This document shows positions 1-64,000 of a stretch of DNA of 64,000 nt, one piece after another. The notes beneath the pieces were generated by a model. It had not been told where the DNA came from, searched no databases, and saw only the letters and a program-made list of their open reading frames with translations. Position 1 is the first letter of the stretch. Each line of letters opens with the position of its first letter. The translations under genes and the position numbers were made by a program. This DNA comes from Hexactinellida sp. DTS-2022 (Eukaryota > Porifera > Hexactinellida): NCBI GenBank assembly GCA_028753945.1, contig JAPNXP010000002.1, positions 12,958,001 to 13,022,000 on the forward strand, in the 5' to 3' direction.

Positions 1-3000
1 CTGGGAATAGCCTTGAACCATTTTTCCCGAAGATCCTCATCTTTTGGGAAATTAAAAATTTTCGTGAAATCTTCTCCTCTGTAATTGGAGGTACAGCCAG
101 GCACAACACAAGACATCGTATTCAGTCAGATAGATATTATACTGGTTGAGGTATGTATTTGGAATAAGTGCGAGTGGATTGGAATAGAATAGAAGGGGCA
201 AATAATTTTTTTTTAGAATCCCATTAATATCCATCAATGTAAATTTTTACATTATGGGTGGATAAAAAAAGGTGGATAAAAATAAGATGTTTAAGTGACA
301 CGCAATATCAATTCCTTTGAACATCAGTTCAAATACAAGTATACTCATATAGATTACTAATGAGTCAGGCCTGCTTATTATGAACAAAATATAGTTAATT
401 AATTGTTAATTTCTATTTTATATTAAAAGCTTATTAGTTATTTTCCCAATTAACAATTTAAATTTAAAATGTATTCGAGTTCGTATATTATTAAATTTGT
501 GTATAATGAACACAATCCATAATACACGAGGCTGATTGTAACTATTAAATAAGGATTTTATTAAACTAATGTACAAAATAACGAAAAAGCATTTTGTCTA
601 GTTGAAGTATTTAACCAATCCCTGGTCCAAATTTTTTAGTGACCACCATTGCCTTAGTGTATAGAATGCTATGGCTATGGCTTGTATTACATAGCAACGC
701 TATATATGTTTTCATTGAATATAGGCAAGATTAAGGGTAATCTGTATTGATATTCGGGCGTTCACGGTGAATCTCAGAATTGCATAATTTACTACTAGGA
801 ATACTCTAGATGAGATAGAGATTGACTTCTATGATTTTTTTTTTCTTAATTTTCAATCAAGATGGTGTTTTTTAATAAAATAAGACGTCGACTTCCTTAT
901 ATGGGCATGACATTTTTTCAAAATTGTTGAATCTTTTTGAATTTTTGAACATATTATTATGAGACTATTTCCTCTCAGTAATAATTTTTATTTTATTTAT
1001 TTTTGCAGAAGAAACGATGCTAAAGGGCATTTTTTCAAAATAATCATAAAACGCAGTCGTGCACTAAACTATCGTTATAAAATGTTGGAAGAAAATTTTT
1101 TCAATTCTAGTTCAAGGGTCTGAGGATGCATCATGTGTTACCCCAGAGAAATTTTTTGACTTTCTGATGATTATTTTTGGTTTTATAAGCATTCTAAGGC
1201 TGCGGCCCACGAATTTTTCCGAATTTCAACATCAAAAGAGGTGATAAAATTCTACACTGCCATATATTGTTCCCAAAATTAAAAATTTCGGAATCTAGAG
1301 GTCAAAATATACAGGTTCACGTCAAAAAGTTCAGGAATATGTCAAAAATTAGGAAATTAGGGGCATAAAAGAATATGAAGGGTATGCAAGTACCCGGTGA
1401 TCATATATTACTGTGGGAAATTGGAAAGCAGAATAATTCTGTTATTCTTCATAAAAATGCGCCAGCTTCTTATCTATGCGTAGCTTTTGTTTTCAACACT
1501 TTTACAATAATATATCATGAGTTATGACCAATTTATGACTATGGTTTTGTCTGTTTTGTCATATTTTCACACCTCAAGGCCCTCAAATATACAATAAAGT
1601 ATTATATAAAACACCAATTTGGTAATACAAATATGGAAATAGCATTTGCGCACAAAATGAGACGTTACACAACACGATCCAATCATTATTCGATAAGTTA
1701 TGGACTTTTGGGCCACAGAAGGGGGCAAAAAATCTGACATTTCACACCTGTTGATATTTCAGAAACGCTTTGAGATAAAATGTTCATAGGCATTAGAAAA
1801 TACTGTAAATACCTGACTTTCTATACGTTTATAATACATTTTAGGACTCTAGGTGTCACACTTTTTAACATGACCATATATGGTAATTTGATGTGCCCAA
1901 TTTTGATGACGAAGCAAATTTTGTAACTCTTGATCTCTGGACAGCAGAGACTAGCTCTAAAATTCTAGTCACATCATGATACTATTTCTTACTCATTGGA
2001 TAAACTTTTGGGATTATATTATAATTCGAATGATGTGTTCTGATTTCAAATGCCCAAATATGGTGGTGTCAAAGTGGCAATATGTTAAAAAGCTGACAAA
2101 AATCCAACTTCTGATCCAAATGAGATAGAGCTTAGCTCTAAATTTCTAAAAATAGTCTAATTCAATTTCAAATGACATTATCTATTTTATGCAGTTTAGG
2201 AACTCCTTTTCCTCGCACTTTCATATTCTGGACTCAGCCACTTCGACACAAATTAATTAAATGCTAATTATGAAGGTGTAAAAAAAGACCATTTGGGCAT
2301 ATGGATGTAAAAAAGAGAATTTTTATTCTAGAAAGTCAAACTTTTTTTTAAAATGCTCAGTATATGTAGGCGCATGTTTTAAAAGCGGGCAGTTTTGGCA
2401 ATATAATACAAAAAAATTGAATTAGTATACTTTTAATGAAAAATAGTGGGTTTTTTTTGACCAATTTCACAAAAATGACAATAACATAGAGTAGATTAAA
2501 GAAAAAGCATATTTCGGTTCGATTTAAAACATTGAGTATTGACTCAGGTATATTTTATAATTGACATGTTTCGCGCTAAAAACTAACATAAAAATTTTTT
2601 GTAAATATTTGGCTAGTATGGATTAGGCCTATATTGACATTGTCTAGTTCATAACTAAGGATATATACATAGTAGAACTCTAATATTTTCAGGGATATCT
2701 TAGATATATTAGTACTATCCAAAAACGCAATAAAAACATTAGGTCGTCGGGTGTCAAAATATCAGTACAGAGCACCCTTAAGAATGAAATCAATGATGTT
2801 AAGTTATTTTTCAAATACTCTATATAGTAAGGTACTGATATACTAATTGAAATGACATCGTTAATGGTTTTGATTTTACCCATTACGTCACAGTCCTGAC
2901 TAGTCGTAGGTAGTGTTAAGCCCTTTTTCAAAAAGGGCTTGACCCCATGTCTGCTGAGTATTAGTTTTCCAACGTTCCAGATAAGTGGTCCATAAGCTGC

Positions 3001-3389
3001 TCACAAAAAACGGATCGTAACCTATGTCTCGAAACAATGGTATTCCAAAGTGAGCGATCCATGGGTACCAAGAATCGACCTTGATCAATCTTGAGCTGCT
3101 GGGAATCAATCTTTTTGGTAGGGGCAAGTTTCTCTCCCCAACTTTGAAAACGTCCCCCCCCCCCCCCCCCCCCCACTTTGTAGGATGGATTTACGCCCTT
3201 GGAGGTAAGTAAACCATCATGGTAAGTAAACCGTCATACAATAGTACGTTTTCTAGATTTAATCATGAAATTTTTAGGTTTTGTTGAGAGATTTGTATCC
3301 CCTTTCTAAAAGAATACAAATCTTTCATCTTTACCTAACCGCCTACTTTATTCCTTTCTTTGAAACATCTCTCGGTATTGCCTAGTGCT
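1..3389. other. AT-rich intergenic DNA, no gene seen
   Basis: I see no coding exon here. Open frames are short, of alternative-start type and without domain character. Visible structure is limited to a perfect 11-bp inverted repeat around 2920-2942 (AAGCCCTTTTT and its complement, with a one-base spacer) and an uninterrupted C tract at about 3157-3174, where assembly or sequencing slippage is likely. The last few hundred bases must hold the promoter and 5' UTR of the ZNF622-like gene, but no motif is clear. Confidence 0.6.
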
Positions 3390-4600
3390 ATGGCAAGCGC
3401 CAATATGTACAGCTGCATGACTTGCCGATTGCTGGTCACGAATCAAGAGATCCAGCGGGAGCATTACCAGTCAGACTGGCATCGGTACAATCTCAAACGA
3501 AAGGTCGCTTCTCTTCCCTCTGTATCTCTTGAAGCATTTTTACACAAAGCATCAGCCCAGGAGGCTCTGCTCATAGCGGCTGAGTCCTGTCGACGCCAGA
3601 ACTGGAATTGTTTTATGTGTAAAAAGCACTTCGCGTCTGAAAAGCAGCTCAACAACCACCTCATCTCTAAAAAGCACTTAGCACTAGCTACTAGGAGTAA
3701 GTCTATCCATTCAGCACAAAGGAATTTACGGTTAATCCAAACACAGTTAATACGTACTCATTTGCTTGTTAGTCCTAATTTCGGAGAAGGTAAATATATT
3801 TCGACGATCCCGTGTTCGTACTTGCGAGATTCACTGTATTTCGCAATTCTATTTCAATATTTAATTAAATAGGGGTCAAAGTTGATGAAGTTCCAAAGCC
3901 TACATATTCTAAACCCGCCGAGCCCAATGACGACATAGAAGAATGCTTGGACGCGGAACCACTTGAGGAGAACGAATGCTTATTTTGCCCAATTCATTCA
4001 ACAGACACCGACAAACACCTCCAGCACATGTATCTCTCGCACGGGTTCTTCATCCCAATGATAGACTACATCCGAGATGTGCACGGATTGCTGGACCTGC
4101 TGGCCTCTCTGGTTGGGGAGTGCCTAAGCTGTGTCTACTGTAAAAACCGGTCTTTCAGCTCTGTTGAGGCTACTCAGCACCATATGCGAGACAAATCACA
4201 TTGCAAACTCGATTTTGACGATGCAGAATATTTCTCAACTTTATTCTCTGACTACTACGACTTCTCGTCCAGCTACCCTGACCACGAAACCCATAAAGAG
4301 GATAACCTACTTATTTCCACTAACTTGACTGTGACGGATGACATGAGTCTGGTGCTCCCTTCTGGGGCCAGGGCGGGACACAGGGCCTTCAGACACATAT
4401 ACAAACAGAGGCTGAAGCCCAGCACAGACAAAACACTATCGATGGTATTTAAGCTGCCGTCACAGCCTAGCCCTGAAGAGTACGCCATGAAGCTCAGAGT
4501 GCTCAGAGAGAGGAAGATCATCAGAGAGTGCAACAAGCAAAGAATGAGACTGGGAGTAAAAGCTAATAAACTACAGCCATTTTTAAGGAAACAGTACTGA
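3390..4600 (+). CDS. ZNF622: ZNF622/Rei1-like 60S biogenesis zinc-finger protein
   Basis: Two exons, 3390-3696 and 3873-4600, joined across a 176-bp GT-AG intron with matching phase (A|GG), give about 344 residues. The N-terminus reads MASANMYSCMTC and continues into a C2H2 finger (C-x2-C-x12-H-x5-H) followed by the NLKRKVASLPSVS stretch typical of ZNF622/Rei1/Reh1. A second finger (CFMCKKHF...HLISKKH) and two further C2H2 fingers (CLFCPIHS..., CVYCKNRSF...H) follow. The family works in the cytoplasm on late pre-60S particles, helping release Arx1 and probing the exit tunnel. I chose the ATG at 3390 over the upstream in-frame non-ATG extension; ATG 3405 is also possible. It is shorter than human ZNF622 (about 477 aa), mainly in the linker. 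Its 3' flank carries a DNA transposon starting 150 bp after the stop. Confidence 0.9.
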
Positions 4601-4749
4601 TTGACTTGTTCCTGGATTGTTATAATTAGTATAGATGCTTTATATTATATACTGCGTATATAACTCTCATCCTGTTCGCAACAATGTTTGGGAATAATTT
4701 ATTAGTTCCTTATGTTTACTTCAGATACTGTAAAGTAAAGTGTATAAAT

Positions 4750-5319
4750 CATAGATGCATTATACGTAACGTATAACGTATATATGGTGCCATTATACGT
4801 TAGGTGAACGTATAATGCCATCATACGTTAGAGGATCATATGGTCAAAACGTATAATCATCATACGACGTATAACGTATAATGATTTTATACGATTTTCA
4901 TTATACGTTCATCATACGTTCATTATACGTTCATTATACGTTACCATACGTTATCATACGTTCATCATACGTTATCATACGTTCATTATACGTTCATTAT
5001 ACGTTACCATACGTTATCATACGTTCATCATACGTTATCATACGTTCATTATACGTTCATTATACGTTACCATACGTTATCATACGTTCATCATACGTTC
5101 ATTATACGTTACCATACGTTATGTATCGAAGAAACCTGTCTTCCTTAGCATCACTAATAGTCACGTTTTAGTTTTTACTAAATTGACTAAATTCAGTTTC
5201 ATCGTATGATGGTATCATACGTTGGCCATTTGTTATACGTTGATTATACGCTCGAACGTATATATGATCCATTATACGCTCCCCGAACGTATAACGTATG
5301 ATCGTATAATGCATCTATG
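4750..5319. mobile_element. Non-autonomous DNA transposon, 8-bp TSD, internal TACG minisatellite (copy 1)
   Basis: Perfect 17-bp terminal inverted repeats (CATAGATGCATTATACG and its complement) are bounded by an exact 8-bp target duplication, GTATAAAT, at 4742-4749 and 5320-5327. The interior is built from permuted CATTATACGTT/CATCATACGTT/CCATACGTTAT units (about 4900-5120) plus a unique segment at about 5121-5205. No transposase is encoded. Eight-base duplications and TIRs that start with CA fit the hAT or P superfamilies; which one cannot be decided here. A second copy lies at 37799-38336. Confidence 0.85.
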
Positions 5320-5434
5320 GTATAAATGCCATAGCATAGTGGTGAGTCAGTATTATTCATTAATTATCAATAATGTGTGTGAGTGTAGTAATAAAAGTAA
5401 ACAAATTAACAAACAATAAAAATATATTCCTGCA

Positions 5435-6499
5435 CTATTCGAGAGGAGTGTAGTGGAGCTGGAGGGCAGTTCTTGAGTTCAGCGGCTCTGTGGTGTTCAC
5501 ATTGATGCGAATTAGTTTCCCCAGATGCTGGTCCACTGAAGTTGAATGAATCTCGTAAGGCCAGTTGTTATAACGGATAGGAGAGCCTCGATTCGCACTC
5601 CCACAAGCGAATGAGCTGACATACTTACTCTTCTTTATGCACTGTAGGTTCAGCAGACGCCAAACGATATCACAATTCGGGTCCCATTCGTCATAGTCGT
5701 CTGGATAAGCGTTGGACGAGAAAGCATAGGCGGGAGAGATGGCCTGTAGAAAGCTCTCCCCGTTTGCCCCGTCAGCTGATCCGTGTCTGGCTAGCTTGAA
5801 GTGAGAGGACGCCAGAGTGCTCCCTAGCAAGCTCCACTCGTACATGACCAGCTCCTCTATGTCGTGCCCAGCGAAGTCCCCGGGCAGCAGGAGCTTGAAC
5901 TCCTGCGACACGAGCTGCAGGATTATCCCGGAGTTAGAGTGGTTTTGTGCAAGGTTAGCTCCCAACACGTTCAGCTCTACGCCCATTGAGGGGCTTCCAC
6001 ACGCAATGTCAGTGACGTCACAGTCTGTTATACATGGTTCGCCTTCGTTCAAGAAACTTACCTTCTTTTCGTGCGTATCTAGCCAGGCAGTGAACTGGAG
6101 GTCGGATTCATAGAACTCTCTCTTGCCTCCAACTATAACTCGCTCCAGGCCCTGGGCAGAGGTACCGATTACCCCAGCGAGGTAGTTGTAATGCTCCGGC
6201 GAGGTATTGGACACAATTACTGTCCTAACATTGTACAGTTGGTGCTGCAGGAACGAGTGGACCCTGTCCACTGTCCAGCCCCCGCTGCTGCTGCCCATAT
6301 CCACTATGACCAGGTCGCCCCCCGGGCACTGAATAACTGTGCTCTCGCCCTCTCCCATCGGCAGAGCGTAGACGTGCAGGTTATCATCCGAGTAAGGAAT
6401 TCTGAACAAGTCCTGTGTGTCGGGTGTGCTGCCCGCGAAAGCAGATTGCGCCAGTACAACAAACAAGTAGCAGCAAATAGACTGGAGAGAGATATGCAT
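5435..6499 (-). CDS. Secreted ComEC-type metallo-beta-lactamase-fold protein, degenerate metal site
   Basis: A single exon of 354 residues starts with a clear signal peptide (MHISLQSICCYLFVVLAQSAFA, about 22 residues). The body follows the ComEC/Rec2 metallo-beta-lactamase pattern: MGEGESTVIQCPGGDLVIVDMG near residues 48-69, a histidine-motif position at 97-103, LLLPGDF in the second half, and an ARHGSADG stretch matching the family's HHGS loop. At the zinc-binding motif (normally S-H-x-H-x-D-H) the sequence is S97-N-T-S-P-E-H103. Both leading histidines and the aspartate are replaced, so hydrolase activity is doubtful. Many cysteines in the C-terminal half suggest disulfides and an extracellular location. 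The molecular role is unknown. The lack of introns would be compatible with an old bacterial origin, but many neighbours are also intronless. Confidence 0.65.
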   Translation of the reverse strand: MHISLQSICCYLFVVLAQSAFAGSTPDTQDLFRIPYSDDNLHVYALPMGEGESTVIQCPGGDLVIVDMGSSSGGWTVDRVHSFLQHQLYNVRTVIVSNTSPEHYNYLAGVIGTSAQGLERVIVGGKREFYESDLQFTAWLDTHEKKVSFLNEGEPCITDCDVTDIACGSPSMGVELNVLGANLAQNHSNSGIILQLVSQEFKLLLPGDFAGHDIEELVMYEWSLLGSTLASSHFKLARHGSADGANGESFLQAISPAYAFSSNAYPDDYDEWDPNCDIVWRLLNLQCIKKSKYVSSFACGSANRGSPIRYNNWPYEIHSTSVDQHLGKLIRINVNTTEPLNSRTALQLHYTPLE

Positions 6500-7376
6500 T
6501 TTCAGAGTAACTAATATTATTATCGTTCTTTGTCGAATGAGATATCAAGGTATAGTCGTGGAGTAGATTGTAAAAAATGTCAATCAGGCAGTATGAAGAG
6601 CTTTATAGCTAGATCTATATCTATCCATAGGGTTTGTCATAAGAAGTGTTCTTTAGTAGCTGGTAGACCTTCTGACCTGGCATTGTTAGCTCAAGAGGTG
6701 ATATGGGTTCTTTCAAAGGAGACTCGTATTGGACAATAAGCAGCTCAATGCACTGCTGGCTTCTCCATATGGCGATGCGCTACACAGAACTTAGTTGTTT
6801 CATTACAACAAAAGTGTACTTAGATAACATACACGTAAACGATCAGTCAAAGTGACATTTAGTCTCTCTGTACTTCCTTTGTTTGTTTCCTGTCGAAGCA
6901 GACGTCCATAGCTGCATACACTGCCAGCTGCACACGCAATGGGAAGTGGTTTTTAATTCAACCAATTTAATAACTGAGTCTGCCTGAAAACTCAATGCCA
7001 TTCGTATGTGTGAGTTGATTCTTTCGCTTACAAGGATATCTATTACAACTTGTTAACAACTCCATTCTTGGTAAGCTAATATCAAATTCTAGATTATAGG
7101 AATTGAATCTCTTTGGTTAATTAACTTCGCAATTTATAGCCAAGCATCCTTAAGTCCAATGAGCTAACATCTGCTCTCTCTCTCTCTCTCTCTCTCTCAC
7201 CCGATAAGAGAATATATAATTTAGTTCAACCCTTAATTAATTATTTTAATTGTATCTGAAATTCATTTGGCTTCTAACCAACCAAGTTTCATTTTTGCAC
7301 TTCAGTATAGCAATCGCAATCAATAAAACTAGTTTCATTGCACGTAATCCATTAGAATTATAAAACTACTTGCCCA
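6500..7376. other. Intergenic region between divergent genes, with a CT microsatellite
   Basis: This should hold the promoters of the minus-strand MBL-fold gene and the plus-strand calcium-sensor gene. A pure CT run occupies about 7171-7198. An open frame of 69 codons at 6530-6739 has no recognisable character. No clear regulatory motif was identified. Confidence 0.4.
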
Positions 7377-7964
7377 ATGGGAAAAAATAATAGTAAACTC
7401 CGTGACGATACACTCCGCGAGCTGAAACAAAAAACTCTCTTTTCAGAACAAGAGCTACAGGATTGGTACCGCGGATTCGTCAAGGATTGTCCGTCCGGGA
7501 AACTGTCTGTGCATGAATTCAAAAAGATTTATGCCGTGTTCTTCCCGTACGGCGACGCTTCTGAATTCGCGGAACATGTGTTCCGGACTTTCGACGAGAA
7601 CGGAGACGGCTCTATTGACTTTGCCGAATTTATTCAAGCGCTGTCCATTACTTCGAGAGGATCGCTGGACGAAAAACTGAGATGGGCATTCAGGATGTAC
7701 GACATGGATTCCAATGGCTACATCACCAAACAGGAGATGCTGGAGATTGTGCGCGCTATTTATAAAATGGTTGGTAAAGTGATGAAGATGCCAGAAGACG
7801 AATCGACACCCGAAAAGCGAACAGACAAAATATTCCAACAAATGGACCTCAATAAAGACGGGCGACTCTCCCTATTGGAGTTTATCAACGGGGCAAAGAG
7901 CGATCCTTCCATTGTCAAACTCCTGCAGTGCGACTCCTCAGCTATCGCAGGGAATAGGGACTGA
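7377..7964 (+). CDS. Neuronal calcium sensor, hippocalcin/neurocalcin/VILIP type
   Basis: A single exon of 195 residues, the usual length of the family. It begins MGKNNSKLR, an N-myristoylation signal with Gly2 and Ser6. EF-hand 1 is the inactive CPSG form seen in all NCS proteins (residues 38-41). Canonical calcium loops follow: EF2 D73-E84, EF3 D109-E120 and EF4 D157-E168. The diagnostic blocks [30 protein letters not shown] and [15 protein letters not shown] place it in the hippocalcin/neurocalcin/VILIP branch rather than frequenin/NCS-1. These proteins expose the myristoyl group and move to membranes when calcium rises. The exact orthologue within the branch cannot be fixed by eye. Confidence 0.93.
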
Positions 7965-8609
7965 CATGTGTATAGAAAGCATTTTATCTTGTACCATTTA
8001 TTCTACAGTAATGACGTAGGTAATTGTTTGCCTATTCTATTATAAGGACTTTGACTGAAACCTTTCATACTAATAGAGCACCATTTCAATTTTGTAAAGA
8101 CTCTATTATGAACTAAACACTGATATTGTCATTGATTTCCTGTACGTATTGTCAATAGTCGATAATGATTTGTATCATGTTATTATTAACTCTGGTAGCA
8201 TTGTGTTACGTTTCATAGCAACACTTTGTTATCATTGTTATTTATGCCACTCTAGTCAACTTTTACTTTCGCTCAATTTGCACATCTTGACAACGTTATC
8301 TTAGAATGGAATGTAAGTGCATAACGACTGAAATTGAGTTAGTAACGTCTTGATTTAGAATAGCATTGCACTACTCACTTAGGAATGCGCATTACGTACG
8401 TAGCTCAGATCATATTACAATGCTCAATAGCCACTTGATACCCAGCTCGCATTACATTATAAATAGCGTTGCCTATTTCTAATTAGTATTCACAGCTTAG
8501 ATAATAGTAATTTTATTATTTGCTTACATACTGATAACGGCGGGCTTACACTCGAGCTATTCTCTAATTACCATTCTCTTAGTCACTAATCTAGACAAAA
8601 GGAATCCCA
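7965..8609. other. Intergenic region upstream of the SIX homeobox gene
   Basis: AT-rich, no open frame of note and no transposon ends that I can pair. It should contain the 3' UTR of the calcium sensor and the promoter/5' UTR of the SIX gene. No specific element is evident. Confidence 0.4.
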
Positions 8610-9965
8610 ATGAGCATCTCTCCTCTCCAAGGCAGCACGAGCATGAAGCCCGGAATGATCCCCAGCTTTGGCTTCACTGAGGAGCAGGTGGCCTGTGTCT
8701 GTGACGTGCTGATGCAGGCAGGAAACATCGACCGACTCTCGCGCTTCCTCTGGTCCCTCCCACCTTGCGAGCAGCTCCACAAAAACGAATCTGTTCTCAA
8801 ATCAAAGGCAACAGTCGCATTCCACCAAGGAAACTTTACAGACCTCTACAACATTGTAGAGAACAATCACTTCTCTGCCATCGCGCACCCCAAGATGCAG
8901 GCTCTCTGGCTACAAGTGAGTTATCTATATAGATTGGATGCTATACTAGTTGATTCAATGAGTATAATTAATCAATACATCCCTGGTCTGGTCTTATAGG
9001 CTCGCTATATCGAAGCAGAGCGCGTGAGAGGTCGGCCCTTGGGAGCTGTGGGAAAGTACCGCGTGCGCAGAAAGTTCCCGCTGCCCCGCACGATCTGGGA
9101 CGGCGAGGAGACGAGCTACTGCTTCAAGGAGAAAAGCCGAGGCCTGTTGCGCGACTGGTACACTAAAAACCCGTATCCCTCTCCTCGCGAAAAACGCGAC
9201 CTCGCAGACCTGACCGGACTGACCACGACGCAGGTTTCTAACTGGTTCAAGAACCGGCGCCAGAGAGACAGGGCCGCAGAGACCAAGGACACGTGAGTTC
9301 CCATAGTTATTGCGCTCTGTTATACTATTCATGTTCTCTCCGCCCGTAGCGTGAAGCCGGAGAAGCGGGAGAAGCGCTCCTGCAGCCTGGGCGGCAGGAG
9401 GGACTCGGACGCCGGCGACACGGACCGCGAGAGCATAATGTCCCCAGACATCACGGACGAGTTCGTGCCCATCCGCCGCTCCTCCGGCTCCAAGGAGGAC
9501 ATCAAGTCCGAGCCGCGGGACTCCTCTAGCCCCCTGTCCGTGTCCACCCCGCTGGACCCCGGGGACCCGAGCTCCCTCAAGGAGGACGAGGGGCAGCAGG
9601 GGATCAAGCAGGAGCCGCTGCTGCCCGCCTCCCCCTCGCACATGCCGGACGTGTACTCGCACCTCTCTCAGTTCTTCCAGGCGCAGGAATCCATCTCCAA
9701 GTTCTACGCGCAGGCGGAGCAGCACCAGAAGCTGCTCAGCTGCGCGTACAACCCCGCGCAGACGGACTTCAGCTCCTTCGTGCCCAACCCCTACTACGAG
9801 ACGGGGGCAGTCTACCCGCCCGCCTACGGCTCCAGCGAGTCCTACTCGCCGGACCTGACCACGCAGGCCAGCGCCTACGCGGGCAACTTCTCCCTCAGCT
9901 CGGCCTCCAGTCTCTCCCCGGGGTCCGCCCCCGCCCCCTATCCGTACCCCGCCCCCTCCTACTAA
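8610..9965 (+). CDS. SIX1/2: SIX1/2-class (sine oculis) homeobox transcription factor
   Basis: Three exons (8610-8915, 9000-9292, 9350-9965) with introns of 84 and 57 bp join in phase to 404 residues. The SIX domain spans about residues 18-125 ([20 protein letters not shown]... [20 protein letters not shown]). The homeodomain spans about 127-187, with [15 protein letters not shown] and the recognition helix [16 protein letters not shown]. The WDGEE and [10 protein letters not shown] features are those of the SIX1/2 subclass. The C-terminal 200 residues are rich in Ser, Pro and Tyr, and hold two psi-K-x-E sumoylation consensus sites (IKSE and IKQE, near 9500 and 9602). SIX1/2 proteins bind DNA with PAX/EYA partners in sensory and muscle development. 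Exon 3 is strongly GC-rich. ATG 8610 is the first in-frame start; ATG 8643 is an alternative. Confidence 0.95.
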
Positions 9966-10240
9966 TCCCTCTGTACATACGGAGACTGCCTTTTATACGC
10001 AATTACCATTTTAGTGTAGATAGAAGATTTTAACGCTAGGAAGAGTTTTAACTTCGCTTCATAAAATCCCATCTCCTATTCCTGCGGGTGTAAAGAACGA
10101 AAGACAGGTTGTATATTTAGTATTATTTTGTATCTACTTGTTGTTATATTGTATTGACATGTACCATAGCATCGTACTATTATTAAACACATATACATTC
10201 TTGTGTCAATTGTTCTATATACGAAGGGACCGATGGTAGT
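9966..10240. other. SIX gene 3' region
   Basis: AT-rich sequence after the SIX stop codon, likely 3' UTR. It includes ATTAAA at about 10181 as a possible polyadenylation signal. No other gene is seen. Confidence 0.35.
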
Positions 10241-10402
10241 TACTGTAGAACCTCGTTAGTACGAACATCAGGGGATAGTCGAAATATATTCACCTTACCC
10301 GATTTTCGTACTGACAGGTGTCTGAGTATTAAAAGGCTTTGAAGGGAACCGAAATGGTGTATGCATTAATTGATATTTCGTATTAACGAGAGTCGATTGT
10401 AC
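10241..10402. mobile_element. pogo/Tigger-like MITE
   Basis: The left end TACTGTAGAACCTCGTTAGT is mirrored by the right end CGTATTAACGAGAGTCGATT-GTA, with TA at both borders as in pogo/Tc1-type insertions. The interior has no coding capacity. It is one of many related copies in the window that share the CTCGTTAnTACGAAC end motif. Confidence 0.65.
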
Positions 10403-10420
10403 GTATATTGTTTGTTTTCT

Positions 10421-10760
10421 ACTATAAACTCTCGTTATAACGAAGTGCTTGGGACCTGTAAATCCCTTTCGTTATATTCGAATATTCGTTATAAGCGGAT
10501 AATAATTAATGCATTTAGTGCTCTAGGGCAGGGGTCCGCAACCTGTGGTCCGCGGACGGCAGTAGCGAGTAGGGGGTCCGCAAAATCTCGAGATTTGTAT
10601 TACGCGTAATGGGAGGGGGTCCGCATAGTGTTTAATATTTGTTATAGGGGGTCCGCGGTTGAAAAAAGGTTGCGAAACGCTGCTCTAGGGGAAATCTTAA
10701 TATCGTTATGGGTGGTTATTTCGTTATATCCGACTTGGTTATAACGGGTGTTTACTGTAT
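10421..10760. mobile_element. pogo-like MITE split by a nested hAT-like MITE
   Basis: The left end ACTATAAACTCTCGTTATAAC and the right end GGTTATAACGGGTGTTTACTGTA form imperfect inverted repeats of the same family as 10241-10402. Its interior is interrupted at 10529-10682 by a hAT-like element, so this element is the older of the two. Confidence 0.6.
10529..10682. mobile_element. hAT-like MITE with 8-bp TSD
   Basis: The ends CAGGGGTCCGCAACCT and AGGTTGCGAAACGCTG are imperfect inverted repeats of hAT type (CAG...CTG). The exact 8-bp target duplication CTCTAGGG lies at 10521-10528 and 10683-10690. The 154-bp interior repeats GGGGGTCCGC and is non-coding. Confidence 0.85.
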
Positions 10761-10929
10761 TTTCCTTTAAGATAAATGCTTTACGAAACATTTGAATTGT
10801 ACTTTACAAACAATACACCTCATATCCTATATATACACAAACTGTATGCAGATGATCAAAACTTACATATGAATAATTTCTAAGAAATATTTCCTCTCCC
10901 TCGGTTCGTCCCGCCTATTCACAATAGGG

Positions 10930-12503
10930 TCAGTAGCAGAACCGCTCCTGGTAGGGGCTGAGTCCGGTGGTGTGCAGTCGGTAGGAGGGCGAGCAGGCCG
11001 GGCCCCTGGGGGGCTCTGGGAGGGGACAGGACTGTCTCTTGTGTGCCAGCTTGTGTTGGTGAGACTGTCGGGACGCGGCCCAGGACTTGGGCCGTATCTC
11101 CACTAGCGGCGCCCTGGCATTCTGTTGACACTCCGGATAGACATAGGAGACCGGTGGGTAGGACGGGAGCTGGTCGCTGTCGTGAGTGGGCGTGACGCTC
11201 ACTCGCTTCCTCTTCGGCCTCGCTATGTCCACCAACTCGTTCATGGTGGCCTGTATGTCTGCCTGCGCTAGCACATGCTCCACCAGTCGCGCGTCCACAG
11301 AGGAGAACTCGCCCGAGGCCAGGGCCTCCGGGGCCGGACAGCTGTCCCTCTCTGTCCTCCTTCGGGACAGGTTGTTGTTGTTCGTGTTTCCGTTCTCGCT
11401 GGGCACGCCAGTCGCCTTGTCGCTCCCGTACAAGCAGCTGGGGCTCGAGCCGCAGCTGGCCACTAGGCTGTCTCGACACAGAAGGGAGTGCGTCTCTGCC
11501 AGACTGAAGCTCTCGCTCAGATCGAGCGAGGAGGCCAGGTAGCTGGAGCTGCTGGTGAAGTTGCTGCTTCCCTCGAACGGGTCCATGTAGCCGGGTCCGA
11601 CTGCTATGTAACTGGCGTAGCTCGGGCTAAGCTGCAGCTCGCTGCTGCCATTGAAATAATGTTCTGACGTATTGACCATGCCATCGCACTCCACTGCCCA
11701 CTCGTTCTCCTGGAAGTACACGCCGTCCCCCGGGTACTCGCCCTCGGGCAGCAGGTCGATCCCACTCGCCTGCAGGTCCAGACTGCTGCTCTCTTCTGTC
11801 GAGCTCATGAACAGCTCCTTCATCGTGTCGGTCAGATAATCGCTCGTGTCTGCATGGCTGTCTCCATTGTGAGCCGAGCCCGAGCTCATCGAGCGTCTCT
11901 TGTATCTAGCAAAGTACAAAACTTATAAGTAGCTAATTCGTTATCCTGAGAGATATTACTTTATCTATAATTCGCATACAATTATAATTTATGTGGGTCT
12001 TTCAAGAGTTCTGTATATTTAACATGGTACAAATTTGTGATTTATAATATACGTAGATAAAATTTTATTTTTTTAGAGGAGATTCGATTCGTTTTGATTT
12101 GATATCTACTTATTGTACAATTAGTAGCAAGAGTATACTACTGTATTTCTCGGTCAATTATCCGATTCGGGCAACCAATTATCCGATTCGGGGTAACACA
12201 GTAAGTATAGTGCAATGCCCACCTGCGCTTGTTATAAGCGCTGTACTCTAGACTGGACTCCTTCATGTTGTTGATGAGGTGCCTCCTGTGGTTTGGGTCT
12301 CTCTTGCGGCTATTAGCGGCGCTGCCCTGCTTAGTCACGTCCATAGCCTTCCTCATGACACTCGAGGCTGAGCTGAGGAAGCTCAGCAGCGAGTCCGTAG
12401 AGGCCCCCGGTTCCTTTGTCTCCGTCGCTACCTTCTTATCTCCCTTCCCGCTCTTCTTCCCACCAGCTGATGACTTGTTGTTGTTGTTCCTGTTGCCAGA
12501 CAT
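10930..12503 (-). CDS. FAM181-like protein (putative)
   Basis: Two exons, 12503-12223 and 11905-10930, join with matching phase (AG|A) to 418 residues. Most of the protein is low-complexity Ser-, Asn- and Tyr-rich sequence. The best conserved-looking block is near residues 37-93: LLSFLSSASS...KAMD...RKRDPNHRRHLINNMKE. It resembles the N-terminal signature of vertebrate FAM181A/B (LL-x-F-x-x-x-AS, KA-x-D, R-x-x-DHRKYL). A second structured stretch lies near the C-terminal third (ARLVEHVLAQADIQATMNELVDIARPKRKR, split here for reading) and ends in a basic nuclear-localisation-like cluster. FAM181 proteins are reported TEAD-binding nuclear proteins. The assignment rests on pattern similarity by eye and is uncertain; otherwise it is an unknown nuclear protein. 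Confidence 0.45.
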
Positions 12504-12982
12504 CTATATTTTCTCAAGTATTATTTACCCAAATTGGGTTTCAGTGTCAAAATATACAAATAGCTTCTCCGAAGAAAGTTACAATTCTCTGGTAGTCCTT
12601 GTATTGCTGTTTTATACGCGCATGCAACTTGGCTTCGCGAATCCTTACACCTCTGAGCATACTGTAATCATAACCTTAGAAAGTGACCGCTGGTATCTCT
12701 TCTGTCTACTGACAACTTTTGATGGCGTAAATTGAAGGAGAATTGTGAGGTGAAAACTTATTTGATGGAAGAAGCCTTGTCTGTAACAACTTAGATAAAA
12801 TGCCACTACATGCCATTCCCATTAGCTGGTTGTCTGGGTTGCATAAGAGGTCATTAATTAAATACTTACCTAACTAACTTTTGTATGATTCACTCTAGTC
12901 ATTAATAACGTGGTTGTTGCACCATTAATTAACTGTTATTTGTATATTGTAAGATAGTTAGTCACTCACTATACTATACCAA
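12504..12982. other. Intergenic promoter region between divergent genes
   Basis: This lies between the minus-strand FAM181-like gene and the plus-strand RBR gene, so it should hold both promoters. Nothing specific was recognised. Confidence 0.35.
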
Positions 12983-13897
12983 ATGGCTATCGCAATAGAG
13001 AACGCCGCACTGTGCTTATCCGCGGATGGCTGCTGTCCGCTGTGCGCCTCGCAGCTCGGCTCGGACAGCAGCCTGCAGCTGCCCTGCTGCCACTCGGTTG
13101 TTTGCAACAGCTGCGCCGCTGCCTACATCCGGGTCCGCATCGAGTCGGGCGAGCACACCGTCCCGTGTCCCAGCACGGCCTGCAAGCAGGAGCTCTCCGA
13201 TGAGGTTGTTAAGCGCTTCACGGATGAGAGCCAGCAGCACCGACTCGAGCTGCTTAAACTCAACGCAACAAAGTCCACAACCAAGCGCTCTTGTCCCAAC
13301 TGCTCCAGCATAAAGACCATCAGCGCAGAGAACTTCCACCAGATGAAGAAGGCGCACTCCTCTACAAAAGACTCAGCGAGAGTTAACCAGGTGGTCTGCG
13401 CGCGCTGCGAGAAGCCCTGGTGCTACTACTGCTACGCGCCCGTACACCCCGGCGCCTCATGCAAGCAGAACTCCGACGGCACCACGCTCTTCAGCATGTG
13501 GACCAAGGACTGGAACGGAGCCCAAAACCAGCAGAACGCCTTCAACTGCCCCGGCTGCGGCATCCCCACGCAGCGAAGCGGCGGCTGTCCCAACATGAAC
13601 TGCAACTACTGCTACTGCCACTGGTGCTACCACTGCGGAAAGAAAACCGACACCACCAACTTTCTCTACGGCACTCACTGCGGGAACAGCTGGGACATCA
13701 ACGCATGCGACCGAAAGCTAATATTCGGCAGTAAGAAAGCCACCAGACGACTGCGCAGGTTCAAACTGGCTCAGGAAATATTCGTTGTGTGCGTGTGCGG
13801 GCTAGCACTGGCTATAATATACCTCCCGCTGCTGCCGCTGGTTATCCTGCTCGCGCCTCCGATCATCCTTCTTATCTACTCATTAAAGGACATATAG
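12983..13897 (+). CDS. RBR-type E3 ubiquitin ligase with C-terminal membrane anchor (RNF217/RNF144-like)
   Basis: A single exon of 304 residues with a RING1-IBR-RING2 layout. RING1 runs from C18PLC to about C67 (CPLC...CCHSVVCNSC...CPSTACKQ). The IBR region lies at about residues 104-160 (CPNC...CARCEKPWCYYC...C). RING2 lies at about 189-218: CPGCGIPTQRSGGCPNMNC, with C202 at the position of the catalytic cysteine that takes ubiquitin as a thioester in RBR ligases. A hydrophobic segment at about 265-300 predicts one or two tail-anchoring membrane helices, as in RNF217, RNF144 and RNF19. The likely role is membrane-bound ubiquitin transfer; the substrate is unknown. Confidence 0.85.
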   Translation: MAIAIENAALCLSADGCCPLCASQLGSDSSLQLPCCHSVVCNSCAAAYIRVRIESGEHTVPCPSTACKQELSDEVVKRFTDESQQHRLELLKLNATKSTTKRSCPNCSSIKTISAENFHQMKKAHSSTKDSARVNQVVCARCEKPWCYYCYAPVHPGASCKQNSDGTTLFSMWTKDWNGAQNQQNAFNCPGCGIPTQRSGGCPNMNCNYCYCHWCYHCGKKTDTTNFLYGTHCGNSWDINACDRKLIFGSKKATRRLRRFKLAQEIFVVCVCGLALAIIYLPLLPLVILLAPPIILLIYSLKDI

Positions 13898-14044
13898 CAC
13901 CAGCCCTGTATTATATTGTTTGTATGTATGGAATCTTATACATTTGTATATTCTGAGCTTTTAATATTTTAATAGTTACAATCTTTCAACTGAAAAATGT
14001 GAATAATTAATTCAAAAACAAACTATTGAGCAGCAGCTGTGACA

Positions 14045-17000
14045 CTAGATAGTGGTTTGTAGTTTGGGCTTAGCCTTGACGGTATAGAATGTCATACCAA
14101 ACTTAATGACCGGATAGTTTTCCTTCGTGAGCGCAGACTTCTGCTTTGGATCTTCCGTCAGAATGCCAGTCACGCAAGAAGTAAAGTCCTTCTTCATTTC
14201 AAGCTTGAAGTTCTCATAACTGTCTATGTCCAGAAAGTAGAACTGGCTAGTTTCGAGTGTGAACACTCGCGGTACGTGCACGCGGATGCTGCCGGTGGCC
14301 TTGCTGGGCAGCAGCAGGACGTGGTCCCCGGCCCGCAGGTTGTTCACGGAGATCTTGTCTTCCTCAGAGGTCAGGTACGCATCCTTGTTGTGTATTATCT
14401 TCTCTCGCACTCGCACGGTGTCCGTTAGCATCGCCTTTCGAATGCAGTTCCGCTTCTCCTTCGGTATCGAGCTGTCCAGCTCCAGATGGCTGTCGTCGAC
14501 TAGTCTCGCTAGGCTATTCTCCGTCTCTTCCAACTCCAGCTCCTTCGTGATGTCCTCGAACCACCTGTTGTACTTCTCGAGTCGGAAATACAGCTTCTCG
14601 ATGAGATCGTTTTCTTTCAAAGACTGCTTCTTTAGTCTTTCCACCTGTCCAATAATTACAATAATAGAGTCCGGTTATTTTAGTAATAATTTATTAGCAC
14701 CAAAATTGTGTAATACAGATACTCTCGTTAGTACGAACACAGTTAATACGAATTACCGGATAAGACGAATAAACAGTTCCACAAAATCAGGTCCCTACAA
14801 TGGCTATTCAATGGATATTACTCAGATTAATACGAACTCCGGATAGAGCGAACAAATTTTTATCGTCCGTTGGTGTCGTATTAACGAGGTTCCACTGTAA
14901 TTGGCAGACAAACGCAAACCCTATGTTAAATTGAGAACATAGGGCTTGTTCCTAATAAAAGATGTTCATATAAAGCAGACGAAAAACTGTTCACAATATG
15001 CAGACCTGAGTCACCTGACTATATAGTCATAGCTTACCTTGTGGCTCAGTTCGTCTTTCTCTCGCTGAGTTTCCTTCAGTGTTTCCTTTAAGTTTGTCAC
15101 CTCTGGGTTCTCGTAGTTCTCCATCCTGCCCCCGCCTCCGCCGACCACGGCCGCCATGGCTGTCTTGTTGACCCTCCTGCCCAGCTTCTCCACTTTCCGC
15201 GAGTGCTCTGGTATAACCTCGTTCTCGAGTCGCAGCAGCTCCTCCTGCTGCTTCTCCAGACGCACCAGCGTGTTGTTGAGGCCCGTCAGCTTCAGGTGAA
15301 GCATGTCGTTAAAGTACTTCTGCTTTGTGTTCAGGAATATCATCAGGTCCTCGGACTTGTCCAGCTGCGAGTCCAGAGATTCTTTGCTGATCTCTCTGCA
15401 CTTCTTCTGCGCAGTTATCACCACCTCGTCGCTCGACAGCTCGCCCACGCGTCGCTTTATGTCTCTCAGCTGTCTCATTTGTGCCTCGAAGTCTCCCACT
15501 ATTTTCCCTTTGTATTGGTCCACAGAGTCCATAACTCCTCTCAGCTCTTCATCCATGGCGTGGAACGAGTTAACTTCATTATCGTACCCAGGCGCCTGCA
15601 TTGAGTCCACTGCATCCTCTATGCACCGGATTATCGTACTCACCTGTGCGTCCATGCGAGCCTGCGCTTTCTCGATCCGCGAAATACTCAAATTGAATCT
15701 GCCCACTGCGTTCATGCTGTGAGTGAGGAACGCCTGGTACCCGATGAGCTGCTGCTTTTGAAGGTTATGGAATTCCTCTACTGTCGACTTGCAAACCTAA
15801 TGCATTCAATGTTTTACTAAAATCTAAGATTATGTAATACAATAACTAACCTGCGGCAGCAGTATGGTATTGTTCTGTTGCTTCAGCTCTCGCTTGCTCT
15901 TCAGCAGCAACAGCGCTGATAAGTTTAGAGTCACATTCGTAGTTTCGTCGTACGGGAGATCCAGCTCCTTCAGGAGAGCACCGCTGACCAAGAAAATGTC
16001 CGTCTTATGGGAAGCCCGCATCTGATACTCTAGCAGCCTTTTGAGCTGCTCATTGGAAGCTATTATGTTTTCGTTTGTGTGCGACTCGTAGACTAAGTGC
16101 ATCTCCGCTGCTGGCATTTCTAGGAGGAATACTTAAAGTTACTGCTTACACTGCAGTTCTAGTTATTATTAGATACCTTTGAAATCCTTCACCAACGTGT
16201 CTACCAATTGCTCCCAGTCCATGTCCTGCCTTATGGGCACCTTAGTCTGCTGTCCCGTGTGCACGGATATAACCTTGAATTTTGAGACTGCTACGTCATC
16301 GACGCTCTGTAGGAACTTTCCAGTCGTCATGCGCAGCTGCGGCTCCACCTGCAGCATCTCTCGTATCATTGTCGATACGGTCAGCTTCATTTCCGGACTC
16401 AGGATGTCCTCTGTCTGCTCGGGGAGCTCCTTGATGTAGATGGGCTTTCCCTTTGGGTTAACCACCACTCCAATCGCAGTTCCTTTCTTGCGAATAACAT
16501 TCAACAGCTCCTGCATGGTCATCTGCATTCGGTGATAGAAGCCGTGTTCGCCTGATAGCACGAAGTGAATATTCAATGAATTATCATTTATCAAATAACA
16601 TCAAAAGTTAAGACTCGCGTATTAATGGACTTACCCACAACTACTCTGTATATGATAGCCCCCGCACTCCAGATATCCACTAGTTGGTTGTAGTGCGCGT
16701 TCTGTTCCACCACGCAGGCCAGCGCCTCGGGAGCCATGTAGACTGGGGTCCCGGCTGCCGAGTCCAGCATGTTGTTGATCTCCATCCCCTCGGGGCCCTC
16801 CGTCTTGAAGAACCGACTGTAACCGAAGTCTGCAAGCCTACATAAGAGTGTTAGCAACCGCAAAGTTATTCTTCACTCACTATCTCACCTTACATCCATG
16901 TCCAGCATGTTTCCGCCCCGGTACTTGATCAGGATGTTAGCCGGCTTGAGGTCTCGATGCACGATTCCTTTCGAATGCATTGCGTTGATGCTGATAGCCA

Positions 17001-17406
17001 TCTGCTGCATGAACCGGATCAGCTGGGCCTGCGAGACCCTGTTGGTGACAAGGTGCTTCTCCAGGTCTGTGTCGCACATTTCCATGCACATGTTCACTCC
17101 AAGGCTATTCTCATCCAAGTAGAACAGCTGTACAATGAACGGAGCGCCTCTGAGCGCTTCCATTATCTCGATCTCTCTCTTCAGGAACACCTTCACCTTC
17201 TCCTCCATGTCTATAGTCGACTGCGGGATTGCCTTCACAGCAATATACTCTTCGTCCGATTCCCTCCACCCCAGATAGACGGTCCCGAAGGCCCCCTTGC
17301 CCAGCTGGTTCATTTTGCACCACACGAACTCGTCCACCTGACAGAACTGGTTCTTGCTCGTCTTGCGCTGCTCCTTCAGCTCCTTCACTGTCGGGTACTT
17401 CGGCAT
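14045..17406 (-). CDS. IKK/TBK1-like kinase fused to ubiquitin-like domain, coiled coil and FIP200/ATG11 claw domain
   Basis: Six exons on the minus strand (17406-16889, 16837-16635, 16551-16177, 16119-15851, 15796-15038, 14644-14045) join with GT-AG borders and consistent phases to about 907 residues. Kinase domain: glycine loop G36KGAFGTV, K58 in IAVK, H150RD, D176FG, and activation loop with S199 three residues before GTPVYMAPE, the position of the TBK1 activating serine. A region matching the TBK1 C-lobe-to-ubiquitin-like junction follows (LQSVDDVAVSKFKVISVHTG), with a ubiquitin-like fold at about 325-412. A long coiled coil runs about 456-760. The last exon (residues 709-907) holds LRAGDHVLLLP, FYFLDIDSYE and FGMTFYTVKAK, which match the claw domain at the C-terminus of FIP200/RB1CC1 and ATG11. 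TBK1 phosphorylates autophagy receptors and the FIP200 claw binds them. This fusion is not an architecture I know. A ULK-type kinase is the alternative identity. Confidence 0.72.
14716..14897. mobile_element. pogo-like MITE inside the last intron of the kinase-claw gene
   Basis: The ends CAGATACTCTCGTTAGTACG and GTATTAACGAGGTTCCACTG are inverted repeats, with TA on both sides. It is non-coding. It sits in the intron 15037-14645, just upstream of the claw exon. Confidence 0.7.
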
Positions 17407-17837
17407 ATTCTCCTACGCTTATCTGTTTATGAATAAATGTCGTACAGATTGATACTCAAGTGATTTGAGCTTCGTATCCTAAGTTATACTGCATTGCACT
17501 ATGATCCTATTCGGTATCAAATTGCACGCTATTATGTAATTACTTCTGAAATCGATTGACAGTCACATAATATATAATATTACAAAAGCTTTATTATGAT
17601 TATTGTCGTTGCGCCATTCAATTGACTATTTGCTGTAGGAAGGAATCTCAAAAAATGAATTCTAAGTCGAATTCTTAGAGTGAAAAGGATATTTGTCTTT
17701 TCAGCATTTCCTTGGTGGTAGCCACAATATCCATCCAACTGCATTGTTGTAAATAATTGTACTGGAAATGTAATTTCATTATTTCAATTGAAACATTATA
17801 AATATTGGAATTGATAAGAATTAGAATATTCTGTACA
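17407..17837. other. Shared promoter region of the kinase-claw gene and CaMKI
   Basis: AT-rich sequence between divergently transcribed genes. No clear core promoter element or transposon was recognised. Confidence 0.35.
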
Positions 17838-18845
17838 ATGGCTGGAAAGATAAACTCTAAGATGTTCGGGGAGATGGTCACCAAGCACTACAAGCTGCTT
17901 GACGTGTTGGGGCACGGCGCTTTCTCCGAGGTCGTCTCTGCCAGGAACAAAGTGACGGGCAAGACCGTAGCCATAAAGTGCATAAACAAGAAGCAGTTAC
18001 TAGGGAAAGACGACCTCCTCAAGAACGAGATCGATGTGATGAAAAAGGTGAACCACCCGAACATCATACAGATGTTTGACGTCATCGACAGCGAGGCGTA
18101 CCTGTATCTGATAATGCAGATGGTGGACGGCGGCGAGCTGTTCGATGCCATCGTGGAGCGCGGCAACTACACAGAGGGCGACGCCAAGCAGATCACGCTG
18201 CAGCTGATGCGTGCAGTGGACTACCTGCACGACTCCGGGGTCGTACACAGAGACCTCAAGCCGGAGAACCTGCTGCTCTTCGACCGCTCGGAGAACAGCA
18301 AGATCATGCTGTCGGACTTCGGCCTGAGCAAGATCCCTGTGGGGGACCTCATGAAGACGGCGGTGGGCACGCCCGGGTACGTGGCGCCGGAGGTGCTACG
18401 ACAGGAGCCCTACAGCAAGGCGGTGGACCTGTGGTCCATCGGCGTTATTGTGTACATCCTGCTCTGCGGGTACCCGCCCTTCTACGACGAAGACGACATG
18501 CAGCTGTTCGAGCTCATCAAGAAGGGCGAGTACGAGTACGAGTCGCCCTACTGGGACGAGATCTCCAGCTCGGCGAAGGAGTTCATCGCGCGGCTCCTCA
18601 CACTGAACCCTAAACTGCGAATGTCCTGCAAGGACGCACTGGTGCACCCGTGGATGAAGACGGACAAACACGGGTCTGTCCACGTGAACTTCAGCGGACA
18701 GATGAGCATGACAAAAAGTCGGAAAAAATGGGCCAAAATAGTGAACGCTGCTGTCCTAATTCAGCGAATGAAAGCAGGCATAGAGGAGAAGGCATGCGAG
18801 GACAAACCCAAGTTGGAGGGAGCCTCCAAGTACCCAGAGGACTAG
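17838..18845 (+). CDS. CAMK1: Calcium/calmodulin-dependent protein kinase type I
   Basis: A single exon of 335 residues, close to the family length. Kinase motifs: glycine loop G25HGAFSEV, K47 in VAIK, H137RDLKPEN, D160FG and VGTPGYVAPE. T174 lies at the position phosphorylated by CaM-kinase kinase (T177 in human CaMKI). The segment after the kinase, about 285-313 (MTKSRKKWAKIVNAAVLIQR), is the autoinhibitory and calmodulin-binding helix, with W298 as the bulky anchor. It acts in the cytosol or nucleus as a calcium effector. I start at ATG 17838 because the preceding in-frame non-ATG extension has no homology. Confidence 0.95.
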   Translation: MAGKINSKMFGEMVTKHYKLLDVLGHGAFSEVVSARNKVTGKTVAIKCINKKQLLGKDDLLKNEIDVMKKVNHPNIIQMFDVIDSEAYLYLIMQMVDGGELFDAIVERGNYTEGDAKQITLQLMRAVDYLHDSGVVHRDLKPENLLLFDRSENSKIMLSDFGLSKIPVGDLMKTAVGTPGYVAPEVLRQEPYSKAVDLWSIGVIVYILLCGYPPFYDEDDMQLFELIKKGEYEYESPYWDEISSSAKEFIARLLTLNPKLRMSCKDALVHPWMKTDKHGSVHVNFSGQMSMTKSRKKWAKIVNAAVLIQRMKAGIEEKACEDKPKLEGASKYPED

Positions 18846-19028
18846 AGACGCAGTGATAGTATTGGGCAGCTTTTGGTGTAGATAATTGCTTTGTGAGTCT
18901 GAATGTCTGCTATTTTGCTAGTTTATGTTTCATATAATTCTTGGTGATTTACTTTCTGTTCTATTAATTAATTAATTTATTATTACTTTTGAATTAATGC
19001 CACTAGTGACCCATAAACTCATTGCATA

Positions 19029-19475
19029 ATGTTTGCACCACATATCCTTCGTGCTGTCACACGATCTCGGTTTTTGACACATTTACAAGCCGCAGCGCTC
19101 GCCCGGCCTAACAGCAGCAGTGCGCCCAACATGCGATCAGCTGACTCGTTCGAGGCTCTGAGAGAGCTCCTGCAGAGCCAGGAGAGGGACAGACTAGTCC
19201 TCCTGGACTTCTACTCGAACTGGTGCCCGCCCTGCCGTCTGGCCCTCTCCTCTCTGCGGAATCTGGCAGCCGAGTTCCCCCAGATAGAGGTGGTTAGTGT
19301 GGACATAGAGCGGGTCCCCAGAGTGGTGGGGGACTTCGGAGTGCACGCAGTCCCGAAGACCATATTCCTGCGGAACCGCGAGAAGGTGGGGGTCGTGACG
19401 GGACCCAACCGGAACAGACTGCGTAGGAAGATACAGGACCTACTGGGGATTGCAGTCCCGGAACAAAACAAATAG
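19029..19475 (+). CDS. Mitochondrial-type thioredoxin-like protein with WCPPC active site
   Basis: A single exon of 148 residues. The first ~33 residues are Arg/Ala/Ser-rich with no acidic residue, a likely mitochondrial presequence. The thioredoxin fold follows: VLLDFYSNW65CPPC69, VVSVDIERVP, and the cis-proline motif VHAVPKTIFLRN. The active site is CPPC rather than the CGPC of ordinary thioredoxins, which is expected to shift redox potential. It is probably a matrix disulfide reductase or a relative of thioredoxin 2. It lies 110 bp upstream of NMD3. Confidence 0.8.
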   Translation: MFAPHILRAVTRSRFLTHLQAAALARPNSSSAPNMRSADSFEALRELLQSQERDRLVLLDFYSNWCPPCRLALSSLRNLAAEFPQIEVVSVDIERVPRVVGDFGVHAVPKTIFLRNREKVGVVTGPNRNRLRRKIQDLLGIAVPEQNK

Positions 19476-19584
19476 CATTCCAATTTACAATAGCAACCGT
19501 TTTAAATATTGATTAATTCGAATAGAATAGAGCATCAATTGATACTATTTCTACGACTAAGCTAAGCTCCTATCTCCCGAAGCA

Positions 19585-21325
19585 ATGGCTAGCGTTCTAT
19601 TAGACTCGGAACAGGAGGCTCCCGCGGAGGAACATCAGCTGTTCGATGACGTGACGCTCCCCACGATAATCTGCTGCGTCTGCGGTATCTCCATAGAGCC
19701 TAACCCGACCAGCATGTGTCTCTCCTGTCTGAAGAGTCAGGTCAACATCACGGAGTCCGTCCCGAAGCAGAACCAGGTGCAGTGGTGCCGGTTCTGCGGG
19801 CGCTACCTGCAGCCGCCCGCCGCCTGGCTGGAGGCGGGGCCCGAGAGCCGCGAGCTGCTGGCGCTCTGTCTCAAGCGCATCAAGGGGTTCGGCGGCAGAG
19901 ATGAGCCCAGGTACGCACGATTGTAAATGAGCTTACTTTACCCGCGCGTAGGTTGGTAGACGCGGGGTTCACGTGGACAGAGCCGCACTCGCGGCGCCTG
20001 AAGGTCTGGCTGACGCTGCAGGCTGACGTCATGGGGTCCATTCTCCAGCAGAAGTGCGGCGTGGAATTCTTGGTGCTGCACCAAATGTGCTCCGAGTGTC
20101 AGCGCGCCGAGACGCACGCCACCTGGCGCGCCACGGTGCAGCTGCGACAGCGGGCGGAGCACCGGAAGACGCTGCTGTACCTGGAGCAGCTGCTGCTGCG
20201 TCTGCAGCCGCACAAGCGCGTGAGCAGGGTCGAGCAGTCCCCGGAGGGAATAGACTTCTTCTTCATGCAGCAGGACCAGGCGCGGAAGCTGGTGGACTTC
20301 TTTGTGGAGACGGTGCCCTGCAGGTATGTTATTATGCATTCAAATGCGCTATTCTATCTCTATGCTCCGTAGATACAAGGTATCTAAGGAGCTGGTCTCG
20401 CACGACACACACAACAACACGTACGATTACAAGCTTGCCTATGCCGTGGAGGTTGTCCCCGTCTGCAGAGGCGATGTTGTGTTCATTCCAAAGGCACTCT
20501 CTCGTTCCCTAGGCAACATAACGCAGGGTCCGTTGGTATGCTACAAGGTAGCGCAGGTGCTGCACATGGTAGACCCGCTCTCGCTGCAGACCTGCGAGGT
20601 CAGCAGCACGCAGTACTGGCGACACCAGTTCCCCGTGCTCTCCAGTCCCCGGAGCCTGATGCGCTACCTCGTGCTGGATACGGAGCGCGACACCAGAGGT
20701 GACCACACTACACTCTTCAGCAATACGTGAGCTCTATTTATTATTTCCGTTGCTAGGCTTAGTCCGCCACTCGCGGGGCCCGGGCCCCCCCGCCCCCTTC
20801 CTGCTGTCGGACGTGTGGCTGCTGCGGCTGCAGGAGGGACAGCCGGAGCAGGAGCAGGTGCACACGCGCACGCACCTGGGACACCTGCTCAAGCCGGGGG
20901 ACTGCGCCCTGGGGTTCGGCCTGAGCACCTGCAACCTGAACCTGGGGGCGGAGCTGCAGCGCGAGTGGGACCGACAGGCGGCCGGGCTGCCTGACGTCAT
21001 TCTGCTCAAGAAGAGCTACGGGGACAGCGGGAAGCGCGCGCGGCGGCGGAACTGGCAGCTGCAGAGGCTGGGGGAGATGGAGACACAGGGGCCTGAGGCG
21101 GGGCTGGAGGAGTTCATGCAGGAGCTGGAGGAGGACAGGGACATGCGGAAGAATGTGAATATATACAAAAAGCCGTACGCCAAGAGGCACAAGAAGAGAG
21201 CGCCCGTGAGCATGGAGGTTAATGACGTCACAGCGGATACGGGAGACTCGGGCGGGGAGGACGAAGCTCCGGAGATAGGACTGGAGGAGATGCTGGAAGA
21301 CCTGTCTCTGGAGCCGGTCAGCTAG
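19585..21325 (+). CDS. NMD3: NMD3, 60S ribosomal export adapter
   Basis: Four exons (19585-19910, 19952-20323, 20373-20698, 20757-21325) with introns of 41-58 bp join in phase to 530 residues (human about 503). The N-terminal zinc-ribbon region has paired cysteines: CCVCG, CLSC, WCRFCG, and the CSECQRAE pair in exon 2. Family blocks include HDTHNNTYDYKLAYAVEVVP, LSDVWLL, RTHLGHLLKPGD and LLKKSYGDSG-KRARRRNWQL. The acidic C-terminus (EDEAPEIGLEEMLEDLSLEP) is leucine-spaced and could carry the CRM1 export signal known in the family. NMD3 rides the 60S subunit from nucleus to cytoplasm. Exon 4 is very GC-rich. Confidence 0.95.
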
Positions 21326-21419
21326 AACTGTCTCGCGTCTGTAGTATTGTATCTTAGTATTATGCTGTTTGTGCGTTAATCTATTTATGTCTGCACTAAC
21401 TGTTAAGTAGCGATTCGTA

Positions 21420-21869
21420 ATGGCGGAGAGATCTGCCGCATGTCAGCTGACTGAGATCGAGGGGGACCTGTTCAGCTGTCCGCCCGCCGCTAGTCTGGCC
21501 CACTGCGTTAGCAGGGACCTGCACATGGGGAAGGGCATAGCCGTGCTGTTCAAGAGGAAGTTCGGAGGCGTGGCAGAGCTGAGGGCGCAGGGCAAGGAGG
21601 TGGGAGAGTGCGCTGTGCTTGGGGACAGCCCCCGCTACATATACTATCTCGTCACGAAAGAGAAGTTCAACCACAAACCTAAGCTTTCGGCGGTCAGAGA
21701 GTCCGTCTGTGCCATGCGGGACCACTGCGTGGCTCACGAAGTCGAGGAGCTGTGCCTGCCCAGAATCGGATGCGGCCTGGATAGGCTGGACTGGACGGAT
21801 GTCCGACAGACCTTGCTACACGCATTCAAGGACACAGCAGTCAAGCTATACGTGTACAGTTTGAAATAG
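21420..21869 (+). CDS. OARD1: TARG1/OARD1 ADP-ribosyl-glutamate hydrolase (macrodomain)
   Basis: A single exon of 149 residues, the same size as human OARD1 (152). The macrodomain is complete: EGDLFSCP, SLAHCVSRDLHMGKGIAVLFKRKFGG, RYIYYLVTK80, PRIGCGLD121RLDW. K80 and D121 align with the two catalytic residues of TARG1 (K84 and D125). The enzyme removes ADP-ribose from glutamate/aspartate on proteins and deacylates O-acetyl-ADP-ribose. The adjacent gene encodes APLF, a poly(ADP-ribose) reader; the proximity is suggestive only. Confidence 0.95.
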   Translation: MAERSAACQLTEIEGDLFSCPPAASLAHCVSRDLHMGKGIAVLFKRKFGGVAELRAQGKEVGECAVLGDSPRYIYYLVTKEKFNHKPKLSAVRESVCAMRDHCVAHEVEELCLPRIGCGLDRLDWTDVRQTLLHAFKDTAVKLYVYSLK

Positions 21870-22080
21870 GTCGTACAACTGAATGAATGAATTAATTCTA
21901 GCAATCCTGGATTGCAAATTTGGTTTTTGATTCCTCCCAAAATACCATTTAATTATTATTGTAACCTGTTCTATAACTTAGTTCAGACGAAAGTCAGATT
22001 TGTTGCTAGATTTGTTGCTAGAGCTTCTTAACTATTTCCTAGTTGCTAGTTAGAATTCTCTACCAGCTCCTTTGTGAGAG

Positions 22081-24336
22081 ATGAGCACTTCATTCACTAT
22101 TCAGTCGGATTCCTACCCCGCCCTGGAGCCCGTATCCCTGCGCCCCGGCAGTCTCTCAGTGGGCAGGGGGCCTCTGCTCAGAGTGACAGACAGGTCTGTC
22201 TCTCGAAGCCATGCTGAGCTCTCGCTGGATCCTGATACGGACAAACTGGCTATTCGGTCCGTACATACAAATCCAACTTTTGTGTACAAAGTCGGTTCTG
22301 ATAAAACCGTAGTACTCAGCAAGGGCCAGGAAATTGAACTGTCTGGTGGAGACAAGTTCTCCTTTCTTCCAGAAAAGTTAGTCTTCCGAGTTTTTAGCTC
22401 TGGAAAAGTTTGTTCTTCTTCCGAACAGACACTGTACTTGCCTATGGTGAGTGAGATTGATGCTACGCAGCCAATAGATGGGGACCTTGTACAGCTAGCT
22501 AGTGCAGACATAGACAGGAGTGAGACACTGTACTTGCCTACGGGGAGTGAGATTGATGCTACGCAGCCAATAGATGGGGACCTTGTACAGCTAGCTAGTG
22601 TAGACATAGACAGGAGTGAGACACTGTACTTGCCTACGGGGAGTGAGATTGATGCTACGCAGCCAATAGATGGGGACCTTGTAGAGCTAGCTAGTGCAGA
22701 CATAGACAGGAGTGAGACACTGTACTTGCCTATGGTGAGTGAGATTGATGCTACGCAGCCAATAGATGGGGACCTTGTACAGCTAGCTAGTGTAGACATA
22801 GAGAGGAGTGAGACTCTGTACTTGCCTACGGGGAGTGAGATTGATGCTACGCAGCCAATAGATGGGGACCTTGTAGAGCTAGCTAGTGCAGACATAGACA
22901 GGAGTGAGACACTGTACTTGCCTATGGGGAGTGAGATTGATGCTACGCAGCCAATAGATGGGGACCTTGTACAGCTAGCTAGTGTAGACATAGACAGGAG
23001 TGAGACACTGTACTTGCCTATGGGGAGTGAGATTGATGCTACGCAGCCAATAGATGGGGACCTTGTAGAGCTAGCTAGTGCAGACATAGACAGGAGTGAG
23101 ACACTGTACTTGCCTATGGGGAGTGAGATTGATGCTACGCAGCCAATAGATGGGGACCTTGTACAGCTAGCTAGTGTAGACATAGAGAGGAGTGAGACTC
23201 TGTACTTGCCTACGGGGAGTGAGATTGATGCTACGCAGCCAATAGATGGGGACCTTGTACAGCTAGCTAGTGTAGACATAGACAGGAGTGAGACACTGTA
23301 CTTGCCTATGGGGAGTGAGATTGATGCTACGCAGCCAATAGATGGGGACCTTGTAGAGCTAGCTAGTGCAGACATAGAGAGGAGTGAGATGCTGTACTTG
23401 CCTATGGGGAGTGAGATTGATGCTACGCAGCCAATAGATGGGGACCTTGTACAGCTAGCTAGTGTAGACATAGACAGGAGTGAGACATTAACAGAAACAG
23501 TAAAAGAGCTCAACTCGAATTATATGGACTCGGAAAGTAGCGCTTCACAGCATATTCCACACAAAAAGCGCAAGCTCCCTCTTTGGATGTTGGAAGACGC
23601 CAAACCGGATGTTCCAACCAGCAAGAAAACTAAGCCTAGCAGAGCGCCTACTTCCTCAAAATCTCTCTCCAAGGGATCCCCCTCTCTTGGAGGAGACTCC
23701 TCACCTATTAAACCACTGCTTCCGGTTGCTTCTGACAGCTGTATTAGCTCTTCTAAGGACCCTAGAGACGCCACGAGCCCGTTTCTACCTCTTGATTCAG
23801 CGACAGTACGATTGGAATCCTCAGTCGCTGACTCCTCTATCCCCACACCCGCGCCTGCCCCCGAGCCCTCTGACGAGATTGCTAGCACCGCACTGCCCAC
23901 TTGTCCATACGGAGCTGACTGCTACCGTAAGAATCCCGTGCACTTGAAGAACTACACCCACCCGCCTAAGGAAGACAAAGGTAGATACTCAACAGCTACA
24001 AAGGAATGTCCTCACGGCTCTAAGTGCTACAGAAAGAACCCAGACCACTTGAAAGAGTTCTCACACCTGCCCAGAGCCTCGGCACGGGAGCGGAAGCCCC
24101 GAGCAGCCAAAGATAAGAAGCGGAGTCTGCTGGACGGGGCGAGCGATGACGACGGGGAGGGGAACTCGTACGACCTGAGGGACGACTTCATAGACGACAG
24201 TGGCAGCAGCGACGAGTCTGCTAGCACAGGGGTGGAGTCTAGCGAGAGCGAGGAGTGGAGGCCAGCTGAGGAGGTTAGCGACCTGCTCACTGAAGCCAAC
24301 GACTTTGTTAGGAATCCTAAAATGATCCGAAAGTAA
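22081..24336 (+). CDS. APLF: APLF-like DNA-break repair factor with eleven 32-residue TQ repeats
   Basis: A single exon of 751 residues. The FHA domain covers about 1-107, with GR28-29 and S41RSH44 as phosphopeptide-binding landmarks. Residues about 117-468 are eleven near-identical 32-residue repeats (consensus ETLYLPMGSEIDATQPIDGD then LVQLASVDIDRS), each with one ATQP motif. A Ku-binding motif follows (K495KRKLPLWML). Two PBZ fingers, C608-x5-C-x6-H-x5-H627 and C643-x5-C-x6-H-x5-H662, bind poly(ADP-ribose). The acidic tail (YDLRDDFIDDS...EEWRPAEEVSDLLTEANDF) matches the histone-chaperone region of APLF. FHA, Ku-binding, PBZ and acidic parts are in the APLF order; the repeat array is an insertion between FHA and Ku motif not present in human APLF. 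Confidence 0.92.
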   Translation: MSTSFTIQSDSYPALEPVSLRPGSLSVGRGPLLRVTDRSVSRSHAELSLDPDTDKLAIRSVHTNPTFVYKVGSDKTVVLSKGQEIELSGGDKFSFLPEKLVFRVFSSGKVCSSSEQTLYLPMVSEIDATQPIDGDLVQLASADIDRSETLYLPTGSEIDATQPIDGDLVQLASVDIDRSETLYLPTGSEIDATQPIDGDLVELASADIDRSETLYLPMVSEIDATQPIDGDLVQLASVDIERSETLYLPTGSEIDATQPIDGDLVELASADIDRSETLYLPMGSEIDATQPIDGDLVQLASVDIDRSETLYLPMGSEIDATQPIDGDLVELASADIDRSETLYLPMGSEIDATQPIDGDLVQLASVDIERSETLYLPTGSEIDATQPIDGDLVQLASVDIDRSETLYLPMGSEIDATQPIDGDLVELASADIERSEMLYLPMGSEIDATQPIDGDLVQLASVDIDRSETLTETVKELNSNYMDSESSASQHIPHKKRKLPLWMLEDAKPDVPTSKKTKPSRAPTSSKSLSKGSPSLGGDSSPIKPLLPVASDSCISSSKDPRDATSPFLPLDSATVRLESSVADSSIPTPAPAPEPSDEIASTALPTCPYGADCYRKNPVHLKNYTHPPKEDKGRYSTATKECPHGSKCYRKNPDHLKEFSHLPRASARERKPRAAKDKKRSLLDGASDDDGEGNSYDLRDDFIDDSGSSDESASTGVESSESEEWRPAEEVSDLLTEANDFVRNPKMIRK
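22429..23484 (+). repeat. 96-bp coding tandem repeat, 11 units
   Basis: Eleven 96-bp units in frame inside the APLF-like gene, nearly identical at the DNA level. Alternating variants (VQLASVDI versus VELASADI, DRS versus ERS) suggest expansion by two-unit duplications. The antisense strand is also open throughout as a by-product. Confidence 0.97.
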
Positions 24337-24494
24337 TTCAATCCAATCTTGTTTGTAGATTTGCACTACATTAAATCGCATGCAAATTCGTATAGGTTAT
24401 TATTATCTGATTTGTAATTGTAATTAATTAAATATTTCCATTGACACAGGTAAGTGACATGCATCCATCCTAACTAAATTCAAATAATTTAAAA

Positions 24495-25103
24495 CTAAAG
24501 TAACTTCTTTGAACAGGTGGGGGAGCTGTGCAGACTGCCTCCTAGCATTGCAACTATAAAACTGTTGTGCATAGCTCCATCCAGGAATTCTTCAAAGCTT
24601 ACATTTCCATCCTTGTTAACGTCCAGCTGATTGAAAAGGACTTCAGTTCTCTTCTCCGGCGTGTTCACGTGCTCTGGCATTCTGTCCTTTGATGCACCCA
24701 GCAGTTTGTAAATAGACCGAACTATTGACAGCATTTCCCCCTTTGTGATCTGGCCATCCCCATCCATATCATACATTCTGAAGGCAAAGCTAACTTTCTC
24801 AATCAGATCGCCAGAAGATTGGAGAACAAATGCTGTATAGAACTCTTTGAACCCAATTGTCCCCTTCTCTTTGCCTCCAAATGCTCTGAACACATGCCTC
24901 GCGAAATCTTGCACATCTCCTTGCGGAAATAACTTCTGGTAGATAGATAAGAACTCTGTTTCGTCTATCTTCCCACTTGGATACGATTTTAGGTAAGTTG
25001 CGTACCATTTTCTGATTCCTTTATCGGATTTGAGATTTAATTCTTCTTTGATATTACTCAGCAGCAATTTATTGATTCGGTATTTGCTTGAAATTTTGCC
25101 CAT
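24495..25103 (-). CDS. Divergent neuronal calcium sensor/recoverin-like EF-hand protein
   Basis: A single exon; the start at 25103 gives MGKISSKYR, a myristoylation consensus, and about 202 residues. An ATG three codons upstream (25112) would remove that signal, so I prefer 25103. EF1 is the inactive YPSG form. EF2 (GGKEKGTIGFKE) has lost the first acidic position and probably does not bind calcium. EF3 (DMDGDGQITKGE) and EF4 (DVNKDGNVSFEE) are canonical. It is clearly a paralogue of the protein at 7377-7964 but much diverged, with an unusual Ser/Cys/Lys tail. The branch of the NCS family is not clear. Confidence 0.85.
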   Translation of the reverse strand: MGKISSKYRINKLLLSNIKEELNLKSDKGIRKWYATYLKSYPSGKIDETEFLSIYQKLFPQGDVQDFARHVFRAFGGKEKGTIGFKEFYTAFVLQSSGDLIEKVSFAFRMYDMDGDGQITKGEMLSIVRSIYKLLGASKDRMPEHVNTPEKRTEVLFNQLDVNKDGNVSFEEFLDGAMHNSFIVAMLGGSLHSSPTCSKKLL

Positions 25104-25232
25104 TTTCTGCATCAGGATTTGATTTCTGGTGGTAATTTACTTTTGTTGCTGGACAGGGACACCCTATTTATACTCGCACAATGCTCTGGTAAGGTTGGCA
25201 ATTGAATAAGTTTACTGTGTTAGATTAGAAAG

Positions 25233-25833
25233 TATTGTTTTGACAAAAAGTGTCCGGCTACAAAAACTGTCCGGCCGGACAGTTTTTGTCAAATTTAGCA
25301 AAAAATGTTGTTGTGACAAAAAGTGTCCGGCTACAAAAAATGTCCGGCCGGACAGTTTTTGTCAAATTTAGCAAAAAATGTTGTTTTGACAAAAACTGTC
25401 CGGCCAGACAGTTTTTGTCACATTTAGCAAAAAAATTTGCCTACAAAAACTTAATATTTTTCTTATATTTTTCAGCATATTACGCAAGAAAGAGAATCTG
25501 TGATAATACAGTAAATACGTATACTAGAAAATGACAAGTGAGAATCTAACTTTGTTTTAACTCCTCTAATAATCTAATACAGTATAACCTTGATCATCCG
25601 AACTCTTTGGGATTACTCAAAACAAGTTGGGATAATTAGGATAAACACATTGTGTTAAATTAACCAAGGGTTCCCGGATAATCGAAAAATCCGGATATTC
25701 AGGATTGTATTTAGTGTTTGACAAAAACTGTCCGACCGGACACTTTTTGTCAAAACAACGTTTTTTGCTAAATTTGACAAAAACTGTCCGGCCGGACAGT
25801 TTCTGTAGCCGGACACTTTTTGTCAAAACAGTA
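25233..25833. mobile_element. Inverted-repeat element rich in TGTCCGGCCGGACA palindromes
   Basis: The ends TAYTGTTTTGACAAAAAGTG and their complement face each other with TA at the borders. The inner arms repeat ACTGTCCGGCCGGACAGT palindromes separated by TTTTTGTCAAATTTAGCAAA (two to three units left, one to two right). A pogo-like MITE is nested at 25580-25707. There is no coding content. Confidence 0.7.
25580..25707. mobile_element. pogo/Tigger-like MITE nested in the 25233-25833 element
   Basis: The left end CAGTATAACCTTGATCATCC and the right end TCCGGATATTCAGGATTG are imperfect inverted repeats flanked by TA. The CAGTATAACC start is typical of Tigger/pogo ends. Confidence 0.65.
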
Positions 25834-26194
25834 TATTACATTATTGCATTTAGAAATGTCCTTATACAGATTGGATTGTACACCCACACCTTGTAGTACA
25901 GAGTGATCTATTTTTATAAAGTTACATTTTTTCAGTAAGTCAGTGTAATTTATCAGAAATTTACCTTATGCGTTAGAAGGTTACATTATCACATTTGTAT
26001 TCAGTAATATTATTAATTATTTTAATTAAGCTATTTTAAGAAGGGAAGATACCTTTATGATGCTCGGTACAGCACGGCTATGACGCAATTATAAGATGCC
26101 ATTTGTTATCCTACTTATCTATAGTACTTAAAACACAAGGGTAGGTGGGCGTGTGAATATATATTTATAAATTTATATATTTGTTTTATGTTCC
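25834..26194. other. AT-rich intergenic DNA
   Basis: No gene or paired transposon ends seen. This is the left flank of the duplicated segment; the corresponding flank of the second copy is hidden by the N gap. Confidence 0.4.
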
Positions 26195-26561
26195 CAGTTG
26201 ATTGAAGAATCTGGACGGTATCCAAAATCTGATTTTTGGCATATAGGGGTAACTTTTGTCTCCCGACAACAAGTTGAGGTTTTCTCACACCTCGCCAAGT
26301 TATGACGTCATTGTCACATTTCGAGAAGTGTAAATAATCAATAAATCCCACATTAATTTTCGCCCTCTGAGTCTAGGAGATAAAATCTAAAAATTAATAG
26401 AACATGTACATTAATGATGTGGACACGTTAGTCACACCAGATCACCAATATGCTAACTCATTATGTCATGATGACGTAATCACAAAATTTTCACATTGTT
26501 AAATTTGACAATTTTAGGCCTATTTACGCTTTATAATCAATGTTAGAAGTATATAAACCAT

Positions 26562-26586
26562 ACACCAACCGCGAAGCGGTTGGTGT
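26562..26586. repeat. 11-bp perfect hairpin
   Basis: The arms ACACCAACCGC and GCGGTTGGTGT flank a GAA loop; an incomplete repeat with CGCGAAGCACGC follows at about 26600. It is unchanged in copy B (57491-57515). Function unknown. Confidence 0.7.
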
Positions 26587-28063
26587 GGTTGTGTTCTATC
26601 GCGAAGCACGCTAGTCTATTAATCTGCAAGAGTTATTAGTGATGTTCTAGAATCTAGAGTAATTATTAATATAGCTGTAACTGTTGATTAAAGGGACACT
26701 GGTAGAGTATTCTCATCCTGTGTGAGACGGATAATCTTATTATTTACTAACCAAGGTTCAATTCATTCAATGGTAGCGATATTTCCCCACATTCTAATCT
26801 TTAACCTCTTTAATTAATCGATCATATAATATCATTCTTATTCTGAGAAAACTAATGCTCTTTATCTGTTGTAATGATGCATTTTAATGGTAATTAAGTA
26901 ATATTATTAATTAAATTAGACCAGAAATTCCAACGTTGTACTTTATTTCAGTCCATTTATATTTAGTTACTGGGTGGCACTTATAACATTGAACTTAGCG
27001 TAGCTGTTATTAAAATGAGGTATTTATCTAGTTTAATTCAGATACATGGGAGTGTATATACGTATGTAGTCTTACTGTACAGTACGCTCCACACGAGGTT
27101 ATCAAACGAGAATGTAAGGAGCAGAATTATATACTAGACTTCTGCGCGGGTCGTATGCGGGTCCCGCCCCCGCCCCGTCCCGCATCTATCGGTGATTGAC
27201 CCGCCCCTACACCATCAAAAAAGCTTGATTATGATTACGATTACAGGAAAAGTTGTAATCGATTACAATCGATTACCATTGTAATCGTAATCAGCCCCAA
27301 GCCTGCCCACAACCCGCATTTTAATAACCCGCCCCGCGCCGAGGTCTATTAGGCACCTCCGAATTAATTGTTGAAATTGGTATGCCTTTCTATAGATGGC
27401 TGCAGAGTGCAGATTGATAGGGCCCATGGCTATGAGTCATGATTGGCAGAGCCTAGCCTTTTGACACAATTTACATATTATTACCTGAAATTAATCCAAT
27501 AATTGGATTATGATCTATTCAGTGTAAGTGATTGTAACTGTGGTCCATCATATTAATTTTACATACTTGCTCTCATTTTGATTTTCAAGGATATGTGAAT
27601 ATTCTCACAACTATAAATGGAAATGAATATATTTTAAAGCTTGCACTAACAAGAATCTTGTATATTCGTTCATGCTACGCAACACAGGTATACTTACTAA
27701 TTACCATTTCAGGAGGTTATACAATTACTTCCGCACTCAAACTAATTCTTGTTTTATGTCAAATGATTGCTGCGATTTAGTATCCGCAATCTCAGTTATC
27801 CCAATGTCGCGGCGATGTAATAATGTCGTCAGATTTGAGTATACTATTAATTAAGCTAACCCGCGAAAATGTAAACTAACTTCAGTTGTAAATATAATAA
27901 TTCTTAATCAACAACTTAACATATGTTTTTATTCTGGAGTAATTATCACAATTGTGTTATACAGCCGTTCGGTTTCGGCCGCTTTGGGACGGCTCTCTTA
28001 ACCACTTTTAGGTATTATTCTCCAACACTACGCAGTGTCTGGCAAGTTAGAGGTTCTAGCAAT

Positions 28064-28245
28064 TACTGTAAACTCTCGTTAATACGAACACCTGGGGATC
28101 TTAGAAATATATTTGTATTATCCTGAAATTCTTATTAACCGGAGTCGCTTGAATTCCATTTGTATAAGCTAGGAAATTAACTTTTACTCCTTAACCGATA
28201 TTTCGCTTTAATTAACAGTGTTCGTATAAAAGAGAGTCTACTCTA
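28064..28245. mobile_element. pogo-like MITE
   Basis: The left end ACTGTAAACTCTCGTTAATA and the right end GTTCGTATAAAAGAGAGTCTA are imperfect inverted repeats of the CTCGTTAnTACGAAC family. Also present in copy B. Confidence 0.55.
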
Positions 28246-28502
28246 TTTGGGACAAACTTTAATTATTTTCTTCTTCCATCAGCTCTTCACCAGTGTAAAC
28301 TTTTAGATATAAAGCAAGGCAGCATGTTTACATGATACTGTATTAGCATATTTGTAATCAATTTATGCTGGTAGCCTGTTTGATGCTGAAATAAGTTACG
28401 TAGTCCCATGACTAGTTTTATTGCAATTAACTCAACAATTCCATTTACTGAAGTAATATTTGTCTACATAACCGCATCCACACAGATTCCAATATCATAC
28501 AT

Positions 28503-28774
28503 AGGCGTCGGAGCTGCAGCGGCTGGGGCGGCCATGGCCGCCCCACTTTTTTGTTGAAATTAAAAAAATACAGCATATTGGCTGAGGATGTCCTCGGCCA
28601 CCTAAGATCAATTTCTACTCTTCGTCGAACCACTTTCTTATGAAGAAATAATATACTTATGACGAAAAGTGGAGCGGCCTAGCGGTCACCCATTGCCAGG
28701 CCCGTTTTGGTCGCTCACTAACTCTGTTAAAATAAAATTATGGCCGCCCCACTTTTATTTTGCTTCCGACGCCT
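28503..28774. mobile_element. MITE with AGGCGTCGGAAGC ends
   Basis: Left AGGCGTCGGAGC and right GCTTCCGACGCCT are inverted repeats. GGGGCGGCCAT/ATGGCCGCCCC continues the pairing further in. No coding content. Also present in copy B near 59793-60063. Confidence 0.65.
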
Positions 28775-29436
28775 CTGATATATAATATGTTTAACTTAAT
28801 TAAGTACGCGATCGAGATGAGGGCGGTAAGTCATAGTACCTGAAGTGAAAACGCCCGTAGCCGAAACGAACTGCTGTAAATATTGATACAATTGAGATAC
28901 TGTCAAATCGAACATAATTTATTATTAAATGGCTTTGCTATTTAAAATTGAATAAAATTTGACCCAAAGGAGCGCATACGCAATTATACAATTTAATTAA
29001 CTGTCATATCCACTGTTCCACTGAGCTTGTTAATTAATTATTAGAACCAAATCTCCAATGATTTATAAGTCAGTCATGCTCCGTGTCTCCTAGATATCCT
29101 GGCGGCTACCACTCTGTTGCGAAGAAATAATAGATTATAACATACTTCAGTGAAATACGTGCATAGACAGAAATGAAGGTAGCATATATCTGTGGTTTGT
29201 TTAAATATTTTCCAGAGCCGCAGAAGATTCTATATTGCGTGTTTCAATCTGAAAGAGTCTGGAAGCATCACTTCCCTCCTAATCCTGTTAGCGTATTTAT
29301 TGAGCCACACCATGGATATACTATTCACATAGAAAGATTGCAAATAGAGTTTCATGCACAGTTATCACTATGGATTTAGAAAACTACAGGTATTATCTTT
29401 TGCTTATTAACCTCATTAATGCTTATGTTGCAGGCC

Positions 29437-29480
29437 AAATGCGTTTCCAGGCGAAACGCCTTTCTCCTGGAAACGCATTT
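29437..29480. repeat. 15-bp perfect stem hairpin
   Basis: AAATGCGTTTCCAGG and its exact complement are separated by a 14-base loop. The sequence is unchanged in copy B. It could be a short transposon core or a structured RNA; nothing else supports an RNA gene. Confidence 0.7.
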
Positions 29481-29591
29481 GCAGCATCTACAATACTTGA
29501 TTTGCAGGTCATCCAGATTTTTTGCTTAGTTGTATAAATTTGCATATTTAATGTATTTTAAACCATTTAATATTAATCCATAGTACAGGCA

Positions 29592-29822
29592 TTGATTACT
29601 GTTGCTGTTTGTTTCATATTTAACAGAAGCTACGATGTATTCTTGGTTACAAGATACTTCCCAAATACATTACACCAAAGTACCGGCGTACTAATGCAGC
29701 ACAGGGGCTGTCCTAGTGTCCTTAGTGATAATGCTGGAAATTTGATAGCTTTGATTCAGTGTTATGCCTTAAAAATGCCATATATACTAGCTAATTGTGC
29801 CTTGTTACAAAAATCTATTTAG
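29592..29822 (+). pseudogene. Possible LTR-retroelement integrase remnant
   Basis: A 76-codon open frame contains QHRGCPSVLSDNAGNLIALIQ, reminiscent of the SDN motif region of Bel/Pao or Gypsy integrases. No other integrase block, LTR or flanking gag/pol is visible, so at best this is a short decayed fragment. The frame is intact in both copies, which reflects the recent duplication rather than selection. Confidence 0.3.
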
Positions 29823-30594
29823 ACAAATTGAATAACAAATCTACTCTTCTCAAAGCACATTCTCACAGGTAAATAAACCATTTGACAAATCCGGAATATC
29901 CTCATTTTTATTGTCCACAGTTTGCTAAACATGTTTCTGTTAACTTATTGTACTATTCCCATTAATAAATGCTTAGTAATCCTTATCTACTGACTACCTA
30001 ATACAATTGACATTTTTTTCTGCAAAATTAACTTAAACTTCTACCTTCACACATTTAATGGAGATATCCCTACAATACATAGCTGTCTTTCTTGCAAATT
30101 TTACAGCTCAGTTGAATTTGAAATTTCTATAAAAGCTTTGATTAGGTTTGCATTAATACATTATCTACCATCTGATCTGGCATTCTTACAATGTAGCAAA
30201 TTAAGTATAATTAAATTCTACTTACGCCGCGTATGCGGTAATCTATTCTCTGTATTCGAAGTTCCTAAATAGTTAGAATAATTCGAGCCACCAACCACAC
30301 AGCGTGACTAATCCAAGTATAAATACTATTTGACATCATCTTAGTTAATATTCCGTGTATTTACATTTAATTAAACGTTCTTCAGACTAATGCAGTTCGT
30401 AGGTAAGATTTAATATTTCCATTTGATTAAAGATTCTTAAAAATCGCTCTCGCGCTATCTAGCACCATATAAATACTCGCATTTCATAATCATTATGTCT
30501 AATAGAATGCCGAATATACATTTGTATTCATAGAAATAACTACATATTATAGGAATGCAATTTGTATTGATCTTGCTTATAAATGCAAATGCGG

Positions 30595-30771
30595 CAGACT
30601 CTCGTTAATAAGAACACAGATTAAGGGAAATATCGATTAAGGACAATGTTTAATTCCACTAGCTTATACAAATGCATGCAAGTGACTCCGGTTAATAAGA
30701 ATTCCAGATAATACGAACAGATTTTGACGGTCCCCTAGGCCCCTGGTGTTCGTATTACTAGAGTCACTGTA
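30595..30771. mobile_element. pogo-like MITE upstream of the TRIM gene
   Basis: The ends CAGACTCTCGTTAATAAGAAC and TTCGTATTACTAGAGTCACTG are imperfect inverted repeats. The element ends about 50 bp before the TRIM start codon, so it probably lies in the 5' UTR, promoter or a 5' UTR intron (a TTCCACAG acceptor-like site lies at about 30802-30809). Copy B has it at 61884-62060. Confidence 0.65.
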
Positions 30772-30822
30772 AATACTGGAAACAGAGATTTAATACTTTG
30801 TTCCACAGGCTTCAGTCGCGCG

Positions 30823-33036
30823 ATGTCTTCCTCTAAACAGCTGAACACAGAGCTGCTCCCGGAGTTCTGTCTCTTCTGCGACAACTACTACACGGACCCA
30901 GTGATGCTGCCCTGTCTGCACACCTGCTGTCGCAAGTGCGCGCTGCTCAACCAGTTCTGCAAGTCCTGCGAGGAGCAGTACACCCAGAAGGGCCGACACG
31001 GGTCCGGCTTCCCCAACGACCTGCTCCTGTCGAACATAACTGCCATTAACAACGCCTGTCGGGTCTACAAAGACAACGACGAGAGCATCCTCTGCAAGAA
31101 CTGCTGTCTCGTGCCTACCTCCAAAGCAACCAACTTTTGTGTTGAGTGCAAAGTGTTCATTTGCAACTTTGATACGACCGCACATGTCCGCTTCGGCTCC
31201 GGAAAGCACAACTTTATAAAACTATCCACACTAATGACCTCCGATCTCCCAGACATTATCCCCAACAACCCCTTCATCGGCTGTCCCAACCACCCCTCCA
31301 TACAAATAGAGTACTTCTGCACCCTCTGCGATGAGCTGTTCTGCGAAGACTGCTCTAAGATATACCACAGCGACCACCCCACGCAGCTGGTGGATAACTT
31401 CATCGATAACCAGAGGGAAGTAATAGAGGAGAAAGCCCAGGAATTGGAATCTAAGTTGTCGAACGGATTCCAGAAGGAATACCTGGTCCAGAGCAAGAAG
31501 CTGGAAGAGCAGAAACTCCATTTGCTCGATAAGGTGAATAAGGATTTCGACTCTCTAGTTGAAAAGCTGCTCGAGCGTAGGAACACACTCGTCTACTCCA
31601 TAATCAGCCAGCACGACGAGCGCCTGAAGCTGCTACAGACCGTGTACGACAGGAACGAAATGCTCAACAGTAAAGTCAAGGAGTGCCTGGAAATGATTAA
31701 GGAATACACCGTGACATACCCGCCCAAGTACATCCTGCCTCTCGCGATGACACTCACACACAGACTGGACGACTTCGACTTCCACAACCCGGACATGGAC
31801 CTGGACATCACACAGGTGGAGTACAGCGTTAAAGGGCTGCTCGAGTTGGTTAGCGAGTTTGAGAACATTGGACACGTGAACCCCATTCGGAGGCCAAAGC
31901 TGGAGACGCCGATAGCCAAGTTCCCCAAGGACATCCTCAAGTCCGGCTGGGCCACGAAGGATACGGACACCGAGGAGCTGACCCTCGTGACCACTGCGGT
32001 TACGATGCACAGCAACCTACTAGTCGTGTTTAAGACGCACTGCAAGGGCCTGGCGCCTCCGAACTCGGCGGGGAGCAAGAACGAATCTCAATTCCGAATC
32101 ACAACATTCGACCCCTACTCCCCCACACGGAATCTGTTCCTGCCCAAGCTGCTGGAGGCAAAGTCCGTCGCTAACATGTTCGCACACAAAAACGGCTGCA
32201 CCTACATTGTGGACAGGGCCGGGAAACAGCTGATCAAGCTGGACGACGGACTCAACGCGGTGCAAACAGTGGACCACAACCCGCAGCTCCAGCTGCTGGA
32301 TGACCCGGTCTGCATTTGCTACGACAAAACCAACGCCAACTTCTTGGTGTACAACATGGTCAGCAATAACGTTAATGTGTTTGATGTGTCACTAAAGTAC
32401 CTGAATACGTTCGCTGTTCCTGTTCAGCTCCCAAGCAACAGACTCACGAGGAGCCACAGCGAGATCCACAGACAGCTCCCCGTCTCGCCCCGCCCCCGCT
32501 CCAAGCAGAGCGCAGACGTGTTCTTCTCCTCGGACATGTTCCCCTCCTGCGAGGACAGCAAGGTCAGTATTAACCTGGCAGTCAACTCCAGAGAGACTGT
32601 CTTCTTCGTGCCTAACTCCAAACAGGCGCTGTACGTGCTGGATAGCGAGGGCTCTCTGCTGAGGGAGATCAGTCTGAGGGACAGCATCAGTGAGGAGGCG
32701 GCCCACTCGCCTATCCAGAAGCAGACCAGTCAGGAGAGACCTCTCAAGGAGCTCGGCACTCTCAACAGAGGCCGCAAGAGATCGAACTCTAGCCCCAAGA
32801 GGCCCACACTCACGCCGCCGCCCAGGGATAGAACGCCGAACTTTTCTACTTTTATTTGCATTAACGCGTCCGATAACATCTTCATTCACCAGAATAACAC
32901 TATCCACATATTCTCTCCGGACCTGGAGCTGGTCGTGCGAGAGCGGGTCCCCGAGTCCTACAGTCCCAAGACAATGAACGCCGATTTCTTCGGTCACATA
33001 TTCTATACCACGAACGATAGCATATTACTCTGCTAG
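30823..33036 (+). CDS. TRIM-family RING/B-box/coiled-coil protein with beta-propeller-like C-terminus
   Basis: A single exon of 737 residues. The RING is a complete C3HC4: C16-x2-C19, C31-x-H33-x2-C36-x2-C39, C46-x2-C49. B-box 1 lies at about 91-129 and B-box 2 at C154-x2-H157, C166-x2-C169, C174-x2-C177, H182, H185. A coiled coil covers about 195-290. The C-terminal 370 residues have repeated short beta-strand blocks (GCTYIVDRAGKQLIKLD, NFLVYNMVSNNVNVFDVSLK, ALYVLDSEGSLLREI), compatible with an NHL-type propeller as in TRIM2/3/32/71. They are interrupted by a Ser/Arg/Pro-rich insert at about 655-685. Likely an E3 ubiquitin ligase; substrate unknown. The orthologue is not identifiable by eye. 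Confidence 0.85.
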   Translation: MSSSKQLNTELLPEFCLFCDNYYTDPVMLPCLHTCCRKCALLNQFCKSCEEQYTQKGRHGSGFPNDLLLSNITAINNACRVYKDNDESILCKNCCLVPTSKATNFCVECKVFICNFDTTAHVRFGSGKHNFIKLSTLMTSDLPDIIPNNPFIGCPNHPSIQIEYFCTLCDELFCEDCSKIYHSDHPTQLVDNFIDNQREVIEEKAQELESKLSNGFQKEYLVQSKKLEEQKLHLLDKVNKDFDSLVEKLLERRNTLVYSIISQHDERLKLLQTVYDRNEMLNSKVKECLEMIKEYTVTYPPKYILPLAMTLTHRLDDFDFHNPDMDLDITQVEYSVKGLLELVSEFENIGHVNPIRRPKLETPIAKFPKDILKSGWATKDTDTEELTLVTTAVTMHSNLLVVFKTHCKGLAPPNSAGSKNESQFRITTFDPYSPTRNLFLPKLLEAKSVANMFAHKNGCTYIVDRAGKQLIKLDDGLNAVQTVDHNPQLQLLDDPVCICYDKTNANFLVYNMVSNNVNVFDVSLKYLNTFAVPVQLPSNRLTRSHSEIHRQLPVSPRPRSKQSADVFFSSDMFPSCEDSKVSINLAVNSRETVFFVPNSKQALYVLDSEGSLLREISLRDSISEEAAHSPIQKQTSQERPLKELGTLNRGRKRSNSSPKRPTLTPPPRDRTPNFSTFICINASDNIFIHQNNTIHIFSPDLELVVRERVPESYSPKTMNADFFGHIFYTTNDSILLC

Positions 33037-33100
33037 TAGCAGAGCCCCACACAACGATGTTTGTAATTTGAATCTCTACTTTGTAAATAGCTCTCAGAAC

Positions 33101-33722
33101 CAGTGATGTGCTCCGTTACTAAACCTTCCGTTACTCCGTTACTCCGTTACCGTTACTTTATACTCCCGTTACCGTTACTCCGTTACCGTTACTTTATTTG
33201 TTCCGTTACCGTTACTCCGTTACCGTTACTTATTTTTCTCACGTTACTTTTACTCCGTTACCGTTACTTTATTTCTTCCGTTGCCGTTACTCCGTTACTT
33301 TTGTTAATTTTATCCGTTTAACTTTATTCAGCACAGTTACCTTAATGTAACGGTAACTGATTTAAAATAACGTTGTAATGGCAATGGAATAAGTTTAACG
33401 TAGTAACGGTTACTGTATCACGGTAAAGTAATGGTAAGAGTAACTGATTAAAGATAACGGTAACTAGTTAAAAGTAACGGATGTCCGTTACCGTTACTTT
33501 TTTCCGTTACCGTTACTCGGCGATGCCCGTTACCGTTACTTTTCCGTTACCGTTACTCCGCGACGCCCGTTACCGTTACTTTTTCCCGTTACCGTTACTT
33601 GACGACACCCGTTACCGTTACTTTTTCCGTTACCGTTACCGTTACCGTTACCGTTACCGTTACCGTTACCGTTACCGTTACCGTTACCGTTACTCCGTTA
33701 CTAGTAACGGAGCACATCACTG
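33101..33722. mobile_element. hAT-like MITE filled with CCGTTA minisatellite
   Basis: The ends CAGTGATGTGCTCCGTTACT(A) and their exact complement form 21-bp perfect terminal inverted repeats. The exact 8-bp target duplication CTCAGAAC lies at 33093-33100 and 33723-33730. The interior is made of CCGTTA/CCGTTACT arrays on the left and right and a TAACGG-oriented middle part (about 33340-33480), so the whole element can fold on itself. It inserted about 65 bp after the TRIM stop, probably in the 3' UTR. Confidence 0.9.
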
Positions 33723-34792
33723 CTCAGAACTGTCGAGCATTGTATTTAATTTGTATACAAATAGTATTTAATTAATTACTTAAGCATTGGTTTTAGCATT
33801 TCTGGTAATCCAACTGATCAAGTAAGTAATCTGAGCAAAACTAAGTTTAACTAACATAAGGTATTCGCCAGGTGTACTTTTAGAAGTGACATTGGCTATC
33901 ATGTAAGTTAGAAAGTAAGTGGGAGAAATATTTGAGGAATTAACTGCTAACTTTTAATTGTAAGGAAAATATACAAATCTTGGATTGTGCTAAAAATCGG
34001 ATATATTATTTGTAAAGAAAAGTTAATATTTACTTCCCCTAACATTATATAATGATAAATATTTACATTAAATTCGCCTAACATAACATCAACTGATGAT
34101 AGGTATTACTTAGAACACATCATTTGTTAGATAGCATGCTTTGTCTTGTAAACTGTATTCATAATTATAATTATATTATGGTTAGTTTCAGTCCCTGATT
34201 TCATCTTGAGTCACCAGATGCATCCTATTACATAATTAGTAAAGAGTTTAAAAGTTTGACGTGACCCGACCGCTTCTCTCGTTATGAGTCATTTTTGGCT
34301 TAATTAAAAGTTAAAACTGCAATGTTTGCAATTTAATCTGTTATCTGCACTAAAATGAGGTTCAACACAACCCCATTCGTTGTTGATACTAACTTACTAG
34401 CTAACTTGCAAGCCAAGACAATACTATAACTAATATCATGTGTATCTCCCATTTTATACCCAACAGACGAATCAACAAACATTAGTGGAGTATTAATTAA
34501 TTAATTAAGCATTTGCTCTAGTCAACTTTCTCTCCTGCTCAGATTTCAAACTACTTGGAAATACAAACTCTATTTCCTCGCTACATTCTACATGCATAGC
34601 ATTGCATACTCTTATCTGCTCTCAGCAAATCTGTTGATTTAATTAATCTTATCAGTATATTGCACAATTGATTTGTTAATTGCAGTAAGCTAGTGAATAA
34701 CTGAGTATTTCTGTCTGCGGAGAGGATAATTACTCCATCGAACCATAATCAGCAGTGATTACCAATCACATTCCTATCTAGACGCAGAACTA
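33723..34792. other. AT-rich intergenic DNA upstream of PUS1
   Basis: No open frame of interest and no paired transposon ends seen. The last few hundred bases should contain the PUS1 promoter. Confidence 0.4.
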
Positions 34793-36291
34793 ATGCGTAG
34801 AAAGCTGTTGCATAACTGCTCTGAGGCCAGTAGGCTGAGCAGCAAGCGCCGCAAGTCCGACTCGCAGGAGAGTCCGACGGTGCAACTAACCGAAACTGCT
34901 CCCGTCGAGTTAGTAGGTACAGAGGTAGATAAGGCTAAGAGAATGAGCAGGAAAATGGTTGCTCTGTTCCTCTCGTACAACGGCTACGGCTACCACGGGA
35001 TGCAGTTCAATGCTGGAATTAAGACAATAGAGGGAGAGCTGCTGCAGGCCGTCTGCAAGGCAGGAGCGATCGACGAGGAGAATATGTACCAACTGGGTAA
35101 GTACATAATACACAGCAACTCTCGTAATAAGTATAACCAAGTGTAAATTAACTTTGATATGCATCTGGGGAATAAATATAACTTCATTGTTAAGGTCGGT
35201 TATTGTAATCAAATTGCAGACCTTACACTTTGCTATTGACAATTGCTTAATTAATACAACGGATAATGCATTAGCACACAGCCTTATAAGTACTGTACTA
35301 CGGATATACACTGTCTGTTGTAGGGAACTTGAAGTTCCAGAGAGCTTCGAAAACCGACAAAGGGGTTTCTGCGGTCCGTCAGATAGTCTCTCTTAAAATG
35401 GATATTCTAAAGGACTACCTCGAAGCAATAAACTCCTTTCTCCCGTCCGGCATCCGCGTGCTGCGGGCACTGCGAGTTACGCAGTCCTTCAACGCTAAGC
35501 ACTTCTGCTCGAGTCGCCACTACAGCTACCTGTGTCCCACCTTCGCATTCGCGCCATCCTACGAGCTCACCTATGAGGGCTACAGAATCGACAAGAGCAC
35601 CATGGATAAGCTGCAGGCAGTGCTCGACACATTCAGAGGGACCCACAACTTCCATAACTACACCAGCGCAGTGCTGGCCACCAGTCCCAGCTGCAACCGC
35701 TACATAATGCAGGTCAGCCTCGGGCTGCCCTTCGTAAGCCAGGAGACCGGCCTGGAGCTGATTTCAATACAGCTGCACGGGCAGAGCTTCATGCTGCACC
35801 AAATTAGAAAGATGATCGGGATAACAATCGCGGTTATGAAACATTTCGCGGAAGAGGACATAATTCCGCGCTCATTCAACCTGGCCACCATCGAGACCCC
35901 CAAGGCCCCCTCTCTGGGCCTGCTGCTGGAGAGACAGGAGTTCAGGGGGTACAACAACAAGTTCGGACAGGACGGACTGCACCTCCCGATCCAGTGGGAC
36001 AGCCTGGAGGGGTCCGTCACTGCTTTCAGAGACGAGTTTATCTATCCTCACATCATACAGCAGGAGGCGGAGCACAAGTCTATGTTCCTCTGGCTGGGGA
36101 ACCTCGGCAAACACAACTTTACAAATGATCCGGGCAAGGAATTGCCCAAACAGGCTCCTGATGAGAGCAAGGCATTATCTGATGCTAGCGAGACTCAAAC
36201 AATTGCTGTAGACTCCACTGCTCACTCTAACAACGAGACTATCCCTGGTTCTATTGCTGAAGCGACTCCATTGACTCATTCAATAGATTAA
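34793..36291 (+). CDS. PUS1: PUS1-like tRNA pseudouridine synthase (TruA family)
   Basis: Two exons, 34793-35096 and 35324-36291, join in phase (G|GG) to 423 residues, close to human PUS1 (427). Family blocks: YNGYGYHGMQFNAGIKTIEGELL, then FQRASKTD113KGVSA, where D113 is the catalytic aspartate, then FNAKHFCSSRHYSYLCPT, GTHNFHNYTS and the HGQSFMLHQIRKMIG motif. A basic N-terminal stretch (LSSKRRKSD) could act in nuclear import. The enzyme isomerises uridines in tRNAs (positions 27/28 and others) and some other RNAs, in nucleus and mitochondria. The last ~70 residues are a low-complexity Ser/Thr/Glu tail. Confidence 0.93.
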
Positions 36292-36319
36292 TTAAAGAGA
36301 ACATTCCAAATATATAATA

Positions 36320-36499
36320 CAGTCGATTCCGCTTAATAGAGTCTCCTCGGGACCAGTTGCTTTGACCGATTAAGCGGAGAAATTTATTAACCGAAATATT
36401 TTAAACAAAATGTAATTCCGTCCTATAAATCTTGTGAAATTTTGAGCCGATTAAGCGGAGAAATCTATTAACCGTGGTTCTATTAAGCGGAGTCGACTG
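36320..36499. mobile_element. pogo-like MITE
   Basis: The ends CAGTCGATTCCGCTTAATAG and CTATTAAGCGGAGTCGACTG are near-perfect 20-bp inverted repeats, preceded by TA. Inner segments repeat GATTAAGCGGAGAAATYTAT twice. It lies directly after PUS1. Confidence 0.75.
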
Positions 36500-37205
36500 T
36501 GTTCTCAAGTTTTATTGGATTATTCCAAATATACTCAAGTTTTATTGGATTATTCCAAATATACTCAGGTGTTATTGGATTATTAAACTAGCATGGTACG
36601 TATTCCAACCACAAATAAACGTTATTAGTACAAGCTGCTCGTCCCCTCTACGCGCGTCCTTACAACTTGTACTCGGGTCTTCGGCCCTCGCTTGTATTTA
36701 AAGCATGTTCCTTTTCAAATTATATGTCGTTCTTGATAAGTGGCCCTACTAGTCTATTAAAATATTCGTGGACCATAGCTATCGGTTTATATAAGGACAG
36801 AGCATGCTATGGACAGAGTAAATAAATTTAAAATTTATGCTAAATAGAACAGAGAATTTTCTAGATATTAAAGCTTGTCCGTGTATAATAATATACAGAC
36901 TCCAAATATAAAATTAAATATTACTAATGAACTGTAAAACTCTGTACCAAGGCACCCCTAACTTTTGGCTGTGGAGAAGTTATTGTATTGAATGATAATA
37001 ATTTGATATCAAATAGACACAATGGATTGTTAGAAATCTATGGCTACTTTTGCTAGACAGACGAAACACAAATAACTGATTAGATGCATGAACTTCCTCT
37101 CGACCAGTTAGGTTACTGTCTGAGTTAGCCATTCTATATTGCACACTTAACAATTGACAGATACACTAAAAAAATCAATTTATACTAATTGAATGCTAGC
37201 TGCTA
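36500..37205. other. Intergenic DNA with a short tandem repeat
   Basis: Three tandem units of about 29-30 bp (CTCAAGTTTTATTGGATTAT followed by TCCAAATATA; the third is diverged) occupy about 36504-36590. The rest is AT-rich without a recognised gene. Confidence 0.6.
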
Positions 37206-37391
37206 CAGTCGAAATCGGGATTTTTTGCCACGGGTTTTTTGCCTCTCCGGGTTATTTTGCCTCATTGCTTCTCCTTGTTTCTTCATAATCTCATAGCACT
37301 GTATAATGTTAAATACGGGTTTTTTGCGTATCGGTTTTTTTTGCCTCTTTTTCCATGCATTTAGGGTGGCAAAAAAACCCGATTTCGACTT
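37206..37391. mobile_element. MITE with GTCGAAATCGGG ends
   Basis: Left CAGTCGAAATCGGGATTTTT and right AAAACCCGATTTCGACTT are inverted repeats. The interior repeats GGTTTTTTGCC. TA-like borders suggest a Tc1/mariner or pogo relative. A 79-codon reverse frame here is an artefact of the repeat. Confidence 0.6.
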
Positions 37392-37798
37392 TAGTCCATA
37401 CTGGGACAACCCTCGAAATTTATTGGTCAAAGCGTTTGTCACCCTTTGAGATGGAAGATTTGAATCTTTTTTATGGATATTTGAACTATTTTGTAGATAC
37501 AGTATTCCCTACCCCCTGCCATATTTCAAGTCTGTCTCCTCAATCAATTCTTAACAAAACAACAAACAAACAAAAAATTTGTGAATTAATATACAAGACC
37601 AAATATAACCTTCTAAAACTTGAGTAGATCTGTGAATTTATTGAAAAGTTGAGTAGATTTGGATTGCTTGGCAAATACTTGTGCGGTATTGGAATTATTT
37701 TGTAAAACTTGAATAGATTTGGAAAGATTTAGTTTTATATTTGAGTGTCAGTAAAAAGTTGAGTATATTTGAAAATAATGAAAAAACTTGGTATTTTT
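37392..37798. other. AT-rich intergenic DNA
   Basis: Contains several degenerate AACTTGAGTAGATTTGGA-like repeats between about 37610 and 37790. No gene seen. Confidence 0.4.
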
Positions 37799-38336
37799 CA
37801 TAGATGCATTATACGTAACGTATAACGTATATATGGTGCCATTATACGTTAGGTGAACGTATAATGCCATCATACGTTAGAGGATCATATGGTCAAAACG
37901 TATAATCATCATACGACGTATAACGTATAATGATTTTATACGATTTTCATTATACGTTCATCATACGTTCATTATACGTTCATTATACGTTCATTATACG
38001 TTACCATACGTTATCATACGTTCATCATACGTTATCATACGTTCATTATACGTTACCATACGTTATCATACGTTCATCATACGTTCATTATACGTTCATT
38101 ATACGTTACCATACGTTATGTATCGAAGAAACCTGTCTTCCTTAGCATCACTAATAGTCACGTTTTAGTTTTTACTAAATTGACTAAATTCAGTTTCATC
38201 GTATGATGGTATCATACGTTGGCCATTTGTTATACGTTGATTATACGCTCGAACGTATATATGATCCATTATACGTATATATGATCCATTATACGCTCCC
38301 CGAACGTATAACGTATGATCGTATAATGCATCTATG
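37799..38336. mobile_element. Non-autonomous DNA transposon, 8-bp TSD, internal TACG minisatellite (copy 2)
   Basis: Same family as 4750-5319, with identical terminal repeats and the same unique core. The exact 8-bp target duplication is GTATTTTT (37791-37798 and 38337-38344). It is 32 bp shorter than copy 1 because of a different number of CATTATACGTT units; near the right end it has an extra TACGTATATATGATCCATTA duplication. Confidence 0.9.
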
Positions 38337-38830
38337 GTATTTTTGGAATTTTCCCATTGATTAAATATATTTGGAATTTGCCCATTGATTAAATATATTT
38401 GTAATATACACGCACCAAGTTTGCAGACTGATGATTTATTGAGTCACTTGAATCTACATCAAGAGTGCACGGACGGCATTTCAGTGTCACAACAGAGGGT
38501 ATAGTTGACCCAACTAGACGTTAGCAATAATACCAGTGACTAGGATAACTAAGCTTATTCATTGCAACCAACATCTTTGTAATAGATAGGCTCATATCTG
38601 ATACAGTAGTTACGTACTGACTGCGTGCTGTCTTGGAGTCGACTTTGTTTAGGTTTAGGTGTATATATAAATATAAATATATATATGTGTGTGCTACAAC
38701 CATAGAGTGTATACTGCGCTGGCTTTGAGCAGTTGTGAGAACATATAATAGATATTTTAGGCACAAACGCGTTATATTTATTTAACTAACAATCGTTACA
38801 ACGCGTACAGTGCAGATATTGTAGCGAATA
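38337..38830. other. Upstream region of the CH/spectrin-repeat gene
   Basis: AT-rich, with an AT-ladder (TATATAAATATAAATATATA) near 38660-38690. Presumably contains the promoter and 5' UTR. No other feature seen. Confidence 0.4.
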
Positions 38831-41800
38831 ATGACAGATAATAACCTACTGCGGTCCCCGAAGAACCCCAATGTTAGATCTCCGTTCAGAAACTCTCTCC
38901 AGGAAAGCTTCGACTACCACGACTACCAAGACGTGGCAAAGGTAGGCTCTCCCTTCGGGCCCCGCTCCCAGAGCCCCGAGCAGCCCCCGGGGGCCGGCGC
39001 CCTCAAGGGGGGCAGCCAGACCAACGAGGGGTACGAGCAGAGCCGGATGGAGGTCGCAGGTGACTTTATTTCAGTCTCCATTTACAGAATACAGATAACT
39101 CCCGTTATAACGAGATAATCGAAGGGACCCTTGGGTTATCTCGATATAAGCGGGTATTTCGTAGTTTGCTGTAGTTTTATTATTGTTTGTGTAGCGTTGC
39201 ATGAAGCCCTGCAGAAGAAGACCTTCACTAGATGGATGAACTCGCATCTCGACAAGGTTAGTGACAGCTCGCACCAACTCGTGTCTCACGGCCTCTCTTT
39301 AGGTTAACCAGCGGGTACAGAACCTGTACACGGACCTGGCCACGGGAGAGAAGCTGGCTCTCTTGCTGACGATGCTGACGGACGAACCGATTGTGAGAAT
39401 ATATATAAACAGTGTTACAATATAACTCGTTATTGTGTATACTATCTCAGTCCCCTTGAAAGTCTTATCAATACATTTACAAATTACACCGGTTAAAATA
39501 CGAATTGCGGAAAGAAGTATACATTTTGACGTTCCCTTGTTGTTCGTACTAACGAGGTTCTGTCGCGCCAAAATTGGTCCGAGTCAAAACTGGCCGGCTT
39601 ACCAATTTTGATCTTGACCATTTTTCGTGACAGTTCTACTGTAGTATAACCGTTTTGTTATTGTTGTTTGTTTTAGAAATTGCCTGAGAGAGGTCATATG
39701 CGTTTCCACAATGTAAACAACACAAATTATGTGCTAGACTTCATAAAGAACAGAAAGGTAACACAACACAGAATGCATAGTATAGTATTGTCTTATCAGC
39801 TGTTCAGACTAACTCGCATTTAGCTGCTAACATTCTGTATGAATAGTGATGTCCCTGCTACTGAGTCTCTGTGTGTAGATTAAGCTGGTGGGGATAGGAG
39901 CTGAGGATATCGTAGACGGAAAGAGGAACCTAATCCTGGGTCTCATCTGGACTATAATCCTGCACTTCCAGGTAAGAATCAGCTGTTTATCCTAGCTAGT
40001 TCATACTTGCCATCCATTTCCTGGTAAAAAGATAGTATCCTGGATTTGATATTTGTATTTATTCCTGGGGTTTCCCGCGATTTCCATTGTTAAATGCTCG
40101 AAAATAGATATACTATAGTTTCTATTACTCTTTTGAGTTTTTTCTGGAAAATAACATTATTGTGTACACTAAGCCAGTATAAAGGGACGGTTCGATATTT
40201 ACATTTTTGGCTATTTTGTAATACAAATGATCTGTCACTGGATCCCAGGAGGTCGGCAAGTCCGCTAGCCTGTCACTGCACTCCACAGATATCTATGATA
40301 GTCACGCAGTCTGGCAAGGACCCCAAGAAGGAGATCATAGAGTGGGCTAGGAATGCTACGGAGGGCTACTATGACGTCAGCATTAACGACCTCACCACCA
40401 GCTGGACGGACGGACTCGCCTTCTCTGCGCTCATCCACAGACACAGACCCGACCTCATAGACATCACGCGGCTGGACAAGAACAAGCCCATTGAGAACAT
40501 GCACTACGCTTTCCAGGTGGCATATGAGGGGCTCTACGTGACGTCACTGCTGGAGCCAGAAGGTAGGCCACCATCCCTTCTAACAATATAGTGCCACAAC
40601 ATCACAATAATCACATATGAAATTACCTCGACAGATAAATCAATTTTCATCTTTTAAATTTATACTTGCGACCCTGTAGTTAGTGTGTGTGTTTAGACAT
40701 GGCTAAGGGCGTACAACACTGTAGTTAGTGTGTGTGTTTAGACATGGCTAAGGGCGTACAACACTGTAGTTAGTGTGTGTGTTTAGACATGGCTAAGGGC
40801 GTACAACACTGTAGTTAGTGTGTGTGTTTAGACATGGCTAAGGGCGTACAACACTGTAGTTAGTGTGTGTGTTTAGACATGGCTAAGGGCGTACAACACT
40901 GTAGTTAGTGTGTGTGTTTAGACATGGCTAAGGACGTACAACACTGTAATTAGTGTGTGTGTTTAGACATGGCTAAGGACGCACAACACTGTAGTTAGTG
41001 TGTGTGTTTAGACATGGCTAAGGACGTACAACACTGTAGTTAGTGTGTGTGTTTAGACATGGCTAAGGGCGTACAACACTGTAGTTAGTGTGTGTGTTTA
41101 GACATGGCTAAGGGCGTACAACACTGTAGTTAGTGTGTGTGTTTAGACATGGCTAAGGGCGTACAACACTGTAGTTAGTGTGTGTGTTTAGACATGGCTA
41201 AGGGCGTACAACACTGTAATTAGTGTGTGTGTTTAGACATGGCTAAGGGCGTACAACACTGTAGTTAGTGTGTGTGTTTAGACATGGCTAAGGGCGTACA
41301 ACACTGTAGTTAGTGTGTGTGTTTAGACATGGCTAAGGGCGTACAACACTGTAGTTAGTGTGTGTGTTTAGACATGGCTAAGGACGTACAACACTGTAGT
41401 TAGTGTGTGTGTTTAGACATGGCTAAGGGCGTACAACACTGTAGTTAGTGTGTGTGTTTAGACATGGCTAAGGACGTACAACACTGTAGTTAGTGTGTGT
41501 GTTTAGACATGGCTAAGGGCGTACAACACTGTAGTTAGTGTGTGTGTTTAGACATGGCTAAGGGCGTACAACACTGTAGTTAGTGTGTGTGTTTAGACAT
41601 GGCTAAGGGCGTACAACACTGTAGTTAGTGTGTGTGTTTAGACATGGCTAAGGGCGTACAACACTGTAGTTAGTGTGTGTTTAGACATGGCTAAGGGCGT
41701 ACAACACTGTAGTTAGTGTGTGTGTTTAGACATGGCTAAGGACGTACAACACTGTAGTTAGTGTGTGTTTAGACATGGCTAAGGCCGTACAACACTGTAG

Positions 41801-44800
41801 TTAGTGTGTGTGTTTAGACATGGCTAAGGCCGTACAACACTGTAGTTAGTGTGTGTGTTTAGACATGGCTAAGGGCGTACAACACTGTAGTTAGTGTGTG
41901 TGTTTAGACATGGCTAAGGGCGTACAACACTGTAGTTAGTGTGTGTGTTTAGACATGGCTAAGGACGTACAACACTGTAGTTAGTGTGTGTGTTTAGACA
42001 TGGCTAAGGGCGTACAACACTGTAGTTAGTGTGTGTGTTTAGACATGGCTAAGGACGTACAACACTGTAGTTAGTGTGTGTGTTTAGACATGGCTAAGGG
42101 CGTACAACACTGTAATTAGTGTGTGTGTTTAGACATGGCTAAGGGCGTACAACACTGTAGTTAGTGTGTGTGTTTAGACATGGCTAAGGGCGTACAACAC
42201 TGTAGTTAGTGTGTGTGTTTAGACATGGCTAAGGGCGTACAACACTGTAGTTAGTGTGTGTGTTTAGACATGGCTAAGGGCGTACAACACTGTAGTTAGT
42301 GTGTGTGTTTAGACATGGCTAAGGACGTACAACACTGTAGTTAGTGTGTGTGTTTAGACATGGCTAAGGGCGTACAACACTGTAGTTAGTGTGTGTGTTT
42401 AGACATGGCTAAGGGCGTACAACACTGTAGTTAGTGTGTGTGTTTAGACATGGCTAAGGGCGTACAACACTGTAGTTAGTGTGTGTGTTTAGACATGGCT
42501 AAGGACGTACAACACTGTAGTTAGTGTGTGTGTTTAGACATGGCTAAGGGCGTACAACACTGTAATTAGTGTGTGTGTTTAGACATGGCTAAGGACGTAC
42601 AACACTGTAGTTAGTGTGTGTGTTTAGACATGGCTAAGGGCGTACAACACTGTAGTTAGTGTGTGTGTTTAGACATGGCTAAGGACGTACAACACTGTAG
42701 TTAGTGTGTGTTTAGACATGGCTAAGGCCGTACAACACTGTAGTTAGTGTGTGTGTTTAGACATGGCTAAGGCCGTACAACACTGTAGTTAGTGTGTGTG
42801 TTTAGACATGGCTAAGGGCGTACAACACTGTAGTTAGTGTGTGTGTTTAGACATGGCTAAGGGCGTACAACACTGTAGTTAGTGTGTGTGTTTAGACATG
42901 GCTAAGGACGTACAACACTGTAGTTAGTGTGTGTGTTTAGACATGGCTAAGGGCGTACAACACTGTAGTTAGTGTGTGTGTTTAGACATGGCTAAGGACG
43001 TACAACACTGTAGTTAGTGTGTGTGTTTAGACTTGGCTAAGGGCGTACAACACTGTAATTAGTGTGTGTGTTTAGACATGGCTAAGGGCGTACAACACTG
43101 TAGTTAGTGTGTGTGTTTAGACATGGCTAAGGGCGTACAACACTGTAGTTAGTGTGTGTGTTTAGACATGGCTAAGGGCGTACAACACTGTAGTTAGTGT
43201 GTGTGTTTAGACATGGCTAAGGACGTACAACACTGTAGTTAGTGTGTGTGTTTAGACATGGCTAAGGACGCACAACACTGTAGTTAGTGTGTGTGTTTAG
43301 ACATGGCTAAGGACGTACAACACTGTAGTTAGTGTGTGTGTTTAGACATGGCTAAGGGCGTACAACACTGTAGTTAGTGTGTGTGTTTAGACATGGCTAA
43401 GGACGTACAACACTGTAGTTAGTGTGTGTGTTTAGACATGGCTAAGGACGTACAACACTGTAGTTAGTGTGTGTGTTTAGACATGGCTAAGGACGTACAA
43501 CACTGTAGTTAGTGTGTGTGTTTAGACATGGCTAAGGGCGTACAACACTGTAGTTAGTGTGTGTGTTTAGACATGGCTAAGGGCGTACAACACTGTAGTT
43601 AGTGTGTGTGTTTAGACATGGCTAAGGGCGTACAACACTGTAGTTAGTGTGTGTGTTTAGACATGGCTAAGGGCGTACAACACTGTAGTTAGTGTGTGTG
43701 TTTAGACATGGCTAAGGGCGTACAACACTGTAGTTAGTGTGTGTGTTTAGACATGGCTAAGGGCGTGTTCGACGAGAAGTGCACCATGACGTACCTCTCG
43801 ATGCTCAAGCAGGCGCTGCCGCCGCTGCCCGAGGGGAGCTCCTGGTCCGAGAAGGATCAACTCAAGCAGAGGTACGACGAAGTGGCCAAGTGGATCCAGG
43901 AAAAGAAGCTTTTGCTAGCCAAGAAAGAGCTGCCGGCGACCTCGGAAGACTGCAAGGTATTTACTATAGACTTAATGGCTTATGCAGTGTATATAGAATG
44001 GGAAGTTAGTTATAATTGGATTGTAGAGAGAGGTTAATATCGTGAACAGAACTTCTAAGGACTGTAAGATGAAGGAGACCGAGGTAGCTAGCATTCAGAA
44101 GTTCGAGGAGAAGATTAAAGTGAGTTGCTAGCTCTTATAAGGTAGTTAGACATACCTTACACTGCTGTGTAGATGATGACAGGGGCAGACAGGGACCAAA
44201 GCGGGTACCTGGACATAGACGGTCTCACGGAGCAGATCCGTCTGATAGAGGAGCTCTCGCAGGAGAGATCTGCCGAGCTCTCCAAGCTCTTCGGAATGTG
44301 AGTGTACGGCAAATCTCATAGTGCTGTAATTAATGGTTATGTAGACAATTTTTCGTCTGTTTAAAAATGAAAAACTTTTATAGACAAGCCCTTTTAACAA
44401 CTTACATAGGGTTTGTATAAGTTGAGTTCGCTTATTATAAAGTCTCTTTATTCACAATAAAATAACTGACTGTAATTAGATTGGAACACTCAGAGGAAAT
44501 CGCACACAAAGCGAGGTTAAAGTTAGAAAAGATCGCCGCAGAGCTGCGGGCTCTCGACACAGAGGTCCAGTCTCTCGGGGCTGAGTACGCCTCCTGCAGC
44601 GACAGCAAGAAGATAGAGAAGCTGAACAAGAGGAAGGAGGCCGCTAGCAAGCGAGCACAAGTACGCTATACAATGCAAATTAACTGATACTATTTATAGA
44701 CACAGTCACTCCGCTTAGTCGGGTCACTTTGGTCCGAGGGTAGTTTGAGCAAACAAAGGCGTGGTTGGTTAACAGTTCTGAGGCTACGTTTATGATTCTA

Positions 44801-47800
44801 TTTCTCGCCACGGTCAACCGGTTAATCCCATCCTACTCAATACAAATAGCCTATACTGGCTATACAACATTTTGTTTATACTACAGTCTAGGAAAAGTAT
44901 TACCCTAGAAGTGGTACATTAACTGATACATTTCGTAATTTGAGTAGGTTAGTAAGTGTAGTTACAGAAAATATATTATGTTGTGTTAGGAACTAGATTT
45001 ATGATTATCATTTTCTAACATATTTCAGATAATTTTAATTATTTATACAATAATTTCGAATAATATGGCTGATTTTCAACAGACCAGCTAACCGGTTAAC
45101 GAAATATGTAACGGCCAGGGAATTAAAGGATCACGAACGAACTTATTGAACTTGAATTGAACGAACTGAACGCAGGACTTTTATGCATTTACGCTGAACG
45201 AACAGAACGAACGCCAACGGTTGCCTGAACGGCATTTGAATGAAATGAACTCCCGAACTGAAAGAACTAAACTGAATATCGATAAATTATAGATACTCAT
45301 TCATTAATCCAAACGTAGAATATAAATATATCACTAGAAAAGTTAAATATAAATAGATCACTACTCATACCTGCTTGTCATCCCTAATAAGTACCACCAC
45401 CAACTCATCTGAACTGAACGAACTGAACGAACGCCGGTCAGCCCGTTGAACGAACGCTGGTGGTGTTGAAGTTAGGAGGTGAACGTGAACGAACTGAACG
45501 TGCGTTAATTTGAAATAAACTGAATTGGGTTTATTAAGTCCGTTCGTGAACCTTTCATTCCCTGGTAACCGCTAACCGATATTATCAACGGTTAACCGAA
45601 TCCATCCTTGGAGCAAATTAGCCGAAAGCATTTTCTATTAGATTCCATTGGCATCATTCTATTCCTAGGGAAATGTCCCGCTTAGCCAGTGACCCGATTA
45701 AGCGGACTCGACTGTATTTATAGACTTGTTGATGCTCTAGGCCAGTCGTACCGCGCTTAAAGAGACAGAGATTCTGCTCCAGTCCCTGCCGGAGATAGAG
45801 TGCAGAGCTGTTAGTGGCGTCAAAGAACTGTAAGATTAATATGCCCTCTAATCAGCTGCATTCCATCAACATCATCCCATCTCTAGGTACAGCACGGAGT
45901 ACGAGCACGTGAATCAGCTGTTCAAATCTCTGGCAGACCTGCAGCCAGAGCTCCCGGACATTGACAGCCTCATCGAGTGGACTCAAGTTAAAACCGTAAG
46001 TGCTGATGCAATACACTAAGTACAGTAGAACCTCGTTAGTACGAACACTATGGGACCGTCAAAATGCGAATTCGTATTAACCCAATATCATTAGTATTGA
46101 AAGGCTTTGAAGGCAACTGAAATAGTGTTCGTATTAGCCTGTTCGCACTAGCGAGGTGCTACTGTAGTATAATTTAGGAGCAAATCACCAATGCGCTGTT
46201 CGCAAGCGAGCTGACAGAGCTCCGTCGGTCGATCAGCTCCCACTCAAAGCAGCAAGCGGAGGCAGAGCAGTTCTCCCAGCAGCTCGCCATGTGCCAGAGA
46301 GTGGCCAGCGCCCTGCAGGGGGGCCCCGGCGCCGACACATTCTCTCTCAAGACGCAGACTCTGGAGAGCTCGTACGCCCAGCTGACTGCCGCGAGCAGCG
46401 CGCGGACGGAGCAGCTGGGACAGCTGGAGGAGATCCTCAACTCGGCCAAGGACCTGCACGACCTGATGGAGGTGCTGGAGGTGAAGGAGAAGATGCGCAA
46501 GTGGAGCCCGCTGCCCAAGCCGCAGGCACTGGAGGCCGAGCTGAGGGCTCTGGAGAAGGCGCTGGCGGAGCTGGACCCGCGCATAGCCGCGCTGAGAAAC
46601 AGCTGTCGCGCCCTCACACGCCATCCCGCATTCTCCACGGTCGTACTGGTTAGTAGCTTCAGTTATAGGAATGCATACGTATCTATTATTTAATTAATGA
46701 AATGTGCCATCTATTATGTGTCACGGCTTCAGGATGACATATTTGTTATGATATTATTGGGGTGGACAATGAGAATATATTTCACATATTTAAGACGGTT
46801 TGCTTGACAAAAAGCGGTTGAAATCCCCTGATCTATTGTCTCGTTAATGATGTGTTAGATGTGTTAGTATGTTGACTTGTGTGTAGCCGGAAGAACAGTC
46901 TGTCGAAAGGAAACTCAGCTGGATACATAGCCTCAGACTGGCGCTGGAAACTCACATACGCGACTACAGTATATACAGACAGGTTGTGATAAGCGCTTGT
47001 GAGCTCTGCTCTCTACTAATAGCTGCTCTCTGTAGTTCAATTTGAAGTGCGAAGAGTTCGAATCTGAGCTGACGAAGTCCGAGAACACAGTAGCGCAGTA
47101 CGCCGCGGAGCTGGAGGCCTGCTCCCTCTCCTGTGTCTCTCCCCTGCGCAAGGTGCTCTCTCTCTGCGAGCAGCCGCTGGCCGCCTCGCTGGAGCAGCTG
47201 CAGCAGCTGTCTGCCCGCGCGCCCCCGTACCACCTGAGGGGCAGTCCCGACTCCTCGCACGGGAGACTGCTGGCCTACGCCATGGCGCCGGCGTGCGATG
47301 TGGTGAGTAGCTAGCTGTGCTGTTGGTCAGGCTTAAACTGACCCACTTTGAATCTTAGTACTGCAAGTAGGGGTTTACCTAAGATTTTCTTGGCCGGCAC
47401 TTTATTATGAAGGAAATTTTTACGGCACCCTAAAGGTTTTAGCCATTAAAATTAATAACTATACTACATAATTAAATGATGCGGCATTATTTGAAGGAGG
47501 TAAAATTTATACGGACCCAAAGAGGCATTTATCTGGGGAATTTTCTGGGCAGGAGATCTGGCCAGACACCAGCAACTAAATAGAATCACACTGCAACACT
47601 TTTGCAACTCAACCGATGTCTGGCTGGCGCCGTCCAGGCACCTAGATCCCTGACTGAAAGTATGGTACAACCTGACCTACTTTCTACAGCTAATACTGTA
47701 GTACGGTTCCAACCTGACTAATTTAAATATGGCTGCAACTACATGATAGCTGCAGTGTTCCCTCTAAGCTGTTTCAGCGTCAGTTTTGGCCGGTTGTCTT

Positions 47801-50800
47801 GAGCAAAATATACAGATTTTGACAAACTTTTGGCTAAAAATAATAATCTCGAAATGAAAATGGGAAGTTCTAAAAATAAAGGATAAATTATCGTAAATTA
47901 AACTCGTATAACATGGTTATTTGAAGTCATAAGTAGAAACATAGCTTGTTATACTATTCCCTTTAGAGCGGTGTGGAGGCGGGCAATGGAATAACAATAA
48001 CTTCAATGGAGACTAGCGAGAGCTGGGAAGTAAGTTACGAGACATAACAGCTATTATATTGTTATGCGTCTACTCGCCTATTGCTGAGCTTGATGCTATT
48101 AACTATTAGGATATAACGCAATAATTAAATAATTAATTAATTAATTTAAGGTTGAGTTGTCTACCGGAGAGCCCGCTATGCTTACTGCTGCCATTCTACA
48201 ACTGTGTCCCGAGAACGATCCGCTGGCAGCCCAGCGGCTGCAGAGACTCAGAGAGAGACACAGCGGACTCCGTGCCGTGCTGGCGCGCAAGCTGGGACTG
48301 GTCGAGTCCGTGGGGGACCTGTTGCAGCAGGTGGAGAGCTCCGCGGAGGCTGTCAACAGCTGGGACAAATCTGTGAGTTAACAGCTGTTTATACGAAGGT
48401 ACAGGGCAGTAGACTCTATTAAACGTTATCCAAAGGGGCCTTAAGTTTAGTGTTATAAGCGGAGTAAAATCTACTACTTTATCCGTGTTGGGATTATATA
48501 TTAAATTCGTTAAAAGCGAGTTTTCTTTGTATCCGACTGCATTTACTGCATATTTAATATTTGATTCCGTAATGCTTGTACTCGTGTGCTTAGTAACCGC
48601 CCATTACACAAACAACAACAAAGTTGTTTTGAGCATTCTATTGCTCTGTTCCTTATAAAACTCGTTATCCGTAGAGTCTGTTGGGAAACAAACAAGAGAA
48701 AACCGAAGCGTTTATGGACTTTGCTACTCACTCGGAAGAGCTGCTCGCGAAACTGCCCCCCGATGCCCCCATCCGGGAGCAGGTCAGCGAGAAGGTGACG
48801 CTAGCGCGGGGGCACTGGTCCGCCCTCAGAGAGGAGGCGGCCTCGGAGGAGCTGCGGGAGAGACTGGCGGACCTGGAGGCCTGGTGTCGCTACTGGCAGC
48901 AGGGCCTCGGTGAGCAGGCCCCGCTCGGAATTACGCTAGAGCGGACTATGGAGCAGATACGGTGGGAAGAGGTGAGTTCCGTGGCAGGAACTTGTTCACA
49001 ACATAATATTGCTCATACATTAATATAGGGATTAACTGGGGCCGTTGTTATATTCCAGTTCCCTTATGAATTTCTCAGATAAACTAATTATCCCACAATT
49101 CGTTTTATTGCATTTCTGGCTAGTATAGCTTCTTCCAAGTATCCACAACAAATTTCTAAACAGATACTGTATTTATTCGAATAGTAGCCTAGGCGATTAT
49201 TGTTTTTTAGGCCATTTTCTGACCAATAATTTTTGTGACTTTTCGAGAATATCATATGTTGGTAAAATTTATTTAGTATAGTCGGTTGATAATCGTATTG
49301 CGACTAATATTAGATAAAGAAATTTTCTCAGGGTACCCGTGGTAAATTTGTATTTGCTAATTTGGGGGGGGGGGCTATTATTGGAGGTCGGCGATTATTC
49401 GAATAGGGGCTACTATTAGAGTATATACGGTATATATTTTCAAATTATCAACTTTTTGATTCCATTATGAATGTTTCCTAGCATCTGCGGAGTCAGTTCC
49501 CCGCTAGACTGCAGGAGCTGCTCTCCCTGCAGGAGGAGGCGCGCACCCGCGCAGACCTCCTCCCCCTCTCGGCCAGCGTGCAGACGCAGCTGAGCTCGCT
49601 GCAGGAGAGCTGCAGCGAGTGGGGGGCCGCGCTGCAGGTGCTGAAGGGGGGCTTCGACCGACTGGGTGAAGCCTGGCTCTGGCTGCTGCGCCTGGAGGAA
49701 CAGCTGCTGAGACTGAGCGACAGAGCCATGACAGCCGACACGCAGGGACAGGAGAACCTGGAGAGTCTCAGACAGACAGTGCTGGTATGTCTCTGAATGC
49801 TGTGAGGGCCTTCTTACGTTATGTAACGCATGAAATTAGACTCCCCCTCCCTATGTTACGCCTTTCACATATTTGTAATACAAAAGGGATGGTGCATTTC
49901 ATAACGTTTTCAAAATATTTATAAGTCAACCTAAGTCCAGCATAACTGTCTGCTGCAGGAATTCATAAACACGGAGGTGCCCGAGCACGAGCCGAGTCTT
50001 AAGGCCACGCTGGAGGCGCTGGCTGAGATCTCACAGCAGCTGGAGCAGGCAGGCGGCTCCCCAGCCGTTAAGATGGGGGCTCAGGCTCTGAGACACAGGT
50101 GGGACCTGCTGCTGACAGAGGCCACTCGCTTGGACCAGGGATTGGGCGGGCTGACTAAGCTGGTCGCTCTCCTGCCGAGACTGGCCGAGGAGCTGGGACA
50201 GTGGGTCGAGGAACAGGACCTGGAGATCTCCAACAGAGACAGGTGTACCCTGCAGATAAAGAGTCTCAATCAGCTGCTCAAGAAGGAAGACGTAAGGGAG
50301 TGCACTGATATTTTAGCATACTTTATAACCCTCCAAATATACCATGATGTTATTGCTAAAATCCCTCGACTTCGATTGCTAAATAGTAAATATCCCTGAA
50401 AATGGAAAACTAAGTTGCTATCCATTTATTGACGAGTATTGAATAGTGTCAATGAGCAAGTCTGAAATCTCTGGATCCTAGTAGGAGGGTTATATATTGT
50501 AATATGTTTGCCATAACTCCTGTAGAGATTCCACAAAGCTATTCTCCTCAAAACGCCAGACTTCGAAGACTATTCGAGATCAGCTCAAACGCACGACCAG
50601 ATTATCCTAGTGAGTATTGTTGCATGATGTCCTGTCTGTACTGTACATTGCTAAGGTTCCATTTTCACTGTTTATCCCGAGTGATTCCCGACTTCGTTTT
50701 ATTTAATTTCTGGATAGTTTACTTCCTTCTAATTACTCACAACAAATTTATAAGCAGAACATTACATACTTTCCAAATTATCTACTTGGCATCACCCTTG

Positions 50801-53800
50801 AGTTCCCATATAATTACGCATCTCCACAGACCATAACACAGAGCCACCAGAGCTACGCGCGCACGCTCTCCAACGCGCGTCCCAGTCTCTGCTACAGCAC
50901 GGAGGCGGACCCCACCGCCACGCACCGGTTCCAGGAGGACGCGGACCGCCTGCTGGGCCAGTGGGACGACCTGCTCTGTCTCTCCGAGAAGAGTCTGGAG
51001 TACAAGCAGGGGATCCTAGCGGCGCTGGACAGCGTCGTTAAGCTGTTCTCGCCTCTCAACGAGTTCCTGGAAGAGGGCGAGGCCGTCCTGGGACAGAGAC
51101 CCCGAGCAGTGGAGCTGGAGACCTGGCTAGCTTCTGCAGAGGTGAGTATTGCATTCCTGAGTCAGCAATCTGTCGCTTAGAGAGTACGTATCTCGATTGT
51201 ATCAATGTTTATAAGCTGTTCGTTCCGGCGTTTTATCACATCTGCACTAAGACTTAACACCCTCGCTTGTATTTGAAACATATTATATATTGGGTTTATA
51301 TGAGGTTATGTATACGGAATAATGCTCTAAAGAATGGAATTGTGATGTGCTAAGAACGACCTTCAAAATTCAATTGTTTGTAGACATTCATGCGAAATAA
51401 GTCTAGCTACGAGCCGGCAGTCGGCACCTTCTACGAGGAGTGCGAGCTGCTTATCTCCAGCAGCGACCTGTCCCTGGTGGACACCCAGCCCCTGGAGCAG
51501 CTGCTGGCGGAGTTCAGGCAGAGGTGGGGCCGTCTGCAGCTTAGCCTCGCTGATAAGCAACAGGACTGCAGGGAGCAGGTGGGATAGTATACCTTGTGTT
51601 GCTAGGCAGTCAATTAGGGCATTAACGATCCTAGTTTATAAAAGAAACGTATTAATCAAGGCCATGACTAAATAACATATACAGTATTTCTTTGAATAAG
51701 TGCGCCGGCGCTTATTGTTTTCGTGGACCAAGTTTATCTAAAAAAATCAAGAAAATTATATTTTGGTGGGTTCTAATGGTTCTCAGCGACAGTATACCTA
51801 CCGTAGTTGCAAAAATCTATGTAATTACACTCCAGTTATCAACAAACATGTATTAATTTCATCATACAAAGCCATTTTATTGACCCGGCGCTTATTCGAA
51901 GCATTACGCAATTACGGTAATAATAATGAGTTACAACTTACAATTGTGAAGTTGTGAAATATGATGGATAAAACTGGCAAGCCATTCCTTTCTGTTTCTG
52001 AATCGAAAAAATGGGATCGATTGGTAGAAAAACTTCAATCAGATCCCTATCACGATCATAGATTATAATGCCTACATAAAATATGCTTGTCTGTAGATCG
52101 ATAAACTAAGGGATGAGAAAGTGCAGATGGAATCTCTATGCAGCAGTCTGTTGTCCCACACAGCCGCAGTGACTGAGTTGAGAGTTGTGTTGCAGGGACT
52201 GTCGATCCCAGCTGCGAACCAATCCATTCTGGACAAGCAGAAGACCACAGCAGAGGTATGTACAACCTAGCTATAGTAGTGTGCCAATGGTATTTCAGGG
52301 CCGTAACAGCCAGATTTAAACTGGTCATTTTTTTGAATTTTGAAATCATTATATGCATTAACTGTAGCAAAGTTGTCATGTTTCAACGTGTATTTACTTT
52401 TTAAATCCAGAAGAGTGAGTCGGAGCTGCGAGAGGAGGAGCGCAAGGTCTCGGAGCTGCTGCACAGACTGGGTGACGTAAGCGCTAACATGAACACAGAG
52501 CTGGACCAGACGGAGATGTCCGAGCAGGTCTCGCAGCTGCAGCGGAGCCTGGAGGCTCTGCAGCAGAGCTTCAGGGCCTGCAAGCAGCGGGTACTGGCGC
52601 AGGACGCCACCGTGCAGACATTCGAGCCCGAGCTGAAACAGCTGATCGCAATGTGCAGAGAGGCCAGAGCAGAGTTCGAGGCCAGGCCAGCCCCTGCTCT
52701 GGACACCGACGATATTCAACGGGAGATAACGTTTAATAACGTGAGATAGAATCCGTTAGAAAGTGCGTATGAGTTAATTACTGTGTCCTGTAGACTCTGA
52801 AGGCTAAGCTAGCAGGCGAGACTACTATACTGGAGAGGACCGTAGCAACTGGGAATCTGATCCTATCGAAAGCGGGAGAGGAGCAGCTGCTAGCACTCTC
52901 TGTGTCTGAGTGTGCCCTGGACCCCCAGATAGCGGGCTCGTATAGGGAGCTGGGGGAGCAGCTGTCCGGCCTGCAGACAGCCTGGGGGGCTCTCTGTGGG
53001 GAGATGCAGCAGAATGCGCAGAGACTAGCGGAGAAGGAACAGCTGGCACGCGAGGGGCAGGAGGAAATGGGGGAGCTCCTGGAGAGTGTGCAGGCTCTGA
53101 GGTCCGAGCTGGACCGGAAGGGACCCCCGGGGGCTGTCCCTTCCATAGCGGAGCAGCAGCTGACAGGGATGCAGCAGCTCCTGAGTAGGGTAGCGGGCAT
53201 CGACGCAGCCGTGGCGGCGCTGAAGGAGAAACTGCAGGTACTCAGTCCTACACGCAGTCCTCCCTGTGTCAAGTTTTATGACCATTTTGTAAGATAAAAA
53301 GGACGGTCATGCACACATATTGATTACCCCCCTTGGAAGCGTTACGAGACACTTTAACGGGCCCCTTACATTCTAATTTAGGCAATAATAGACTCGTTTG
53401 CTGCTATGTTAGTTACCTCGGCCACACCTTTACACTGATTTATGGCATTATGTACACTTTAAGTTACTACACGTAGATTAGAGTATATTTCTGTAGATAA
53501 ACTCCTCCTCTCCCGGGGGTCTGGCGGAGCAGCTGGCCAGACTGGAGCACGAGCTGGTCTCCCTTAAGGACGCCTCCGCTGACTACAACGAACAGCTCAA
53601 AGAGGGACTCATTCTTGCTCAGAGGTACGCTGAGACTCACCAGGACATGAATGCATGGTTACAGGAGAGGCTGCTAGCAATGTCGGAGTGGGAGCCGCTA
53701 GGTCTGGACACACAGTTGCTGGACATACAGCACCAGTCCCTTAAGGTTGTACCTTACAACACAGCTGGACTCTCTCTTATTTATACTCTCCAGAGCTTCG

Positions 53801-56800
53801 GGGACATCCTGTCCAGCCGTCTGGGCGAGAAGCAGCTCCAGGAGCAGGTGTCCGGGCAGTGCTCAGCTGAGCTGAGGCCCTCGCACGAGAGCACAGCCCT
53901 GCAGTACACCGAGCTGTCTCAGCTGTGGAGTCAGCTGGAGGAGAGACTAGCGCAGAGAGAGACGAGTCTGCAGCAGATGCTGGCGCTCTCGCTCGCATTC
54001 GAGGAACAGCTGAGGGGCACCAGCGCTAAGCTGGTGGAGATCAGCTCTGACGTGTCGGCTCTCAAGACTAACACGCCCATAGACACAGAGAGCATACAGG
54101 CCGAGCTACGGCGCATACTCGCCATTAAGGAGAAGTTAGATGGAATGACGGATGGGGAGATGCTGCAATTGACCGGCACACTCGAACAAATAACTGCGCT
54201 AGCCTCAGGATCAGAATTCACGGACCAGGTATGCTAATTATTACGCACAGCAGGGACTGTACTAACTGCCTTTTCAGACACAGGGCGTAACCGCAGAGAG
54301 AGATCAGCTGGAGAAGAACAAGAACTCTCTCCACGCGATCATCGAAAACAGACTATCGCAGCTGGAGAAGGCTCTGGAGCTCGCAAAGCAAATAAAGACA
54401 GAGGAAGAGGCCGTGACCACTTGGGTTAAAACTGGGGAGAAGAGCTTGGATTCCGACTTTACAATCCGTGGCGTGTCAGGTCCCTGCGAGCAGGAGCTGG
54501 CTAAGATAAACTCGTTCCACGAACAGCTGGAGGAGACGCAGACGCGGGTCCGTCAGCTGGAGCAGCTCCACATAGAGCTCAGCAAGGAGGCCGCGGATAC
54601 CGACAGGGCCAGACTGGACAAGGCGATCGTATCTCTGAAAGCTAAAGTGGAGTCTGTCGTTAATAAGGAAGAGAACGTTACAGTGCGTACACAAATGAGT
54701 GCTCCAGTTAGAAACTTTATTATGAGTCCGTTTATAGGCTAATCTACAAGACGCGCTAATGGAGGCCGAATCATTCGAAGCTATGTGTAGAGACATGGAC
54801 GCTTACATTGAGCAAGCGAGCGCCAGTCTGGCTGAGCTGACAGCTGCGTTCAGTTCGGGAGACCCTAGCAACCTAGAGGCTCTGCTGGACAGCATCAGGG
54901 TAACCACATAGGAGATAGGAATGTGTGTTGTAAACTCCACAAAATACCTGGTTATAACGAAGTTATATACAGTCAGGTTCTTTTATTATGAACATTCAAG
55001 GGACCAAAAATTGTGTTCATAATAGAGAGACTTCATAATAAGCGAACTCAACTTAATACAAACCCTATGTAAGTTGTTAAATTGGGACCGTAGGGTTTGT
55101 TCATAATAAAAAATCTTCATATTAAGCAGACGAAATCTTGTTCATAATAAGCAGACCTGACTGTACGTATATTCCCAGACGGATAAAATAATTTATTTGA
55201 CTCCGCTTACAACGAAGTGAATGAAGTATACATCCCTGGACCGTGTCATAACAGTTCGCTGTATTTCATAAGTGTATGACTGCTGAATTCCTAGGAGCTG
55301 TTGTTGCAAGTGGTGAACAAACAGATGGACCTGGATAAGATCAATGAGAAGGGAATGGAGCTAGCGACTAAGTGCACGAAAGACGAAGACGCACTCCTAA
55401 CGAATGTGGCTAACACTCAAGCTAAGTACGACTCTCTTCAGACAAACGCAGAGACAATGCAGAGAGAAATGGACCAGGTATGTCGATAGCTGCTCTAACA
55501 TCTGCCATTATTAAAAGGCTTATTGGACCATTTTGTGATACAAAAAGTGGGTCTGTCACACATTGGTTGATTAATGACTGCCACTAGGCATTCCTGCGCG
55601 CCGGGGAGCTCCGCAAGACCACAGAGAATCTGATCAACTGGCTGAGGGAGGCTAAGAAGGAGCTGGACACAGCGCCGCCCCTGACCGGAGATATCGCCGT
55701 CATAGAAGCAGCGCTTTCCAACCACAGGGTGAGTGTTATTAATTCATATCTATTCAGCTTATCCTCTCGCTGCCCTCTTTTCGGATCGACCACATAGGCT
55801 GCCCAACCTGACAAAATCCATCACAGAGCAATTTTTGCCATAGACTGTAACCCTAAAAAATACTGGCCATCCTCCCGTATTAACACTTGACTAATTGCTG
55901 ATTTATAATAATTAATACTGTGTAAAGGCACTGGCAACGCAGCTGGCCACGAAAGCCCCGACGATAGACTCAGTCCTGCAGACGCTCCCCTCAATGGGCA
56001 TGGCCGCAGAGACGGGGGAGCTGGGGGCACTCGTGGCAGAGGTCAAGGAGAAGGTGGCCACGCGCGGAGACAGGATTTCGCGCGGACTGAGGGCTCTCAA
56101 GCAGTTCGACGTGCGGGAGAATCAGCTGAGAGAGAATATTGAGACTTTCATGGACCAGCTGGATGCTAGCGAGAACTGCTACGGCGTGGTTACTGTAGTG
56201 GAGGAGATCTCCATACAGCACGAGGTATAGCAGTGCCGTAGCCACCAATTAAAAGTGGTCAGGTTAGACCGGGCTGGATACAGTACCAACAGGGCCAAGG
56301 GTTCAGGTTAACCTGTCCAACCAACTAAAAGTGGTCAGGTTGAAACCTGACCAACCTGACCAGTGGCTACGGTCCTGTATAGTGTTATTGGTGCTTACTT
56401 GATAACTTTCCCTGGCCATATAAAGTAAAATATCATTAATACGAACACTGTTTCCGTCCTTTGAAAGCCTTTTCAATGCAAATGACGCCAGTTAATATGA
56501 ATTTCGGATAAGTAGTACACATTTTGACGGTCCTTTGGTGTACATATTAATGAGGTAATACAGTAATCATAAAGCGCTGGATTCTATGAATTTCTTGAAT
56601 TCTGGTTACCCTAGATTTCCATACTAAGCACCTGAAAATATAAGTTGGCAAGTATTTTGTTGTTGTTGTTGTTGTTACTTACTCCTGCTCTAACTAGGCT
56701 CTGGTGAGCGAGATGCCGGGCATGGAGCAGATGCTAGACGACATGAAGGAAATCGCGCTTTCTGTCCGCACGGATAACCTGGTTGACGAGTCCGATCAGA

Positions 56801-56946
56801 TGGAGGAACAGCTGAGAGAGATAACTCTGCTCTGGGAGAGCTTCTCTGCTCGGGCGCAGCAGCAGAGCAGCGAGGTTTACAACGCGGCTAAGATCGCCCA
56901 GAGACTGGCCAGTCTCTACACACTGCTCCTCAACTGGCTGGAGCCT
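38831..56946 (+). CDS. Calponin-homology and spectrin-repeat cytoskeletal giant, 3' end missing
   Basis: At least 33 exons, joined in phase, give 2404 residues before the N gap: 38831-39059, 39195-39256, 39303-39392, 39677-39757, 39879-39971, 40289-40562, 43751-43956, 44060-44119, 44173-44297, 44480-44660, 45741-45829, 45887-45995, 46178-46648, 46887-46982, 47036-47302, 47967-48029, 48151-48372, 48675-48971, 49482-49784, 49959-50291, 50830-51141, 51384-51578, 52097-52255, 52411-52740, 52794-53237, 53497-53745, 53794-54228, 54278-54682, 54738-54899, 55295-55477, 55588-55728, 55928-56224, 56698-56946. Two CH domains form an actin-binding module ([58 protein letters not shown]). An EF-hand-like loop ([12 protein letters not shown]) follows, then a long helical spectrin-repeat/coiled-coil rod. 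Nesprin, spectraplakin, dystrophin and beta-spectrin families all share this plan; the missing C-terminus would decide. Nearly all rod introns are phase 0. The exon at 44060 could instead start at 44069. Confidence 0.82.
39092..39171. mobile_element. Short pogo-like MITE in the first intron
   Basis: CAGATAACTCCCGTTATAACG pairs imperfectly with CGATATAAGCGGGTATTTCG and the element ends in GCTGTA, with TA at the left border. It occupies much of the 135-bp intron. Confidence 0.5.
40672..43762 (+). repeat. 45-bp minisatellite, about 68 units, duplicating a 3' splice acceptor
   Basis: The unit is GTACAACACTGTAGTTAGTG, TGTGTGTTTAG, ACATGGCTAAGGGC (45 bp; a few units are 43 bp). Units differ mainly at GGGC/GGAC/GGCC and GTAGTT/GTAATT. 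The last unit runs into the real exon: its TGTGTGTTTAG is the acceptor and ACATGGCTAAGGGCGT is the exon start. Each upstream unit therefore carries the intron's 3' splice site and the first 16 exon bases, followed in frame by a stop (TAG). Confidence 0.97.
44702..45714. mobile_element. 1-kb inverted-repeat element with 11-bp flanking direct repeat
   Basis: Left CAGTCACTCCGCTTAGTCGG and right CCGATTAAGCGGACTCGACTG are strong inverted repeats, extended by GTCAC. The direct repeat TATTTATAGAC lies at 44691-44701 and 45715-45725. The interior has no transposase; it contains palindromic GGTTAACCGGTTA-like stretches and a nested hAT-like element at 45116-45564. It lies in an intron of the spectrin-repeat gene. 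Confidence 0.7.
45116..45564. mobile_element. hAT-like element rich in GAACGAACTGAAC repeats, nested
   Basis: CAGGGAATTAAAGGATCACG and CGTGAACCTTTCATTCCCTG are inverted repeats of CAG...CTG type. The flanking 8-mers GTAACGGC and GTAACCGC differ by one base, fitting an older hAT target duplication. The interior is built from GAACGAACTGAACG-like short repeats. Confidence 0.75.
46023..46164. mobile_element. pogo-like MITE next to a splice acceptor
   Basis: CAGTAGAACCTCGTTAGTACG and TTCGCACTAGCGAGGTGCTACTG are near-perfect inverted repeats with TA on both sides. Its right end lies 13 bp before the acceptor of the exon at 46178, so the element supplies part of the intron's 3' end. Confidence 0.8.
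48407..48546. mobile_element. Degenerate pogo-like MITE
   Basis: CAGTAGACTCTATTAAACG pairs imperfectly with GTTAAAAGCGAGTTTTC...ACTGCA. Intronic, non-coding. Confidence 0.4.
49165..49432. mobile_element. Intronic MITE with ATTCGAATAGTAGCC ends
   Basis: TACTGTATTTATTCGAATAG (then TAGCC) and GGGCTACTATTAGAGTATAT (then ACGGTA) are imperfect inverted repeats. The interior holds a G10 run at about 49365. Non-coding. Confidence 0.55.
51681..51918. mobile_element. Intronic MITE with GAATAAGTGCGCCGG ends
   Basis: ACAGTATTTCTTTGAATAAG (then TGCGCCGG) pairs with CCGGCGCTTATTCGAAGCAT (then TACGCAATTACGGTA). Intronic, non-coding; related in design to 49165-49432. Confidence 0.55.
54971..55163. mobile_element. 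pogo-like MITE
   Basis: CAGTCAGGTTCTTTTATTATG and CATAATAAGCAGACCTGACTG are inverted repeats, with TA on both sides. The interior repeats the CCCTATGTAAGTTGTTAAAT/AAATTGGGACCGTAGGG theme also visible near 14920 and 44400. Intronic. Confidence 0.7.
56229..56378. mobile_element. Intronic MITE with GCCGTAGCCAC ends
   Basis: CAGTGCCGTAGCCACCAATT and AGTGGCTACGGTCCTG are inverted repeats. AAAAGTGGTCAGGTT occurs twice inside. The borders read CAG...CTG as in hAT elements, but I could not fix the target duplication. Confidence 0.55.
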
Positions 56947-57023
56947 GTAAGTCTCTCATATGCTACTACGGGCGTTCTAACGCTACGTAGCGCAACATTC
57001 CAGAAATCAAACGCCCTCCCTAT

Positions 57024-57123
57024 NNNNNNNNNNNNNNNNNNNNNNNNNNNNNNNNNNNNNNNNNNNNNNNNNNNNNNNNNNNNNNNNNNNNNNNNNNNNN
57101 NNNNNNNNNNNNNNNNNNNNNNN
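57024..57123. other. Assembly gap, exactly 100 N
   Basis: A run of 100 Ns, the usual placeholder for a gap of unknown size. It falls in the intron after the exon ending at 56946 and directly precedes the second copy of the duplicated segment. Confidence 0.99.
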
Positions 57124-60100
57124 CAGTTGATTGAAGAATCTGGACGGTATCCAAAATCTGATTTTTGGCATATAGGGGTAACTTTTGTCTCCCGACAACA
57201 AGTTGAGGTTTTCTCACACCTCGCCAAGTTATGACGTCATTGTCACATTTCGAGAAGTGTAAATAATCAATAAATCCCACATTAATTTTCGCCCTCTGAG
57301 TCTAGGAGATAAAATCTAAAAATTAATAGAACATGTACATTAATGATGTGGACACGTTAGTCACACCAGATCACCAATATGCTAACTCATTATGTCATGA
57401 TGACGTAATCACAAAATTTTCACATTGTTAAATTTGACAATTTTAGGCCTATTTACGCTTTATAATCAATGTTAGAAGTATATAAACCATACACCAACCG
57501 CGAAGCGGTTGGTGTGGTTGTGTTCTATCGCGAAGCACGCTAGTCTATTAATCTGCAAGAGTTATTAGTGATGTTCTAGAATCTAGAGTAATTATTAATA
57601 TAGCTGTAACTGTTGATTAAAGGGACACTGGTAGAGTATTCTCATCCTGTGTGAGACGGATAATCTTATTATTTACTAACCAAGGTTCAATTCATTCAAT
57701 GGTAGCGATATTTCCCCACATTCTAATCTTTAACCTCTTTAATTAATCGATCATATAATATCATTCTTATTCTGAGAAAACTAATGCTCTTTATCTGTTG
57801 TAATGATGCATTTTAATGGTAATTAAGTAATATTATTAATTAAATTAGACCAGAAATTCCAACGTTGTACTTTATTTCAGTCCATTTATATTTAGTTACT
57901 GGGTGGCACTTATAACATTGAACTTAGCGTAGCTGTTATTAAAATGAGGTATTTATCTAAGTTTAATTCAGATACATGGGAGTGTATATACGTATGTAGT
58001 CTTACTGTACAGTACGCTCCACACGAGGTTATCAAACGAGAATGTAAGGAGCAGAATTATATACTAGACTTCTGCGCGGGTCGTATGCGGGTCCCGCCCC
58101 CGCCCCGTCCCGCATCTATCGGTGATTGACCCGCCCCGCCCCGCAAGACACAGTGCCATAACCAAATGAACCCGCGCGCTAACCAGGATTATCGCCAGGA
58201 TTATATAATTGGGGGTATACACTCGGCGCACAATGCGGGCTCAAAAATATTTACAGCTTTATGGAATAAGGAAGACGACAGTCCGTTTTGGGCGGATATT
58301 TGAACCGGAAATCCGAGTTTATTATATGGGATTACGGAATAATTCTACTATGCAATTTTTTCGATCGCATCTTCAGATAATATTAATCATTAAGTATGTT
58401 TAGGCACTGTAGAGGGGCACATTGTTACAATAGAGGGTCCCACAACCAGACCTGGGGCTGATTACTAGTGAGTGATTACGATTACACCATCAAAAAAGCT
58501 TGATTATGATTACGATTACAGGAAAAGTTGTAATCGATTACAATCGATTACGATTGTAATCGTAATCAGCCCCAAGCCTGCCCACAACCCGCATTTTAAT
58601 AACCCGCCCCGCGCCGAGGTCTATTAGGACACCTCCGAATTAATTGTTGGAATTGGTATGCCTTTCTATAGATGGCTGCAGAGTGCAGATTGATAGGGCC
58701 CATGGCTAGGAGTCATGATTGGCAGAGCCTAGCCTTTTGACACAATTTACATATTATTACCTGAAATTAATCCAATAATTGGATTATGATCTATTCACTA
58801 GTATTCAGTGTAAGTGATTGTAACTGTGGTCCATCATATTAATTTTACATACTTGCTCTCATTTTGATTTTCAAGGATATGTGAATATTCTCACAACTAT
58901 AAATGGAAATGAATATATTTTAAAGCTTGCACTAACAAGAATCTTGTATATTCGTTCATGCTACGCAACACAGGTATACTTACTAATTACCATTTCAGGA
59001 GGTTATACAATTACTTCCGCACTCAAACTAATTCTTGTTTTATGTCAAATGATTGCTGCGATTTAGTATCCGCAATCTCAGTTATCCCAATGTCGCGGCG
59101 ATGTAATAATGTCGTCAGATTTGAGTATACTATTAATTAAGCTAACCCGCGAAAATATAAACTAACTTCAGTTGTAAATATAATAATTCTTAATCAACAA
59201 CTTAACTTAACATATGTTTTTATTCTGGAGTAATTATCACAATTGTGTTATACAGCCGTTCGGTATCGGCCGCTTTGGGACGGCTCTCTTAACCACTTTT
59301 TGGTATTATTCTCCAACACTACGCAGTGTCTGGCAAGTTAGAGGTTCTAGCAATTACTGTAAACTCTCGTTAATACGAACACCTGGGGATCTTAGAAATA
59401 TATTTGTATTATCCTGAAATTCTTATTAACCGGAGTCGCTTGAATTCCATTTGTATAAGCTAGGAAATTAACTTTTACTCCTTAACCGATATTTCGCTTT
59501 AATTAACAGTGTTCGTATAAAAGAGAGTCTACTCTATTTGGGACAAACTTTAATTATTTTCTTCTTCCATCAGCTCTTCACCAGTGTAAACTTTTAGATA
59601 TAAAGCAAGGCAGCATGTTTACATGATACTGTATTAGCATATTTGTAATCAATTTATGCTGGTAGCCTGTTTGATGCTGAAATAAGTTACGTAGTCCCAT
59701 GACTAGTTTTATTGCAATTAACTCAACAATTCCATTTACTGAAGTAATATTTGTCTACATAACCACATCCACACAGATTCCAATATTATACATAGGCGTC
59801 GGAGCTGCAGCGGCTGGGGCGGCCATGGCCGCCCCCCTTTTTTTTGAAATTAAAAAAATACAGCATATTGGCTGAGGATGTCCTCGGCCACCTAAGATCA
59901 ATTTCTACTCTTCGTCGAACCACTTTCTTATGAAGAAATAATATACTTATGACGAAAAGTGGAGCGGCCTAGCGGTCACCCATTGCCAGGCCCGTTTTGG
60001 TCGCTCACTAACTCTGTTAAAATAAAATTATGGCCGCCCCACTTTTATTTTGCTTCCGACGCCTCTGATATATAATATGTTTAACTTAATTAAGTACGCG

Positions 60101-63100
60101 ATCGAGATGAGGGCGGTAAGTCATAGTACCTGAAGTGAAAACGCCCGTAGCCGAAACGAACTGCTGTAAATATTGATACAATTGAGATACTGTCAAACCG
60201 AACATAATTTATTATTAAATGGCTTTGCTATTTAAAATTGAATAAAATTTGACCCAAAGGAGCGCATACGCAATTATACAATTTAATTAACTGTCATATC
60301 CACTGTTCCACTGAGCTTGTTAATTAATTATTAGAACCAAATCTCCAATGATTTATAAGTCAGTCATGCTCCGTGTCTCCTAGATATCCTGGCGGCTACC
60401 ACTCTGTTGCGAAGAAATAATAGATTATAACATACTTCAGTGAAATACGTGCATAGACAGAAATGAAGGTAGCATATATCTGTGGTTTGTTTAAATATTT
60501 TCCAGAGCCGCAGAAGATTCTATATTGCGTGTTTCAATCTGAAAGAGTCTGGAAGCATCACTTCCCTCCTAATCCTGTTAGCGTATTTATTGAGCCACAC
60601 CATGGATATACTATTCACATAGAAAGATTGCAAATAGAGTTTCATGCACAGTTATCACTATGGATTTAGAAAACTACAGGTATTATCTTTTGCTTATTAA
60701 CCTCATTAATGCTTATGTTGCAGGCCAAATGCGTTTCCAGGCGAAACGCCTTTCTCCTGGAAACGCATTTGCAGCATCTACAATACTTGATTTGCAGGTA
60801 ATCCAGATTTCTTGCTTAGTTGTATAAATTTGCATATTTAATGTATTTTAAACCATTTAATATTAATCCATAGTACAGGCATTGATTACTGTTGCTGTTT
60901 GTTTCATATTTAACAGAAGCTACGATGTATTCTTGGTTACAAGATACTTCCCAAATACATTACACCAAAGTACCGGCGTACTAATGCAGCACAGGGGCTG
61001 TCCTAGTGTCCTTAGTGATAATGCTGGAAATTTGATAGCTTTGATTCAGTGTTATGCCTTAAAAATGCCATATATACTAGCTAATTGTGCCTTGTTACAA
61101 AAATCTATTTAGACAAATTGAATAACAAATCTACTCTTCTCAAAGCACATTCTCACAGGTAAATAAACCATTTGACAAATCCGGAATATCCTCATTTTTA
61201 TTGTCCACAGTTTGCTAAACATGTTTCTGTTAACTTATTGTACTATTCCCATTAATAAATGCTAGTAATCCTTATCTACTGACTACCTAATACAATTGAC
61301 ATTTTTTTCTGCAAAATTAACTTAAACTTCTACCTTCACACATTTAATGGAGATATCCCTACAATACATAGCTGTCTTTCTTGCAAATTTTACAGCTCAG
61401 TTGAATTTGAAATTTCTATAAAAGCTTTGATTAGGTTTGCATTAATACATTATCTACCATCTGATCTGGCATTCTTACAATGTAGCAAATTAAGTATAAT
61501 TAAATTCTACTTACGCCGCGTATGCGGTAATCTATTCTCTGTATTCGAAGTTCCTAAATAGTTAGAATAATTCGAGCCACCAACCACACAGCGTGACTAA
61601 TCCAAGTATAAATACTATTTGACATCATCTTAGTTAATATTCCGTGTATTTACAGTTAATTAAACGTTCTTCAGACTAATGCAGTTCGTAGGTAAGATTT
61701 AATATTTCCATTTGATTAAAGATTCTTAATAATCGCTCTCGCGCTATCTAGCACCATATAAATACTCGCATTTCATAATCATTATGTCTAATAGAATGCC
61801 GAATATACATTTGTATTCATAGAAATAACTACATATTATAGGAATGCAATTTGTATTGATCTTGCTTATAAATGCAAATGCGGCAGACTCTCGTTAATAA
61901 GAACACAGATTAAGGGAAATATCGATTAAGGACAATGTTTAATTCCACTAGCTTATACAAATGCATGCAAGTGACTCCGGTTAATAAGAATTCCAGATAA
62001 TACGAACAGATTTTGACGGTCCCCTAGGCCCCTGGTGTTCGTATTACTAGAGTCACTGTAAATACTGGAAACAGAGATTTAATACTTTGTTCCACAGGCT
62101 TCAGTCGCGCGATGTCTTCCTCTAAACAGCTGAACACAGAGCTGCTCCCGGAGTTCTGTCTCTTCTGCGACAACTACTACACGGACCCAGTGATGCTGCC
62201 CTGTCTGCACACCTGCTGTCGCAAGTGCGCGCTGCTCAACCAGTTCTGCAAGTCCTGCGAGGAGCAGTACACCCAGAAGGGCCGACACGGGTCCGGCTTC
62301 CCCAACGACCTGCTCCTGTCGAACATAACTGCCATTAACAACGCCTGTCGGGTCTACAAAGACAACGACGAGAGCATCCTCTGCAAGAACTGCTGTCTCG
62401 TGCCTACCTCCAAAGCAACCAACTTTTGTGTTGAGTGCAAAGTGTTCATTTGCAACTTTGATACGACCGCACATGTCCGCTTCGGCTCCGGAAAGCACAA
62501 CTTTATAAAACTATCCACACTAATGACCTCCGATCTCCCAGACATTATCCCCAACAACCCCTTCATCGGCTGTCCCAACCACCCCTCCATACAAATAGAG
62601 TACTTCTGCACCCTCTGCGATGAGCTGTTCTGCGAAGACTGCTCTAAGATATACCACAGCGACCACCCCACGCAGCTGGTGGATAACTTCATCGATAACC
62701 AGAGGGAAGTAATAGAGGAGAAAGCCCAGGAATTGGAATCTAAGTTGTCGAACGGATTCCAGAAGGAATACCTGGTCCAGAGCAAGAAGCTGGAAGAGCA
62801 GAAACTCCATTTGCTCGATAAGGTGAATAAGGATTTCGACTCTCTAGTTGAAAAGCTGCTCGAGCGTAGGAACACACTCGTCTACTCCATAATCAGCCAG
62901 CACGACGAGCGCCTGAAGCTGCTACAGACCGTGTACGACAGGAACGAAATGCTCAACAGTAAAGTCAAGGAGTGCCTGGAAATGATTAAGGAATACACCG
63001 TGACATACCCGCCCAAGTACATCCTGCCTCTCGCGATGACACTCACACACAGACTGGACGACTTCGACTTCCACAACCCGGACATGGACCTGGACATCAC

Positions 63101-64000
63101 ACAGGTGGAGTACAGCGTTAAAGGGCTGCTCGAGTTGGTTAGCGAGTTTGAGAACATTGGACACGTGAACCCCATTCGGAGGCCAAAGCTGGAGACGCCG
63201 ATAGCCAAGTTCCCCAAGGACATCCTCAAGTCCGGCTGGGCCACGAAGGATACGGACACCGAGGAGCTGACCCTCGTGACCACTGCGGTTACGATGCACA
63301 GCAACCTACTAGTCGTGTTTAAGACGCACTGCAAGGGCCTGGCGCCTCCGAACTCGGCGGGGAGCAAGAACGAATCTCAATTCCGAATCACAACATTCGA
63401 CCCCTACTCCCCCACACGGAATCTGTTCCTGCCCAAGCTGCTGGAGGCAAAGTCCGTCGCTAACATGTTCGCACACAAGAACGGCTGCACCTACATAGTG
63501 GACAGGGCCGGGAAACAGCTGATCAAGCTGGACGACGGACTCAACGCGGTGCAAACAGTGGACCACAACCCGCAGCTCCAGCTGCTGGATGACCCGGTCT
63601 GCATTTGCTACGACAAAACCAACGCCAACTTCTTGGTGTACAACATGGTCAGCAATAACGTTAATGTGTTTGATGTGTCACTAAAGTACCTGAATACGTT
63701 CGCTGTTCCTGTTCAGCTCCCAAGCAACAGACTCACGAGGAGCCACAGCGAGATCCACAGACAGCTCCCCGTCTCGCCCCGCCCCCGCTCCAAGCAGAGC
63801 GCAGACGTGTTCTTCTCCTCGGACATGTTCCCCTCCTGCGAGGACAGCAAGGTCAGTATTAACCTGGCAGTCAACTCCAGAGAGACTGTCTTCTTCGTGC
63901 CTAACACCAAACAGGCGCTGTACGTGCTGGATAGCGAGGGCTCTCTGCTGAGGGAGATCAGTCTGAGGGACAGCATCAGTGAGGAGGCGGCCCACTCGCC
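57124..64000 (+). repeat. Large duplicated segment, copy B (runs off the window)
   Basis: Near-identical to 26195-32711. Differences seen include a roughly 350-bp stretch present only here (about 58130-58480), a 10-bp CACTAGTATT-type insertion near 58797, a 5-bp CTTAA repeat difference near 59208, a one-base deletion near 61263 and scattered substitutions. The extra stretch contains the left half of a MITE with GGGGCTGATTAC ends (about 58453-58571), of which copy A retains only the right half. Everything described for copy A recurs here, including the hairpins and the TRIM gene. Confidence 0.95.
62112..64000 (+). CDS. TRIM-family protein, second copy, cut by the window end
   Basis: An open frame of 629 complete codons, matching residues 1-629 of the protein at 30823-33036 with the RING, both B-boxes, the coiled coil and most of the propeller-like region. 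Coding differences are few: AAA/AAG and ATT/ATA (silent) near 63479-63498 and TCC/ACC (Ser to Thr) near 63905. The frame is intact throughout, as expected for an allele or a very recent duplicate. Confidence 0.85.
   Translation, partial: MSSSKQLNTELLPEFCLFCDNYYTDPVMLPCLHTCCRKCALLNQFCKSCEEQYTQKGRHGSGFPNDLLLSNITAINNACRVYKDNDESILCKNCCLVPTSKATNFCVECKVFICNFDTTAHVRFGSGKHNFIKLSTLMTSDLPDIIPNNPFIGCPNHPSIQIEYFCTLCDELFCEDCSKIYHSDHPTQLVDNFIDNQREVIEEKAQELESKLSNGFQKEYLVQSKKLEEQKLHLLDKVNKDFDSLVEKLLERRNTLVYSIISQHDERLKLLQTVYDRNEMLNSKVKECLEMIKEYTVTYPPKYILPLAMTLTHRLDDFDFHNPDMDLDITQVEYSVKGLLELVSEFENIGHVNPIRRPKLETPIAKFPKDILKSGWATKDTDTEELTLVTTAVTMHSNLLVVFKTHCKGLAPPNSAGSKNESQFRITTFDPYSPTRNLFLPKLLEAKSVANMFAHKNGCTYIVDRAGKQLIKLDDGLNAVQTVDHNPQLQLLDDPVCICYDKTNANFLVYNMVSNNVNVFDVSLKYLNTFAVPVQLPSNRLTRSHSEIHRQLPVSPRPRSKQSADVFFSSDMFPSCEDSKVSINLAVNSRETVFFVPNTKQALYVLDSEGSLLREISLRDSISEEAAHS

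Follow-up and report, generated by a model that had tools for sequence, protein, structure and literature searches.

The window (the whole 64,000-nucleotide stretch of glass-sponge DNA analysed here) carries a gene whose predicted product has a protein kinase in front, a coiled-coil region behind it and a claw domain at its end. Our main reading, to which we give a probability of about 55% on the strength of sequence comparison, is that this protein represents a sponge branch of IKK/TBK1-type kinases in which a claw homologous to that of FIP200/ATG11 would dock the kinase on receptors or adaptors. The predicted kinase core is intact, is conserved, and lies in one chain with the coiled-coil region and the claw. 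A preliminary description of this locus had proposed that kinase and claw share one polypeptide, and the same combination is found in Oopsacas minuta and Sycon ciliatum, as well as in other genes of the genome to which the window belongs.

Gene structure and predicted protein

The six phase-matched exons of the preliminary description are borne out. They run from 17406 to 14045 on the minus strand; spliced together, they keep the reading frame throughout and encode a protein of 907 amino acids followed by a stop codon. Introns 1-5 (51, 83, 57, 54 and 393 bases) are all GT-AG. The parts of the gene, in window coordinates, are the following:

Exon 1, 16889..17406, minus strand: residues 1-173, with the start codon, the kinase N-lobe and the catalytic loop HRD at 150-152
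Exon 2, 16635..16837, minus strand: DFG at 176-178, S199 in the activation loop and the beginning of the C-lobe
Exon 3, 16177..16551, minus strand: C-lobe with an IKK/TBK1-like insert; a ubiquitin-like-type segment begins
Exon 4, 15851..16119, minus strand: remaining ubiquitin-like-type segment and linker (by profile comparison only)
Exon 5, 15038..15796, minus strand: coiled-coil region
Intron 5, 14645..15037, minus strand: 393 bases, GT-AG; the junction flagged in the preliminary description
Exon 6, 14045..14644, minus strand: end of the coiled coil, pre-claw segment, claw and stop codon; the Pfam claw stretch covers residues 797-900 (about 14380-14069)

In intron 5, short TTCGTATTAA-like pieces in inverted orientation suggest, on visual inspection, the remnant of a DNA transposon; such a remnant would account for this intron being the longest.

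Pfam places a protein kinase at residues 31-322 (175.9 bits). Within it, K58, E78, H150-R151-D152, D176-F177-G178 and S199 are invariant in the six aligned kinases of the family, and the residues named in the preliminary description (K58, HRD, DFG and S199) are as it gave them. S199 occupies the activation position of TBK1/IKK and is Ser in all six. As to the ubiquitin-like domain, also claimed earlier, Pfam reports none in the window protein and the segment alone has no PDB match at E 10; profile comparison aligns 47 columns (score 27.2, probability 45%; 50 shuffles gave at most 16.0). A structure model of the Oopsacas protein, P0001, shows helices in the coiled-coil region, but at low confidence (three-row alignment, mean pLDDT 41.4). 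Among the Pfam matches of the window protein up to E 1 there is neither a NEMO-binding domain, the C-terminus being the claw, nor the ATG17-like domain PF04108, the N-terminus being the kinase.

It could be argued that kinase and claw are adjacent genes wrongly joined, or that the claw has its own start. At 393 bases, the intron between them is the longest of the five, and exon 6 contains a Met in frame (residue 780) just ahead of the claw. The earlier statement that no ATG lies nearby is therefore true of the frame directly upstream of exon 6 (no ATG in the 30 codons examined, and a stop within the last 11) and not of exon 6 itself. However, exon 6 aligns with one continuous Oopsacas protein (151 of 199 residues identical) which runs through the junction without a gap, in agreement with the earlier view that the claw exon is hard to read as a separate gene. 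Moreover, a single uninterrupted frame holds both kinase and claw in one paralogue on contig C6, as does one annotated Sycon protein. We regard an artefact of this kind as very improbable. By these comparisons the kinase-claw gene is real and its layout is no gene-model accident, given the end-to-end match in Oopsacas, the kinase plus claw in Sycon, the alignment of the relative P0002 and the paralogues in the same genome.

Other features were noted elsewhere in the window:

8610-8999, plus strand: open frame whose product resembles, by eye, the N-terminal end of SIX-type homeobox proteins
12983-13897, plus strand: 304-aa frame beside the kinase-claw gene, with an IBR domain (Pfam, 24.6 bits against a cut-off of 24.3) and a hydrophobic tail; its product is a candidate RING/IBR-type E3 ligase
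17805-18845, plus strand: intact 346-aa kinase (265.1 bits) in head-to-head orientation to the kinase-claw gene; by eye it resembles calmodulin kinases
22081-24336, plus strand: 751-aa frame that includes eleven near-identical tandem units with EIDATQPIDGDLV, APLF-like by eye, with two zinc-finger-like motifs near its end (CPYGADCYRKN and CPHGSKCYRKN)
40001-44000: GC skew of 0.285 in a 4-kb bin, the other bins being at most 0.108 in size

The claw and its sponge relatives

The identification of the C-terminal exon as a claw, made in the preliminary description, is upheld. Exon 6 alone scores 24.7 bits against the Pfam family ATG11 (PF10377) and passes the cut-off of 22; the whole window protein scores 19.5 bits (E 0.0011), under that cut-off. 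In addition, profiles built from sponge claws, from which FIP200 was left out, retrieve the human domain. With four claws (window, Oopsacas, P0002 and Sycon), eight FIP200 (RB1CC1) sequences come out on top in PDB at E 1.9e-4 to 6.1e-4, the sole remaining match having E 1. With seven claws, all eight human FIP200 claw sequences are listed at E 1.8e-6 to 4.7e-6, and the next match is at 1.5. When each of the seven is left out in turn, the human claw sequence still scores 27.3-33.1 bits against at most 6.7 for 4595 background frames, and column-shuffled profiles miss it in 30 of 30 cases. As a single-sequence query, exon 6 does not find FIP200 in PDB at E 10. Pfam detects the claw in five of the seven excised claws (window, Oopsacas, Sycon, the C8 exon and the nine-exon C6 paralogue, both described below) and gives no claw match for those of P0002 and the single-ORF paralogue. 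The structure models of exon 6 (two rows, mean pLDDT 44.5) and of P0001 are both too poor for use, and a Foldseek search with the exon 6 model, which is too poor to count either way, returned nothing at E 0.001 or better. On the family and profile matches, the C-terminal domain is homologous to the FIP200/ATG11 claw.

The full-length protein search scored 7998 candidates, and the best 120 of its 670 matches were listed. The best is a 909-aa protein of the glass sponge Oopsacas minuta, with 80% identity end to end, 75% over exon 6 and 68 of 68 residues the same over exon 2. The calcareous sponge Sycon ciliatum has a 1052-aa protein with kinase and PF10377 (37% identity over the kinase part), and P0002 has the kinase-claw layout by alignment. 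Both the Oopsacas and the Sycon protein have the kinase in front and the claw at the end, as in the window protein; their entries are named IKK-beta-like, names that omit the claw, and PF10377 is precomputed for Sycon only. A profile search of proteins from the activation loop onward recovered P0001 as its only family member; as P0002 and P0003, themselves part of the profile, were not retrieved, it is uninformative on other animals.

The genome (112.4 Mb, 18 contigs) contains two further complete kinase-claw genes, and parts of a probable fourth:

C6:18706-22095: nine-exon paralogue, 946 aa, kinase and claw
C6:5002227-5004557: single-ORF paralogue, 777 aa, with kinase and claw in one intronless open frame
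C8:2660.8-2665.3 kb: kinase exons of a fourth paralogue, 61% identical to the nine-exon C6 gene over 139 residues round the activation loop
C8:2765927-2766223: claw exon (PF10377), on the same contig and strand as the C8 kinase exons and about 100 kb behind them

The claw of the single-ORF paralogue scores 18.9 bits with the four-claw profile (E 4.9e-5, in a small set), and two weak claw matches (E 0.12 and 0.08) lie in the open frame of its kinase. The C8 claw shares 42.6% identity with that of the nine-exon C6 paralogue (94 residues, 82.4 bits) and is probably the last exon of a fourth kinase-claw gene. This probable gene (C8:2660778-2766379) would have its ends 100 kb apart, compared with 3.4 kb for the window gene. 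In the gap that separates the kinase exons from the claw exon, BLAST found no linking exons and a rough composition scan no coiled-coil-like frames; the only two stop-to-stop frames of at least 110 aa are repeat-like (119 and 112 aa) and on the opposite strand. A genome search with the Oopsacas protein gave 51 matches (exon-wise, best candidates only), and past residue 320 all belong to kinase-claw genes.

We also searched for the autophagy machinery itself. PF10377 has one match in the genome at E 0.001, the C8 exon (C8:2765927-2766223). This claw was considered as a separate FIP200 and rejected, because it resembles the claw of the nine-exon C6 paralogue and BLASTP against the human FIP200 claw gave nothing at E 10. 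No separate FIP200 claw was found in this genome, the only further Pfam claw being probably of the kinase-claw type. The ATG17-like family PF04108 has no genome match at E 0.001; neither have PF10033 and PF21127, which are weak negatives as their controls were silent too. ATG101 is present in the genome, and the ULK initiation complex is therefore probably present too.

Kinship of the kinase

The preliminary description called the kinase TBK1/IKK-like, a label for which core scores and phylogeny point in different directions. Against solved structures, a profile of six family kinases matches ULK1/2 best (206.6-208.2 bits), with ULK3 at 170.6 and STK33 at 159.7 bits, and TBK1/IKK is absent from the best 60 of its 2661 matches. 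Searched one by one, three full-length relatives each have ULK1/2 as top solved-structure match, TBK1/IKK again being absent from the best 60. Human rows of the IKK family (IKK-epsilon, TBK1 and IKK-beta) score 122.6-128.4 bits against the six-sequence profile. When the profile is restricted to the C-lobe and the region after the kinase, IKK-epsilon (15.0 bits), TBK1 (12.6) and IKK-beta (8.8) rank 4, 5 and 12; three unrelated kinases lead at 16.4-18.3 bits, and the best shuffle reaches 6.9.

The tree favours the IKK side. Among 36 rows, in which IKK/TBK1 is represented by three human rows only, the six family kinases form a clade (100/97) that is sister to IKK/TBK1 (93/88), and the pair adjoins ULK1/2; the partial C8 kinase and two rows of the same genome without match were omitted. 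The values are 91/62 without IKK-beta, and 80/56 without TBK1 and IKK-epsilon (two more long rows also removed). Profile-profile comparison from the C-lobe onward aligns 148 columns with IKK/TBK1 (probability 86%, score 43.5; 50 shuffles gave at most 17.2), compared with 39 columns for ULK (67%, score 37.6), where the alignment stops with the kinase.

A different reading would take the protein as a divergent ULK/ATG1-type kinase that has acquired the claw of FIP200, its own scaffold; receptors would then recruit an autophagy-initiating kinase with no scaffold in between. The best solved-structure matches, of the three relatives and of the six-sequence profile alike, speak for it, and a tree constrained to place the family with ULK1/2 is not rejected in any of three samplings (p-AU 0.161, 0.231 and 0.252). 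Yet the best tree prefers IKK/TBK1 in each of these samplings, and the match to ULK ends with the kinase whereas that to IKK/TBK1 continues beyond it. Furthermore, the window protein, the single-ORF paralogue and the relatives P0001, P0002 and P0003 have no ULK-type MIT domain (PF12063 or PF21127) according to Pfam, while P0009, an ULK, matches both; and the family has Ser at the activation-loop position, where ULK1 has Thr. We consider this reading unlikely. The kinase is probably an early IKK/TBK1-type branch, for which kinship with ULK is possible: the tree and the post-kinase alignment speak for the earlier label, and the core scores and the unrejected ULK placement (p-AU 0.161) weaken it.

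Compared with known systems, the window protein is like TBK1, IKK-epsilon and IKK-beta in its kinase, long helical region and activation Ser, and probably in its putative ubiquitin-like-type segment and its place in the tree, but its kinase core is far more ULK-like and it ends in a claw, whereas TBK1/IKK kinases end in adaptor- or NEMO-binding segments. ULK1/ULK2 (ATG1) have the best kinase-core score; unlike them, the window protein has no reported MIT domains and carries the extra post-kinase segment and the claw. With FIP200/RB1CC1 and ATG11 it shares a C-terminal claw behind a coiled coil, but it has an N-terminal kinase, no Pfam ATG17-like domain, and replacements at FIP200 positions K1569, R1573 and R1584.

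Claw pocket, function and origin

In FIP200, R1573 and K1569 touch phosphorylated or acidic residues, and yeast ATG11 is without both (excerpts of PMC7946963); p62 binding by FIP200 is almost lost with F1574A, R1584A and R1573D (excerpts of PMC6477179). Pocket residues were compared in three alignments, two of which leave positions 1573-1574 of the single-ORF paralogue as a gap. R1573 is conserved in none of the seven sponge claws and R1584 in one (P0002), and K1569 has a basic counterpart in one (Arg, in the nine-exon C6 paralogue); the window protein has L, N and T at K1569, R1573 and R1584, respectively. Position F1582 is aromatic in all seven claws, F1529 in six and Y1564 in one, and F1574 is Tyr in five. 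A pocket for a hydrophobic motif is plausible in the sponge claw. A FIP200-style phospho-switch is not supported, because the basic phospho-binding residues are missing from the sponge claws. These counts do not support the coupling envisaged in the preliminary description, in which the claw would bind phosphorylated receptors in the manner of FIP200.

For an IKK/TBK1-type kinase with a claw, we propose the following mechanism. The protein would dimerise via its coiled coil and claw, and the claw would recognise a hydrophobic FIR/LIR-like motif in a partner and so dock the kinase there; the partner would be either a receptor of selective autophagy or an adaptor in signalling. Crowded together on it, the kinases would then undergo trans-phosphorylation at S199 of the activation loop and phosphorylate the partner. 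The claw would be the kinase's own address, whereas mammalian TBK1 relies on adaptors and is localised through TANK, NAP1, SINTBAD or optineurin. The kinase-claw protein would not alone recruit the ULK complex, since it has no recognisable FIP200 N-terminal part.

The partner could also lie outside autophagy altogether, in which case the protein would be an IKK-type kinase acting in the NF-kappaB pathway or elsewhere in immune signalling, with a claw that binds a signalling adaptor. The genome has four Rel-homology matches, which leaves room for an NF-kappaB role; the database names are IKK-beta-like, and the FIP200-type phospho-pocket is not conserved. Known claws, however, bind autophagy receptors or autophagy proteins, and the presence of ATG101 makes an initiation complex probable. 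For FIP200 in particular, such binding is described in excerpts of PMC6477179 and PMC7946963. A purely immune role seems doubtful to us, and docking on receptors or adaptors is the reading we carry forward.

Excerpts of PMC10280926 contain zero mentions of IKK, TBK1, NF-kappaB, autophagy or innate. No description of a kinase-claw fusion was found in the open-licence literature. The earlier claim that no protein with this layout is described holds for that literature, with the qualification that two such proteins are in the databases under the name IKK-beta-like.

Glass and calcareous sponge lineages split very early. As the six kinases form one clade (100/97), a single joining event before this split is the simplest reading, and the fusion in both lineages suggests that the kinase of this group and the claw share one partner. 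In mammals, optineurin phosphorylation by TBK1 regulates FIP200 claw binding (excerpts of PMC7946963); one sponge molecule may do the job of two mammalian proteins.

A more speculative possibility, which we consider unlikely, is that kinase plus claw was the original animal state of IKK/TBK1, the ancestral kinase reaching its targets by means of the claw, and that other animals later replaced the claw by separate adaptors (NEMO, TANK, NAP1 and optineurin). If true, immune IKK signalling would have arisen from an autophagy kinase bearing its own receptor-binding domain. On the same speculative view, and since a separate FIP200 claw was not found, the glass-sponge kinase-claw proteins may cover part of FIP200's receptor-binding role. 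IKK subunits are reported absent outside animals (excerpts of PMC8763368), which makes sponges the place to look. Ultimately, the origin of IKK signalling becomes testable by asking whether a claw went with IKK-type kinases at the animal root.
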